From: Sipunculus nudus
Lineage: Eukaryota; Annelida; Sipuncula; Golfingiida; Sipunculidae
Length of the DNA: 64,000 bases
NCBI GenBank assembly: GCA_026874595.1
Contig: CM049313.1
Coordinates: forward strand, 60,932,659-60,996,658
Reading direction: 5' to 3'
A model generated the notes under the pieces. That model was not told where the DNA came from. It worked only from the letters and a program-made list of their open reading frames with translations, and searched no databases. Positions 1-64,000 of this stretch are shown one piece after another. How positions within the stretch are numbered: position 1 is the first letter of the stretch; the number at the start of each line of letters is the position of its first letter. Made by a program: the position numbers and the translations under genes.

Positions 1-75
1 TATGCCTTCTTCTCTCTCATCGAATTTTTCGCCGACATCTTTCTGTTCTGGATTCCATTCTACTGGTTCTTTAAG
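1..75 (+). CDS. REEP5: REEP5/6-like internal exon (truncated by window start)
   Basis: Reading from base 1 gives YAFFSLIEFFADIFLFWIP followed by FYWFFK, the hydrophobic hairpin region of the family. The exon ends in phase 0 at AAG followed by the donor GTTAAC at 76. Its 5' border lies outside the window. Confidence 0.85.
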
Positions 76-3000
76 GTTAACCAAACTTTTTTTGATTAAA
101 TTTCATGTTTTTTGTCTGATTTAAATATGCTATTGCTAAAGAATCGACCAATATGTGTGGTAAGTTTGAATTAATGTCAGAATGTTAATGTTTACCACTA
201 TCTTTTTAATATTGATCCCACGGGTCCCTTGTTCATTTAGACTTTTTTTTTTTTTTTACAAAATACATATTGATACATTGATTCCAATCAAATTTTCAGT
301 GTTGTGATATAAATATTGTGGTAGCATTATTTATGGCCATTACCACAATTGAAATACCTTCTCACAAAGAATCTAAAAGTAACAAGTACTCTCTATAATT
401 TCAAGATATGGTTATTTGCTTATCACTGGCAGGACTATAAGTTTTAATCTGCAAATATTCCACATTTATCTAAAGAGCATTGCCATGTACAGCTTTCTTT
501 TGTATGATTAGTATTTCTGTTTTTGCATTGTAACAGTGTCTGTTCCTGGCCTACTTGATGGCTCCCACATCTTGGAATGGCTCCATCTTTCTGTACAACA
601 AGGTGATTCGTCCTTTTGTTCTTAAACATGAGAAGGCAGTTGATGAAGCACTGGACAAAGCTGAGGAATATGCTAAGGAAATAGTCGATGAAGGTAAGAA
701 TGGAATATTGAAAGCTCCATCATCACTGCATGTATTGTTTGTTTCACCAATGGATGGCCAATGATTTTCATGGTATTTTAGTTACAGTTGTAACAAAAAG
801 GACCTGTGTTAAAAAGGAAATAGACATTGGTTTAATTTTACAAAAGGCCACCCAATATATTAATCATGTGTTTATTACATATGATGAATTCTTAGTTTCC
901 AAACATGTTAAAATATGGCTTATGACAAAATCCAGTCTGTAATCAAGATTATTCCTAAACATGGCACCATATAACATTACAAAAGCAGTTTAAAAATCCC
1001 TGAAGTACGGAGTTCATGACAACATTTCTTATTGCAAAAAACAGTTGGTATATTTTGGTTAAGAAGAGCAATATTGAGGTCTGCATGACGAAAAATATGA
1101 TCAATTTTGAGGTGGGGAGATAAACAGATGGAATACTTTGTCATTTAATGTCTGTCAGTTGAAAGGGGAGAGTGTATGTAAAGCAAATCCCATCTGTGTG
1201 GTAAGAGAGCTACCTTTCTGGAAATTGCAAATCATGTTGAAATGAAATTCTGGATAATATTTTGAGAAAATTAGTGTGATTAGAATTTAGTTAAGATCTT
1301 CACAAGGATATTTATGGGGAGTATATCAAATAATTAGATATTGAAGTGTTATGATAAACAGGATTTTAGATTAGAATATTTGCATGATTAGTGTTGTCCT
1401 TTGCTGTATTGTGTTATGCTTTATTGTAAGCCTATGTTGTGCTCGTAATCTAAGTTCTCCCACTGACCTATAAGTTAACACGTTATATGTGCATATGTAA
1501 GAACTGGTATCAATGACCAAATGACCCACATGTTTAATTCTCACCAGTATTTGGTATCACCAAAAAGAAAGGTGAGATTAAGAGAAGGTCTGATCGTGGC
1601 TTTTGGATATATTTAGTCTTCCACATTATTGTGAACTTCTGGTCATGTGGGGAAGAAGAGTTATACGCAGTGCATGTTGTCTGTTGTTTTGGAACTTTCT
1701 GTGATTCTGTATTTAATCTGTTCAGTTGTTGTGCTTCTAAATGAACATGTACCTTATACACACCCCTCATAATTCAGGTAAACTAATTACTCATTCTTAA
1801 TTTATCCTCATGATAGTAATAAATCTGTATTATGTTTGCTAGGACATAAAATGCTGTTGGTTGAAGGTTGAAGTTCAGAATATTTAAGTACTCATATAAT
1901 TTAGAATTTATAATTTAATTGCAGGCTTTATAATATATTTTCACCAAATATGGAATGACTGAAACGACAATTTGACATATTTATTACCATACCAGTATAA
2001 ACTTTTTGTTTTTTTTTGTGATCACTCCTTGAGTGATGCATTATTCATGTAATTCCTGGCTGAGAACCACATTATGAAAGCTTGACAGGGCATGTGACTT
2101 ATCAGTTGCATTAAATATTTACTTTGCATAAAATCTTATTTGCTCGTGATTTTTTTCTAATAAATTTTTTTTATTTACTCCAATAAATTTCTAATCAATC
2201 ATGAATATTTTTTATCAAATAATCCTGAAGAATATTTGTATAACTGATCTGATAATGATTAAAAAAATTGTTTTGAAATATATGCAGTGAATTGAAAACA
2301 CTGAACTCTTCATTACAGTTCAATTTAAGGATTGTTGTTTTAGAATGCATTCACCCCAAATTTCATTTCCAAACTAGAAGTGTCCCAGTTTCTTCCAGTT
2401 TTTTTTTTTTTTTTTTTTTTTAGCATGGGGCTTTTGTTTTTCGGTGTTTTGATTTTGTGTGATATTGTTCTGTATTAATGTAATAAATGAATAATGTGAT
2501 GGTGTGTCAGGAATATTATTCCTGCCTTTTTATTAACCTTATAAAGTAAACAAAGTATCCATATCATGAACTGATGCATGTTGTTTTCAACTGTATATCC
2601 AAGTTTTTTGACTGCTTTTGGGAGCAAGCGTGATAGTCATACTTGTGTTTATATCACATTAAATAAAAAAATGTTTTAGTTACTGATGTTTCCCTGCTGA
2701 AAGAGCAGTTTCATAAGAAAAAAACTTTTTATCACTTGGGTGAAGTTTAAACCAAGCAATACAAGTACATTATATCTGGCAAACATTTGTTAGTAAAGAC
2801 AGTTAATATCTAGTCTGAGAATATGCACCCCTTACACCATGACAGATACATGTTGAGAAAACAGGGGCAGTGTCCTTGCCTTATTGTAACATCAGCTTTT
2901 GATATGGATGCCTTCCTAAACCACAAGAAACAAAGCCTTGTCAAGAAATTAACAATTATTATTGTAAATTCAAATATTCTGCATGTTTGCTCCAATAAAC

Positions 3001-5361
3001 TGCATGTTTTCCCACTCACCAGTTCTTGGTAGCGCCAGAAAGCTTTTGCAAGGTGAGATTTCATGAAGCATTTGATTGTACAGGCCCTTGCATTTGCGCA
3101 TTCCTCCCCTGCATAAGGCAAAATAATGCTTCAGTATCATGCATTCATCATTTCTAAGTGTTGTTATTTTTGGCTTGTTTCATTAATGCAGTATTGAGAA
3201 GTCAGGCTTTGGATTGGTCAGATTTTGTTCAGAATTTTATAAAATTTAGTTAAGGATGGGGCACAAGGAAGTGGTTTATTTGCAATGGGTGAATATTTGA
3301 CAAAAAATGTGGCAGATGGAACAGTGCATGCAATTCCAAAACAATGCATACAGAGCCATGACTGAACCAGATTGCACCATTAAAGACTATTTTGAAATAC
3401 ATTTAAACACCTTAGGAGCTGGGACCCATCCCTCATATGTTGCCCCCCCCCCCCCACACATACACACATCATGGTTGAGAAATACGCGCACTCATCATAC
3501 TTTCATCTATCTGACCTGAATTCATGTCTGTGGTGTGGCACAGAACAAAATTATGTAAATTAAGAAGAAAAAAACCCTGCCTGACATACACCACAGTCAC
3601 CCAGTGGTTACCAGTGATATTTTTTATTTACCAGTATCTTATTTCATTATTTGAAAGACCACAAGTCTAATTCCTTATCTGTTAGGACAAACCTTGAGTG
3701 AACTGAACACATTCATATTGGTTTTGCTTCACATGTACGATAGGAAAACCAGTGGAGCTTACTGAAGGTACACAGTAAATTTTGCCAAGAGCCAATTGTA
3801 CATAGTTTCATATGTTTGAACTTTAAAATTACATTTGCTGGCATATGCAGTTAAGTGTTCTTAACCTGTTGCAGAAGAGGCCAGCTGTCACCTTTTGGCT
3901 TTGTGAATCAAATTTGCACCTGACCCTCTGTACACCATGTACTGTGTATAAACTGTATATACAAGCAAAGTAGATCACAGCCTGTTGAAGCTAAAGATTG
4001 TTAGTGTTCAATTAAAGGAATCTATAATTATAGCAGGAAGTTAAAGTTGCTGTTTACAGTGGCAAACATTGATGTAGACAGTTGAGGATCTGAAAACACC
4101 GGCAGTTATGAACACAGTGTCTCAGCAATGTTTATCTGTTAAAGGGTTACTTCATGTTCCTTTTATTTGTGATTTAAATGTATACACATGACAGGGATGC
4201 AAAAAGTAGACATTGTGCAGTCATTGCTGTGTTTATTTATAAACAGAACTTTACTTTTTGCAGATGGGCATTTTTAAATGTTAACCTGACACAGGCAGTA
4301 AGGCTGCAATTATCTCTCTATATTGCACACATTACCTGTAACCAATTTTTGCTCAGCTGACTACAAGTCAACTGAGCTATAGCGATGGTCCTTTGTCCGT
4401 CAGCTGTCTGTCTGTCCATCCATAAAACTGGTCTGTTTTGAAACCATTGGACCTATGGATCCGAAATTAGGCATTGTTAAATGTGCCAAAAATCTCCTTC
4501 CATACCTAAAATTAGGTCTTTATGACTTCGTTCCTTTGAGATATTAGGGAAAAAGGACAATTTTCCATTAAAAACCCATTATCACACTTCAAGACTGCTT
4601 AATATCAAAACCACATATCTGTTTTTGATCTGACAAAAGTGTGTATACTTGAAGCATTAGGCCAAGTCAGAACCTGTGTGACAATAGCACTCCATTTCCA
4701 AATGTAAATACATGTAATATAAATGACATCAATCCTCTCCCCGATATCCAAGGATTTTATCAAAATCTTACATAACTTGAATTAAACACCATCATCTCAT
4801 AATGAAGCTTATGTTACTACACAAAACTAGCACTTGTCTAACCCCTCTTCCATATCATATTGTGTGATCATATTGACAGCTGAGCATCTAGACCAATGGG
4901 GCCCTTGTTAACTTGGTTTTTTTTTTTTGCAAAGTGCAATGTCTCAGTTTCTCCTTTTCCTGCTTATGGCAAATATATATACCACTGCTGAACAGTGGAT
5001 TCAATTGAACAATTAAATAATATATTCAATGATTACTAAGTTGCATGTATGTCCAAATCTGTGCTTTTCTAATTTCTTCAGATTGTAACCTAAACTAAGC
5101 TTACCATTAAATTTCAGACAAATTTTCTTTGGCAAAATATGATTAAAATCCTGTGTATTGATGTTTAGCAAATGTCATTTAATGGTTATCTGTCACCTTA
5201 ACTATGTATTAAGTGAATGATGATATTAATATTCAGTTTTGATATTATTTTTTGAATATTTGAGATTTTGGTTTTTATTTTCAGCTAAAGATGCAGGATC
5301 AGATGCAGCCGGAGAGGTCATCAGGCGTCACGTCTCTGATAGCATAAACAAGGAGGATTAA
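1..5361 (+). CDS. REEP5: REEP5/6-like protein, 3' part of gene (three exons)
   Basis: Joined exons 1-75, 537-693 and 5285-5361 encode about 102 residues ending at a TAA stop. The order matches the TB2/DP1/HVA22 family: a hydrophobic hairpin segment (YAFFSLIEFFADIFLFWIP), then a short loop with the family's MAP..NG pattern (MAPTSWNG), then YNKVIRPFVLKHE, which parallels the YKRIIRPFFLKHE-type stretch of REEP5, then a charged amphipathic tail ending SINKED. REEP5/6 proteins sit in tubular ER and bend the membrane; that role is known for the family and is inferred here. The N-terminal exons lie before position 1. REEP5 and REEP6 cannot be separated from this fragment, so the symbol means the REEP5/6 branch. 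The gene converges on the LRRC49-like gene. Confidence 0.88.
76..536 (+). other. REEP intron, no gene
   Basis: AT-rich intron of 461 bp. It starts GTTAAC and ends in a T-rich tract and TAACAG. A T tract near 243-257 is the only notable feature. Confidence 0.8.
537..693 (+). CDS. REEP5: REEP5/6-like internal exon
   Basis: This 157-bp exon starts in phase 0 (CLFLAYLMAPTSWNG) after acceptor TAACAG and ends with one base of a split GCT codon before donor GTAAGA. It carries the family's MAP..NG loop, the IRPF-LKHE block and a charged helix (KAVDEALDKAEEYAKE). An ATG-initiated reading that runs past the donor into the intron is not the real product. Confidence 0.9.
694..5284 (+). other. REEP intron with repeats, no gene
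   Basis: This 4.6-kb intron contains a T24 tract at 2399-2422, a C tract near 3447-3457 and a short repeat-family copy at 4346-4910 (listed separately). Short open frames here lack splice context or recognisable protein patterns. Confidence 0.7.
4346..4910 (-). mobile_element. Short non-autonomous element with 3' hairpin (HINE-like)
   Basis: On the - strand the copy begins near 4910 with a diverged 5' signature (GGGCCCCATTGGTC, then GCTCAGCTG at 4877-4885). It ends with GGACAGAC-type repeats, CTATAGCTCAGTTGACTTG and a 27-nt hairpin at 4351-4377. The same 5' and 3' ends occur at 10.2 and 13.8 kb, so I read this as a short deletion derivative. It has no coding capacity. The Helentron/HINE class is an inference from the hairpin and subterminal inverted repeats. 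Confidence 0.6.
5285..5361 (+). CDS. REEP5: REEP5/6-like terminal exon
   Basis: After acceptor TTTTCAG the exon completes the split codon (GCT) and encodes KDAGSDAAGEVIRRHVSD and SINKED, then TAA at 5359-5361. The tail is polar, as in family members, and I see no other domain. Confidence 0.88.
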
Positions 5362-6575
5362 GGCGAAGTCTGTGTGCGTTACCTAGACAAGAACTTTAAC
5401 ATATTCTGACTTTAGATTTTTCTATGAAAGAAGTTGGTGAACACAGAAAAAAGGTGACTGTGGTTGTAACATATGTATTTCTGATGGAGAGGTTTTTTAC
5501 TAAATGCTTAATGGATTGCTTTACCCCAAGAATCATGTAGACTTTACTTAGACAAATATGCATGTATTGTTAAAGGTAATTAGAAAAAGTATCTTTATTA
5601 TACCTGTACATACATGTACAAGATGCAATGTTCTTAATGTTTGTTTGGTATTTGCACAAAGGTATAGGGACTGGTTTTGTTGTTCTGTTATGTTTTTGTT
5701 ATACCGGTGTAAAGTTTTACCGTTAACTGTAGAAATTATTGAACTGCCAGTGTACAATCAGCCCAGTGTTGATGTAAGTTGGTTTGCCATAGAAAGTATA
5801 TATAAAGTTTTAAAATTTATTTGGATCAATTTATTTGTAATGTATTTGTTCTTCACATCACATCCCAGTAATAATGTGATATCAAACAACTTATCAAACA
5901 GAATAATTTCAATTTTGTATTAATTCAATATTTACAGTGGTATGAATTTCAATTTGAGGTACCCAGAACTGTGGTCATAGATAGATCACATTGAGTTATC
6001 TTGGTATTCTGATACAAACTTGTATTGATAAACTGCATATGTTTGTCCTTGTGATGGCAATACCTTCATGTTAATACACATGTTTAAGACCTAAAGACAC
6101 TGGTATATAAGACAAAAGTTGTGGCCAGTTGTATATAGTTAAACGTGGACCAGGCTGTACATTGTACAGGGCTCCCACACTTTATATCATTACTAAACGC
6201 CCCTTTTGTTACTAGTCACATTTGTGTTGATGCATTTTTGTCAAACCTACCAGCATGTGAACTTGTATGCACAGCCCCTGTGGGAATATTTTTCAAGCTG
6301 TTGTCTGAATGTTTGCACAAACGTTGAGAAACACTGATGCATGTAACTCATTGTGTACATATAGTTGATACAACATTCACTTTGTTGCTGCATATACATC
6401 CGTTTTGCCTACATTCTCAAGATGAATGTATATATTTGTTGATTATTACAGATTTAAGCTTCATGTTTTACTGGTAAAGTGAAATAAGAGTTGATTTTGC
6501 TATAAAATTGGTTTAAGGGGCTGATTCAGCTTGTGATGCCTACTCTTCCAATAAAGACCAAACTGTAACAAAATG
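5362..6575 (+). other. Probable REEP 3' UTR
   Basis: AT-rich sequence follows the stop. The clearest canonical polyadenylation hexamer I noticed is AATAAA at 6550-6555, suggesting cleavage near 6575 and a UTR of about 1.2 kb. Open frames of up to 121 codons here look like chance frames. Confidence 0.5.
6550..6555 (+). terminator. Candidate poly(A) signal of REEP gene
   Basis: AATAAA in the context CTTCCAATAAAGACC, 1.19 kb after the stop. The hexamer is exact, but AT-rich DNA yields such matches by chance and earlier sites cannot be excluded. Confidence 0.45.
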
Positions 6576-9167
6576 TAAGCTTTACAACCATATAGCTACT
6601 TTCAGTGAAAAGGAGCGTTGATTTGATGCACGCCTTTGCTTGTTTAAAATGAGCAGTATTTCACTTGCATAAATGATTTAAGGAACATATCTACATATAA
6701 AAAGGAAAATTGTAATGGTACTAGTCACAATGGTGGTATATTTCAGTTTGTTCAAAGAATGATAAATGCCAGAGTTGTTGAACTCTGACATGGGAATGTG
6801 CAAGGTAGCAGATGGTTCAGAAGTAGTATCTTTTCACTAGCCTGGACCATGTTTTTGTGTTCAGTAATAGGAGCATAATCTGTTATTCATAACACCAAGA
6901 AAACCTACACAGATTGGATACCTTTGCAAAAATAATTAAGGCTCCTACTGGGGAGGAAAGTTTTACAAATACAAAACAGGCGTACCCTCACTCGCCGTGC
7001 TCCTGAGAGTCTTATAATGTAAAAGCCAATCTTGAATTAACATTGTTGCAGTAAGATATTAATTTGAAAGTAGTCATTCATAAACTGATCTCATTGGCAG
7101 CACAAGCAAAAATATCCACAAGGATGCCAATGGGAGCACAATCAAAAAGAGCTTAAATTTTAAAAAGATTAGATACTAGTCAGTCTTCTAGTTTCTGTCT
7201 CAGAATCTGTGAATTTTAGTTCTAAATTAAATTAAAGGCTAGTGTCCTGTTATTATACCTCATGTTATTGTGGGTAAATGATTTTTCATGATCTTCCTGT
7301 AAAAGGGGGAGTACAATTAAGGGTGGAAGGGGGGGGGGGGGGTGATGTTTGAATCCCTGGGCTTGAATGACATTTAATCCTACAACATATTACTTTTTAG
7401 ACCATGATGTCACTTCCTGTATGATGTCATTTCCTTTATGATGTCCCTTTAGATGGAATTTGCTTCATTGTGATGGCAATCCCATTGCACTACTAAGCAC
7501 CAGTAAAATAGAATTTTTTCTGACATGAAATGTAGATACCCCAGCGAGTATATTTCTACTCTGTGAGTAACAACTTTGTACACTATCTTGTCTGGACTGT
7601 TATTTATAATAGAAAGTTTTGGATTAGGGATAGGAGTGTTTTTTTTTGTAGGGGTAGAGGATCAGGAGACAGATGTGGAAGGAGTTTTTCTTTCTTGGAG
7701 TCAATGCAATTTTTATTTCTTTTGGTGACATTCACATGCCTATTTATATATTATAAAATCTGATTTTTTCCTGCATGTGTAATAAATTATCAGCTTCTTC
7801 AAGCCTGGTTGTTGTTGTTGGTAGGAGTTTTAGACCTGATTTAAACAACATAATTTTGGCCTCCATTAGCTACAAGAATGACAGGAATTGATAATGCAAA
7901 GATTACTTTCACTGATCACTGGTATTACATTCAGTGAAATATTTTTGATCAAGAATATGCTGAAAAACAAACCCTTGAGTGGGTAAGGGCATTTGAGGTT
8001 TCCTTGGGCAAGACAATACATAACTGTGTATGGCATTTGTAATTTCATCTATTACAAGTCTAAACCCCAGAGGATACGGCATTTAAAGTTTCAAGAAGAA
8101 TTGAAATATAATCAAGGATACCCTGGGTTCAGGCTCTGGTTGAATGGAAGTGGGGGGGGGGGGGAATTTTGGTCATTTTAAGGCTGGTGAAAATATATGA
8201 ATGCTGTCTTGATTCTGTAAGTGGCTGTTCATGGAACGGCTATAGGCTATGAGAAAGGACTCCTGTCAAGGGCAGTGCAAGGAATCCAGCATAAAATATT
8301 TACAATCCCGGTGATTTTCAGATTCCTAAGCTCCAGAATTTTCAGGTGGGAAAGAAATTCCAGAGGTGAATATGGAGGAGCATTCTACCAAGAACAGGAA
8401 TTTACAAGACTAGAATTTACAGTGTGCAGGTCCACAGGTTTTGGATGCTGAGACTCCTATATAAATGTGAAAAAGAATTGAGTGATGTAGACCTCTGACC
8501 CATGAAGCCTCGAGTCCCCAAGTCGGAGTCCCTAAAAATGTGGAATTGAGTCCCTACATCAATGGTGATTAATTACTATGAGGCACCTGCTTATTTGAGC
8601 AGGGCCCTAATGATGCAGGGTTTCCAGAAGTTTATGAAAGACTTTATAAGAGGCTTTTTATTTTGAAAGTGTTATAAGGTTAAGCCAGTTTAAATGACTA
8701 AGAAGACCATATGATTTCATTGTAGTAATCAAGATACATGTTTTATGTGTGTAAACTAGGCTTCTGCATGAAGAACAAAATTGGGGGAAAAAAGGACAAG
8801 GAGAATAGATTTTGCACCATTTAGTGGGACTGAATTTTATAGATGAAAGAGTAGGCTTACCAGTCCAATATAAATACCTACTGAGTCATAGTCATGGCCA
8901 GTAAAGAAGGCGAAAGGTAGATATGCAAAAAGGTGTACCCTTTGAAAATCCAGGTCTATTGAAAGACCTTGAAAATAAGTACGTGTGGAATCCCCTGACA
9001 GTGGCATACTTGATAACTTGCAGGCAGCTAGGGTACTACTGGTACAAGTTTTCAGAGCAATTTAAGTAAATTTTAAAATACTAGCAGTTCCTGATCTTTT
9101 AGACAAAGACCCCAAAGTAAATTTTAAAATAGGACAATCTTTATTTTTTTGCAGTGGAATTATTTAA
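6576..9167. other. Intergenic, no gene seen
   Basis: AT-rich intergenic DNA between the convergent genes. It contains poly(G) tracts near 7329-7342 and 8151-8163. I see no coding pattern, RNA gene or complete mobile element. Confidence 0.6.
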
Positions 9168-9200
9168 ACAAGGGACCCATGGGTCACATTGCTCAGCTGA
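9168..9200 (+). repeat. Isolated 5' terminus of the CATGGG/GCTCAGCTG family
   Basis: The 12-bp palindrome GACCCATGGGTC (9174-9185) is followed after 5 bp by GCTCAGCTGA (9191-9200). The same pair recurs at 10233-10259 and 46204-46229 and, diverged, at 4877-4902. No matching 3' end was found before the next copy starts at 10.2 kb. Confidence 0.55.
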
Positions 9201-10377
9201 ATTTAGTAAAATATTAGCAAATACAAAATATTCTTATTTCTTTTGGTTTATGTATATTAGCATTTCAAAAGCAAAGAGAAAATGGAGCTGCTAAAATTAA
9301 ACTGTAGTTTATAGAATAATGGACATAAGCTAAAATATATGCACTGTGTAATAAACGTGTGGCCTGAAACCATTTTATGATGCACCAAGGGAAAATGGGC
9401 CAACGGTAAGTGTTATATGAGAGTTACATTTCATAAACAAAGAATGTGTGAAGAAATTAAGTTTTCAATTGTTAAATATATGGCCATATGATTTAAAAAT
9501 TATTTCCACAAAGTTTGACCAATATTTCTGATTTTAAAACTAAGTTTAATAGTATTATTCACACCTAGGCCCGGCCAATTTTAAGAAAGACAAATGCTAC
9601 AAAGTATTTATGTCTTCTTAAATCTAGTCAGTTAGCATTTACATTAGATCATAATATTTTATCACATTTGAATGTTAGAATTCAATTCCTGAACATTTTT
9701 ATCTTTAAAAAAATTAAAATTGTCAAAGTCTCAACAAAAAGAATTAATTTAACATGAAAATTATAAGATTCATCTTGTTTATGAGTCCTGTGTTTTGAAG
9801 GGGTCGGTGGGGGAGGAGTCTCTGTTGTTACTGCTGGTTGCTGAAAAATGGGAAATTATTCATCTTGTTTATAGTACAGGTCTGTCAACAGAATTGGGTG
9901 TGGTTGGGGGGGGGGGGGGGAGAGAAAGAGAGAGAGACTCCCAGTGGTATTAACTGCAGATAGCCTGAATTAGCTCAACAAAGAAAGAGGGCTTGTAGGA
10001 GTGATGGGATTACATAACAACACCCTGGGCACAGAGAGCTATACTGAATGACCTACAGTGACCCCTAAGTGGGCTACCTGACAATGTAAGGAAATACAAC
10101 AAGAGCCTCCACAAAAAATCAATAACTAGCCTAATTTTTTAGCTTTTATTTTAAAATTCAAGATTTTAACAGATTGAATCCTTGTGTGTACATGCTGTGA
10201 ATATAAAATCCACAGTACATACTGGAACAAGTGACCCATGGGTCATGATGCTCAGCTGACTGGGAAGAGATTCGCAAAAGGAAATTTTATCATCTGAATG
10301 GTAGTATATACCCATTCAACTGAAGCATCAAACAGATTAACCAACAGGCCAAAATTGTGTCTGTATTTATATATCTC

Positions 10378-12200
10378 AAAAATAGAGAAAAAATGCGTAA
10401 AAAATACAAGTGGCTCCACCAGTCTGCAGAAACTAATAAAAAGACTTAATGGTCAATATGCATGCAAAGAATCATGGTGATCTCTGCATTAGTTGTTACA
10501 ACTTGTGCCATGTAAACAGATTACAGCATTTCAAAAGGTTTCAAAAATAGAGAAAAAAAATTAGAAAAATTGAATAAAATATAGGTGGAACCACCAGTCT
10601 GCAGAAACTGATGAAACACTCCATAAACAATATTCATCCAAAGAATCATGGTGATCTCTGCATTAGTTGTTCAGATACTTCAGCTTTTGTATCAAATTGT
10701 TCATTATTCTGAGGGATACTTCGGAGTCCTATAGCTTGAAGGATATGGGAAACGGAGACCTAATTTCAGGTTTCCACAGACACTTTTAATGGGCCTCCTT
10801 GCATGACAAGAATGCAGATTCTAGGTCCAGTTGTTATGATTTGTACCCTGTTGACAGAAAACCACATCTTTAAAGGTCTCAAAAATAGACAAAAAAATTT
10901 GTAAAAATTTGAAAAAATAGAGGTCGCGCACCCAGTCTGTAGAAACTGATGGAACACCTCATGATCAATATGTATGCCAAAAATCATGACCATCAGTATT
11001 GTAGTTATTGAGATACTGCAGTTTTTGTATCAAATTTTTCATTATTCTTAGGGATACTTCGGAGTCCTATAGCTTAAAGGATATGGGTAACAGAGACCTA
11101 ATTTCATTTTCCATGGAGACTTTTCATGGATCTCCCTGTGTGTCAAGAATGAAGATTCTAGGTCTAGTCTATACAATTTGTGCCCTGTTAACAGATGTTC
11201 ATATCTTTTAAGGTCGCAAAAGTAGAAAAAAAAATTCGTAAAAAAACCTGAACAAATATATGTGGTGCCATCAGTCTGCAGAAACTGATGAAACATTCCA
11301 TGATCAATATCCATGCAAACAATTATGGTGATCTCTGCATTAGTTGTTCAGATACTTCAGCTTTTGTATCAAATTTTCTATTATTCTGAGCTGTACTTTG
11401 GAGTGCCATTGCTCAAAGGATATGGGTAACAGAGACCTAATTTCAGGTTTCCATGGAGACTTTTCATGGGTCTCCCCGTGTGTCAAGAATGAAGATTCTA
11501 GGTTCAGTTGTTAAGATTTGCACCCTGTTGACAGAGAACTACATCCTTAAAGGTCTCATAAATAGAGAAAAAAAAATTATAAAAATACAGGTGGCGCCAC
11601 CAGACTGCAGGAACTGATGGAACACCTCTTGATCAATATGTATGCCAAAAATCATGACCATCAGTGTTGTAGTTATTGAGATGTTGCAGTTTTTTTTTTT
11701 ATCAAATTTTCCATTATTCTGGGGGGGGGGGGGGGTAATTGGGAGCCCCACAGCTCAAAGGATATGGGTAACAGAGACCTAATTTCAGCTTTCCATGGAG
11801 ACTTTTCATGGGTCTCCCTGTGTGTCAAAAATGAAGATTCTAGGTCCAGTCTTTACCATTTGTGCCCTGTTAACAGATGTTCACATTTTAAAGGTCTAAA
11901 AATAGAGAAAACAATTCGTAAAAAATTGAAAAATACAGGTGTCCCCACCAGTCTGCAGGAACTGATGGAACATCTCATGATCAATATGTATGCCAAAAAT
12001 CATGACCATCAGTGATGTAGTTAAAGAAATATTGAAGTTTTTTGTATGAAATTTTTTACTATTCTGGGGGGTACTTTGGGGCCCAATAGCTCGAAGGATA
12101 TGGGTAACAGAGACCTAATTTCTGGTTTCCAAGAAGATTTTTCATTGACCTCTCAGAATGTCAAGTTACAAGATTGCAAGTCCGGCGGTTACGATTTGTG
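10378..12200 (+). repeat. Tandem array, about 338-bp monomers
   Basis: The anchor CCAGTCTGCAGAAACTGATG and close variants recurs near 10423, 10598, 10936, 11275, 11604 and 11952. Spacings are 175, 338, 339, 329 and 348, so the first unit is partial. Each unit also repeats GATATGGGTAACAGAGACCT and AGATTCTAGGTCCAG. Just before the anchor lies a box whose best copy is AGGTGGCGCCACC (11589-11601). Confidence 0.85.
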
Positions 12201-12249
12201 CCAGGTTAATGGACAGACGGACAGACGGACGACGGACAAAGAGTGATCA

Positions 12250-13060
12250 TTAAAAAAACATGCCATGGCCAAAGTTGGGCAAATTTAAGGTACTGATTTT
12301 ATATTTATGCTAATAACTTGCAAAATTCAGATCTAATTTTCGGTGTACGATTGAATCTTGATTAAATGAAGTTATATCCCTGAAAAAAAGTCTCTAGCTT
12401 AGGCCAAAAAAAATTAAAGGTATGGTTCTCAGGCACCGCCCGCATCAATTTTAACCCCCCGCATCAAACATTTTTATTTTGATTTTCATCATTCAAGAAG
12501 GTAAAATAATACAATTTCCATACTATTTTCTTTGTTATGTAGTGCTTTTACCTGTTTAGCAAGAAGAAACCTGTCATTTACATGCTTTTCCCTGATCATA
12601 TGAAATTTTATCGAAACATACAAAATAAGGTCCAAAATAAAATACCCCCCCGCCCGCATTGATTTCTGAAAAAAAGTGCCTGAGAACCATACCCTTTTAT
12701 TTTTTTGGCCTTAAACAATTATTATGTTGAGTGAGTAAATATATTTACTTATTTTTTTTTTCAAGTTGCATTATGTTTGGGCCCATAAGTTCAACAAATT
12801 ATGCAATACTGACCTAATTTTTGGAATGTACATAAAAAATGTATGGAAGAATATGTAATTTTAACTATGATCAAATTCAGATCATGGGTTTTGATATTAG
12901 GCATTCCTGAAGTGTAAAAATGATTTTCATAAAAAAATTGAGGTTTTCCTTAATTTCTCAAATAAAAAAAGTCACAGAGACCCAGTTTTTGGCTTGGAAG
13001 GAGATCTTAGGGACATCTAACATTATGCCAATTTTTGGATTACCAGGCAAAGTTGTAGTA
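12250..13060 (+). repeat. Direct repeat copy 1, interrupted by a MITE
   Basis: It begins CATGCCATGGCC and runs through a GATTAA...GAAAAAAAGTC segment to GACCCAGTTTTTGGCTTGG and ACATCTAACATTATGCC. The same landmarks appear in the same order at 13224-13690. This copy is split at 12402-12710 by a MITE. Confidence 0.75.
12402..12710. mobile_element. PIF/Harbinger-type MITE, copy 1
   Basis: This 309-bp element has terminal inverted repeats of about 35 bp. The left end starts GGCCAAAAAAAATTAAAGG and continues TATGGTTCTCAGGCAC; the right end is its near-perfect reverse complement. It is flanked by TTA on both sides. The uninterrupted direct repeat at 13.36 kb reads AGCTTTAACATG with a single TTA, supporting a 3-bp duplication. 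A TTA duplication is typical of PIF/Harbinger, hence the class. It has no coding capacity. Confidence 0.82.
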
Positions 13061-13223
13061 AACAAAAGTGGGGTCATGATGCTAGAAAATACAGATACAT
13101 CAAGGCCTCTAAAAAACTCCAATAGCTGGACTATTTTTTAAGCTTATACTATCAAATTTCAAAATTCATCAGATTAAATCCATATGTAAACTGGCTGTGA
13201 AAATTAAATCAACTGTACTTACA

Positions 13224-13690
13224 AGAAAAAAACGTGCCATGGGCAAAATTTAAGGTACCAATTTTTTATTTTTGCTAATATTTTAAAAAATTTTAAAGAT
13301 TTTCATCTAATTTTAGGTACAGAATTTAATTTTGATTAAGTTATATTACTGGAAAAAAAGTCCTTAGCTTTAACATGTTTTGTGTTAAGTGATCAAATAT
13401 CTTTCCTGATTTTTTACAAAATTTATTATGTTTGAGCCTATAACTTTTTTTAATTATATAATACAGACCTAATTTCTGGCATGTACATAGGAACTATATA
13501 GAGGAATATTTATGGTAAATATGAGGAAAAACAGATGAGTGGTTTTGGGCAGTCCTGAAGTGTGAAATAGGTTTTTAATAAAAAATTGAATTTTTTTCCT
13601 TAATTTTTTAAAGGAACGAAGTCGCAATGACCCAGTTTTTGGCTTGGTAGTAGATCTTGGGGACATCTAACATTATGCCGAATTTTGGAT
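13224..13690 (+). repeat. Direct repeat copy 2, uninterrupted
   Basis: It starts CGTGCCATGGGC, continues with GATTAAGTTATATTACTGG, GACCTAATTTCTGGCATG and GACCCAGTTTTTGGCTTGG, and ends ACATCTAACATTATGCCG. It parallels 12250-13060 but lacks the MITE. Confidence 0.75.
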
Positions 13691-13760
13691 TCCTAGGTCT
13701 TATCGTTTCAAAACGTGCCACATCTACGGATGGACGGACGGACAACGGACCACGACTATA

Positions 13761-13787
13761 GCTCAGATGACTTATAGTCAGCTGAGC
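13761..13787 (+). other. 3'-terminal hairpin of HINE-like element
   Basis: A 12-bp stem with one mismatch, GCTCAGATGACT paired with AGTCAGCTGAGC, around loop TAT. The - strand of 4351-4377 is nearly identical (25 of 27 positions). Helitron-related elements carry a hairpin near the 3' end, which is the basis for the class guess. Confidence 0.65.
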
Positions 13788-13795
13788 TAAAAATA

Positions 13796-16700
13796 AAAAA
13801 AAAAATATCTTAAATATGGATATACATTTATCATCCAAGAATATAACTTTAGGCATGCAGGAGTTACCAGAAGGGTGTTCCTGAAACAAGTTCATTTCAG
13901 GTTTTATATATGCAAGAAAGGGAGACAAATGTAAATGAAGAAGGAATAGGGAAGTTTCTGTAATTTATTTTCTGAACAAGGATGAAGTTCTTTTTCAACC
14001 TCTGACATCAATTCATGCCTGAACTGACAACATGAATTGTACAAGAAAACAATTATGTTAAAAAACATAAGACAGAAGTTCTAGTGTAAACTTTAATATC
14101 ACAGGCAATGCAACCAACATTAGAGAGACATCTCCCATCACATGGCTATAGCTGACATCTCTCTATAATCAGACAGATAATACTGGTGTATCCCTAACTG
14201 ATGAGTATCTATGCCCTAGGGGACAACTACAAAATGCCATACATAAATCGACCAATATACAATGCTGATCATTGCAATAACAGTAGCTGGTCAGTGTCCT
14301 GGTTCCACAGGAGAGTGCCAGGGGCCCGTGTCATTAACGTTTATTATCAACAATAATTCTGATCATTAATTTAATTAAATATATTCTTAGTTCATCTGAC
14401 TTTTACTACTAACTAAACATAGAGATTGAACTTCCAGACATACTCAACTCTTGTTCCACCAGTAACTTTTCTTGGGTTAACCATGATATAACAAACAGCA
14501 AGGAAATAATTGCATTATAACATAAGACACTATCATTATGAGATCACAATGATAATACACAACTGTACGTTTTCACTCTTTAAAAAATTATATTTTTTTT
14601 AATTAACAGAAAGATAACATGACCATTACTGCACTAATCATGCCATAAAACTATGATATTATGACATCAGAAAGGCTAAGCAACCTGGAAAATATTCATT
14701 TCTAAGATGAGATACCAGACATACAAAGGGTGAAAATGAACCAAAAATCTGTTATGTATTAAATCTTGTTTTATTAAAAACTTGTGCTTAATCAAGTAAA
14801 AACAACCTGTGATATTTCTGGAAGCCAAAGGGATTCAGATTTTATGAAGACCGTAAACTGAAACCCTCTGCAAGCAGGACAAGCTGAAATATGCTCCCAT
14901 TTTAAAGGAATCTGTTTATCATGATGCTAATGACGTATATTTACTTCTAATTTTTCAGAATTCAACCAAAAATTCTGAGGTTTCACAACAGGTGATTTTT
15001 CCCTCCAAATATAAAAGCATATATGAAAGTATACTTTAATTCCTCAATATGAGAAATCACCTTATCATAATGATCATTTTGAACATATTGTCAGTATCAG
15101 TTCACTATTTCAGTTAATCTAAAAATCATCTCACAAAACACTCATTTTATCTCAATTTCCCTCATCTATTACTTTAATTAACATTTATCTATTTTTAACT
15201 CATAAAGTTACTGTATTTTTTCCCTAACAGATTAAAATTATAAGAATTTTCAATGTAACATTATACAGGAGGAGATGTTAGTTGACAGTTTGACCTTATT
15301 ATTTCAGTAGCAGTTTATCCAGTATGTGGCAATAGCATGCCTTTAGTCAGGCAGAATAAATCCAAGTAATGCTTACCACAGCTTAAAATTGCATTTTCCA
15401 TTATTTTTCACCAATTCCCAAATGAACTTTTCAGATAAACCCCAGTGTACTTAACACCTTTCCTCTTAGTGGGCAGTCATGTTCTAGGCCTTCATACTCA
15501 GTGTATCAAAGTCATCAAAACCAAGAATTGATATAGAATTTATAAATCCCTAGCACACATACTGAATGGAACAGAACCTGTTATTTATACCACCATTTCA
15601 CTTGAACCCTATTTTACCCTGATGCTGGCACTGGCTGGGGACTGTGATATGTCAGAAATGTTGTTACAGTTAAAACAATCGGTGATATTTTAGTCTCACT
15701 CAGGCCTTATATCACTAACAGGCAGTATTTGTACTGAAATGTATACATAGTATTATAATGATGGACCTGTATATATGAGGCTTTTAATCTGATTATTGAC
15801 CGAGCCATGAGACAGATGAACCATGGTTCAAATCAGCTGTGATACCTGGAGTTTTGATTTGATACAGAAGCCACTTGAAATTCAACATGATATCAAAGCT
15901 CCAAATTCAACCCACGGTTACTTTATTAACTAAAGTGTCCATAATGGCTGTTTAACAGAAATGTAAGCAATGTTCTCATATTTTAAGAATGTTTAAAATT
16001 GAAACATGGTTTCCATGTTGTGTCACCATTGCAGAACTGTGATTGCAGAATCACAATGTATCAACATTTTGATATCTGTTACACCCATAGACCATTCAAA
16101 AGGTGACTAAATCCTAAGTCAAACCAGTTTTCTGCTGAAGATATCCTTCAGTAAGTACAATTTTTTGCTGCAGAAACCCATTTCTTCCAAGGGTAAGTAA
16201 ATGAACCAAGTCTGGAAAATAATGATAGGGAGCGAGGAAAGGCTGCAAAGACTATTCTGGTCCATGAACTTGAGCAAAATCGGCCAATGTTATATGATCA
16301 GACTCTTCAAAGCAAGTGTGCCAAGATATCTTTTAGGTCTCACACACTCATAATACAAACAAGATCAGTGTATCTGGATGCATATGTACAGAGAAGTCAT
16401 ATGGGAAATTTTGTTGTATAATCAGCAGACAGGTCCAATATACATCATGACTGCCTCTCGGAACATGTATTACTTCTCTTATAGAGTGTACTGGCATACA
16501 GACAAGGACGCTAGTTATTATACTAATAAACGTCCCTCATGCATAGTCAATGAGCTCACAGCACTAGTAACTGTATTAATACAGCACATTCCCATGACAC
16601 CTGGCAACGCCATATCAGTTCATATCTGCAGGTCCCTCATGTACTTCCTCAGTGCCTGGAACACTTACATTAATATTCAGTCTTGCCTGAATCATACATA

Positions 16701-17030
16701 TTCATTAATATGCTAATGAGTGGAGAGTGCAAATCTAACATGGATAACTGATATTCAGAAGTATTTTCTGTATTAATAGTTTACTGGCACAATTCTTCAG
16801 ATCCTTATTTGTTACAGAGTGCCAGATACATTAACATTTGCATATTCATGCTAATGAGTAGAGTGTAGGGTGCAAATCAAATTTGCTTCATTAATATTCA
16901 AATTTACTCTGTTGACTCCTGGATAAATCACTGGTTGATACTGTTGGCACATGATAACTTCATCTAGAATATCCAATATAACAAAATTCCACATCCGTTG
17001 GTAAATATAACCTAGCGGAAGAAGGTTTTG
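13796..17030. other. Intergenic / LRRC49 3' UTR, no further gene seen
   Basis: The part next to 17031 is expected to hold the LRRC49 3' UTR. I could not assign a poly(A) signal with confidence; minus-strand AATAAA occurs, for example, near 15922-15927, over 1 kb away. A 112-codon + frame at 16378-16716 has no recognisable pattern. Two related stretches with ATGCTAATGAG lie near 16710 and 16850. Confidence 0.5.
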
Positions 17031-17231
17031 CTATGTTCTCTCTAGATCCTCTATACATCGTTTCATGTATGCCTTTGTGTCCCATAAGTCCATGACTGCT
17101 GCATGAACCATGTCCGTTAGAATCTGAGGCCACATTTTATGAAGTAACAATCGTTTCTGATCCACCTGTGTTGCCTCTTTCATGGTGTTTTGCACAAACT
17201 TCCGGCAGAATTCTTGACGATTCTGAATATC
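17031..17231 (-). CDS. LRRC49: LRRC49-like exon 10 of those visible (terminal, stop)
   Basis: Acceptor CTCTCTTTGCAG precedes phase-0 DIQNRQEFCRKFVQNTMKEA. The exon ends IEDLERT and a TAG stop (17031-17033). The helix MWPQILTDMVHAAVMDLWD corresponds to the C-terminal helix of vertebrate LRRC49. A frame extending upstream into the intron should be ignored. Confidence 0.92.
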   Translation of the reverse strand, partial: DIQNRQEFCRKFVQNTMKEATQVDQKRLLLHKMWPQILTDMVHAAVMDLWDTKAYMKRCIEDLERT

Positions 17232-19829
17232 CTGCAAAGAGAGGGGAAATTGAAGACATTTGGTCAAATGCCCCCCCCCCCCCCCCCAGGCCCCTCTTAA
17301 GGCTAAGTTTACATTACTTGGTCATACAACAGAAAGCCATGCCCTACATTAAATACTAGGTTCTCAGCACCATACAAGGTATGTAAAATAGTCACTGGTG
17401 AGAAAATGATTAAATAGCATTCAAAAGGCCAATCAAGTTTAAATCATCAGAAGGGAATATTGCAGTATTTACCTGTGTTTTATTGGTGCTATGTGTGTCT
17501 GGAGGCTTGTACATCAGGTATTGTGATAGTATTTACCTGTATTTTATTGTTACTTTGTGTGTCTGGAGGCTTGTTCATCAGGTATTGTGACAGTATTTAC
17601 CTGTGTTTTATTGCTACTTTGTGTGTCTAAAGGCTTGTACATCAGGTATTTGAGCAGTATTAACCTGTGTTTTTTTGGTGCTTTGTGTGTCTGGAGGCTT
17701 GTACATCAGGTATTGGAGCAGTATTTACCTGTGTTTTATTGCTACTTTGAGTGTCTGGAGGGTTGTACACCAGGTATTGTTACAGTATTAACCTGTGTTT
17801 TATCGGAACTTTGTGTTTCTGGAAGGTTGTTAAACAGGTTTTGTGACAGTGCTTACCTGTGTTTTATTGCAATTTTGTGTGTCTGGAGGGTTGTACACCA
17901 GTCCGGCTCGACCTACGGACTCGATGTTTGCCCTCTCAGTCATTTTGGCTTCCTGAGTTTTAGATTTTGATTTTTCCTCCAATGACAACAGCTGTTTTTT
18001 CCTGTAAAATTGAAAATAAATCAGAAATGAAATTGAAAAATGCATAAATCATTACCTGTTCAAAGTTCATAACAGTGCATGGCATAGCCAAGATAAATGA
18101 TTATACTCAATCAACTATGATCTGTCTTGAAATATATATTATCACATGACACCAAGTAAACCAATCAATTTTTCCCCGCTATGAATCATTTACATAAAAT
18201 CCAGTCAGCCAATTACAGGACATATCTTACATGATTTTATTAATGAAGTTAAACCACCAATCAAATCTTAACCAAAAGGGAAACTGCTTCTATCATAGAA
18301 ACAATATCAAGATTTATAGGACAAGGCTGTGGACGACTTGAGGATTCCCCTCCATAGTTGAAGGCTCATAATGAAAGCTTACAGCCTCATGACTTTCTGC
18401 CATGAAGGATATTATTGCTTTTACTTGTTGTATACCAGGATATTAAACATTGTACACATAATAAAAAATGGTGCAAAAAGCCACACAGAAATCAAATTCA
18501 AGACTCAAGGAAAGATACACACTTTTTGATGAGGTATTTCCTTTAAAATATATATGGTAGAAATCCGAAGAAATCTTTTAATGCTTCCTTTTATAAACAA
18601 AGTCAATGTGTGCTAGAATACTGGTGGCTAAATTAAGGAGAAAAAAGGTGGGGGTAAGAAATATTTTTTCATGTTTCCTTATATATTTTTGAGTCAGTTG
18701 TGTGCCAGAATATGTAAATTTTCTAAGTTAATATAAGAGAGCTAAAGAACTGACTTCCATGTTGATGGTGTGAACCAGGATACGTCAAATACAAGTTTGC
18801 TAGGGGTTTAGGGGTCACTAAATTGTATCCTTTTCCTTAAACTAGCTTTTGCCTTTGGCAATTGAATAAAACAGCAAAATACCTAAACAAATGCAAGCTC
18901 TCTGTTACAATCTATTTCTGTAAAAATACAGAAATATTTTGCCCTTATATCTTGTTCTGTGATTAGGTCACAATATGTACATGGAACTTCATTTGTTTAG
19001 AGACATTGTACAATTCTGACTGAACAACAATGGCATTAAGTATAATCACTATATTCTAAAATTCAAACAAGAAATATGTGAAGAAATCTGTAATTAAAAC
19101 CTCTGAAAAAGACCACACGTAAATAACTTTTTATTTAATTTTTTGATATCAAAGATTTTTTTTTACCTATTTTCTCCCAGAAGGGAGACCAGCCGTGACT
19201 TTGGTAGCTCTGTGGTTGTCATGTGAGATAATGCACCAAAAAACTTCTCAGCATTTACGACGTCTGCTGCACACACCTGAAATTAAACAAATGTTGGTTA
19301 ATATAAGCACTGATACTTAATAGTGACAAGGATGGTGTCAGCCTGAAACTTCAGGGAGACCAGACCCCTACACCAGATGTCTACATTAGTTATTATATCA
19401 AATATTAGACATCTGTTTCCAACATAATTGACATTACCCAATAACTTTGCCATACTTATTGTCCTACCAATCTTTCAGTGGCTGCTAATATCATGATTTT
19501 GTAGCCATCACAATTAAAGCAAGAACAGCATTCATGCAATGGATACCTTTGACATAAACCTGCATTATTTTTACAATGAAAGTTGACATAATGAACATAC
19601 CGGTGTCATTCAACTTTTCTTTTATATATTTATGGTGGTGCATGGGAACCCAACAGTTATTACCAGAGAAAGGGTGGGTGCTAGGAGTGTGTATTATAGT
19701 AAGGACTATAGAGGACTTTTTGGTGGCAACTTCACATGTTAAAGGCAGGCACAGAATGTAGAATATGTAACAGCCACCTACTGGCTGACTATACACAGTT
19801 CAGTGAAAAGCATCAAAAGGAATAAACCT

Positions 19830-19876
<47 letters not shown>

Positions 19877-22800
19877 AACATTTTGTGTGAGTAATTACTT
19901 TTTTGTTACCCTATATTATTCTTATATGAAAATGGGAATGGCAAGGTTTGTTTCTATGTTTGAACAGATGAAAACTGCTATCTGACACTGGCTGTGCGTG
20001 TTTTATTGTAAATATCTCCAATAAAAACAAACATCAAAGTCAGACAGGCTAATAATGAATGAAGCCATGTTAGCAGGTCACAATAAGAGGAATAACACAA
20101 AACATCATGAAATAGCAATCCAGCCTGTAGTAGGCCTTATAAAGCAGCTAAGTTTGACAAAAACAATAAATTTAGAAAATGACTGCAAACACTAAATTAT
20201 GGGTCTGACAGCAGAGTTAGCAGAATATCAATAGTATAACTCCACTGCAAGTCATTTATCATCTGGTGACAACTGACAAGTATTTCTAATCTGTAATAAC
20301 CTGTCCATGTTTTCTGTCAAAACAATAACCATGTACAAAGCTAGAACCTGGTGACCGGGCCTCAACATGCTCCGTGGCCTCAGTACATTATGTTGTTATC
20401 TCTGAGATTTAATTATCTCTGACATTAAATTATCACACACATTAAACTATCTCTATCATTGAATTATCTCTGACATTAAATTATCACTGACATTAAATTG
20501 TCACATACATTAAATTATCACACACATTAAATTATCTCTGACATTAAATTATCACTGACATTAAATTAGCACACACATTAAATTATCACACACCTTAAAT
20601 TATCACTGAAATTAAATCATCACGGACATCAAATTATCACACACATTAAATTATCACTTATATTAAATTATCACACACATTAAGTTATCAATCACATTAA
20701 ATTATCAAACACATTAAATTATCACTGGCATTAAATTATCACACAAATTAAATTATTACACAAAGTAAATTATCACTGATGTTAAAAGCACACTACAAAG
20801 AAATCATAATGAGAAATTGTTTATTTCAAACCAACTTGAATACCTGTAATATCCAAAATGCTGTAAATATTATTAATAAGTGTTACTAAAAAAAGTCTCT
20901 TGTCTAAGTACTGGGATGGAATCGTCCCAAACCCATAAAACATAAATTTAAAAATTTGAAACTTCAGTCTCATAGTCACATGTTATGATATTTTGGCTTT
21001 ATCCAAACAACCAGCTGGGGTTTAATTGAAAACTCAGGTTTTAAACACAAATATTGTGAAGTGACAGACAGGTGTGTAAATCAATATCACAAAAAACCTT
21101 ATGGGTCCCCCTTATAAATTAGCAGATTTTAGAAATGGCTTAAATACAAAAGAAATTCATGAACAATTTTTTTCTTATTTTTTGTTTGTGGATGGAACCA
21201 CCTAAATTTTGTTATGTAATAATGTTTTCTTTTATAATTCTTAACCTATGTATGTACATCTCCAGATTTCCATTTCAGTTTGGGACTTTGTAACAGGGTG
21301 GTAGCACTTGCTTCCCATCTTGATATTTTGTATCCTGGTGTCAGCTAGGCCTGGTGTCTACCACACCTGCATGTCTGTGGTATGTAATCTACCCTTTTGC
21401 TTGGGCATAACCCCCCCCCCCCCCCCCATTGAAGATTGTGATTCACAGCTGTGGGGCACAGCATTCCCATATTGAGATCTTTTTTGCATAAAAAGATGCT
21501 TAAGCAAATCCAAGATTCATTTAAATACAACTTAGGTATCAATGGCAAGAGCATAGGTCACTATCTTGTACTGGTTATAAAACGTGTTACTAATCATTAA
21601 CCCTGGTTTGCTGATGATTCACGGACCAAATGAAGGTTGCATACCACGATTTTGAAATCTTAAAATTTGTTAAAATTATCAGCCTGGCTTGTAGTGGCAG
21701 TCTGCCACCCAAACATCAATTTTAAATTAAATTAAGACATTTAGGTTGCAGAACAAGCTATTTGGTTTGCATCAATTCTAGAATTCAGATATGCACTCTT
21801 TCTCACAGTACTTTTTCATTTTTGCCTGCTTGTTGAACTTTTCCTAAGGTGAGACAAAAAGTTATGTTTTTCTGTTGAGGAAAATAATGAATATTACATT
21901 CATAGTGGACTTATGTGTATTCATGCGGATGTTATTAATAACGAGGCTGGTTTTACTCGGAAAGTTTGTCTCTGAGTCTGTCACAATGCTAAAAGGCTTC
22001 GTGTGAAACAGTGCCTTAGACAAAAAAGGATGAAATAAATTGTTTCTTCATTATTTAGCAAATATAACATACCATATAACCCTCTGATGTCAAATACTAT
22101 TACACAACAAAAATTTTGACTTGGAATGGTAGTTCTGTTTATGACTTGCATCATGACTCCCAGGTCCCTTTCAGTGTATTTTAGAGGGTCTGAGTGTCAT
22201 GTTGTCATGAATACCTGGTTTGATGATTTAATGTCACTAAAACATGAAGAATCATTAAAATGGCCAGGGATGGCAGCAGCTAGCCATGGTTGAGTATTCA
22301 TACATGAAGTATCAGGTGTACACTGATGAAGCCTATAAAAAGCTACAAAGTTACATATTTCAACTTACAATTTGTTCAAGTTTATGAAATTTGTTTATTT
22401 ACTATACTGACTCTAATCAGAGGTATCAAAAATTCTACAGGTTTTTGTCAGAGCCATTACTAATCATAGCAGTCATCTGACATCAATCATCAAACTGATA
22501 TAATATGTTAGCCATGCAGTTGAATAAAAAGAAAGGTACCCAATGGATGACATATTATGCACAAAAAACATGACTTGCTAAATGAATGTGGACATATATA
22601 TGAAACTCACTGATGTATGATTGTTAATTTAACTTCTATATCTCAGGTTTTCTACATACAGAAGGGGGATATTAATCTAGCAGTCTAGGCCTGTGGTCCA
22701 CACATTAATCTACAAAACTCTGAGGAATTGATATAATTTGCCATGAGATTTCCTGTGAGATCTAAATCAGGAAATTCTGTTCAAGAATTCTATACTCTTA

Positions 22801-25800
22801 CAATCTGTCTGTATGCTGTGAACTGCTTGTAGTTATATAGTAGTGCAATAACACTCTAACTTAACAAGAAATCAATTTATCAATATCTTCCACTTAGTGT
22901 ACATGCTCATACTGATCATCAAGTGATTAATTTCCCTAGACATCATGATCTAAATTTAGCTCTGCATGCCCTGAGTCAATTAGTATCTGCCAATCACAGG
23001 TTATGGAGAATATAAAGCCAAAATGCAAATTCATGTTAGAAGCTGTCTTTGAACTCTTGACAGCTGACTACCAGTACAATGAGTTACCGGTAATACTGGT
23101 CAGGGTTCAACATAGACAGTTGCTCTGTCACCCAGGGCCACTACTTATGACACTCTAGCTTCTAGTCTAATTTCATACAAAGAGCATACAAGTACAGGTT
23201 ACCAGTCATGCAACTTACATCAGTACAACCAGAACCTTGGTCTGTCATATATTTGCACTGAACAACTGATAAAATAATAATGATGATAATAATAATAATA
23301 ATAATAATAATTTACCCTGTGTATATTACTGTATGGTAAGATCACGAAAATGGAACCCTATGTGTTGCATATATCCTATTATTATTCTTGGCATTGTTGT
23401 TAATTGTTAATTAACTATATAATGTGTTAATTGTTTTTCTACTTCATGTTACTGATATCATTATTCTGAATCCTGCATGTAATGCTTTTTGTAATGCTAT
23501 ATCTTTATTTGTTCATGTGATGTTGATGATGAAAAGAAAATCATTGAAAAAAATTGTAAATATATTCTGAATCATCATAAAGAAAAGCAAAAAAATTGAA
23601 CCCTTGCAAAACACTGAAAAAAATTAAATACTAATATTTTTTTCGTAAAGCATAAAATCCATAATAACACATGCTCTGAGATAATGCTATTATGGCACTA
23701 CAAAGCAATAAACAATCATCTTATTATACTGTGAAAACAGTGTGATGAGATGGTTTTAAATGTCTAACCTACCGTAAAATCTCCACTTAAAACCGCACTT
23801 CCGATTAAAACCGCACCCAGACTTCGCCGAAATTCCAGGTGAGACACCACGAGAGGCTCAAATACTAAGAACCCCCATTTAAAACCGCACCAACTTTTGC
23901 TACGGAATGATTTGACAAAAGACACAATCAAGCTATCATTTAGAAATGAACAGGCGTAGGTTGCGACTCGGCCATTCCTGACCACATTAAAATTCCTTGG
24001 GCATATTATTTAAACACATCATAACACTTTTTTTGCAGGGTCACTCAAGCATGAAGTTTGGGAAGACGTAAGGGCCGATGAACCTCTGCCTGTTTATACA
24101 GATTTTATATTCCGTGCCGTATTCTTGTTTACTACCGATTTGTCATTATATTTTGGAAAAATATATTCTGCTGATCCATTTCAAGTCACTGTATATTTTA
24201 ATTCTAAAAGTAATATTTTGAAATCTTAATTTTTGATGAAAATTCCATTTTCTGGAATTACTCGGAAGATTCAAATCATTTTCATACCGGTTACTTCGGT
24301 ATTATCATCGTCACATCGTACGTTGACATCGCTCCATGTCACAATTTGCTGGTGCGTTTGAAAACATCGCTGGTCTACTTAACTAAATATCAAAGTAACT
24401 GAAGTTACCTTGTCGAGATACGCACGTATAGGAAACATGACGCTTGAAAACGAGTGATTTTAAGGTAAAATTAAAGTGGCCAGTCCGGGTAAGCAAGTTT
24501 TTTCCTGAAGAAAGTTTCCGTGTGGGGAGCCATTTTGTCAAAGCAGTGTTCGCGCAAGGCACGATGGGACGAAATAGGTGGCTGTTCTGTTTACCACCCA
24601 CAGCGTACAGCCGTTCAAAATATTCTTGGCAGAATACCATGGCGTTTCAGCACATGGCGGCACTCAAACTTGATTTTAAAACGATCGTCTGCCATTGTGT
24701 GACTCTTTACGATGTCAGCCTTTTATTCATTTTACGTTTGAAACAAATAATCATTGCTAAATAATGCCGCAAATGGGTTTAAAGTAGGCTTTTATTTCAA
24801 TTTTGCTTGACCATGCCCAACGAAGTGGGCCGCTGTGTGTTACAGCAGGGTTGTTGCAAACGTATTATTTGGTGACAATTACCAAGATTTTATAACAAGT
24901 TATATATCACACGAAAATTAATCAGCAATATTTAATCTATAAATAACAAATAATCGTAAATAACACATTTACACACGGCTGCCATGCATGCGAGACTGCT
25001 GCTAAGAACGGCCTTCGAAAGTTGCGATATTATCGCCCACTCGCCGGCCCAAAAACGATGTCTGTCAGGAAGATATTCAGGAAACCCTTCTAGTATAAAC
25101 CGCACAGTGCTTTCAGGAAATCAACCCGATTTCAAGATTTTGAATTTCTTGATTAAACCGCGGTTTTAAGTGGAGATTTTACGGTAGAGTGAAAATTTTA
25201 AACAGGTATAATGAAATGATCTGATATGACTAAATATTATTTGGGCATCAACCATTCAAGCCATGCCATACTGGTTAATAATTAGTTTATAACTGGACAA
25301 CACAATCAACCATAAGGACAACATAAAGGACGTCCATGTTAGAACTATTGACTTGTTTGCTATAATAATGCTTTACTGTCAAGATCAAGCCTTTGCTGAA
25401 TACCCTGAGTCACTGAACTGAAAGTGAAACATGAAATAACTGAATATTCATGTTAATGACAGCTGAACCCATGACCTTGCTGCAAGGACTCATTAATATT
25501 AATTAATTCCTCATGAGGGTCTTTGGAAATGCCCTTGGCCATATGCCATGAACCACTTCATAAACAGATGAGCCCAGATAATTATATCATTGAACATGAC
25601 TTTGCAATCTGGCATCAGACACAGGCACCAATCAACAAGGGAAGAAATAAATAAGGAACAAGCAAGCCATACTTAGTCTACATTTAGTTACTTTAGTAAA
25701 TCAGAACTGGGCAGTGAGACTGTGCTGAAGTTCTTCATGACATCCTGCAGTCTTATCAGTATCTTGCACAGCATAACATATTGTATAATTTTAATAATCA

Positions 25801-28800
25801 TTACTAATTACAGTAATGCTTCATTCATTTACCACTAATGAAGTCACGAAATTCACCAACCACCAGAGGGTCCAAGGCTGGATGTTTACTTAATTTATCT
25901 TGGTCACTTACAACATTTGCCACAAAGTGGTGAATGACAAGGGTCTTACTCAACTATGGTGATTCACCCTGAGCCTTTACAGCCCACGATCAGGCGCGGA
26001 TCAAGGATTTTTTGCAGGGAGGGGTGAACAGTGTCATGCATAAAAATTGTCTAAAGAAAAAGGTTGTTGGTTGTGAGTAGGGGAAGGGGGGGGTTCTCGA
26101 CCCCTAAAACCCCTCAGGCCTGAAAATACATGATAAAAATTTACAATAATTTTTCGGTATTTGCTAACCAGCTTTATTAAACATATTTTTTGGCACAACA
26201 GGTGTCATAGTATACCCCGGACAATTAATCCCCCCCCCCTTTAAGAATATGCCCCCCATCTTTAGCAACATATACTGACACTTGGCAAGCAACTATTGTT
26301 TCTTCCATCTATCATCTTCAGAAACAATATTTTTCACCAAATATTGGGGCCAATATGTTGAATCTCTCTTGAGAAAAGAGCATTAATTTATTTTCAGAAA
26401 GGGGAAGGTAGGTGGAGCCACCTGTCTAGTTTACAAGAAAATTTTTAAAGATGGATAGGCATGCCAAATTTAAGACCAATACCTTGAACCACTCCTGAGA
26501 TAAGAACAATTTCACCCAAAGCACATGGACAGATGGATGCCAGGCCAAAACAATAGCAGATGGCGCCACCATTCATGAGTACAAGATTTAGGTGTCCAAG
26601 ATCTATACACATTTTCAGGCCAATAGGGCAAATCACTCCTCAGAAAAGGGCATTAATTTATTTTACAAAAATAGAAGGTAGGTGGCGCCACCTTACATGA
26701 AACCTTTCCAAGATGGATGGACAAGCCATATTTCAGACCTATACCTTGAACCACTCTGGAGATATGAGCAATTTTCACCCAAAGCAAATGTACAGACTGA
26801 CGCCACACCAAAACGATTGCAGATGGCACCAATAGTCTTCAGTACAAGATGGAGGAGTCCATGCAAGATCTATTGATATGCACAAATTCAGGCCAATAGG
26901 GCAAATCACTCATCAGAAAAGGGCATTAATCTGTTCTACAAAAATGGGAAGGTAAGTGGCACCATGTGTCTGGTTTACGAGAAAAATTTCAGAGATGAAT
27001 AGAAATGCCAGATTTCAGACCAATACCTTGAACCACTTCGGAGATATGAGCAATTTCCACTGAAAGCACATGTATAGATTGAGGCCACACATATACCATT
27101 ACAGTTACACCACTAGTTTTGAATACAAGATTGAGGTATTCAAGAACAATGGACATGCACAATTTCAGCCAAATCTGTCCATTTGTTTTAGATTTATAAT
27201 GCTCACAGTACTGTCAAGTCAAAATTATGGGTGATCAAAAGGCCCAAAAACAAGAAAAGGACAGAAGGTGGCGCCATCTGTCTTCTGCAGAAGACAAAGC
27301 TTTCCAAAATCTTGAGGCAATTTGATTTTTGGACCAATCAATGCATCCCTTATTGAGATATTTATGATTTTGTGTGATTTTCACCATATATGGCAATATT
27401 CAAGGTCAAAGCCACTCTCATAGGGAAGGTCATGACCCCAATTTAAATATACATCATCCCATAACCCATGTCAATGTATATGTATAATATGAAAGAAATT
27501 TGTCCATTAGTTTTTTACTTATAATGCTCATAGTTCTGTTAAGTGGCAATGATGGGGGCATTAAACGGCACTAAAACAAGAAAAGGATACTAGGTGGCGC
27601 CACCAGTTTCTGGTAAATGACAACATGTTTGGACACTACCCAAGATCTTCAATCAAGTTGATTTTTGGATCAATCCATGCAAGATATCTTGAGATATTTA
27701 AGAATTTGTGTGATTTTCCCCTAAAATGGGCTTATTCAAGGTCAAGGTCACTCTCCTAGTAAAGGTCATGACTCCTTTTTTAAATAAGCTTCATCCTCTC
27801 ACCCATATCAATGCACATGTCAATTTTGGTAAAGATCCGTAAAATATTTTTTTAGTTATTGCCTCAAAATGAAATCTCTGCGGCGGCAGCACAACCATGC
27901 TTAAACCCTAGTTCCGGACTTTGTCTGGGGATACAATTAATGATCATCTCTAAAACTTGTACTCAGCTGTAAATCACTCTTCCAAACACCAATAATTGTT
28001 GTATTGACACTGGTATTTTGTAAAAGAGTTCAGTTATACAAAACTTAAATATTATATAAAACAAGAAAACAATTAATATTGCTGATATCTGCTTTAAATT
28101 TGTTTGGATTTACATACAAATGTAAAAGTTTTACCATACTCATTGATACCTGTAAGTCTTACTTAAACATCTGAGTTATTTCTGTAGCTGCCATTTTGCA
28201 TAGCTAGTCAGTGCAGAGGGACCAGTAGACCACTTGCCTATGAAATACCATAGGTAGATCAAATGCAAAGTTTATGAGGTGGTTCTAAAGGAGACATATA
28301 TCTACATCTATAGTCATTGTGTACATCATTCAAATATGGTCTGTTTGAAGCCTAAAGAACATGGGTCATTTGAGATGTGACAGATGATAATGTCTATGAT
28401 CAGTAACCATGCTGTACAAGAATTACATGTCATTATTACAATAATAACCATGCACCAGTTGATGTCACAGCTTCACGGCCTCAAACATTTTACCTGAGAG
28501 CGTAACAAGAGTCTCTGTAACCCTGTCCAAGGTGTGGTCCCTCAGGTTATGATTATTGTTGGCTCTGACAAGGATTGATGTAAATTAAAAAATAACATTC
28601 ATAAATAGGTACAGCAAACCAAAAAAATTTTAGATTATTAATTTGAACTGCTCTGAATATGTCACAAGGAAATTGTATCAGTAGAGCCTGTCAGTTTATC
28701 AACAGATTAAAATGGAGCTTCAATACAAGTGTTGGAGCTAGACATCTAGCCCTTTGGTTGGCCTCACTTAAAAAATGTAATACTTCTATAATTACACACT

Positions 28801-29283
28801 AACGCCTATGGTACCAAGAAGTGGATCCAGGGGAGGGTCCAGACCCCCCCTTTTTTTAGCAGCTGCAAACTTTTAAGAGTTTAAGACCCAATTTTTTGGT
28901 TTTGACCTGGTGACCCTTTTTTAGGCTTTGTCATTAGTCCTCCAGGGTTGGACCCCTGCTTTTCCTAAATCCTGGATCTGCCCCTGGTACTACTAGATCA
29001 CTGATGACCCTTAAGTTATAACAATATTTTTTCTTATTAATAATTTCAGTTACCTCTCTTTGCTGATATCCTGTCTAAATTTTACTGAAAACTAACCATA
29101 TGCTAACGATAAATATCAACATTCTGTCAGTATACAACTCTAATTATATAGATAATCTATCTTTAAGAATGACACTGACATTTGCATCCTATAAACAGCC
29201 AGAAAAAAACAAAAATATTGTTATATCCTTTAGAAATATCTGATCCATTAGAGGCTTTCAGTAACTAACACACCAAATACTGG

Positions 29284-29345
<62 letters not shown>

Positions 29346-32300
29346 GCATTAATATCATTTGGCTAACTACACTTGAATTCATCTGTCATAATGCCAACTA
29401 AACAACACATGACTCAAAGCTGTCATGATCTGTCTGCTGTCCAAAAGCCATACCATCCGTCTGTCAGCTTGAAATATGCTGACTAAGCCAGTAAAAGTCT
29501 GAATGAACAGTAAGCACACAGCCAGGGGTGCACTTACTTGTCAGACTTTAGCATTGCTATTTTACTCAATTAGTCAGATTGTGACAGATTAAATTAAATA
29601 AATAAATGAGAAAAGTTGATAAAATAAAACAGGTGAATAAATTAAACAAATAAAATAAAATAAATAAATAAATGGCCCTTAAAGGTATGGAGTAAAACAA
29701 TTTTCTGGAGCTACCATTAATAAGAGCCCACTGCAGCCATCAAACAGATGCTAGTTAAACTGACTGCAGCAACCTGGGGCAGGATTCAATGAACTGTAGA
29801 CTGCAGCACAAACAATGCTTGTTAGGTTGTTATGACCTGATATCATCAATAATACGAACCACATATCACCAACTGATGTCAGTTAGGTCTCACCAACACT
29901 GGCCTGCCAAGTACTGCTATGCAGCTGTTTTCTTCCTATCTGCTTTGACTGTTATTTCTGTTTTATGGCCGTGACAGCTCACTGACAGGCTGTGGCAGCT
30001 AATTGTGATGCTGTAAGCCCTTCGTGATGCATTAAGATACAGTGTTCTATTAATCAAATAAAATACTGAACAGATAAGAAAATGCCAGCCACTGACCTGA
30101 CATGTAAAAACTAGAGAAAAGACAGGTTCAAAATTAAAGGCGTGACTAAAATCAGATTACAATCAGGTCTACTGTCCCTTTTTTTAGGGGGTAATGATTC
30201 CTGTCTGTCTGTGTAGCATGGCAACCCTCATAATCAGACTAATTTCATAATTAGCTTAAGCTTAATTGATTATGATAAATAAGTAAACTTTCAGTTTAAG
30301 TGGCACAAGCCAAATGGACCAGTAGCTTATATTACCACACATTTGGTGCACTTGGGATGAGGGTTCAAATCTGACAGAGGCATCTTCATCAAACAAAATA
30401 TATTTACAAATTTTCACTTTCTGTGCCAATCAAAGTAATGTTAAAAATATATATACAATTTAAAAAAATATACTATATATGATTTACAGTAGACATAAAA
30501 AAACATTATAGTCACAATTTCTCAAAGTAAAGGCAAATCTACCTTTGGGGGGACATTTATGGGGAAAAAAGGGCACAATTTTTACAGAGATGGTTTGCAT
30601 TACAGACTTGTAGTCCAATTACATCATATTAAACTGTATCATGCTATCTACAAAGTGTGAAGCATCACTGATGTTGTGGAGAGGCGTAAAGCATCCTCTG
30701 TGAAGGTTTTACATAACAAAGACTAGTAGTCCCATTACATGAAACTACACCACCTTAGGTTAGATATATACACTAAGTAACATATCACTGATATTTTGGA
30801 TAGGACTAAATTCCTCATCACCTCTGATCGTTTGCCCTGTGCTGACCTCCAGAGTCTACTCTCTATGGCTTGTTCCTGGACACGTTTAACTTCACAATCA
30901 TCCAGGAATTTGTTTAACATGTCTGCTTTCCAGCCCTCCATGCTGAGATAAGATAAGAGGTTGATAATGGCTTAACAGTCAGGCAATCACCCCAGTCAAG
31001 TTGCCCTGAGTATACAGGTATATGGCATATCAACACAACGATTCCTGGTACAGGAGCATAAACACAGACTTTGTAACGTGGCTAGCCGGGTGTTTCCAGG
31101 TTAAGTATATCCTCCAATTTCCAAGCTGTATATATATCACTGTGTACATAAATATCACTTTCTTTTATTTATATGTTCACATAAACCTATTTCTTTTCCT
31201 TCTTGATGCAATCAGCCTGGCAAGCCTGTTTTTCCACTATGGAAATTGCTGAACTTTATGGATCTCTTTTCTTATAAAACAATAAAATTTGGAGCACTGA
31301 CTCACAGTTTCAATGTAAACACATTCCTCTCTGAATGACTGGATCTAAACTAATAAGTCTATATATATATGTATATTGGCCCCAATTAGTAAGTTTTTAT
31401 CAAATACAATAATTTTGTTTCTTTGTTGTTTTTACACAAGGATATCCCTTTTAGAACTGCTGCCTTCAACAGAGCAGGGCCATTTTTCATTTGTTTATGT
31501 TCCATATATTTGTCATATAACATTTATTTCTTTTAATTCAGAACATTCTGTTGCTTTATACATGCATATGTTGTATTCTTCTTGATTTTAAAATGACCGC
31601 GTGCTGTATTTATTTCCTTATTTCTTCAATGAATCATAAACTCAATTGACAGTAATTCAAATGTTTTGAAGGTTGCAAAAACTGGTCTAATGCATGCTGT
31701 TCAAGCAGTAGAAAACTGTATGAGAGACTGCAATCAGTATACACACTTCAGCATCTGGTCCAGCCATGTTAAAACTGTTCTGCCAAAACCTGGAAAAAAC
31801 TTTTAATGCTGTATCCTTGACTTAAGTCTGTAAATGTTGTACACTTTTCTACATGACCAAGTGGAGAAAATTCCCAAGGTATCCAAGTTCTCCAAGTTTT
31901 GAGACTCCTTCCATTGGCATATAAGTTAAGAAAGCAGCTACAAATTCCTGACAGCCATACAACATGTGTTGTACACAGTGTTGGACCCTCACACTTTACG
32001 GCTGAGATAAACATTTATACATTCATACCCCAAGTCAACCAGTTACAACGCGACTGGGGGTGGTTACACAACTACACCTACAGGATGAGTGTGGGCAGTT
32101 AGTTGGGCGTTAAACAGTTTGGCTTAAAGTACTGGGAATGAGTGACAATGCTAAGGGTCACAATCACATAGTGATGAATTCTATATTTGTCCAGATTGGT
32201 CTGTTTGGTTTACTTATGGTAATGGATTCTCAGCTGCTTTAGATTACTCGCTTGATGTGTTGCTTATTTATAAGTGGCAAATCTGCTTTCTCACTGAATG

Positions 32301-35300
32301 TGAATGGGCACTGAGTATCTGAATGGATTGGATTATTTATGTTAGTTTCAATGCAAGCTGGCTAAATTGGCTTAAATATTACTTGTTTCTCTGACAGTGT
32401 GGATACAATTTGATGTCTTGTTCAATGCTATTCACCAGTCAGGGGAAGGTTTTATTGCTCTGTAGGGATTCTACTGATCCTCACATTAGATACACAAACA
32501 CAAACAATGAGACAAACAGCCTGACACACACATACACAACCACACCTGCCTAGAATGACATAAACACACACACACAAACAAACAAGTATATAAAACACAC
32601 TGCAACAGCAAATTATCACATTCACTGATAATGAAATTACACACATTGGTAAATAAAATGCTTTTTAAATGAACAATAGTACCCGTAACAATACATGTAT
32701 TTGCCCTGGAATAATAGCATGTGGCAGGTTTGTTGACACTGATTGCTAATTGTGTCCAAACTTCCTTATGGTCTCTGACAGAATTAACAGAGTTTTGCCT
32801 AGATAATATGAATTTAAAAATATATTACTTGAAAATGGAACCAGTTCAAATAAATATGGAAAAAGACCACTAATTAATTAACACAATGCAACATGATTAA
32901 ATGATCAAAGAATACGCATACACACGAGCATTACACACATAAAGGACAAATTGAAAAATGTGGGCTCAGGTGAATGCATTTTGTTAGAGTAATATCTGTG
33001 AATTTTTTAAAGAGTGCATCTATGTTTCCAGACACCAATATACCACAGTACCTGTTTTCCTCTAAAGCACATATATTCATCAAAAGCTATGTTCCCCAGT
33101 GGGTATATACCCTAGTACCTGGATTCCAGTAAAAAATTGATCTGATATTATAATGATTACAAATAATATAATAAACAACGTGTCATGAAGAAAGCATCAG
33201 GAGTAAATCAGTAGCAAAATGATATGATGATGCAAAATGAAGATATATATGCATAGCAGGACAGGATGATATTTATAACCCTAATTTTTGTTCACACAAT
33301 GTGGCACCTACAATACAGTCATAGCATAACAGGTAGTGGTTACTGGGGAAACACAGGACCGAGGGACATTAGAACGAGGGAATATAGGTACCAGGGCACA
33401 TAGGTACCAGGGCACATAGGTACCAGGGAACATGGGGTGAACGCCATATTTTGCATATGCCAGCTTTGGTTTTGCTGGGCAAAATCCAACACAGGCAGAA
33501 AGAGACAAAGGTACACAATCACAATGAGATCAAGATTTTAAATTGTTAATACCAAGTTGAACATTATAGACTCCCGGATTTCAAATGAATACTGATAAAA
33601 CTTGGCAACCAGGCTGTGGTTCAACTCAACAAACCAAAATTTTTTCTATATCTGTAGTCTTACACTTGTTTTTTGGTTGGTTGTGTATGGTAATTAGTTC
33701 TGTGAGCCCCAGAAAATATGTTTTCTTTACTAAACACTAGAGAGAAAAAAGGAGTACTAGAACTACTCAAGGCAACTAGTACTCAAGTTAGAATAACTCT
33801 CACTGAGTACTCAAGTAAGAAACCAGGAATTGAGTACTCATGGAGGCCTACATTTTAGGGCATTTAAGCAGTTATTTATGTATAGTTGTTAATTTTGCTT
33901 GTAAATCTAATTTATCACTGATAAATATGAATAAGATGTTCCTGCATATTACCATGGCACAGCAACTATTCACATGCATTACCAGTTAAGTTAAATATTG
34001 CTTACTTTAGTCATACTTACTTTCTTGTAGACAGCACATGCAGCAAATAAGAAAATAAATACATAAGATTCCCTTTTTATGATTTTTTTTAAATAATGGG
34101 TTCCCATGCAGAGTACTGTCATGGTAATGAGAAAACTCCTCAAGGAACCAATAACCAGTGCTCAAGTCCAAAAGCTGCTACCCAATACAGCCCAACCAGA
34201 CACTCTAGCCATCAGAGGAAGTGGTTTAGATAAGAATGTAAATTGTTTAACTACCTCGACGTCGTTGATCTTCTTCATTGCAAAGTGGGCGAGTCTAAAC
34301 AGGACGTAAGTCCTCCAGAGGGAGAACTGTGTGACGGGGTTCCCCTCCCCCTCGATGGTCAGGTTATCAAGCCGACGTAGACCTGCCAGGCCGTTCAACT
34401 GCTGAAGACTGTGGATGTTGGTAGAATTGAACACAAGGGTCTGTAACAGAAACGAGGGTCTGATCAGGAGATACGTCATGGCCTGGTGCTTTAGAAAAGT
34501 GACACAAGAGTTACAGCTACGTTCACTTAACCATCTGCAATTGCCTGCCATGGATTCATAACAAAGACATGCATGCATATTCACCAAGAAAGTAAGAGCA
34601 ATTACAGTGGGAAAGAAGAAAATTCTGATTCAGAATTGTGAAAATGTCACATTAATAATGACTTGAAGGAATTTAGCTGTATCAAAGCACAGCAGTTTAA
34701 GGACTGGTTTCCAGATCCACATATGCCTAATTTGTACCTGTCCAGAGCTGAGGCCTGGTGACTTCTCATGAATACAGAGCCTCAGAAATTCCAATTTCTT
34801 GATGATAAGTTATGGGTTCTGGATAATTCTTAGTAATGAAATTGTTTATTATCATCAGTTTAAATCTCTTGAAAACAATATCCTTTTAGAAGTTACCTGA
34901 TGCTATAAACACCTAATTAAAGCTATCTTATAACCTGAGATACTGGTCTGATACATGACAAAAAATCAATTAACCATCACTAGACTGCTATTTTTACAGT
35001 CAGTTATAGTTGGCAGATCAATACAGGTTTGCTGAGCAGCTGTTCATGCAATATATTTGAATAGATTACTCTCTGGAGGATTCCCCCCCCCCCCCACCCC
35101 ATGTTTTTTGTCTTTAGTGTCATAACTGGCCAACAGGGGTCTCCACATGATATGGAGAAGAAATCTTGAACACACTTCTCCACACATTTCCTTGACCTGC
35201 ATGGTCCTGATTAACCTTTTATTCTTAAATCAGAATTTGTGTAAAGGGACATAATCAGGAGCAATATTGATCCTATTCTTTCATACTACCAGTTTTGCTG

Positions 35301-38300
35301 TTTACATAGGTTTCCCAGCAAAACCATTCCAGGACTTGGTCTCAATTCCTCACATACAACTGTTAAATACAGTGAAACCTGTCTAAAGCGGACAGTCAAG
35401 GGACTCAATCATTTTGTCCTTAATAGTAAGGTGTCCTTATTAGGCAGGTTGACCTTGGTTGATAACTGAGGGATTATAAATTAAGACAACGAACAGCTGC
35501 AAGAACGTGTTTATTGTATTATATTGGATTTCATGTATATATACAACATATTCATGCACACATCATGCATTCAATATTCATATACAAACTGTGATAATTT
35601 TACCCATCTCAAGAAGTGAACAATATAAGGAGAAAAGTCTATGAAGACATCCGTAAAAACAATGTTCATATACTCGCGTACGCTCTTTTTCGCTGATTCA
35701 CTAAGTCGAATAAGCTTTACTTTCTTAGATAGCATAAGTTCCCACTCAGGAGTACGGGTGGTGCCACCGTGCGGCATTGCCAAAAACCCTCCTTGTTCAG
35801 CTGTCCAAATGCGATCATCTCAAAGATAATGACAACGTTGATAATGCGACGATTTTAATGGCTAAGAACCTGGGAACATTCGTTTTTATAGGTGAATGAA
35901 GCTTTAGCCTAACATAAACTTTCTTTGATGATGGTTGTTTGGTTTGATTTGCTTTAATGTTGAAAGGACCCGAGATTGAAAGAACCCCGAGGAACTTGTG
36001 CACGGCGGCCTAGTACAAACAGCTATGGAGCAAGCAGATGTTCGACACTGAGCAGATCAGTTTAAGATATACTTAGCAAAACCGATAAATTAATATCAAA
36101 CAGCCTGCTATAAGAATGTGGCTAATTTTACAGTTAGATATTGCGTGGTGAGATCAGGGGCGCATGGGTAATCGGTAACCGTTTAATCAATTTAATGACC
36201 CTGCGGTCGAGCGAAAAATATGCAGCTTCGCAACGCGTGAATGATCAACCGTGAAATAAAGTGACACGATGTTTACCGCTTCATATTTGCTGTGTTTAAC
36301 TTAGGGAGCACATCACACCGTGTCATGAGCGCCGATACACATTAAGGTAACAATTTGGGATTGCATAATCCTTTGTGTTCCAGTCCCGGGAACAGCAACA
36401 GTACCGGTGGTCTTTGATGTTGCCCTTGGCGAGTGATCAGTGTCCCCCGGAGGTGAAGTATCGTGTCGGCATTTGTCAGGTTCATTTACTCTTAGAATGG
36501 TGGTTTGAGTTGAAATCTGCTGTCCCCTGTCTGCAGTAGTGAGGTGTCCGCCTTACAGAGGTTCCGCTTATACATTACATTTAGGGAATTTTGAAGGGAC
36601 TTAACTATCTCGTCCGTTATAGCCAGTTGTCCGCCTAAGTGAGGTGTCCGTTAGATCAGTTTTCACTGTACATTGTTAGAGCCCTGCAGTCTGTTAACCA
36701 TAACAAGGCTGCCTGACCGGAAGTCGGATTAAGAGAGACGACACATGGTGTTTCAGCCAGCAGGAACATGCATTACAGATTTTGAGCCAATGAAGTCAGG
36801 GCATCTCCTGATTGGCACTTGTTGTGGCGTCGCGCAGCACACGGCCCAATGCACTGTGTTTATGATGATACCGGAGATCGCGCCTGGTTCACTGTTATAA
36901 CACTCCTTTACAGTAGTAAGCAAATGGTTTAAAGGCAAAATTTTGGCAGGTACATATTTTTTTAAAGGGAAGAAGCTATTTTTTGTGTTAACTCAACATG
37001 CTTTATAGATGATTGGGCCCCTTTAATTATCATGTACACCTCTCAGAAATTCCAGGTGATTATTAAAAGAACCACTGGACACATAATTGTTCAAACATTT
37101 AGGAAAACTTAACACATTACATTTCCATTTCCTCAAGTCTTTTCATTGTATTGTGGAGTTTTGTCCAAATTATACATTTTTTTCTAATTTCTTTCTGTAG
37201 ATTAAAGATTAAGCTTGTTCCAACCAGAGGAAACAATTAGTCTAAAAAGATAATTTGTGACAGATGCTTTTCTTTTATTTGCAGTGAATAAATTAGAATC
37301 TCTGGTAATCATATAGAAGGAAACCAATACCCTCCCTTATGAACAGATTTAGTTAAATAATTAAATAAATGAGTTTATTAAACAGACAGACTAAAGTGAT
37401 GGAAAAGGACAATGATCACATGTATAAACAATCACATGAATCAGATGGTGATTTAATGCTGATGTAATCATATTCTGAAAAAAAGTCTTTAAAAAGTCAC
37501 AAAGTACTGAATTAAACTGTCTGGACTTGATGAACTGTTTTATTGCATACTGGCAGGTTTGAATACATTTATTTCACTCAGATGCAGATCAGAACCATTA
37601 AAACTAAAGTTATAGCTAAACACTAATGGGCTTCACATGGTAAAATGGAATATATATATTAGAGAGCAAAGACCTCTGGTGAAGACTAGGAAATTTAGTG
37701 TACAAGCCTGGATCCTACATTGAAATTTTACTTTTCATCATTTCAGGCCTTTTCCTGGTCTCAAGAAACCATCATTATATCTACAACCATTTGATTATCA
37801 TAGATTTCACAATCTATAACATGATCATTTCCTCTGCATGTCAGTAATGCCATCATTCCTTTATCTAAATACTAAAAAAAAAGGAATAATAACAATAATT
37901 TTAATATCAACTGATAAAAAATCTTACCTGTACACTAGGGAAGCGAGCCCTGATTTTATGAAGTTGTTTGACAATATCATCAAAGTCAATGAACTTGAAA
38001 CATATGGTAGTCACAGCACCAGCAGCTTGTACACCCCAGTTCTTATCAAGAGAGTCCAGGGCCCCTGACCCATACAAACTCAGGGTGTCACCCTCTAGCT
38101 CTGCCAAGTGGTCACTAGGTGTACTAGCCTGACTTCGACCTGGAGCTCTGGAAAATAAAGTCTTTATTAATTTAATTATCCCTTAATAAATACAGCCAGA
38201 CATGATTATGAAATGCAAAAAACACTTTTGCTGATTTGATGATGCTGGTGGGCGGCTTTTTATTTGACTTTTTACCATGAATATAGTGTAAATATCATAA

Positions 38301-41300
38301 ATTACTTCTCAGGCACTGGCATGGAAATGACAAGTAATTATTGAAATATGAGATAATAAACGATGTAAAGGTGAATTGTCAAAAAGTTTGAAAGATCTTT
38401 GTAATATATGACATTTTTATTTCTTTTACCTGTAATATCAACATGAAAGGAGATTATATAAGGCTAAGAAAAAAAAGGTTTGGTTCTCAGGCAATATTTT
38501 CAGAAATCAATGCAAGCAGGCAATTTTTTTAAACCTTTTTTTTGTGTTTCTATAAAATGTCATATGATCAGGGAAAAGCATAATAATAAAAATTTTTTTG
38601 CCAAACATGTAAATGCACTACAAAACAAAGGTTATTTTATAAAAAAAATGTATTAATTATCTTCTTGAAAGAAAAGAGTAGCTGGAGCTCATATTGGTAA
38701 GTTTTTATTGAAAATCAAAATAAACTAGATGTGTCGGAACAACACGAATGCCCCCGCCTGGGGCAAACTAGAAACATTTGTTAAATTTTGAAAAAATGTT
38801 AAAGTTCAGGAGTCATATGGTCAAACGTAGGTCAACAAGGGCAAAATGCAAACTCGATCTGTTACGGGTCATTATCAAGCAACACACCAAAAATCATGCC
38901 AGTATCTGCAGGCACTGTGAAAAAAAGTCCATACATGTGCATTTTCCAGAAAAATTTCTGTCTTTCATGAAATTTTCTATGTTTAGGAGCCGTAAAACAA
39001 TCAAAAGTAGGTCAACCGGAAAGAAACTCGAACTCGATCTGTAACTGTCATTATCTGTCCACACACCAAAAATCAGGCCAATATCTGCAGGCACTGCGAA
39101 AAAAAGTCCATACGTATGTATTTGTCATGAAAATTTCTTATTTTTTATGAAATTTTCTAAGTTAAGGAGCCGTAAAACGGTCAAAAGTAGGTCAACTGGA
39201 ATGAAACGCGAACTCGATCTGTAACTGTCATTATCTGCCCACACATAAAAAATCAGGCCCGTATCTGCAGGCACTGCCAAAAAAAGTCTGTACATGTGTA
39301 TTTGTCATGAAAATTTCTGTCTTTCATGAAATTTTCTAAGTTAAGGTGCCGTAAAACGTACAAAAGTAGGTCAATTGGGACAAAATGCGAACTCCATCTG
39401 TAACTGGTCATCATCTGCTTACACACCAAAATTCAGGCCAATATCTGTAGGCACTGCGAAAAAAGTCTGTACATGTGTATTTGTCATGAAAATTTCTATT
39501 TTTCATGAAATTTTCTAAGTTAAGGAGCCGTAAAACGGTCAAAAGTAGGTCAACTGGGACAAAATGCGAACTCTATCAGTAACTGGTCATTATCTGCCTA
39601 CACACCAAAAATCAGGCCAATATCTGCAGGCATTGCGAAAAAAGTCTGTACATGTGTATTTGTCATGAAAATTTCTATTTTTCATGAAATTTTCTAAGTT
39701 AAGAAGCCGTAAAACGGTCAAAAGTAGGTCAACCAGGACAAAACACGAACTCAATCTGTAACTGGTCATTATCTGCTCATACACCAAAAATCAGGCCAAT
39801 ATCTGCAGGCATTGCGAAAAAAAGTCCGTACAACTGTTTTATTTCGGAAGGACTGAATGACGGACATGGGTAAAACTTTGTGGCCACTTTGTGGCGGGGG
39901 CATAAAAATGTTGATGCGGGTGCTGCCTAAGAATCATACCTGTTATTTTTTAAAGGGAATACAGCCCCGACATAGCAGGAAACACAGTGTTTTACTATCA
40001 GTGTGTCACAGTTAATGTCTGTATTTTATAACCCCAGTGCAGAGGTTTATGACCGGAAAATTTTGTTGGAGTATGGTATCTCAGGTGTGGTACTTTTGTG
40101 GACAAATTATTGTTTAAGTGTTTCCGTGAAACTGCCACACAGCAGCCAAAGTTATGACATGAGGTAAGTCAATCAGACAGTACAAATATGGCTTCATCTG
40201 TTGAAACAGAATTAGACAGACCACCCTTTAATCTACAGTAAGCTCACTGGCTTTCCTCTATGCCTGTATCCTCACTTGTTTTGGATCAGAATTGAATATT
40301 ACTAAACCAGTTGACTTTAGCCTCAAAGCTGTACACTTTATGTCAGCACAGTGGTTTGATTTACAAAAGCCTAAATTGGTTTATTCAATAAATCATGAGG
40401 AAGCTGTCCACATATGGTTGTTAAACTGATTTACTGTACTGCAAAAAGTGATATTTCATGGGAATGATTAGGTCAAATGGAAGCATATTTGGCCTAACAC
40501 AGACTAAAAACAGATTAACTGATTTGCATATACCCACTTGGAACCAATTTACTGTAAACCAGACAAAAGTAATCCAAAGTACAACAGACTTCCTAGCAGA
40601 CTACAGTAAACCAATCTGATTAGAATTAGTGGCCAAGTGCATGCCGACAGGGGAAACAAATTTACAATCCAGATTATTTTCAATGCGGATATGGCCTACC
40701 AGTGAATGAGAACTACTGAAACTAAAGAGTTACATCGGTATATAAAAAGACATGCTGCTTACACTGATTTCTCCCGGTCTGGCGTTGTACCCCTTGACCC
40801 TGTGAGTGAGCTGTGAGAAAGTCCACGGCTTCCAGGTTTGACACCTGCCGGTGGTGGCCATTCTTGTAGTGACTGTTGACTCTTTGCACTTGTTGGACGG
40901 CTGTGACCATCACTGGAATAAATAAATAATTTGGAATCTCATGTGGAAATAAGGCTGCATATGCCTTCAAATATGTCATATTTCATTGGTAGAACTTGCA
41001 TACTTTATCATGTGTGAAATTACATTACGTTTGCAATAAACAAATATCAACTGAAATTAGAAAATTAATTTAGTATTTATAAATTAAAATGTAGATTTAT
41101 TCATGAAGTATGGATCATGTGACCATACCTTGATCTTGATGAGGTTCTGTCATCTCCTCCCTCCAATGACTGCTCCTCCCCTGCCCCAGACTCCGCCCCC
41201 AACAGCTCACCATTGGGGTAGGTACCAACATGATTTGCATAAATCTCTGGCATGACATTCTTGACCAGTTTATTGGTTCGGGACATCATTGACCCCTGCA

Positions 41301-44300
41301 TGACCTCCCATTGTCTGCGAGCATTATTTATGGCCAATCTCCGCTTTTCCTGTGAATGGCAATTTTATATTAAGAATTATAGATAATCAATAAATATTTA
41401 ATAGTAAAAAAAGTAATCTATGTTAAAACTTTATTTATTTACAGATGTTGCAATGGGTCAGCATCAACATTTGCAGAGAAATCCTAAATAAACTACACTG
41501 TAACAATTTAATTTTGACATGTTCTCTAAATTACACTATAATGTTTGTTGACACCTCCTTCCTGTTGAGTATCATTATACTTTCACTGTTCAACACATAA
41601 TGTACTCTCAGATGTTGTTTTTATTATCAAGTTGTTGTTTACTTTAATTTACCTACTGATAAGTCAAAAGCCAAAAAACTGACTGATGATAGTACTGTGT
41701 CAATGGGAATGTTACCTCAACAACTGTTTGGGATACAGTTCCAGCTTAATTAATTCAAGAAAATAACAATCACATATTGCATGGGTGCATAGAGATTACC
41801 AATTACTAGTGTCTTTGACAGATACAAAGCTCCAGTTTTGTCGATGTTATCACAGACAATATTGCTTTTACACAGCAGAAGTCACTGTGAAGTTTCAAGG
41901 ACAATTTGCTTACATAGGTAAGTGATACCAAAACCAATGTACTTGTAACTTTTTGACAATATGTTAAACATAAAATCACAGGAATAATATACAAGGTATT
42001 GATAGTTGATAATTATCAGGTACAGTGCTGAACAAAGTTTAATACAATGATCATGCTTGTGTGTGTTAAACATGATTTGGTAAGACAAATACAAAAGCTA
42101 TATACATAATATAAATCATAGTTTTGTAACCATATGCTGAAGGATAGTTTTGTGGGAATTAAGTGCAGATACTCAAAATTGATTGTAACTGAGGAAAGGA
42201 CTTCATAATTCCTATGTGTGTGTGTATTTGTATAGGAGATCACTGAGTGCTCATCAAACCACTGTCTAGTCTCCACTGATGTTTCTATTCTGTATATGAA
42301 GGGGTTTATGGCTTCCAAATGTTTCAGTCAATGGTTCAATACAAAATAGTTGTTAATATTTAGTTTCAAGTTAACAATTTTTTTCTAAAAAAATAATTTC
42401 ACCAAAATTATTTTGTAAATTATTTATGCAAATTAGCTTTCCTGTAATATGAAGCAATCATACTTATGTAAAAATTGGACAATACTTCAAGATTTTGTAT
42501 TTAATAAATTGATACAATTCTGCATTACAGATATTACAACATCTGGAAATTTATCAAAAACAGGTGTTGAAGATAAAAGCACAACTTGCCACATGTGAGT
42601 GACAGTACATATTTTAGCTGTGATAAACAGGACGTAAGCGACATCACCAGGACCACGAGACAGTTACTACTAACGCCTGAAACCATGAGATCATCAGAGA
42701 GGTTTGCCGGGGACAGGGGAGAGGGTAGTGGTGGTTTCTGAAGTAAGAGGGAGCCACTGTGCAAGTTTTTTTCGAGGCTTCCCCAGGGGCCGTCAGGTGA
42801 TACTACCTGGGTCCTGGCAGCTTCCTAGGTAGCATCAACAAGACATCACATCTCAGTATGAAAATAAACTCATTATGTGCATATATATTCAAGTTGTCAG
42901 GGCAACTGAAATTAACTGTTTAGATATGTTAAGCATAGTGTGTAATACTGAATGATTCTGGTAAGTCTACTGTAACACACTGCATGGTTCTAATTGGTTG
43001 CTGCTGTGATAAAAGGTTCTTATTGGTCAGCTATAATTATCCATGGCTCTGATTGGCCAGTTACAGTGATGTATAGGTTCTGATTGGTCAGTTATCATGA
43101 TGTGTAGTTATGACTGGTCAGCTATCATGATGTGTAGTTCTGATTGGTCAGCTGAAGTAATGGATGAATTTGGTTGGCTAGCAATGATGACAGACATTAT
43201 ACTGATTGGTCTGCTACAATAGTTAATAAATCTGAATGGCCAGTATTACAATGAGTGGTTAAATAGGGCAGTTGTTTCAATGCTAGTCCTGATTGGTAAA
43301 TAAACTGCAAAAAATGTTGCTGTTTAGTAAACTACCATACAGCATGTTATAATTTTAACTATTAAGCCTACCCGCATTTCCACTTTACAACTTAGACTAA
43401 GTGAGACTGTCATAGAGGATCACTGACTCTATGTTACTCCATAAACACATTGCCATCACTAATGCTTTAATAATGAAATATCTGAATTGAGAAGCTGAGT
43501 AGATTTGATTACAATCTCAGTGTTTCAAATCCTTAACATCTTCATATCAAAAGAAGTAACAAGAGGGTTTGTATATGAGCTGCCATCTGGTGGCAGTCAT
43601 TGACATTACTTATAAATCTTGTGTTTAGTCATGTATAATGTACAAGTTGAGTGCAAGGTAACAGGTAAGTTTTAGCACCGGTTCTTTTACTGAAATTTAT
43701 GATCTATATACACAATATTTAGAAAAATATGATCTGGGATAGCAAGTAACAAACATTCTAGATCCATGAAAAATATTTTTATTCTGAATTTAAATTTTAA
43801 GTAATAATTAACTATCATTTTATCAAGCTTGAATAAAACTTTGGTAAAGAGGTATCCCATTAATACTTGGACCATGTTGATGGAACAAAACTCACCCTGT
43901 CATCAAATTATGATTACTTTTGGCCAGTATGTCAAACATGAAATTTGAGGACCTGCAATCAGCTTTTCTTAGCAAGTTGATTTATTTATAGAATTATCAA
44001 GAAAATATACAATCCTAGTGACTGGTAAAACAAGTCATTTAAATCTCCAATGTTCAAAATCATATATAAATATTTCAGAGCACAACCAGCTTTTAAGAAA
44101 GGCAAATACTAAAATGTATCCTGATTAAACTCATGATCAAAGAATAGTATTCATGTGACCTGGACATTCAGATAATTTAAAACATATTTTGCACAAGATG
44201 CTGACATATTTTTAATACTAAACCCTGGCTCACCTTCATGACTGCTATCTTATTGGTCTCTCTTTTCCTTTCCTCCTCTTTACGTGCCATGACTGCTGCG

Positions 44301-47300
44301 ATCCTTCGTTCATCTTCCTTTGTATGCAAACAGTGAATAAAATCAGTACTAACAATCATGACAATTACAAGTAAAAGGTGGTCTAAGACTGCAATTACAC
44401 CTACATCAGGTTTTCTCTTCACAGAATATTTCAATTAAAAGCAAAAGAAATGTATGTCACACTTCACCAACTCCATGGCTGCATCAAAGGTTTGACATTG
44501 ATCCTGATTACCATCAGCTTTAAAAGAATTGTTCCTTCTGTGTCATCCTAACTCTCTACAAAACTGCATTGTAATTCATAATGTTTTAAGTGAAGTTCTG
44601 AATAGTAATAAAAACTAATCAACCAACCTACCAACAACAATAAATACATATACTTCCTGATGGCAGCAGAATTATCATCCAGTTCAAAACCTTCAGTAAA
44701 ATAAAGAAAGTCTACAGATCTACACATATGTTAGAGTCCAGCACAATCATTCAGTGACATGGGGTGCATTGGCTTATTTTCTTACCTAGACTGTTATGTG
44801 GAATCACAGAATCATAACAAGGAGTGGTGCAGCTAAAAATGTTTCACTTTATGCTTGTTGTGAAGACTGTACAGTATAATACCTGATGTATTATCAATAT
44901 ATTAATAAAATAAATATCAGTCTCAATTTTGCTTGCCCTAATCCCCTCTGCAATGTATCTGCATGGTTGTCAGCTTGCACCTCCTCTGTGGGCACACCTT
45001 TGAAGTGCATCTTTTTGGGCTTGAACTTTACAGGGATCAATGCCAAGTGTGTCCTAAGGGGGTATTATTTCCCAATAAATACTGATAAAGGATTTTACAT
45101 TATTTTGTAATTTACCAACATTCCTAATATATCAGTAATTATGCAAACCAATGAACTTGGCCTATAGAAAATCTTTGCAGAACTTAGCTCAATGAATTAA
45201 ATATTACATTTACTTTTCAACATGCTCTGATTCTCTAAGTCCAATATAAAAATAAACAGCTAGCTCTAGAAATCAATGATAACATATTACCAATGACTTG
45301 CAACATACCTGGTGTATGACAAGACTGACTTGTTAAAACAGACTTTCTATTCACTTACTCTCAGGTAACGGAACATAGTAAGTCTCAGTCTTACTTGGAA
45401 GAGGTAAAGTTTGCCAGCTCCAACTGGGCGCCCAACATAGTTGAAGTAAGCCATGAAAACTGTCCAAAGACTGCCCAGTGCTGTGTACTAGTGGGCTGTC
45501 GGTATGAGCAGCGCTGTACCATGAAGCTAACAGCTTTGTACTGCCATTATGATTCAATCATCTCTACCATGCATGCATTATTCAATCATCACTTGGTATT
45601 TATTTACTGCAGACCTGCATAGCCTCTCTCTGATCTACAATGGCTACTGTGTTACCTATTTGCTGTGGCAAATTGTGTGTGCTCACATATATGCAGACAT
45701 GACTGCATTCTGTGTTAGCACAAGGAAATAATTTGTGAATAAGAATTATTCACCATGTGCATAAAATGTACCAATGTTGAGCACAGCTTGTCATGTGCCC
45801 TGGTCTTTCATCCTATACATCTGACAATGGATTATAATTAATGATCTCAGTGCATGAATTAGCACACTGGTACTATAAAGTAACACCTAATTACAAAGTA
45901 TCAGTATATCTGACACAATGCCTTGAAGTATTTATGTACCTTGTTAACCATAGCAGACAAACAAACATAATAAGTGTATGGTGCCCTTAACTTGAATGAT
46001 TTTTGGACTCAAAAGCTATTAATCAAACAACTCAGACTCAAATAATTGTAACCATGACAACACACTTTATTGGGATGTTTTTCTATAGTATAAAATATAT
46101 GGATATGAAGGTACACTAGGTACAAAAGTAAAATAGCAAATAATAACCCTTAAGTGAGACTAGATGCAATGACATTATGATGTAAGCATGCCTTATCATT
46201 AGGGACCCATGGGTCTCGACGCTCAGCTGTATTTGTCTAAAAGGATATTTTAAAGAAATTTTTGAATTTTTGAATTTTATGAATGACGGTCCTGTGACAT
46301 TAACCAAGGACCTAATATCCTTGAACTTGCAGCATTTAGATTATTGTAACAATCTTATAAAAAATGTTGGTCTAGTGACCTTGACCTCTGACCAGGTAAC
46401 CTCCTTATCTACAGATTACTACCACTTTGGGCAGGTAAGCCATGTGTGAAAGAAGGAAATTATGTGATGAAAAGTTTTATTTACATTGCATCCAAAATCA
46501 CTTTAAAGATATGGCTCCTTTGAACTTCACCTTTGACCTCTGGACCCTGAAAATCAAATTTTTTTTTAACTTGAGTGGTGGGTCATTAATAAATCAAGTT
46601 TGAAGCAAATCTGTCTAGCAAAAGCAGAAATATCATCCATAATCTAGTTTCTGAATGGATGGGCCCTGTGACCTTGACCTTTGACCCTATAACCCTAAAT
46701 CAAAAAGAATCTTCCCCTATTGGCAGGTAAGTTATATCCTGAAGATGGAAGGTTGGTGATGAAAAGTTTGGCCTGAAATGCATACACATTCCTTTTAAAG
46801 AAATAGGTCCTGTGACCTTGACCTTTGGACCCTAAAATCGACAGGGTTCTTACTTTAGTGGTGAGCCACATATAAATTAAGTTTGAAACCAATGAGTTAG
46901 ACTTAACTGGAGTGATCATCTGGAAACTAATTGGTAAATAGATGGTCCCTGTGACCTTTGACCTTGTGACCCCAAATTCATTTATTCTCTCCTTGTACTA
47001 GCAAGTCAGCTAAATGTGCAAGATAGAAAATTTGGGATGAAAAGCTTGGCTTAAAATGCAGCCATAATATTTTAAATAAGCGAGTCTTGTGACCTTGACC
47101 TTAGATCTCATGACCCAAAAAGCATACAGGTTCTTTCTTCAGTGGTGGACCATGTGTAAGTCATGTCTGAAATCCATACAACTTCTTAACTGTGCAAGAA
47201 ATGAACTTCTGTGGTTATCTTTATATCGGCAGGGCTGAATTTTCGCGGTTTTTATATTTTTTATAAGTTTCACAGGGTTCCTTTTTCATGCTCTATCTTT

Positions 47301-50300
47301 AGTCTAGTAGTATATTTTATTTATCAGATATGAAACTATAAACTGTAGTAACCAAATTATTTCATATACAGTCTGTTCTGCTTAATTGTATATAGAATAA
47401 TTGTATATCCCATTTAATCTTATAAAATAATGAAAACCAAAACCTTTTTTTATGTTTTCTTAATAAATTCTCCGTTTTTATGAATATCTGATAAATGTAT
47501 ATATTGCTTAAAAAGCTGTCAATCTTGCATGAAAGTCCTGGATAGTTATGTCTGACAAAGATCTCAGGGACTACCGACTGCCCGCTGCGCTAATTAGCCT
47601 TTGATATTGCTCGCCTGACAGGCTTATAGGGGTTACCTCATGGACAACTGACCGCTTCTTCCTCCATTAGCCTTTGATATGACATACCCCACCAACTGAA
47701 ATGGTTTAATTCCTTGATAACACGCTTTATTAAATGTGTGCATGATGCATTTACTCTGCTGGGGACAAACTTTAACAGGGTACGTTGCATAATGAACACA
47801 GGATACGCTATAAATATGGTCTTTGATTCGAGAGCATAATGTTTATGGTCAAACAATGGACAAGTTTTACAATTCATAATTGTTAAGGTGATTGTTAAGC
47901 TGTCAGCCGTGTTGCAGAAACATAATTTTTTTTTAGAGTTTTAAATGTTACTGCCCGGCGGGCATTGACACTTTTGAGTGATGTGCCAGGGGGCAGGAAA
48001 AACTGCTGGGCAAGCCCCCCAGTGTCAGCATATCCCTGCAAAGGCGCACATTTTTTTGCATCAAACAAACTGATATTATTTTAAATGGGCCCTGTTATTC
48101 AACCTGAATCACTTAAAAAATATGCACAAGGCTTGATGGACATCACTATTTGGCTGGAGATAAATCTCAACTGTAGAAAAGCTATCCGCAGCTTCTGAAA
48201 TTAATGATCATGGCCTCGTATATGCATTCAAACTGCCTGGTTACAATTTCGAAAGTAAAAGAGCAATCGTGATTATTGCAAATTTGAAACCATTGCAAAT
48301 AAGAAGACAAACAAAGTATTTAATCATGACTGATATGTCCTTATGAAGAATTTCGTGTATGGATTATTGCTTTTCTGGAAAAATTCAGAAATAGCAGCTA
48401 TTATTTATGTGTTGTAGACTGAAAAACTTTGACACGGTTAGCATTAAATCATATTCCATGGCAGAATTTGTGTTTAAAGGTACAAGTCACATGTCACTGT
48501 GTTATTTTAAACCATTAATCATTACTGACAAGTTTAACGGGACCCAATCACCTAAAAGTCATGTTAGAATTCACACAAATAATGTTTTCTACCCTTTAAA
48601 GTAATTCAAAACCTGCCAAAATATTGCCTTGAAATTGTTTGCTGCTCCTGTAAATGAATGTTAGAAACATTATACCGGGTGCAATCACAGGTGTTCATGT
48701 GCATCGCAGAGCCACAACATGTGTCAATCAAGAAATGCCCTGACTTGAACCAAAAACTTTGTCATACATATTCCCGCTGGCTGAAACATTGCATGTTGCA
48801 GCTCACAATTGGACCTCCAGTCACGCAGCCGTGTTATGGTAAACAGACACATGTTGAGTGTGTTTACCAACATGCAGACCCATAACAAGGCATTAAACAG
48901 CTGTATGCTAGGTACTGTGACTGTGTGTTGCCATGGTTTTGCTGGGAAACTTTTGTATAAAGCAAAAGTAGACTGTGGTGGAAAAAGAATAGGCATAATA
49001 TTGCTCCTGATTATGTTCCTTTAAAGAGTCAGTGTTAGAGATGCTGGAAAATGTAAGTAAAAAACATTTGCATGTTTTATCATATTTAAGCTATGGCCTC
49101 TTAGAGGATGCTGCCTCATGAACATGCAGACTTGGGAGCATGTTCTGTTTTTAAGATCCTTATAGATATAAATTCATCCAAGGACCTATAATACATGTGT
49201 TTTTAAATAAATTACATCAGTTAGTTATATGTTATCATGAAGCATTTTTTTTCTATGATTCCAAACTCAGCAACTAATCAGGATGTAGTATTCCAGGTGG
49301 ACCAGGTTGGGATTAAACATGCTGGGAGTATACAAATAAACAAGGTGTCAGACTGGTGTACCTAAATTAAGGGATCTCACAATATGAGAAATGCACTATT
49401 TAAACAAGAAGAACATTTCCAAAAGCTGTAGATGGATTTTAATGAACTATTGTGATTAAGGAGCACCGGGGCATGGAAGAACTGATAACATTTTCAAGGT
49501 GAACTACTAACCCAGTTGTGGATGTAGAATCTCCCCCCCCCCCTTCCCAACCTTTTTTGTATAACTTTCTTATTCAAGTTATTGCATTGAAAAGCCCTTA
49601 ATTCACACATCTGGTAGACAAATTTAGTACTTAAAGGAAGGCATTGTCAAGGAGGTTTTCATTACATCTTCATGTTGATTGATTAACACCTGTAAAACTG
49701 ACATGTAAGAATATAAGAAAGAAATGGTTTCCTTACTAGGATTTCACTGGAATCCTCAATACAGCTTCAACTGCCACTTTTACACCTGTCACATGAGACA
49801 TTACTATGAATGGATCAAAACTGCTGTTAGTTTATTCAGTGCCATTCAACAGGGTTCACCTAACCTTAAATGCCACATATTAATATATAAATTTTCTTTC
49901 AAGTTAATGAGGTGGTTCTTACAGAAATTCTTTTCATGTCCAGTTGGCGCAGCTGTTGCATGTGTCGCAGGACGTTCTGTTTGTAGCCGGACTCTGCCGC
50001 CAGGGGGTTGCCATCGAGGGATAACTCACTCAGACTGTTGGAGCCTCCAAGGCAGGATATGTCTTCAAAACTGTCAATGAAAAACAACTACGTCAGAGTT
50101 TTGACACCAAAAAACACATGTTGAAATAAACATCAGGTAATATAGATTCGATGAAATGGAGAGACAGTGATAAGCATCATTAGTCATTTGAGAAAACTTA
50201 TTTTACTCAGGTTCATGTTTAAATTTGTAGCCAATATTACACTCAAAACTCTCAATAACTAATATCAGATTCTATCATGAGAATTTGTTCCCATATTGAC

Positions 50301-52137
50301 ACAGTAAACTGCTAAAAGATAAAAACATAATCAATATATTTGGTGGTCTTTCCTAGGATGTGGTGGGTGGTGGTGTAAGGATTAAGGTGTCGGGCTCATG
50401 ATCGAGAGGTCATGAGTTTGAATCCTGGTCAGATCCACACCGTGCCAAGACCCTTAGGCAAGGTCCCAACCGCAAGGGTGCATCTGTCCACCCAGCAGTA
50501 GAAATGGGTACCAATAAATACTGGGAAGGTAACCAACTATGGACTAGCGTCCCATCCAGGAGAAGTTTAACTCCTTAGTCACTTCACGCTACCGAAACTG
50601 GGATAAGCTCCTGCTGGATGAGCCATTAGGCTCGGGTGTAAAAGCCCAGCAGACTTTACCTTTATCTAGGATGCCCTGCATGTTGTAGGATTAATGTGAT
50701 CATGTGCAAGGGGTAAAACCTGTGTGCCAAAGACATAATTGTAATACTGAAACAGGTACACAATAATACACAAAAATCATTATTTCACAAATGTGTTCCC
50801 AAAACACCAATAAAATTCTTAGTAATTACCGTGGAGGAGTGCATGCTGGTACAATTATGACTAAATGACTGTAATATTTCTTAGTCAACATTTTTCTGAA
50901 TCACCGAAAACATAATTTTGTGATATATCTTATATTATCCTGGCTCAATTGAATACATCATGAATAGCAAAATGTGCAGACAGCAGGTCTACAGAGCACT
51001 GTACACATGATTGTCCTGGTCAATATTTTGAACATCACACAAACATGTGCTGACATCTGCTGGCAAGCAGTTGAACTAATAAGTCAATGGAAAGGCTGGC
51101 TTTGTCAATAATCATGTTGAATTTAGAAACACAGGGCTGGTGTATCAACAGGTTACTCCCTGTCACTGCCTTTATAACTTTTTTTCAAATATTTTTTGGG
51201 TGGAGGTAACTGTCTCCATTTTTTAATGCTAACTGAACTAGGTATATCACATTTCCCTGGCTTTGAGCCGTCTGCTCTACCCCTGAGCCACAGAAACTGG
51301 TTCACTGCCTTTATAACTGATACATTTTGAAAACATTTATTCCTCTACAGAGACCTAAGGATCTGTCAGTTATATATATACTGTGTCAGTTTCTTTTTCT
51401 AATTATTATTTCCTTTTAAAGGATCTGTCCATGGGTTCTAGGTGGCAGTTTATCTGATAAGATGGAAACCAACAAGAATTACTGACTATTTTATTACATT
51501 ATTTTGCAAATAGATTTTTCACTCAGAATGTTTTCATTTACTTTCAAGTTCAATTGGTCCTCTCACTTGTCAATCAACATAAAATATTCCACAGTGAATC
51601 TGTCTGTCAAAGGCACTTTATTGGTCAGGGCAGGTCACATGAGCTATCACTGGGGCCACAATGTCATGTATTTGTTACAATACAAGTTGATTCTGATTTT
51701 TCTAGGGGCTTTCAACAATACTTTTGTATGAGTGTACATGAAATACTAATTAAAATGATGTAAAATGTTATAAAAGTATTGAGCTACCAATGTTTAATAT
51801 GCGCTAGCCTAATTAATTTTAGTCTGTCAGAATCTAATAACATTTTATTCTAAGTTGCATGTCAGGTTGGTGAATATGGTGAATCCTGGTATAGTATCAT
51901 GAAAACTCTTTGTCAAAATGATCATTTATCTAAACAAAAACCTTTTCCCCTGAGCTGTATGGATAAAGGATTCTCTGCTGTAATCATAACCTATAGTTAA
52001 TTCAGACATCAGAGTGAATCTCTGCTGATACAGTACATATAGATTTCACATTTCGCATCTACCTACCTGGCTATTTATCTATACTTATATCTATACCAAT
52101 CTCTCTTTCTTTTTCTATCATGCTTCCCCTCCCCCCC

Positions 52138-52195
<58 letters not shown>

Positions 52196-55100
52196 GTTGC
52201 AAAATTTAGTATATTTTCTCTCTTAAGTGTACTGTCTTAACGAACTGGCTATGCATTATTGCAAACACATTAAAAGTTAATTTACTGCAAAAAAATGGTT
52301 AGTATATCAACTGATATACATATAATGGTTTTCACTATCAATCTTTGGGTACCAACCAAATGATCCTATATAAGACACATTATCACAAGCAGACTGCTCC
52401 TTTCATTATCCACTCACCATGCTTCTGTAAGTTTGACAGCAGCTGGAGCTGTTTTAGGACGCTGGTCTCTCCTGCGACCTAAGAGGTACACTTTCACCCC
52501 GGACTCTGGGAACTGCATGATCAAGTTTTTGCTTCCTGTCGGAAGCTTGCGCCATCTGGTGGCAAAGTCCTCCTTGGACGTTTCCTTCATACTGATCTAA
52601 TTTTCCTGTCTCCCTGAGTTTTGTTCTATGTTTAGCCTGACTGGCTCTTGTTTGTATAGCTTGACCTCCAGTTATCAACGGTGACCTTTGACCTCTGGAA
52701 CCTCCTGGGACACCAGTGTAAATGGAGTCTGGCCTGTGATCGGAGGTCGTGTTCCGCCTCAGTGGTACCTTATCCTCACTGACAAATGGCTTGTCATACA
52801 CTCACAGCTCATGAATTATTCATGAATTGTTAATGACAGTCCATGTATATAGCAGGTGTTGTAGCACTGACACACAATGTCTTACTGTGTTGTATATTCT
52901 CAAGAATCCAACAGTATGTGAAATTACCTGTGTTTATAAGAATACCAACATATTACCCTAAACTACTATTTGCACATGACTTTGCAACCTATATAATACC
53001 AGAACAATACACAATGTGTGCTTACAGTGAGTATAGGTATTTTCTTAATATTGTACTTACAACATGGGACAAAATTTCACAGGACCTTATGTGACTATTG
53101 TTGTGCCACATCATAAAACTAAGAAATTAGACAAAATATCACATCAAATATAAAATTTGATATGTCACTGCCAGTAGTACAATCAAAATGTTACCCAAGT
53201 GGAGCTCAGACGGAAGAAAAATATGAATCCCCTGAACTGATAAAAAGATTCACTGACTGGGCATGTACACCCCTAACTATATAGTAACTACTGAGTGTCC
53301 TGGGAGGTGAGAGTTCAAAATCTGACACTGACAGGTCTCAGGTCATATCAGATCTTCAGGAAGACAACAGGTGCAAGTTTTTTATAGCACATATGTTTAT
53401 GGTATGTCTAATGCACAACCTTAAGTAGTTTTCTGGCAACATTTTCTTTTAAAACATGATCTGACTACCAACTGCATTAACAAGACAAGCGTGGCACCAA
53501 AACATGTAAGAGGTATCAGAATTTAATGTGGTGTCAAAACTAACCTGTGGAATCAAAGCCTATCTGTGATATCACAACTTATCTGTCATATAAAAGTAAA
53601 AACTAATATGTGGTACGAGAACTTATCTGTGGTACCAGAACATAACTGGGGTAACCAAGACTTATCTGTGGTACCAGAACTGTGGTGCCAGATATTACCT
53701 GGGGTACCAGGACTTATCTGTGATGCCAGACATTATCTGTGGTACCAGGAATTATTTGTGGTACCAGAACTTACCTGGGGTACCCTGGATATTTATGTTG
53801 ACCTAGAACATTTTTGTATAAATGAAACCTAGGCATCAGATAATGTGGTATCAAACTTTTTCAGCCCTATTTTCAGCCCTTTTTCTCTCCATGGTACCAG
53901 AACTTATATGTGACACTAGAACATCTACAGACATTTTTTGTTTTAGCATACTATATATACTTGATATAGAATCAATAGTAAGATAGTTGTCATGATCACA
54001 AGAACCTGCACTTTTAGTTTATTTACCAGACCTGTTATGTTGAACACACATACACCAACCTCCAGACTGGTAACTCCTCTTAAATAAGAAGACTGTTTCC
54101 CCCTTGTTATAAATAATCCTTTCTGAATGAAATGTACCACACATGATCAGTCAACTTTCCTTTACTTGTCTTTTCTCTTATTAAGCAGAACCTCAGGATT
54201 ATGTGGAGATCACATTTTTGTGAATGTGATATTTCCAAGCAGTATTTTAGTCCAGTCTTGACAAGTATTCCATCATGATCAAAATGTAAAAATCATGCCC
54301 CTCATTTATGATGATATTTTCTGTGCTGGAAGGTATCCATATCAAGGTGTTATAGGACCTGACAACTTACTGGTCACCTGCCAGGTAACAGGATAACATC
54401 TCTATCATTAGCACAGGTAACTTCAATAAGACGACACACAGACTCATGAGAGCCTGTACAACGTTAGGCACACAAGCCTCGTATACTGATCAAACAATTG
54501 TCTCCTTGCCGTGTAGCTCGCAGAATCTGTCTGACAATGCTGGTTTCACTGGCACCTGTCTGGATAAATGAAGCCCACATACACTAGATCCCTGTGACAG
54601 GTATTGAAGCCAACTCGTGATTTCACGGCGGTAACACAGAAGAGGTCTGTGTGAACGGTTAAGTACAGCCATGGATTAAAGCCTGATGTTTAAATCAACT
54701 TACTCATACCATGAGGCCGGCACTTGTTATTGTATGCAGAATTATAGCCCCAGGCATTTAACGAGATACACCTGTGTGGAGCATTATTGTGGAAACTAAA
54801 ACAAATATCTCATTATAGCGACAATGACAACTCAGGAGAATGGATAGCAATATCATTATGAAAGGCAGTAGAGAAGAGAGAGAGAGAAGAAGAAGTTTAT
54901 TCGACATAAAATTGTATATATCCATATATTATATATTCAATTGTTTATATTTTCGTTTTTACTATGTCAGGAGACTGTTGTAAGGATTTTTTTTCCGCTG
55001 ACACAACAGCCACCTGCAAACATTTGGTATAAGAAAGTATATATAACTATATAAATATGGATGATTGAACATGTTTGATACATTTACAATTAGATGATAA

Positions 55101-58100
55101 TAATTGTTTACAAAAATAGTGAAGGAGATTGAAAGAATTAATGGGTATTTATATGTTTGTTTGTTAATGGAGGAAATGAAAAACAACAAAAATTCTAATT
55201 TTTGTTACAGATGTAGCAGTTTGTTTGTGTGCAATTTTCTTTGTATGTATTTATAAAATGTTGTTTGGTGTAATTAATTAATCCTTGGAGGCTGTGGGTG
55301 TAGATTTTATCAGCAATGTTATGGTCAGTTTCATTTATAACTTTTGGTATTTTGCTCCTCAGACTATTGTCTGCTATTTTGGTTCTTGTTTTATTTGTAG
55401 CTAGGGTGTCTTTGTGTCTTGTGTTGTGTCTGTGCGTCATGTTTCTTGTCGATATATTAAACGTTAGGAAGAATTTTGGAAGTGCTGCATGACAATAATT
55501 ATAATAAAATTTTATTATGTTTAATTTGAAAATATCCTTGATTTTTAGGGTTTTTGATGATTTAAAGATTGGTTCTGTGTGTGCATTGTAGTTGTTATTT
55601 GTAATTATTCTTAAGGCTTTTTTTTGTAATTTTTCTAATCTATTTGTGTCAGAACCCCATATTAGGATTCCGTAATTTAATTGGGACAGAATAAGTGTAT
55701 CATATATGGTTTTAAGTATGTGTATTGGTAGGTATTGTTTTAATTTATTTAGTACTCCTATGTATTTTGAAATTTTTGATGCAATTTTGTTTGTGTGTGT
55801 TTGCCATTTCATGTGTTCATTTATTGTTATACCCAAGAAATTGAAATCTGATACCCTTTCTATTGGTGTTTTATCAATTTTGAGATCAGGGCTTCCATCT
55901 TTTAGAGTTTTATGTTTAGTATGAAAGATCATAAATTTTGTTTTTTGTACATTTAATGAGAGTTTATTAGCATTTAACCAGTTATGTACTTTATTTAATT
56001 CTTTGTTGATGATGTGTTGGTCTTTTAGTTTGTTGTAACTTGCCAAGGGGTTAAATAATGTTGTATCGTCAGCGTATAGTATGAAATTAAAATAGTTGCT
56101 GCATTGATGTATGTCATTCATATATATTAAGTACAATAGAGGAACCAGGATTGATCCCTGGGGTACCCCGGTGTTTATTGGAAGTTTATTTGATTTGTGT
56201 CCTTTGTAATCAACGTATTGCGTTCTGTTAGTTAGATAGTTAGTAAGCCATAGTAGAGTTTTTTCTTTAATACCGTAAAATTTTAGTTTATGTGTTAATA
56301 TGTCATGATTTAAGGTGTCGAATGCTTTTGATAAGTCTAAATATATTGCGAGTGGCGTATTTCCATTGTCTATTTCTTTATATAGTCTGTCTGCTAATTC
56401 TAATATTGCGTGTTTGGTCGAGTGTTTTTTTCTGAATCCATATTGGCTGGTGTATATTAAGTCATTTGTTTGAAGAAAGTCGTATAATTGATTGTATATT
56501 ATTTTTTCAAATAATTTAGAAATGGTTGGTAATAGTGAAATTGGCCTGTAATTTTCAGGTTCATGAATACATTCTTTTTTGTGAATAGGGGTTACTTTAT
56601 CAGGAAATATACCTGTAGTGAGTGACTGATTTATGATTATACTAAGAGGTCTGATAATGGCAGGACTAATTTTCTTAAGTAGATTACTGGAAAGATCGTC
56701 ATATCCTGTATTATTTTTTGGCTTGAGATTGTCAATTATGTTTTGTACTTCCGAGTCATTTACATGTTTAAAAGTTAAAAGGTTTTTAATGTTTGTACTT
56801 TGCTTTTTTTGTGTGTTTAGATATTTCTTGTAGTCTATTTTGTGACTGTTTTTTATTTTGTTTGCCATTTTTACTCCTATATTGCCAAAAAAATTATTGA
56901 AATGATTAGCTATTTTTGTGGGATTATTTATTTTATCGCCTTTAATTATTACGTATTCGGGAAGGCTTTTTTTCTCTTTTCTTTGTATTATTTCATTGAT
57001 TGTTTCCCATGTTTTTTTAATATCTGTTTTAGTCTTATTGAATTTATTGTTGTAGTAATGTTGTTTTGCTTCAAGTATTGTTTTTTTTAAGAATTTTATT
57101 GTATTGTCTAAGTTGGTGTTTTTTTGTTGTGAATTCTATGCCATTTGTTTCTGCAGCTCTCATTGATTTATATAATGTATCTCTATATTTGATTGATTTA
57201 ATGAGTCCAAAAGTTATCCAGTTTGTTTTTTTTGTCTTGTATTTGTTAAATTTTATTTTCTTTAAAGGCATGTTTTTATTTATTGCTTGAGTCAGAATAT
57301 TTTCTAGAATATTGTAATTTATATTTGGGTTAGAGGACATGTCTAGACTTATTTTATCAACAATTTTAGCGTTTGTCAAGTCATTATGGAGGGAGTTTAT
57401 GGTTTGTGGGGTGATGTTGCGCCTGAGGTTGTAGTGTTGTTTATTAGTTTTTTTGTTTTGAGCAGCTATATTAATGGATATGTAACATGGTAGGTGATCA
57501 GATATGTTGTTAATAAGAACACCTGACTGGCTGTGGCGTGGTGGGACGTTTGAGAATATGTTGTCGATGAGTGTAGCTGAGGTGTCTGTGATGCGGGTCG
57601 GTATGGTTATGTTTGCGTGAAGTCCATGTGCGTGTACTGATTCCTAAAAGTTACGGTGTGCTGTTTTGGTTTTTATTTTGAGTAGATCTATGTTAAAGTC
57701 ACCAGCTATAATTATGTCAGAGTTGTGTTTATTGATGTGATAGAGATGCATAGTTAGTTCTTCAATAAATTGGTTGATGTCTTCTATATTATTATTATAT
57801 GGTGGTTTATATATATTGACTAGTTTGATAATTTTATTTGTCTCAGGTATCTTTACCTTTATAAATAATCCCTCCCAGTTTTCTGTTTTGATAATTGGTT
57901 GGTATATTTCATATTTAAATTTTTTATGTAGATATATTATTAGTCCTCCATGTTCTGTGCAGTGTTTGCCTTTGTGTATGCAGTTATAATTGTTTAGTTG
58001 TAGTGTACTTATGTCCGAGTCATCTTGTAACCACGTTTCTTGTAAGCATAGAGCACTGATTTCGATATTATTTGATATTAGTTCTTCTAGTAGTAGTGAT

Positions 58101-61100
58101 ATTTTGTCATGTTTTGCATTTATGCTTTGGCAGTTCAGTGATATTAATGTAAATTTATTTGGTTGTTTTAAGGTTTGGTTTAGTGTATCTGTAGTGTAGT
58201 AGAATGAGTTCGGGTTTTGGATTGTGTGTGTGTATTTATCTGTCTTGTTTTAAATTTAAGATTTTTGATAAATTATTGTTGGCTATTCCTCCAAAGTTTT
58301 TTAATATGTCTGCTTCATTTGACATGCTTTGATTAAAATTAATAATAATAATTAGCCCACTAGGGAACTAAAGAGCGACTGTTTGGAGGTAACAGTTGTG
58401 GTCAAAAGTATAGAAGTTAGGGTCTTAGAATTAAGTTTATATAAATATTCTAGATAGTAAAATATAGATAATAACCGTATATGTTACCAGATAGAACGGT
58501 TAGAGAGTAATAGTAACAAGTTCAGTAGTATCATAACAGAAATTAGATTAGAAGTTTGATTTTGTATGCTTTAAAAGTTTAATCCTTGATTGAGCTTTGA
58601 GGTTTACATCCGACAGGTTCGGTTCTGTTTCCTTTACAACGGATGATGAGTCGCCTATATTTTCATAATATTCTTTTGCATAGTACGTTTAATATACAAA
58701 ATTGACGACTCATCTCACGTTGTTTATCTTAAAGATCAAATAATGAAACAAGTATATATATATATCTTTAAAGGCTCGTTAAAGTATCATTTATCAAGAT
58801 TAATCGACCGCCGGAAGTTCGTTCCTTTGTTTTATTTCGGGCGACATCTACCGGCTGATTTATGAACTTCTAGGGTTGCCGATTGACCTTTGACCTTTAA
58901 TTGTTCTTAGAGCCGTGGGGGCTTTCAAGCTGTAGCGACTCACGGCTGTTTGCTGAAATCAATAAAAAATCCTTGAATTGTTCGAGGTGTTCGATGTCTT
59001 CAATTAGAGTTGATGTGGTCTTGTTGTCTTCTTTAACGTAGATGTCACCTTTGTATGTCCAAACTGACTTTATTTTTTTGTTCTTTTTCATTTTTCTGCA
59101 TTCATAAAGCAGTTCGTCAGTTTTTTTTGTCAGATCCTCTGATATGTATATTTTTTCATTTTTGTTTTTTCGTAGTAATCTTTTTTCATGATATATAATG
59201 TCCTTTGTTTTTTCTTTTTTGAATATGACAAGAATTTTTTTCGGCCTATTTTCTGTGTTCTTTCCAATTCGGATGGCACTGTCCAAGTCGTTTTCGTTCA
59301 GAGGTTTCCTCAGTTTTAGATTTCTGTTTAGTGTTTCAACCACTAGGTTTGCTGTGTTTTCGTTTATCCTTTGCTGGATGCCTTCGATAATAATGTTTTT
59401 GCATTTTTAATGTTGCTCAATTTTTTCTTTGATGGTTTTGATTTCGCATTTCTTTGCAAGTTTGCATGCAATTCCTGCATTTCTGTTCTCAGTTCGTCAA
59501 TTTCAGTTTCGTTTTCTTGTACTGTTTCTTTGAGATTTTTTATTTCTGTCTTCAGTTCTTTCAATTCTGTTCTTAGAGGGTGAACAATATAATTTTCAAA
59601 ATATTTTTGAACGTCTTTATTCAGTAGAGCGGATACCAATTGCTGTGCAATTTTGGACGACGCATCCATTTTGAGTTCTTGTTGTTTATCTCTGTACTTT
59701 ATTTTTTCGCGTGTTTATTTTCACACGACAAAATGGCCTCTTTGTTACTAGGGGCCCGGCCCACACCTAGCGCTGGTATAAAATGTTTCTTACTTACTAT
59801 TTGTTGGTTATTCCACTTCGGAGCGACCTGGTATCCTTAGTATCTTCAGTGGTTAGACTTTTGTTTATCTGGCATTATTTTTTCTTTCGATTTTTCATTT
59901 TGAACCTGTTTTTTTTTGGAGCTCACGCTTTTTGCGTGCTACCCAGTAGCTAGCCTGTTCAATATATGTGCATTTATTTGTGTGTGGTACCAGGTATAAA
60001 ACTTGTACAATGAGAATTTATCTATTTATTGGTGACACTTACATACATTGAGCATCAGACATTAATGGTCAGCTAAGATCAGATTATGAAAGTGCATGTC
60101 ACTGACCAGACTGATACTATCTGTAATACTGATCAAATGTAATTAAACTTAACATACCACAAAATTAATATTCTGTAATCAGTATGCTATACCATCAAAC
60201 AATGGGTTAAAGATATTGTTGATCACATGTGGATTCTCCTGTTATCATCAAAACAGGTTCTGTTATATTCTGTGAAAAACTGGTGTTGCAATAATGTTAA
60301 ACAATGTTGTGAGTTTCTCTAAATCAAACTTAAATATATGAATATTCTGCGCTTGTGTAAATGGTCACACTCCATGGGACTCTTGAATCAAGGGAAAGGA
60401 CAAAACATCTAGGTGCATGGCATTACCTGGTTCACCTGGACTGGTCTGGTATAAAATACACACAGATTCAAGGCTTATATCCACAAAGTAAATGTCTGAT
60501 TAATTCTGGGATTGCTGCATGATCAAGACAAATCTCTTGTATAAAAAAAATATTACGTAAAAACATGATATCCAACCACTGCACCTGTACTGACCATAGT
60601 TATATGCTTTATCTTCACCATATAATCCTTTAAGAGGATCACCTGTTGTGCCTGACTACATTATAAAAACAGCAGACTGAGCCAGGAAGACAGAACAGAG
60701 CAGACACAGACAGATACAACAGGTAGAGCCAGGCACAACAGAGCAAACCGGACTGAGCTATACACAACAGAGTAGGGCTGAAAGGAGTACTCGAGTACTC
60801 GAGTCCGGGTAATACTTACCGAGTACTTGAGTCAAAATTTTGGACTCGAGTACTCGTGTATGTACATGTTAGCATGCATATCTGAATATTTCTGCAAATT
60901 TACGGGCAGTCTGTAGGCCTATTTATTCATTATCATAGCCTGGCATATGGCTCTAAACATATGCTAGTCAAATTAACACAGGTCTTGTTATGAGTATGAC
61001 ATATATCTGTTTCTTCGTTGGGATAAAGTTAAATCGTCACGAAGTCGAATATATGCATATTTTGCATCGGTAAACAGATGTCCGTTTTATCTTACAGCGT

Positions 61101-62131
61101 TGCCATGGTAACGAGTACTCAAGTCAGAGTTGGGTAATGCCTATCGGGTACTCAAGTCCAAAAATTTGTACATGTTTCAGCCCTACAACAGAGCAGAGCA
61201 GACACAGCAGAGCACAGCTGACTGAGCCAGACAGAACTGAGCACAGCTCACAGAGCCTGACAGAACCCAGCGCAGCTCACAGAGCCAGACAGAACTCAGC
61301 ACAGCTTACAGAGCCAGACAGAACCCTACACAGCTCACAGAGCCTGACTGAGCTCAGCACAGCTCACAGAGCCAGACAGAACCAAGCATAGATTCCAGAA
61401 CCAAACACAACAGAGAACAGCTCACTGAGCACTAAGCCAGACACAACACAGCACAGTTCACTTAGCTAGACATAAAAGAGCACAGCTCAATGAGCCAAAC
61501 ACAACAGAGCACAGCTCACAGAGCCAGACAACGGACTCCAGCTCACAGAGCCAGACACAACAGATCACAACTTACATAGTCAGACACAGCAGATCACACC
61601 TTACAGTGTCAGACAGATTGGATTACAGCTCACAGAGCCTGACAGAATCAAGCACAGCTCCAAGAGCCAGACAGAACTGAGCACAGCTCACAGAGCTAGA
61701 CAGATCTGAGCGTAGCTCACTGAGCTAGCCAGACACAACAAGGCACAGCTTATCGCACAAAAGAACACAGCTGGCAGAGCCAAACATAAAGCACAGCTGC
61801 ACTGGTGTACATGTAATGTGATGATATGTATATTCTTCAAGTGAAAAGGTCATGTGACAGTATGTACATTTTGTATGGCATCATGTGACACTGCACATAT
61901 AACACAAATAGTATATCATCCGTCATCATTGGTCATTCCAAGTAAGAAGTCAGAAAATCTTGAAAAAACATCTGGTACACACATTCAGATTATCTTCAGA
62001 CAAGTTCTGTCCATTATGTAACTCATTTCATTATTTCTGAAACAAGTGAACAAATTTTAGATTACTTACTTTGATATATCATTGAAGCTCAGAAACAACC
62101 TCTGCAAGTTCGGCAAACAGTCCACTTCACT
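17031..62131 (-). CDS. LRRC49: LRRC49-like protein, C-terminal 508 residues over ten exons
   Basis: Exons, 5' to 3': 62131-62070, 50070-49923, 44317-44234, 41349-41129, 40912-40763, 38147-37928, 34440-34255, 19276-19167, 18001-17857, 17231-17031. Lengths sum to 1527 nt (508 codons plus stop) and every junction keeps phase. Residues 1-70 end the LRR domain (LPNLQRLFLSFNDIS; LSELSLDGNPLA; RHMQQLRQLDMKRIS). Residues 71-115 are a charged helix (EDERRIAAVMARKEEERKRE). Residues 116-235 are polar and low complexity. Residues 240-357 match the LRRC49-specific DTLSLYGSGALDSLDKNW and LVFNST..IHSLQQL blocks, and 358-508 the helical C-terminus. In vertebrates LRRC49 is a subunit of the TTLL1 tubulin polyglutamylase complex; the same role is inferred here. 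The N-terminus and most LRRs lie beyond 64000. Confidence 0.9.
17232..17463 (-). other. LRRC49 intron with poly(C) tract
   Basis: Intron sequence between the last exon and the donor-bearing minisatellite. A run of about 17 C (17271-17287) lies only 40 bp from the acceptor; on the transcribed strand it is a G run. No coding pattern. Confidence 0.7.
17464..17901 (-). repeat. 64-bp minisatellite made of exon 9 end plus splice donor, seven units
   Basis: On the - strand each unit contains a version of CCTCCAGACACACAAAG, AATAAAACACAG and then a GT donor. Junctions fall at 17857/17856 (real donor, GTAAGC) and again at 17792, 17728, 17664, 17600, 17536 and 17472, exactly 64 bp apart. Downstream copies read GTTAAT or GTAAAT. 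The most upstream unit includes the last 45 or so coding bases of exon 9. The unit length is not a multiple of three, so the array is not an extended repeat protein. Confidence 0.9.
17857..18001 (-). CDS. LRRC49: LRRC49-like exon 9
   Basis: Acceptor TTTTACAG, one base completing an AGG codon, then KKQLLSLEEKSKSKTQEAKM through GLVYNPPDTQNCNKTQ, ending in phase 0 at CACAG before GTAAGC. It is lysine/glutamate-rich and poorly conserved, like the matching part of vertebrate LRRC49. Its last 45 bp are the first unit of the minisatellite. Confidence 0.9.
18002..19166 (-). other. LRRC49 intron, nothing notable
   Basis: AT-rich intron bounded by GTAAAA and TTTTACAG on the - strand. No gene or repeat of note. 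Confidence 0.75.
19167..19276 (-). CDS. LRRC49: LRRC49-like exon 8
   Basis: Acceptor TAATTTCAG, then phase-0 VCAADVVNAEKFFGALSHM and TTTELPKSRLVSLLGEN, ending with two bases of a split AGG codon before GTAAAA. The AE-FFG-L-H and SRLVSLLG patterns match the vertebrate block with AERLFG and YRLISILG. Confidence 0.92.
19831..19872. repeat. (AT)n(GT)n microsatellite
   Basis: Short AT repeat followed by about 16 GT units. Several short open frames across it are artefacts. Confidence 0.95.
20400..20785. repeat. 17-bp AT-rich minisatellite (ATTAAATTATCAC...)
   Basis: About 20 diverged copies of ATTAAATTATCACACAC, alternating with ATTAAATTATCACTGAC and ATTAAATTATCTCTGAC variants. No coding potential. 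Confidence 0.93.
23278..23311. repeat. (AAT)n microsatellite
   Basis: About ten ATA/AAT units after a short GATGAT lead. Confidence 0.93.
23772..25184. mobile_element. 1.4-kb TIR DNA transposon flanked by TA, non-autonomous
   Basis: The left end CCGTAAAATCTCCACTTAAA (continuing ACCGC) is repeated as an exact reverse complement at 25160-25184, a 25-bp perfect inverted repeat, with TA on both outer sides. TTAAAACCGC-type motifs recur inside near both ends (about 23805, 23877, 25098). Its interior is more GC-rich and CpG-rich than the flanks. TA duplication suggests the Tc1/mariner-pogo group. Interior frames of 60-106 codons match no transposase motif I know, so I call it non-autonomous. Confidence 0.85.
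26224..27925. repeat. Tandem-repeat element with AGGTGGCGCC boxes
   Basis: GCATTAAT recurs at about 26380, 26650 and 26923 (spacing 270 and 273), each time followed by AGGTAGGTGG-type sequence. A second monomer type repeats CAAGAAAAGGA at 27251 and 27577 (326 bp). Landmarks CCTTGAACCACTC and GGCCAATAGGGCAAATCACT recur. Exact AGGTGGCGCCACC lies at 26680-26692 and 27592-27604. A GC-rich stretch (CTCTGCGGCGGCAGCACAAC, then TTCCGGACTTTGTCTGGGG) ends the block at about 27925. No coding frame. Confidence 0.75.
28811..28990. mobile_element. Small foldback/MITE-like element
   Basis: The left end GTACCAAGAAGTGGATCCAG and the reverse complement of the right end, GTACCAGGGGCAGATCCAGG, form an imperfect inverted repeat of about 21 bp around a 140-bp core. 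No target duplication was clear. Confidence 0.5.
29285..29338. repeat. (AT)n microsatellite
   Basis: About 26 uninterrupted AT units. Confidence 0.95.
30822..30942 (-). other. Candidate alternative exon in LRRC49 intron
   Basis: On the - strand, acceptor-like TTATCTTATCTCAG precedes C and then an ATG-initiated reading, MEGWKADMLNKFLDDCEVKR continuing VQEQAIESRLWRSAQGKRSE, to donor GAG|GTGATG. The composition looks coding. It ends in phase 0 and could join exon 8, but it cannot be inserted after exon 7 without breaking frame, and vertebrate LRRC49 has no counterpart here. It could be an alternative first coding exon, part of an unrelated nested gene, or chance. Confidence 0.35.
33377..33431. 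repeat. 17-bp minisatellite (CATAGGTACCAGGGCA)
   Basis: Three to four copies of ATAGGTACCAGGGCAC. Two overlapping short frames here are repeat artefacts. Confidence 0.9.
34255..34440 (-). CDS. LRRC49: LRRC49-like exon 7
   Basis: Acceptor TTTCTGTTACAG, then phase-0 TLVFNSTNIHSLQQLNGL and LTIEGEGNPVTQFSLWRTYV and LFRLAHFAMKKINDVE, ending in phase 0 before GTAGTT. Its length is 62 codons. The GNPV..F.LW.YVLFRL.HF pattern is diagnostic for LRRC49. Confidence 0.95.
35228..37020 (-). repeat. Dispersed repeat copy B, split by a DNA transposon
   Basis: The parts 35228-35369 and 36669-37020, read on the - strand, align by eye with 48530-49025 on the + strand. Shared landmarks include GGTTTTGCTGGGAAAC, CAATATTGCTCCTGATTATG (ATAT... 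in the other copy), GCCACAAC, ATGCCCTGACTT and GGCTGAAACA. A transposon at 35370-36668 separates the parts. What the repeat itself is remains unknown. Confidence 0.75.
35370..36668. mobile_element. pogo/Tigger-like DNA transposon, decayed
   Basis: Ends are CAGTGAAACCTGTCTAAAGC on the left and, reverse-complemented, CAGTGAAAACTGATCTAACG on the right. Both are flanked by TA, as in the pogo/Tigger branch of Tc1/mariner. Subterminal CGGACA/GTGTCC motifs repeat at both ends. A - strand frame near 35660-35783 with KKVKLIRLSESAKKSVRE vaguely resembles the N-terminal helix-turn-helix of CENP-B/Tigger transposases. At 1.3 kb it is too short for a full transposase and no DDE region is visible. Confidence 0.8.
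37928..38147 (-). CDS. LRRC49: LRRC49-like exon 6
   Basis: Acceptor TTATTTTCCAG, one base completing a GTA codon, then APGRSQASTPSDHLAELEGD, TLSLYGSGALDSLDKNWGVQ and FIDFDDIVKQLHKIRARFP, ending SVQ in phase 0 before GTAAGA. LYGSGALDSLDKNW is nearly the vertebrate LRRC49 sequence. A TTG-initiated frame here is only part of the exon. Confidence 0.95.
38462..39952. mobile_element. PIF/Harbinger-type MITE, copy 2, split by an insertion
   Basis: The left end GGCTAAGAAAAAAAAGGTTT, then GGTTCTCAGGCA, matches the 12.4-kb MITE ends. The interior CATATGATCAGGGAAAAGCA matches that copy in reverse. The right end reads GATGCGGGTGCTGCCTAAGA, then ATCATACC. The terminal GGCC is lost on the right. The two halves flank the element at 38725-39903. 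Confidence 0.7.
38725..39903. mobile_element. Element with six 179-bp tandem repeats (HINE/pearl-like)
   Basis: TCAGGCCAATATCTGCAGGC and variants start at 38894, 39073, 39253, 39433, 39612 and 39791, spaced 179-180 bp. The outer part has perfect 11-bp subterminal inverted repeats, ATGCCCCCGCC (38748-38758) and GGCGGGGGCAT (39893-39903). The insertion point in MITE sequence is AAATCAAAATAAA / AAAATG. Subterminal inverted repeats plus central tandem repeats are features of Helentron-associated (HINE, 'pearl') elements known in bivalves; the class is inferred. Short frames in the monomers are not genes. Confidence 0.75.
40763..40912 (-). CDS. LRRC49: LRRC49-like exon 5
   Basis: Acceptor TTATTCCAG, one base completing an AGT codon, then DGHSRPTSAKSQQSLQEWPP through RGTTPDREKS and two bases before donor GTAAGC. 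The frame was fixed by phase with both neighbours; a longer open frame in another phase (VMVTAVQQVQ...) is a shadow. Serine- and proline-rich linker, poorly conserved. Confidence 0.82.
40913..41128 (-). other. Short LRRC49 intron
   Basis: 216-bp intron from GTATGG to TTATTCCAG on the - strand; nothing else in it. Confidence 0.85.
41129..41349 (-). CDS. LRRC49: LRRC49-like exon 4
   Basis: Acceptor GCCATTCACAG, phase-0 EKRRLAINNARRQWEVMQGS, then a linker with acidic GAESGAGEEQSLEGGDD, ending SSRS plus two bases before GTATGG. EKRRLAINNARRQW parallels the vertebrate EKKRL-INN-ARQW block. Confidence 0.92.
42648..42737 (-). other. Candidate 90-nt cassette exon
   Basis: On the - strand, a good acceptor (CTCCCTCTTACTTCAG) is followed by 30 stop-free codons (KPPLPSPLSPANLSDDLMVS then GVSSNCLVVL) to CTG|GTGATG. 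Both neighbouring LRRC49 exons meet in phase 0 and the segment is a multiple of three, so inclusion would keep frame. Vertebrate LRRC49 lacks it and the hydrophobic content does not suit the adjacent charged helix. Confidence 0.25.
42985..43300. repeat. 30-bp minisatellite containing CCAAT boxes
   Basis: GATTGGTCAG or variants start near 42992, 43021, 43051, 43082, 43112, 43142, 43172, 43204, 43233 and 43290, about 30 bp apart. At least six copies keep ATTGG (CCAAT on the - strand). The spacer often reads CTATCATGATGTGTAGTT. Confidence 0.85.
44234..44317 (-). CDS. LRRC49: LRRC49-like exon 3
   Basis: Acceptor TGCATACAAAG, 28 codons in phase 0 (EDERRIAAVMARKEEERKRE then TNKIAVMK), donor GTGAGC. 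A charged helix that directly continues MKRIS of the previous exon, as in vertebrates (MKRITEEERR). Confidence 0.93.
46198..47230 (+). mobile_element. CATGGG/GCTCAGCTG-family element with 143-bp tandem repeats
   Basis: The 5' signature GACCCATGGGTC (46204-46215) plus GCTCAGCTG (46221-46229) is shared with the 9.2- and 10.2-kb copies. Monomers of about 138-147 bp start with GTGACCTTGACCT or a variant at 46375, 46521, 46668, 46812, 46951 and 47089. The 3' hairpin of the family was not found, so the end is approximate. Confidence 0.6.
48530..49025 (+). repeat. Dispersed repeat copy A, uninterrupted
   Basis: It aligns by eye with the - strand of 36669-37020 followed by 35228-35369. Shared landmarks include GGGACCCAATCACCTA, ACCTGCCAAAATATTGCC, AAATGCCCTGACTTG, GTGTTATGGTAAACAG and CCATGGTTTTGCTGGGAAAC. 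The - strand frame 48724-48996 has no recognisable pattern. Type unknown. Confidence 0.75.
49923..50070 (-). CDS. LRRC49: LRRC49-like exon 2 (last LRR and cap)
   Basis: Acceptor TTTTTCATTGACAG, one base completing an AAT codon, then FEDISCLGGSNSLSELSLDG, NPLAAESGYKQNVLRHMQQL and RQLDMKRIS in phase 0, donor GTAAGA. LSELSLDGNPL is an LRR motif; NVLRHMQQLRQLDMKRI is the conserved LRR cap of LRRC49. Confidence 0.95.
50361..50665 (+). mobile_element. tRNA-derived SINE with target-site duplication
   Basis: It starts with an A-box-like TGGTGTAAGGATTAAGG and a B-box-like AGTTTGAATCC at about 50415-50425. The central part reads GGTAACCAACTATGGACTAG then CGTCCCATCCAGG, a core seen in several invertebrate SINEs. 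The tail is ACTTTACCTTTAT. The 8-bp sequence CTAGGATG flanks it on both sides (50353-50360 and 50666-50673). It is about 305 bp, opposite to LRRC49. Confidence 0.85.
51255..51300 (-). other. tRNA-like fragment (5' half only)
   Basis: The - strand reads GTGGCTCAGGGGTAGAGCAG then ACGGCTC, which has the form of a tRNA D-arm/A box and anticodon stem. No B box follows at the expected distance, so it is probably a truncated SINE or tRNA pseudogene. Confidence 0.3.
52138..52190. repeat. (CT)n(AT)n microsatellite
   Basis: About 11 CT units followed by about 15 TA units. Confidence 0.95.
52418..52590 (-). other. Candidate alternative first exon of LRRC49 or nested gene exon
   Basis: From ATG at 52590 the - strand reads MKETSKEDFATRWRKLPTGS, KNLIMQFPESGVKVYLLGRR and RDQRPKTAPAAVKLTEA plus two bases before the good donor GTGAGT. 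The 57 codons look coding, and the end phase fits visible exon 2. A TAG stop lies four codons before the ATG in the same frame. A 115-codon frame (52801-52454) in another phase overlaps it; its upstream half also looks protein-like, so a 1-nt indel around 52591 is possible. No homologue recognised. Confidence 0.4.
53450..53910. repeat. Minisatellite of GGTACCAGAACTTATCTGT units
   Basis: Diverged units of about 22 bp, such as CTTATCTGTGGTACCAGAA. On the - strand several units read CAG followed by (A/G)TAAGTTCTGGTACC, so at least one copy near 53775 makes an ideal splice donor CAG|GTAAGT. The 88-codon + frame across it is an artefact. Confidence 0.8.
55195..57080 (-). pseudogene. Retrotransposon ORF2, reverse transcriptase part
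   Basis: An open frame runs from the T8 tract at 57081-57088 to the TAA-side stop at 55195. Counting from MANKIKNSHK (56868), RT landmarks are NYRPISLLP near residue 107, YLDLSKAFDTLNHD near 176, TGVPQGS near 233 and YADDT at 265-269 with the catalytic DD pair. The usual G in SILGPLL is V (SILVPLLYL). A C-terminal HNTRHKD motif is typical of the CR1/Jockey side of LINEs, and the end has a small cysteine cluster (CTQTNCYIC). A frameshift at the upstream T8 tract separates it from the endonuclease. Confidence 0.92.
57081..58249 (-). pseudogene. Retrotransposon ORF2, AP-endonuclease part
   Basis: The conceptual frame has the exonuclease-endonuclease-phosphatase motifs in order: SLNCQSINAKHDK, CLQETWL, HGGLIIYLHKK, IIAGDFNIDLL and ISDHLPCYI. 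An in-frame TAG at 57644-57646 (after KTAHRNF) interrupts it, and a T8 homopolymer (57081-57088) shifts the frame before the RT. A 29-codon frame starting MSNEADILKN (58325-58236) overlaps its start in another phase and may be its displaced N-terminus. Confidence 0.88.
58250..58896 (-). other. Spacer between retrotransposon ORF1 and ORF2
   Basis: AT-rich, no long frame apart from the 29-codon piece at 58236-58325. A repeat of GACGACTCATC / GATGAGTCG at about 58643 and 58704 could form a stem. Confidence 0.5.
58897..59669 (-). pseudogene. Retrotransposon ORF1, coiled-coil protein, frameshifted
   Basis: It starts MDASSKIAQQLVSALLNKDV after AAGAACTCAAA. Residues 30-70 form a heptad-rich coiled coil (LKELKTEIKNLKETVQENET). 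The frame breaks at the T5 tract 59396-59400; the next frame continues NIIIEGIQQRINENT, then DLDSAIRIGK and ILVIFKKEKTKDIIYHEKR, YISEDLTKKTDEL and a GSKNN end. This resembles the RNA-binding ORF1 proteins of invertebrate LINEs. Confidence 0.85.
59670..59945 (-). other. Retrotransposon 5' region
   Basis: Upstream of the ORF1 ATG, with a GC-rich patch (GGTGTGGGCCGGGCCCC) and CACGCAAAAAGCGTGAGC near the outer end. It may hold an internal promoter; the outer border is uncertain. Confidence 0.5.
60690..61790. repeat. 29-bp minisatellite (CACAGCTCACAGAGCCAGAC), interrupted
   Basis: Many diverged copies of AGCTCACAGAGCCAGACAGA lie on both sides of the hAT-type element at 60773-61185. The 84-codon + frame through 61391 is a repeat artefact. 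Confidence 0.9.
60773..61185. mobile_element. hAT-type MITE with perfect 8-bp target duplication
   Basis: Terminal inverted repeats TAGGGCTGAAA and TTTCAGCCCTA. The 8-bp CAACAGAG stands directly outside both ends (60765-60772 and 61186-61193). It is 413 bp, rich in GAGTACTCGAGT/GAGTACTCAAGT motifs, and has no coding capacity. An 8-bp duplication with TAGGG-type ends fits hAT. Confidence 0.88.
62070..62131 (-). CDS. LRRC49: LRRC49-like exon 1 of those visible (LRR)
   Basis: Acceptor GTTTTACAG, then phase-0 SEVDCLPNLQRLFLSFNDIS and two bases before donor GTAAGT. LPNLQRLFLSFNDIS is an LRR and closely follows the vertebrate LPCLQHLFLSFNNIS. Upstream exons are beyond the window. Confidence 0.93.
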
Positions 62132-63767
62132 CTGTAAAACAAGGATGGTCTGGCGTTAATAGGAAATCAAGTGGCTGCATCAAATATAAAATAATGCACA
62201 ACATAAGAGTTTCTTAACCCTTACATAATGAGGTTCACATGCTGTTATTGCAGCATAATACCAGTGCATATAAATACCTACATGTTTACATGTACTGTGT
62301 ACCTATATTAAGTGGTAATGCGATTTCTGTGTCTTGGTGGGATTGTTATTTATTCAAACCTAAATACTATGTCCTTTCTTATAATCTTGTCACATATTCA
62401 CAGGTAACACTGCATACAAGAGTACATATTTCTTAATCATCAAATCCCAGCTTAACAAATATACTTGTGTGTTCCTTGTTAGAAGAGGTATTCAAGAGTA
62501 AACATTCATTTTGATAGATCAAACAATAAAAACATGACTTGTAAATACACATTCTTGACATAACAGAGATATAGTTCATGTTTACTTCCTTACACCTATT
62601 TAGTCAAGCAAGAATGAATGTCATGCTTTTACAAGAGATCAAAGCAGTTGACAAATAGTAATCTTTATACAGTGACAGTCTTTATTATGAGCAAAATACA
62701 AGTTCATCTAGTGCCTGGAATAAGTAGATTCTTATGTAGTGTCATATCGACCCTCTGGCATTACAACCAGATTTCTGACGCAAGAGTGTCTTTACATTTA
62801 AGTCTGATGAACCCATTAAAAGGCCTTATGAAGATGTAAATATTTTCATCATTTCTGACAATCCTTCATGGCCTACATGTACACTGTCAATCAACATAAA
62901 CTAGACCAATACAGTTTATACTTAGTATTTTTTGTGTACTTTCTAATAATGCCAAACATGAGGGAGAACAGTTCTGAATTAACCCAGCACATTGGTAAAT
63001 CCCTCGGCATGTTTGTTGAAGTTATGATTGCATGAACACAAGCATGGCTCGCACTGGTTACAAGACGCAGGCAGCTTGCAGGCTATACAAGAAATGACCC
63101 GTGGTCATGGAGATGGTGTTTCAGTTTTGGTTGTGAGCTCACATGTATACTATTGTGAAAATTCATCATTCTTAGCATAATATTGAGATCATGGGCTGTT
63201 TACCACAATATCAATGCAACCTGATGCAAGACCACTGCGATACATTCCTTGATATTACTTGTATCATGATTCAAGTAGGCTCACCTGAGCTCAGTTATCT
63301 GATTACCTACTGAGTCGGGTTGTCATGGCTAATTCTTATGTACAGGAATGAAAATACTTCAGATACAAGTATTGAATCCATGAGATATGTTTGCTACATG
63401 GTCTGACACAACTAACTGTCCCTCTCATCTACCCAGACTATAAAAACTACCCCTTAATCAAATATTAATGCAGCTTGTCCCTTAACCAAGCTTCCTCTGG
63501 CCTACTTTCCATTTTATCATTAGTTTTGGTATTGTCAGTTTCATAAATTGTACATTCCATTTTGGGGTTTTTGTACAGGCCTCAGAAACCGTTTGTTTTA
63601 TTTGAGTTACTACTATCCAGGTTTAAACACGTCAGCCAATTAATGTAAAACAAATGAAATCCCATCTGGTTTCCCAAGGTAACAAGGGATTGTGATTAAT
63701 CACACAGACTGTCATCTATGGGCTGCACCATTACACAGATGGCTTGTCATTAAAACCAAAATCATTA
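62132..63767 (-). other. LRRC49 upstream intron, no exon seen
   Basis: AT-rich intron sequence. I looked for another LRR pattern on the - strand and found none. Confidence 0.65.
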
Positions 63768-64000
63768 GGCCAAAAAAAACTGGATTATCAAAAACTTATT
63801 TTTCATAAATCAGTGTGCGAGGGTAATTTATTTCCCTTATTTATGCATGATTTGATATAAATGTCATATGATAAGGGAAAAGCATGATAATAATAGAATT
63901 TTTTTGCTAAAACAGGTAAAAGCACTACATTACAAAGGAAACATTATCAAAATTGTATTATACTATTAATTTATCCCCTATTAAGAAATGTCCAAGCAGC
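63768..64000. mobile_element. PIF/Harbinger-type MITE, copy 3, cut by window end
   Basis: It starts GGCCAAAAAAAACTGG after TTA (63765-63767). The interior TCATATGATAAGGGAAAAGC then ATGATAATA matches copies 1 (reversed) and 2. The outer inverted repeat is diverged after about 14 bp. Confidence 0.6.

Follow-up and report, generated by a model that had tools for sequence, protein, structure and literature searches.

The 64,000-nt stretch of DNA analysed here (the window) carries, on its minus strand, two consecutive coding exons of a gene that the preliminary description had assigned to LRRC49, with the first of them as its exon 9, and a tandem array of 64-bp units lies across the splice donor of the first of them. 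The elements of the locus are listed in gene order (window coordinates; a slash marks a splice junction).

18002, minus strand: end of the acceptor AG of the 145-nt coding exon, ATTTTACAG/G
17857..18001, minus strand: coding exon of 145 nt, the final 45 of which form the exon part of unit 1; open frame KKQLLSLEEKSKSKTQEAKMTERANIESVGRAGLVYNPPDTQNCNKTQ
17838..17901, minus strand: unit 1 with the authentic donor CAG/GTAAGC, donor G 17856; PWM 8.09 bits, U1 duplex -11.0
17774..17837, minus strand: unit 2, weak donor-like CAG/GTTAAT, donor G 17792; 0.31 bits, U1 duplex -5.6
17710..17773, minus strand: unit 3, donor-like CAG/GTAAAT, donor G 17728; 4.59 bits, U1 duplex -8.3
17646..17709, minus strand: unit 4, weak donor-like CAG/GTTAAT, donor G 17664; U1 duplex -5.6
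17582..17645, minus strand: unit 5, donor-like CAG/GTAAAT, donor G 17600; 4.59 bits, U1 duplex -8.3
17518..17581, minus strand: unit 6, donor-like CAG/GTAAAT, donor G 17536; 4.59 bits, U1 duplex -8.3
17454..17517, minus strand: unit 7, cut off near 17463, donor-like CAG/GTAAAT, donor G 17472; 4.59 bits, U1 duplex -8.3
17232..17856, minus strand: intron, 625 nt when the authentic donor is used; acceptor TTTCCCCTCTCTTTGCAG/, with 17 of 20 pyrimidines before CAG
17031..17231, minus strand: next coding exon, 201 nt (66 codons plus TAG), with its acceptor AG at 17233-17232

TRF, run on the whole window, reported the repeat as one array at 17463-17901 with a period of 64, 6.9 copies, 85% matches and a score of 608. 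It consists of seven head-to-tail units on the minus strand, each made up of the last 45 nt of the exon and the first 19 nt of the intron, and its tandem repetition is far beyond chance. The splice signal CAG/GT was present in all seven units at spacings of exactly 64 nt, and every one of the seven donor positions given in the preliminary description was correct to the base. Three features relate the array to known repeat types: exon and adjoining intron sequence both lie inside the unit, as in mirage minisatellites; the authentic donor G at 17856 sits in the first unit, as in donor VNTRs of the CBS and ABCA7 type; and AG/GT occurs in each unit, as in dual-specific or recursive splice-site arrays. 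Pairwise identity among the units was 77-91%, that is, they stand 9-23% apart. Units 5 and 6 were 0.91 alike, units 1 and 7 reached 0.86 and 0.88, and unit 2 was at most 0.81 identical to any other. A DNA search of the 1.43-Gb assembly, in which very common words are skipped, matched the array once. The same intron also holds 17 consecutive C residues (G17 in the gene sense) at 17271-17287, 39 nt upstream of its acceptor. On the plus strand, one antisense frame stays open for 146 codons through the array (17530-17970), as follows from a repeat unit that contains no stops in this frame.

The exon at 17231-17031 is likely the last of the gene, since it contains an in-frame stop and lies upstream of an AATAAA at 15927. 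With regard to gene identity, LRR_9 appeared below its cut-off in two of the eight minus-strand pieces scanned against Pfam, and no LRRC49 chain was among the matches of PDB sequence searches with the protein of the gene. A processed copy, sought as a means of revealing which donor junction is used, was not found in the genome; the 114-residue query of the joined last two exons matched only those exons.

Donor strength was scored with a matrix of human donor frequencies, which may not be those of the host. By this measure, donor 1 (GTAAGC) was matched or exceeded by 6 of the 7310 GTs on both strands of the window, itself included, and donor 2 by 670 of 7310 on the same count. The exon-attached donor of unit 1 was clearly the best, and the six other copies read GTAAAT (four) or GTTAAT (two). 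Sequence strength would therefore favour the regular donor at 17856. Spare donors 3, 5, 6 and 7 nevertheless rank within the best 1% of window GTs (73 of 7310), and their 4.59 bits are close to the 4.66 bits of AAG/GTATGG at 41128, a probable authentic donor of the same gene, so that low-level leaky use of donors 3 and 5-7 is plausible. Selection on the spare donors was sought in the conservation of alignment columns, with no strong sign of it. Among the seven units, 36 of 64 columns were invariant, 28 of them among the 45 exon-like and 8 among the 19 intron-like columns; invariance of all five CAGGT columns had P = 0.049 under random placement, and a longest invariant run of at least 6 columns had P = 0.61. 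Unit 1 differed from the consensus at four positions of its exon part, all of them amino-acid changing (V/M, N/K, N/S, C/S). As a result, there was no good sign that either the spare donors or the peptide are maintained.

The consequences of donor choice follow directly from the reading frame. The exon frame is open up to donor 1, and splicing there preserves it. The unit length is 64 = 3n+1, and any downstream donor shifts the frame, as had been proposed; the predicted stop after eight codons was also confirmed, with VSTVTKPV and then the same stop read from each of donors 2-7. The distances from this stop to the junction are 37, 101, 165, 229, 293 and 357 nt for donors 2 to 7, respectively. 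The preliminary description had placed the donor 2 stop about 37 nt from the last junction, which agrees with the computed value, and had suggested that this product could escape nonsense-mediated decay. The distance does lie within the 50-nt rule, which is best founded in vertebrates, and donor 2 alone has its stop less than 50 nt from the junction; however, with GTTAAT and 0.31 bits it is one of the two weakest donors of the array. The more distal donors 3-7, with stops more than 100 nt away, fall outside the escape distance, as had been expected. By contrast, the idea that a length-variable array might tune the C-terminus did not hold: every distal donor meets the same stop and yields an identical truncated protein, so that the C-terminus is not variable by copy number. 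Extra copies merely lengthen the region after the stop, and copy number could vary only how much mRNA is lost. A tuning role of the array is thus unproven and its C-terminal form is excluded by the sequence, while variation in array length and use of the distal donors are both unproven.

Arrays of this kind were then sought at other exons of the same genome, in a sample of 99 exon loci of the chaperonin (PF00118) and kinesin (PF00225) families. For PF00118, 40 of the 52 rows on host contigs were taken (19 loci, plus 20 regions covering 21 rows), and for PF00225, 60 of the 126 kinesin rows, namely the first 61 with one removed. Because of overlaps between some of them, the 99 loci hold 119,243 distinct bases as against 126,694 summed. 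Five of the 99 loci, with exon edges set by the ends of HMM matches rather than by RNA and with the positive cases judged by eye, carried arrays that repeat a splice site together with its exon edge; four were clear and one degenerate. One lies on the donor side and four on the acceptor side.

L111, 2395-2780: donor side, chaperonin-family exon end CTCACAG/GTGAGT; 84-bp unit, 4.7 copies
L130, 202-364 (sense): acceptor side, chaperonin exon start; unit of about 57-60 bp, 2.8 copies
L195, 61-314: acceptor side, kinesin exon start; 60-bp unit, 4.2 copies, found by TRF only
L199, 1-336 (sense): acceptor side, kinesin exon start; 72-bp unit, at least 4.7 copies, the array continuing up to where the fetched piece stops
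L203, 1-217 (sense), degenerate copies extending as far as the exon at 301: acceptor side, kinesin exon start; 61-bp unit, 3.6 copies

L203 is the least certain of the five. Its TRF array ends 84 nt from the exon match, it was found by the self-match scan and not by the TRF edge test, and it is linked to the exon edge by a 24-base match with 3 differences and by degenerate copies seen by eye. In L111, the exon-attached donor reads GTGAGT and the spares GTGAGA, GGGAGA, TGGAGA and GTGAGA, two of the four having decayed. The strongest donor is therefore the exon-attached one in both donor-side arrays (8.96 versus 7.49 bits in L111, 8.09 versus 4.59 in the window array). Left out of the five were L158, L166 and L190, in which arrays adjoin a likely splice site without covering it (by eye), and L126, L153, L167, L178, L194 and L205, which have short arrays of 12-14 bp; the right edge of L207 is merely the end of the fetched piece. 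Among the chaperonin loci, L110 (G000:C11:3985009-3986721) holds a gene with a 615-codon open frame and both domain matches in one exon, and this gene adjoins an 18-bp array of 46 copies.

The frequency of such arrays is what the minisatellite load of the genome predicts. In the window, TRF reported 13 minisatellite-like arrays (period 10 or more), which together make up 8.3% of its length, and arrays cover 5.8% of the 119,243 distinct bases at the 99 surveyed loci. Outside exon edges, occupancy was 3.7% at 1-10 nt, 4.1% at 11-30, 4.2% at 31-60, 4.4% at 61-100, 4.2% at 101-200 and 3.3% at 201-300 nt; the 9.3% found beyond 300 nt rests almost wholly on 19 loci with long flanks. Inside exon matches it was 1.3%; L111, where the match continues into the array, accounts for about half of this. 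Seeding of arrays at splice sites was rejected as an explanation, because occupancy is flat with distance from the exon edges; the flat profile over 1-300 nt indicates that arrays cross exon edges about as often as local density predicts. An array touched 7 of the 198 exon edges (3.5%). Set against the overall coverage of 5.5%, about 11 of 198 would be expected in the edge test, with P = 0.014 for 4 or fewer; this gives a hint of depletion at edges, which the comparison with near flanks does not show. Arrays over splice sites are accordingly frequent in this genome without being seeded there.

Elsewhere in the window, the 179-bp, 5.7-copy array at 38819-39832 shares about 89% identity with a 180-bp array on a different contig (L124, 2047-3180), which makes it a member of a dispersed minisatellite family. 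A run of ORFs at 55195-59714 on the minus strand resembles a non-LTR retrotransposon, with reading frames that we take to be coiled-coil-like, endonuclease-like and reverse-transcriptase-like with YADD. A special enrichment of donor-like words in minisatellites was also considered. Triples of CAGGTAAAT at gaps of 30-60 nt gave 1119 matches versus 22 for the reversed word, and CAGGTRAG gave 2943 versus 1249; single-word counts were 26,812 (reversed, 19,144) and 16,422 (reversed, 18,376). Among the matches listed, about 10 distinct CAGGTAAAT arrays were counted by eye in the first 72 Mb of contig C1, versus 3 GATAACAGT arrays over the whole of C1. These counts were not taken as evidence of enrichment, since a permuted word behaved similarly (951 versus 16) and, among the first 100 or so places listed, single large arrays contribute many matches each.

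The host assembly further includes bacterial contigs (C60-C62, C66, C72-C75, C89, C99 and C123 of G000), which carry several COX1 and GroEL genes with near-equal scores; the gene on C123 is presumably ccoN-like. On C89, COX1 and GroEL each occur twice, with 2.04 Mb between the copies, a spacing that would fit a 2-Mb circular genome traversed more than once. The COX1 of C60 shows no more than 58% identity to any of the 80 best loci among the matches listed for the GTDB species set. These contigs possibly represent an undescribed symbiont with several strains.

The window array belongs to a known kind of repeat that includes the mirages and the CBS, ABCA7 and IFI6 repeats. The mirages of the amphioxus Adh3 and globin genes are described as minisatellite-like repeats that duplicate exon-intron boundaries, and possibly as a general feature of cephalochordates; in that account, RT-PCR showed regular splicing to be undisturbed, and length varied between haplotypes (PMC3087553). 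The likeness to the Adh3, BflGb6 and BflGb9 mirages lies in a unit that straddles the exon-intron boundary and in AG/GT in many units, and it is closest in position for BflGb9, where the 3' boundary of exon 2 is duplicated, a donor-side case like the present one (PMC3087553). Reported unit identity is 81-100% in BflGb6, compared with 77-91% here, and unit lengths are 10-72 bp in Adh3 and about 150-160 bp in the globins, compared with 64 bp (PMC3087553). The window array differs from these mirages in lying in another gene and presumably in another animal group, and it is known here from the DNA sequence alone. For the human IFI6 gene (6-16, G1P3), a minisatellite with multiple splice donors was reportedly described by Turri in 1995. 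As presented in a later source, several donors come from this minisatellite at the end of an exon, and two of its downstream units are used as donors (PMC4526556). The IFI6 variants encode different isoforms, whereas the window repeat shifts the frame and runs into a stop.

The 31-bp CBS VNTR, c.1444_1467+7(16_21), comprises by its name the last 24 nt of an exon and the first 7 nt of the intron per unit and is likewise out of frame (31 = 3n+1); it is given as polymorphic in humans with 16-21 copies (PMC2630376), whereas the window array has 7 diverged copies in one assembly. In the 25-bp VNTR of ABCA7 intron 18, the GT of the first unit is the exon-18 donor, as in the window array, and the donor of the next unit retains one unit and leads to a frameshift and a premature stop, again a likeness (PMC5954066). 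That unit starts at GT without an exon part, however, the alleles quoted range from 315 to 9711 bp, and the length effect given there is on exon-19 skipping, not on unit retention (PMC5954066). Minisatellites at the exon-intron boundaries of genes in human segmental duplications are described as altering splicing patterns, with 27 intron modifications by such variable internal repeats kept after manual inspection (PMC2812944). Those repeats were defined by repeat-number differences between recent human paralogs and had transcript support, whereas the window array is a single-copy locus seen at the DNA level (PMC2812944). Finally, the UBC and VCX3A arrays have AGGT in every unit, as here, but in them the same site is described as serving as donor and acceptor, whereas the window units are without 3' splice-site signals (PMC10809524).

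Taken together, the array is best explained as a largely neutral minisatellite of the mirage type, with splicing normally at 17856 and distal donors at most leaky (probability about 0.82). A 64-bp segment across the exon-intron junction was tandemly amplified, with the exon-joined copy probably remaining the working splice donor; slippage or unequal exchange could then have extended the array into the intron, where additional copies would be nearly neutral. Normal splicing would use 17856, and occasional use of donors 3 and 5-7 would give a truncated, mostly useless transcript. Most likely the array is one among many in a minisatellite-dense genome and not a dedicated regulatory device. A counter-point is that all seven copies retain CAGGT. 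Classical minigene experiments in which 5' splice sites were duplicated reportedly showed that, of several equal sites, the one nearer the acceptor can prevail; the distal copies would then be favoured, which speaks against a neutral reading.

The alternative that survives best, although we regard it as unlikely, is a functional multi-donor switch, in which regulated or copy-number-dependent use of distal donors lowers the amount of protein. Its output would be early-stop transcripts, with splicing coupled to decay, or a protein without the last 66 residues. The seven CAG/GT sites, four of the spares being fair, agree with such a switch, as do the stops of donors 3-7 at distances that decay requires, and precedents are described in IFI6, with two downstream repeat units used as donors (PMC4526556), and in ABCA7, with one-unit retention leading to a premature stop (PMC5954066). 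Against it, variety at the C-terminus is ruled out by the stop that all distal donors share, donor 2, whose product could escape decay, is one of the two weakest, selection on the spare donors is not clear, and 5 of the 99 other exon loci sampled carry similar arrays.

A far less probable reading takes the array as an intermediate of intron gain or recursive splicing, in which each AG/GT would act as both acceptor and donor and 64-nt introns would be removed stepwise. CAG/GT is indeed present in every unit, and the unit length equals a potential intron length, as in the dual-specific arrays of UBC and VCX3A (PMC10809524); intron gain by way of mirages has been suggested (PMC3087553), and a potato intron is reported to have arisen from duplication across an intron-exon boundary (PMC4974935). 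However, only 6-8 of the 20 positions before the CAG of each unit are pyrimidines, in comparison with 17 of 20 at the real acceptor, and this absence of a 3' splice-site pyrimidine tract argues against both recursive splicing and intron gain. An assembly artefact, with the copies arising as read-error stutter or a mis-assembled repeat, is similarly improbable: the locus is single and known from one assembly, but units 9-23% apart at a fixed 64-nt spacing argue against stutter, and similar diverged arrays occur at other exons of the same assembly.

By itself, the window array is one more minisatellite overlapping a splice donor, and the useful and new part is the survey, in which 5 of the 99 exon loci sampled from one genome carry such arrays. 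If this proportion holds genome-wide, it would offer many natural tests of how the spliceosome chooses among sites that are nearly identical, and exon ends in this genome may be mis-placed by gene-model pipelines. A broader proposal, which we regard as rather unlikely, is that minisatellites straddling splice sites are pervasive in this animal (about 1 exon in 20 sampled, on donor and acceptor sides) and that, at loci like the present one, their leaky spare sites lower functional mRNA in proportion to array content. If true, thousands of arrays would together form a large reservoir of heritable variation in splicing and a natural library of experiments in which multiple splice sites compete.
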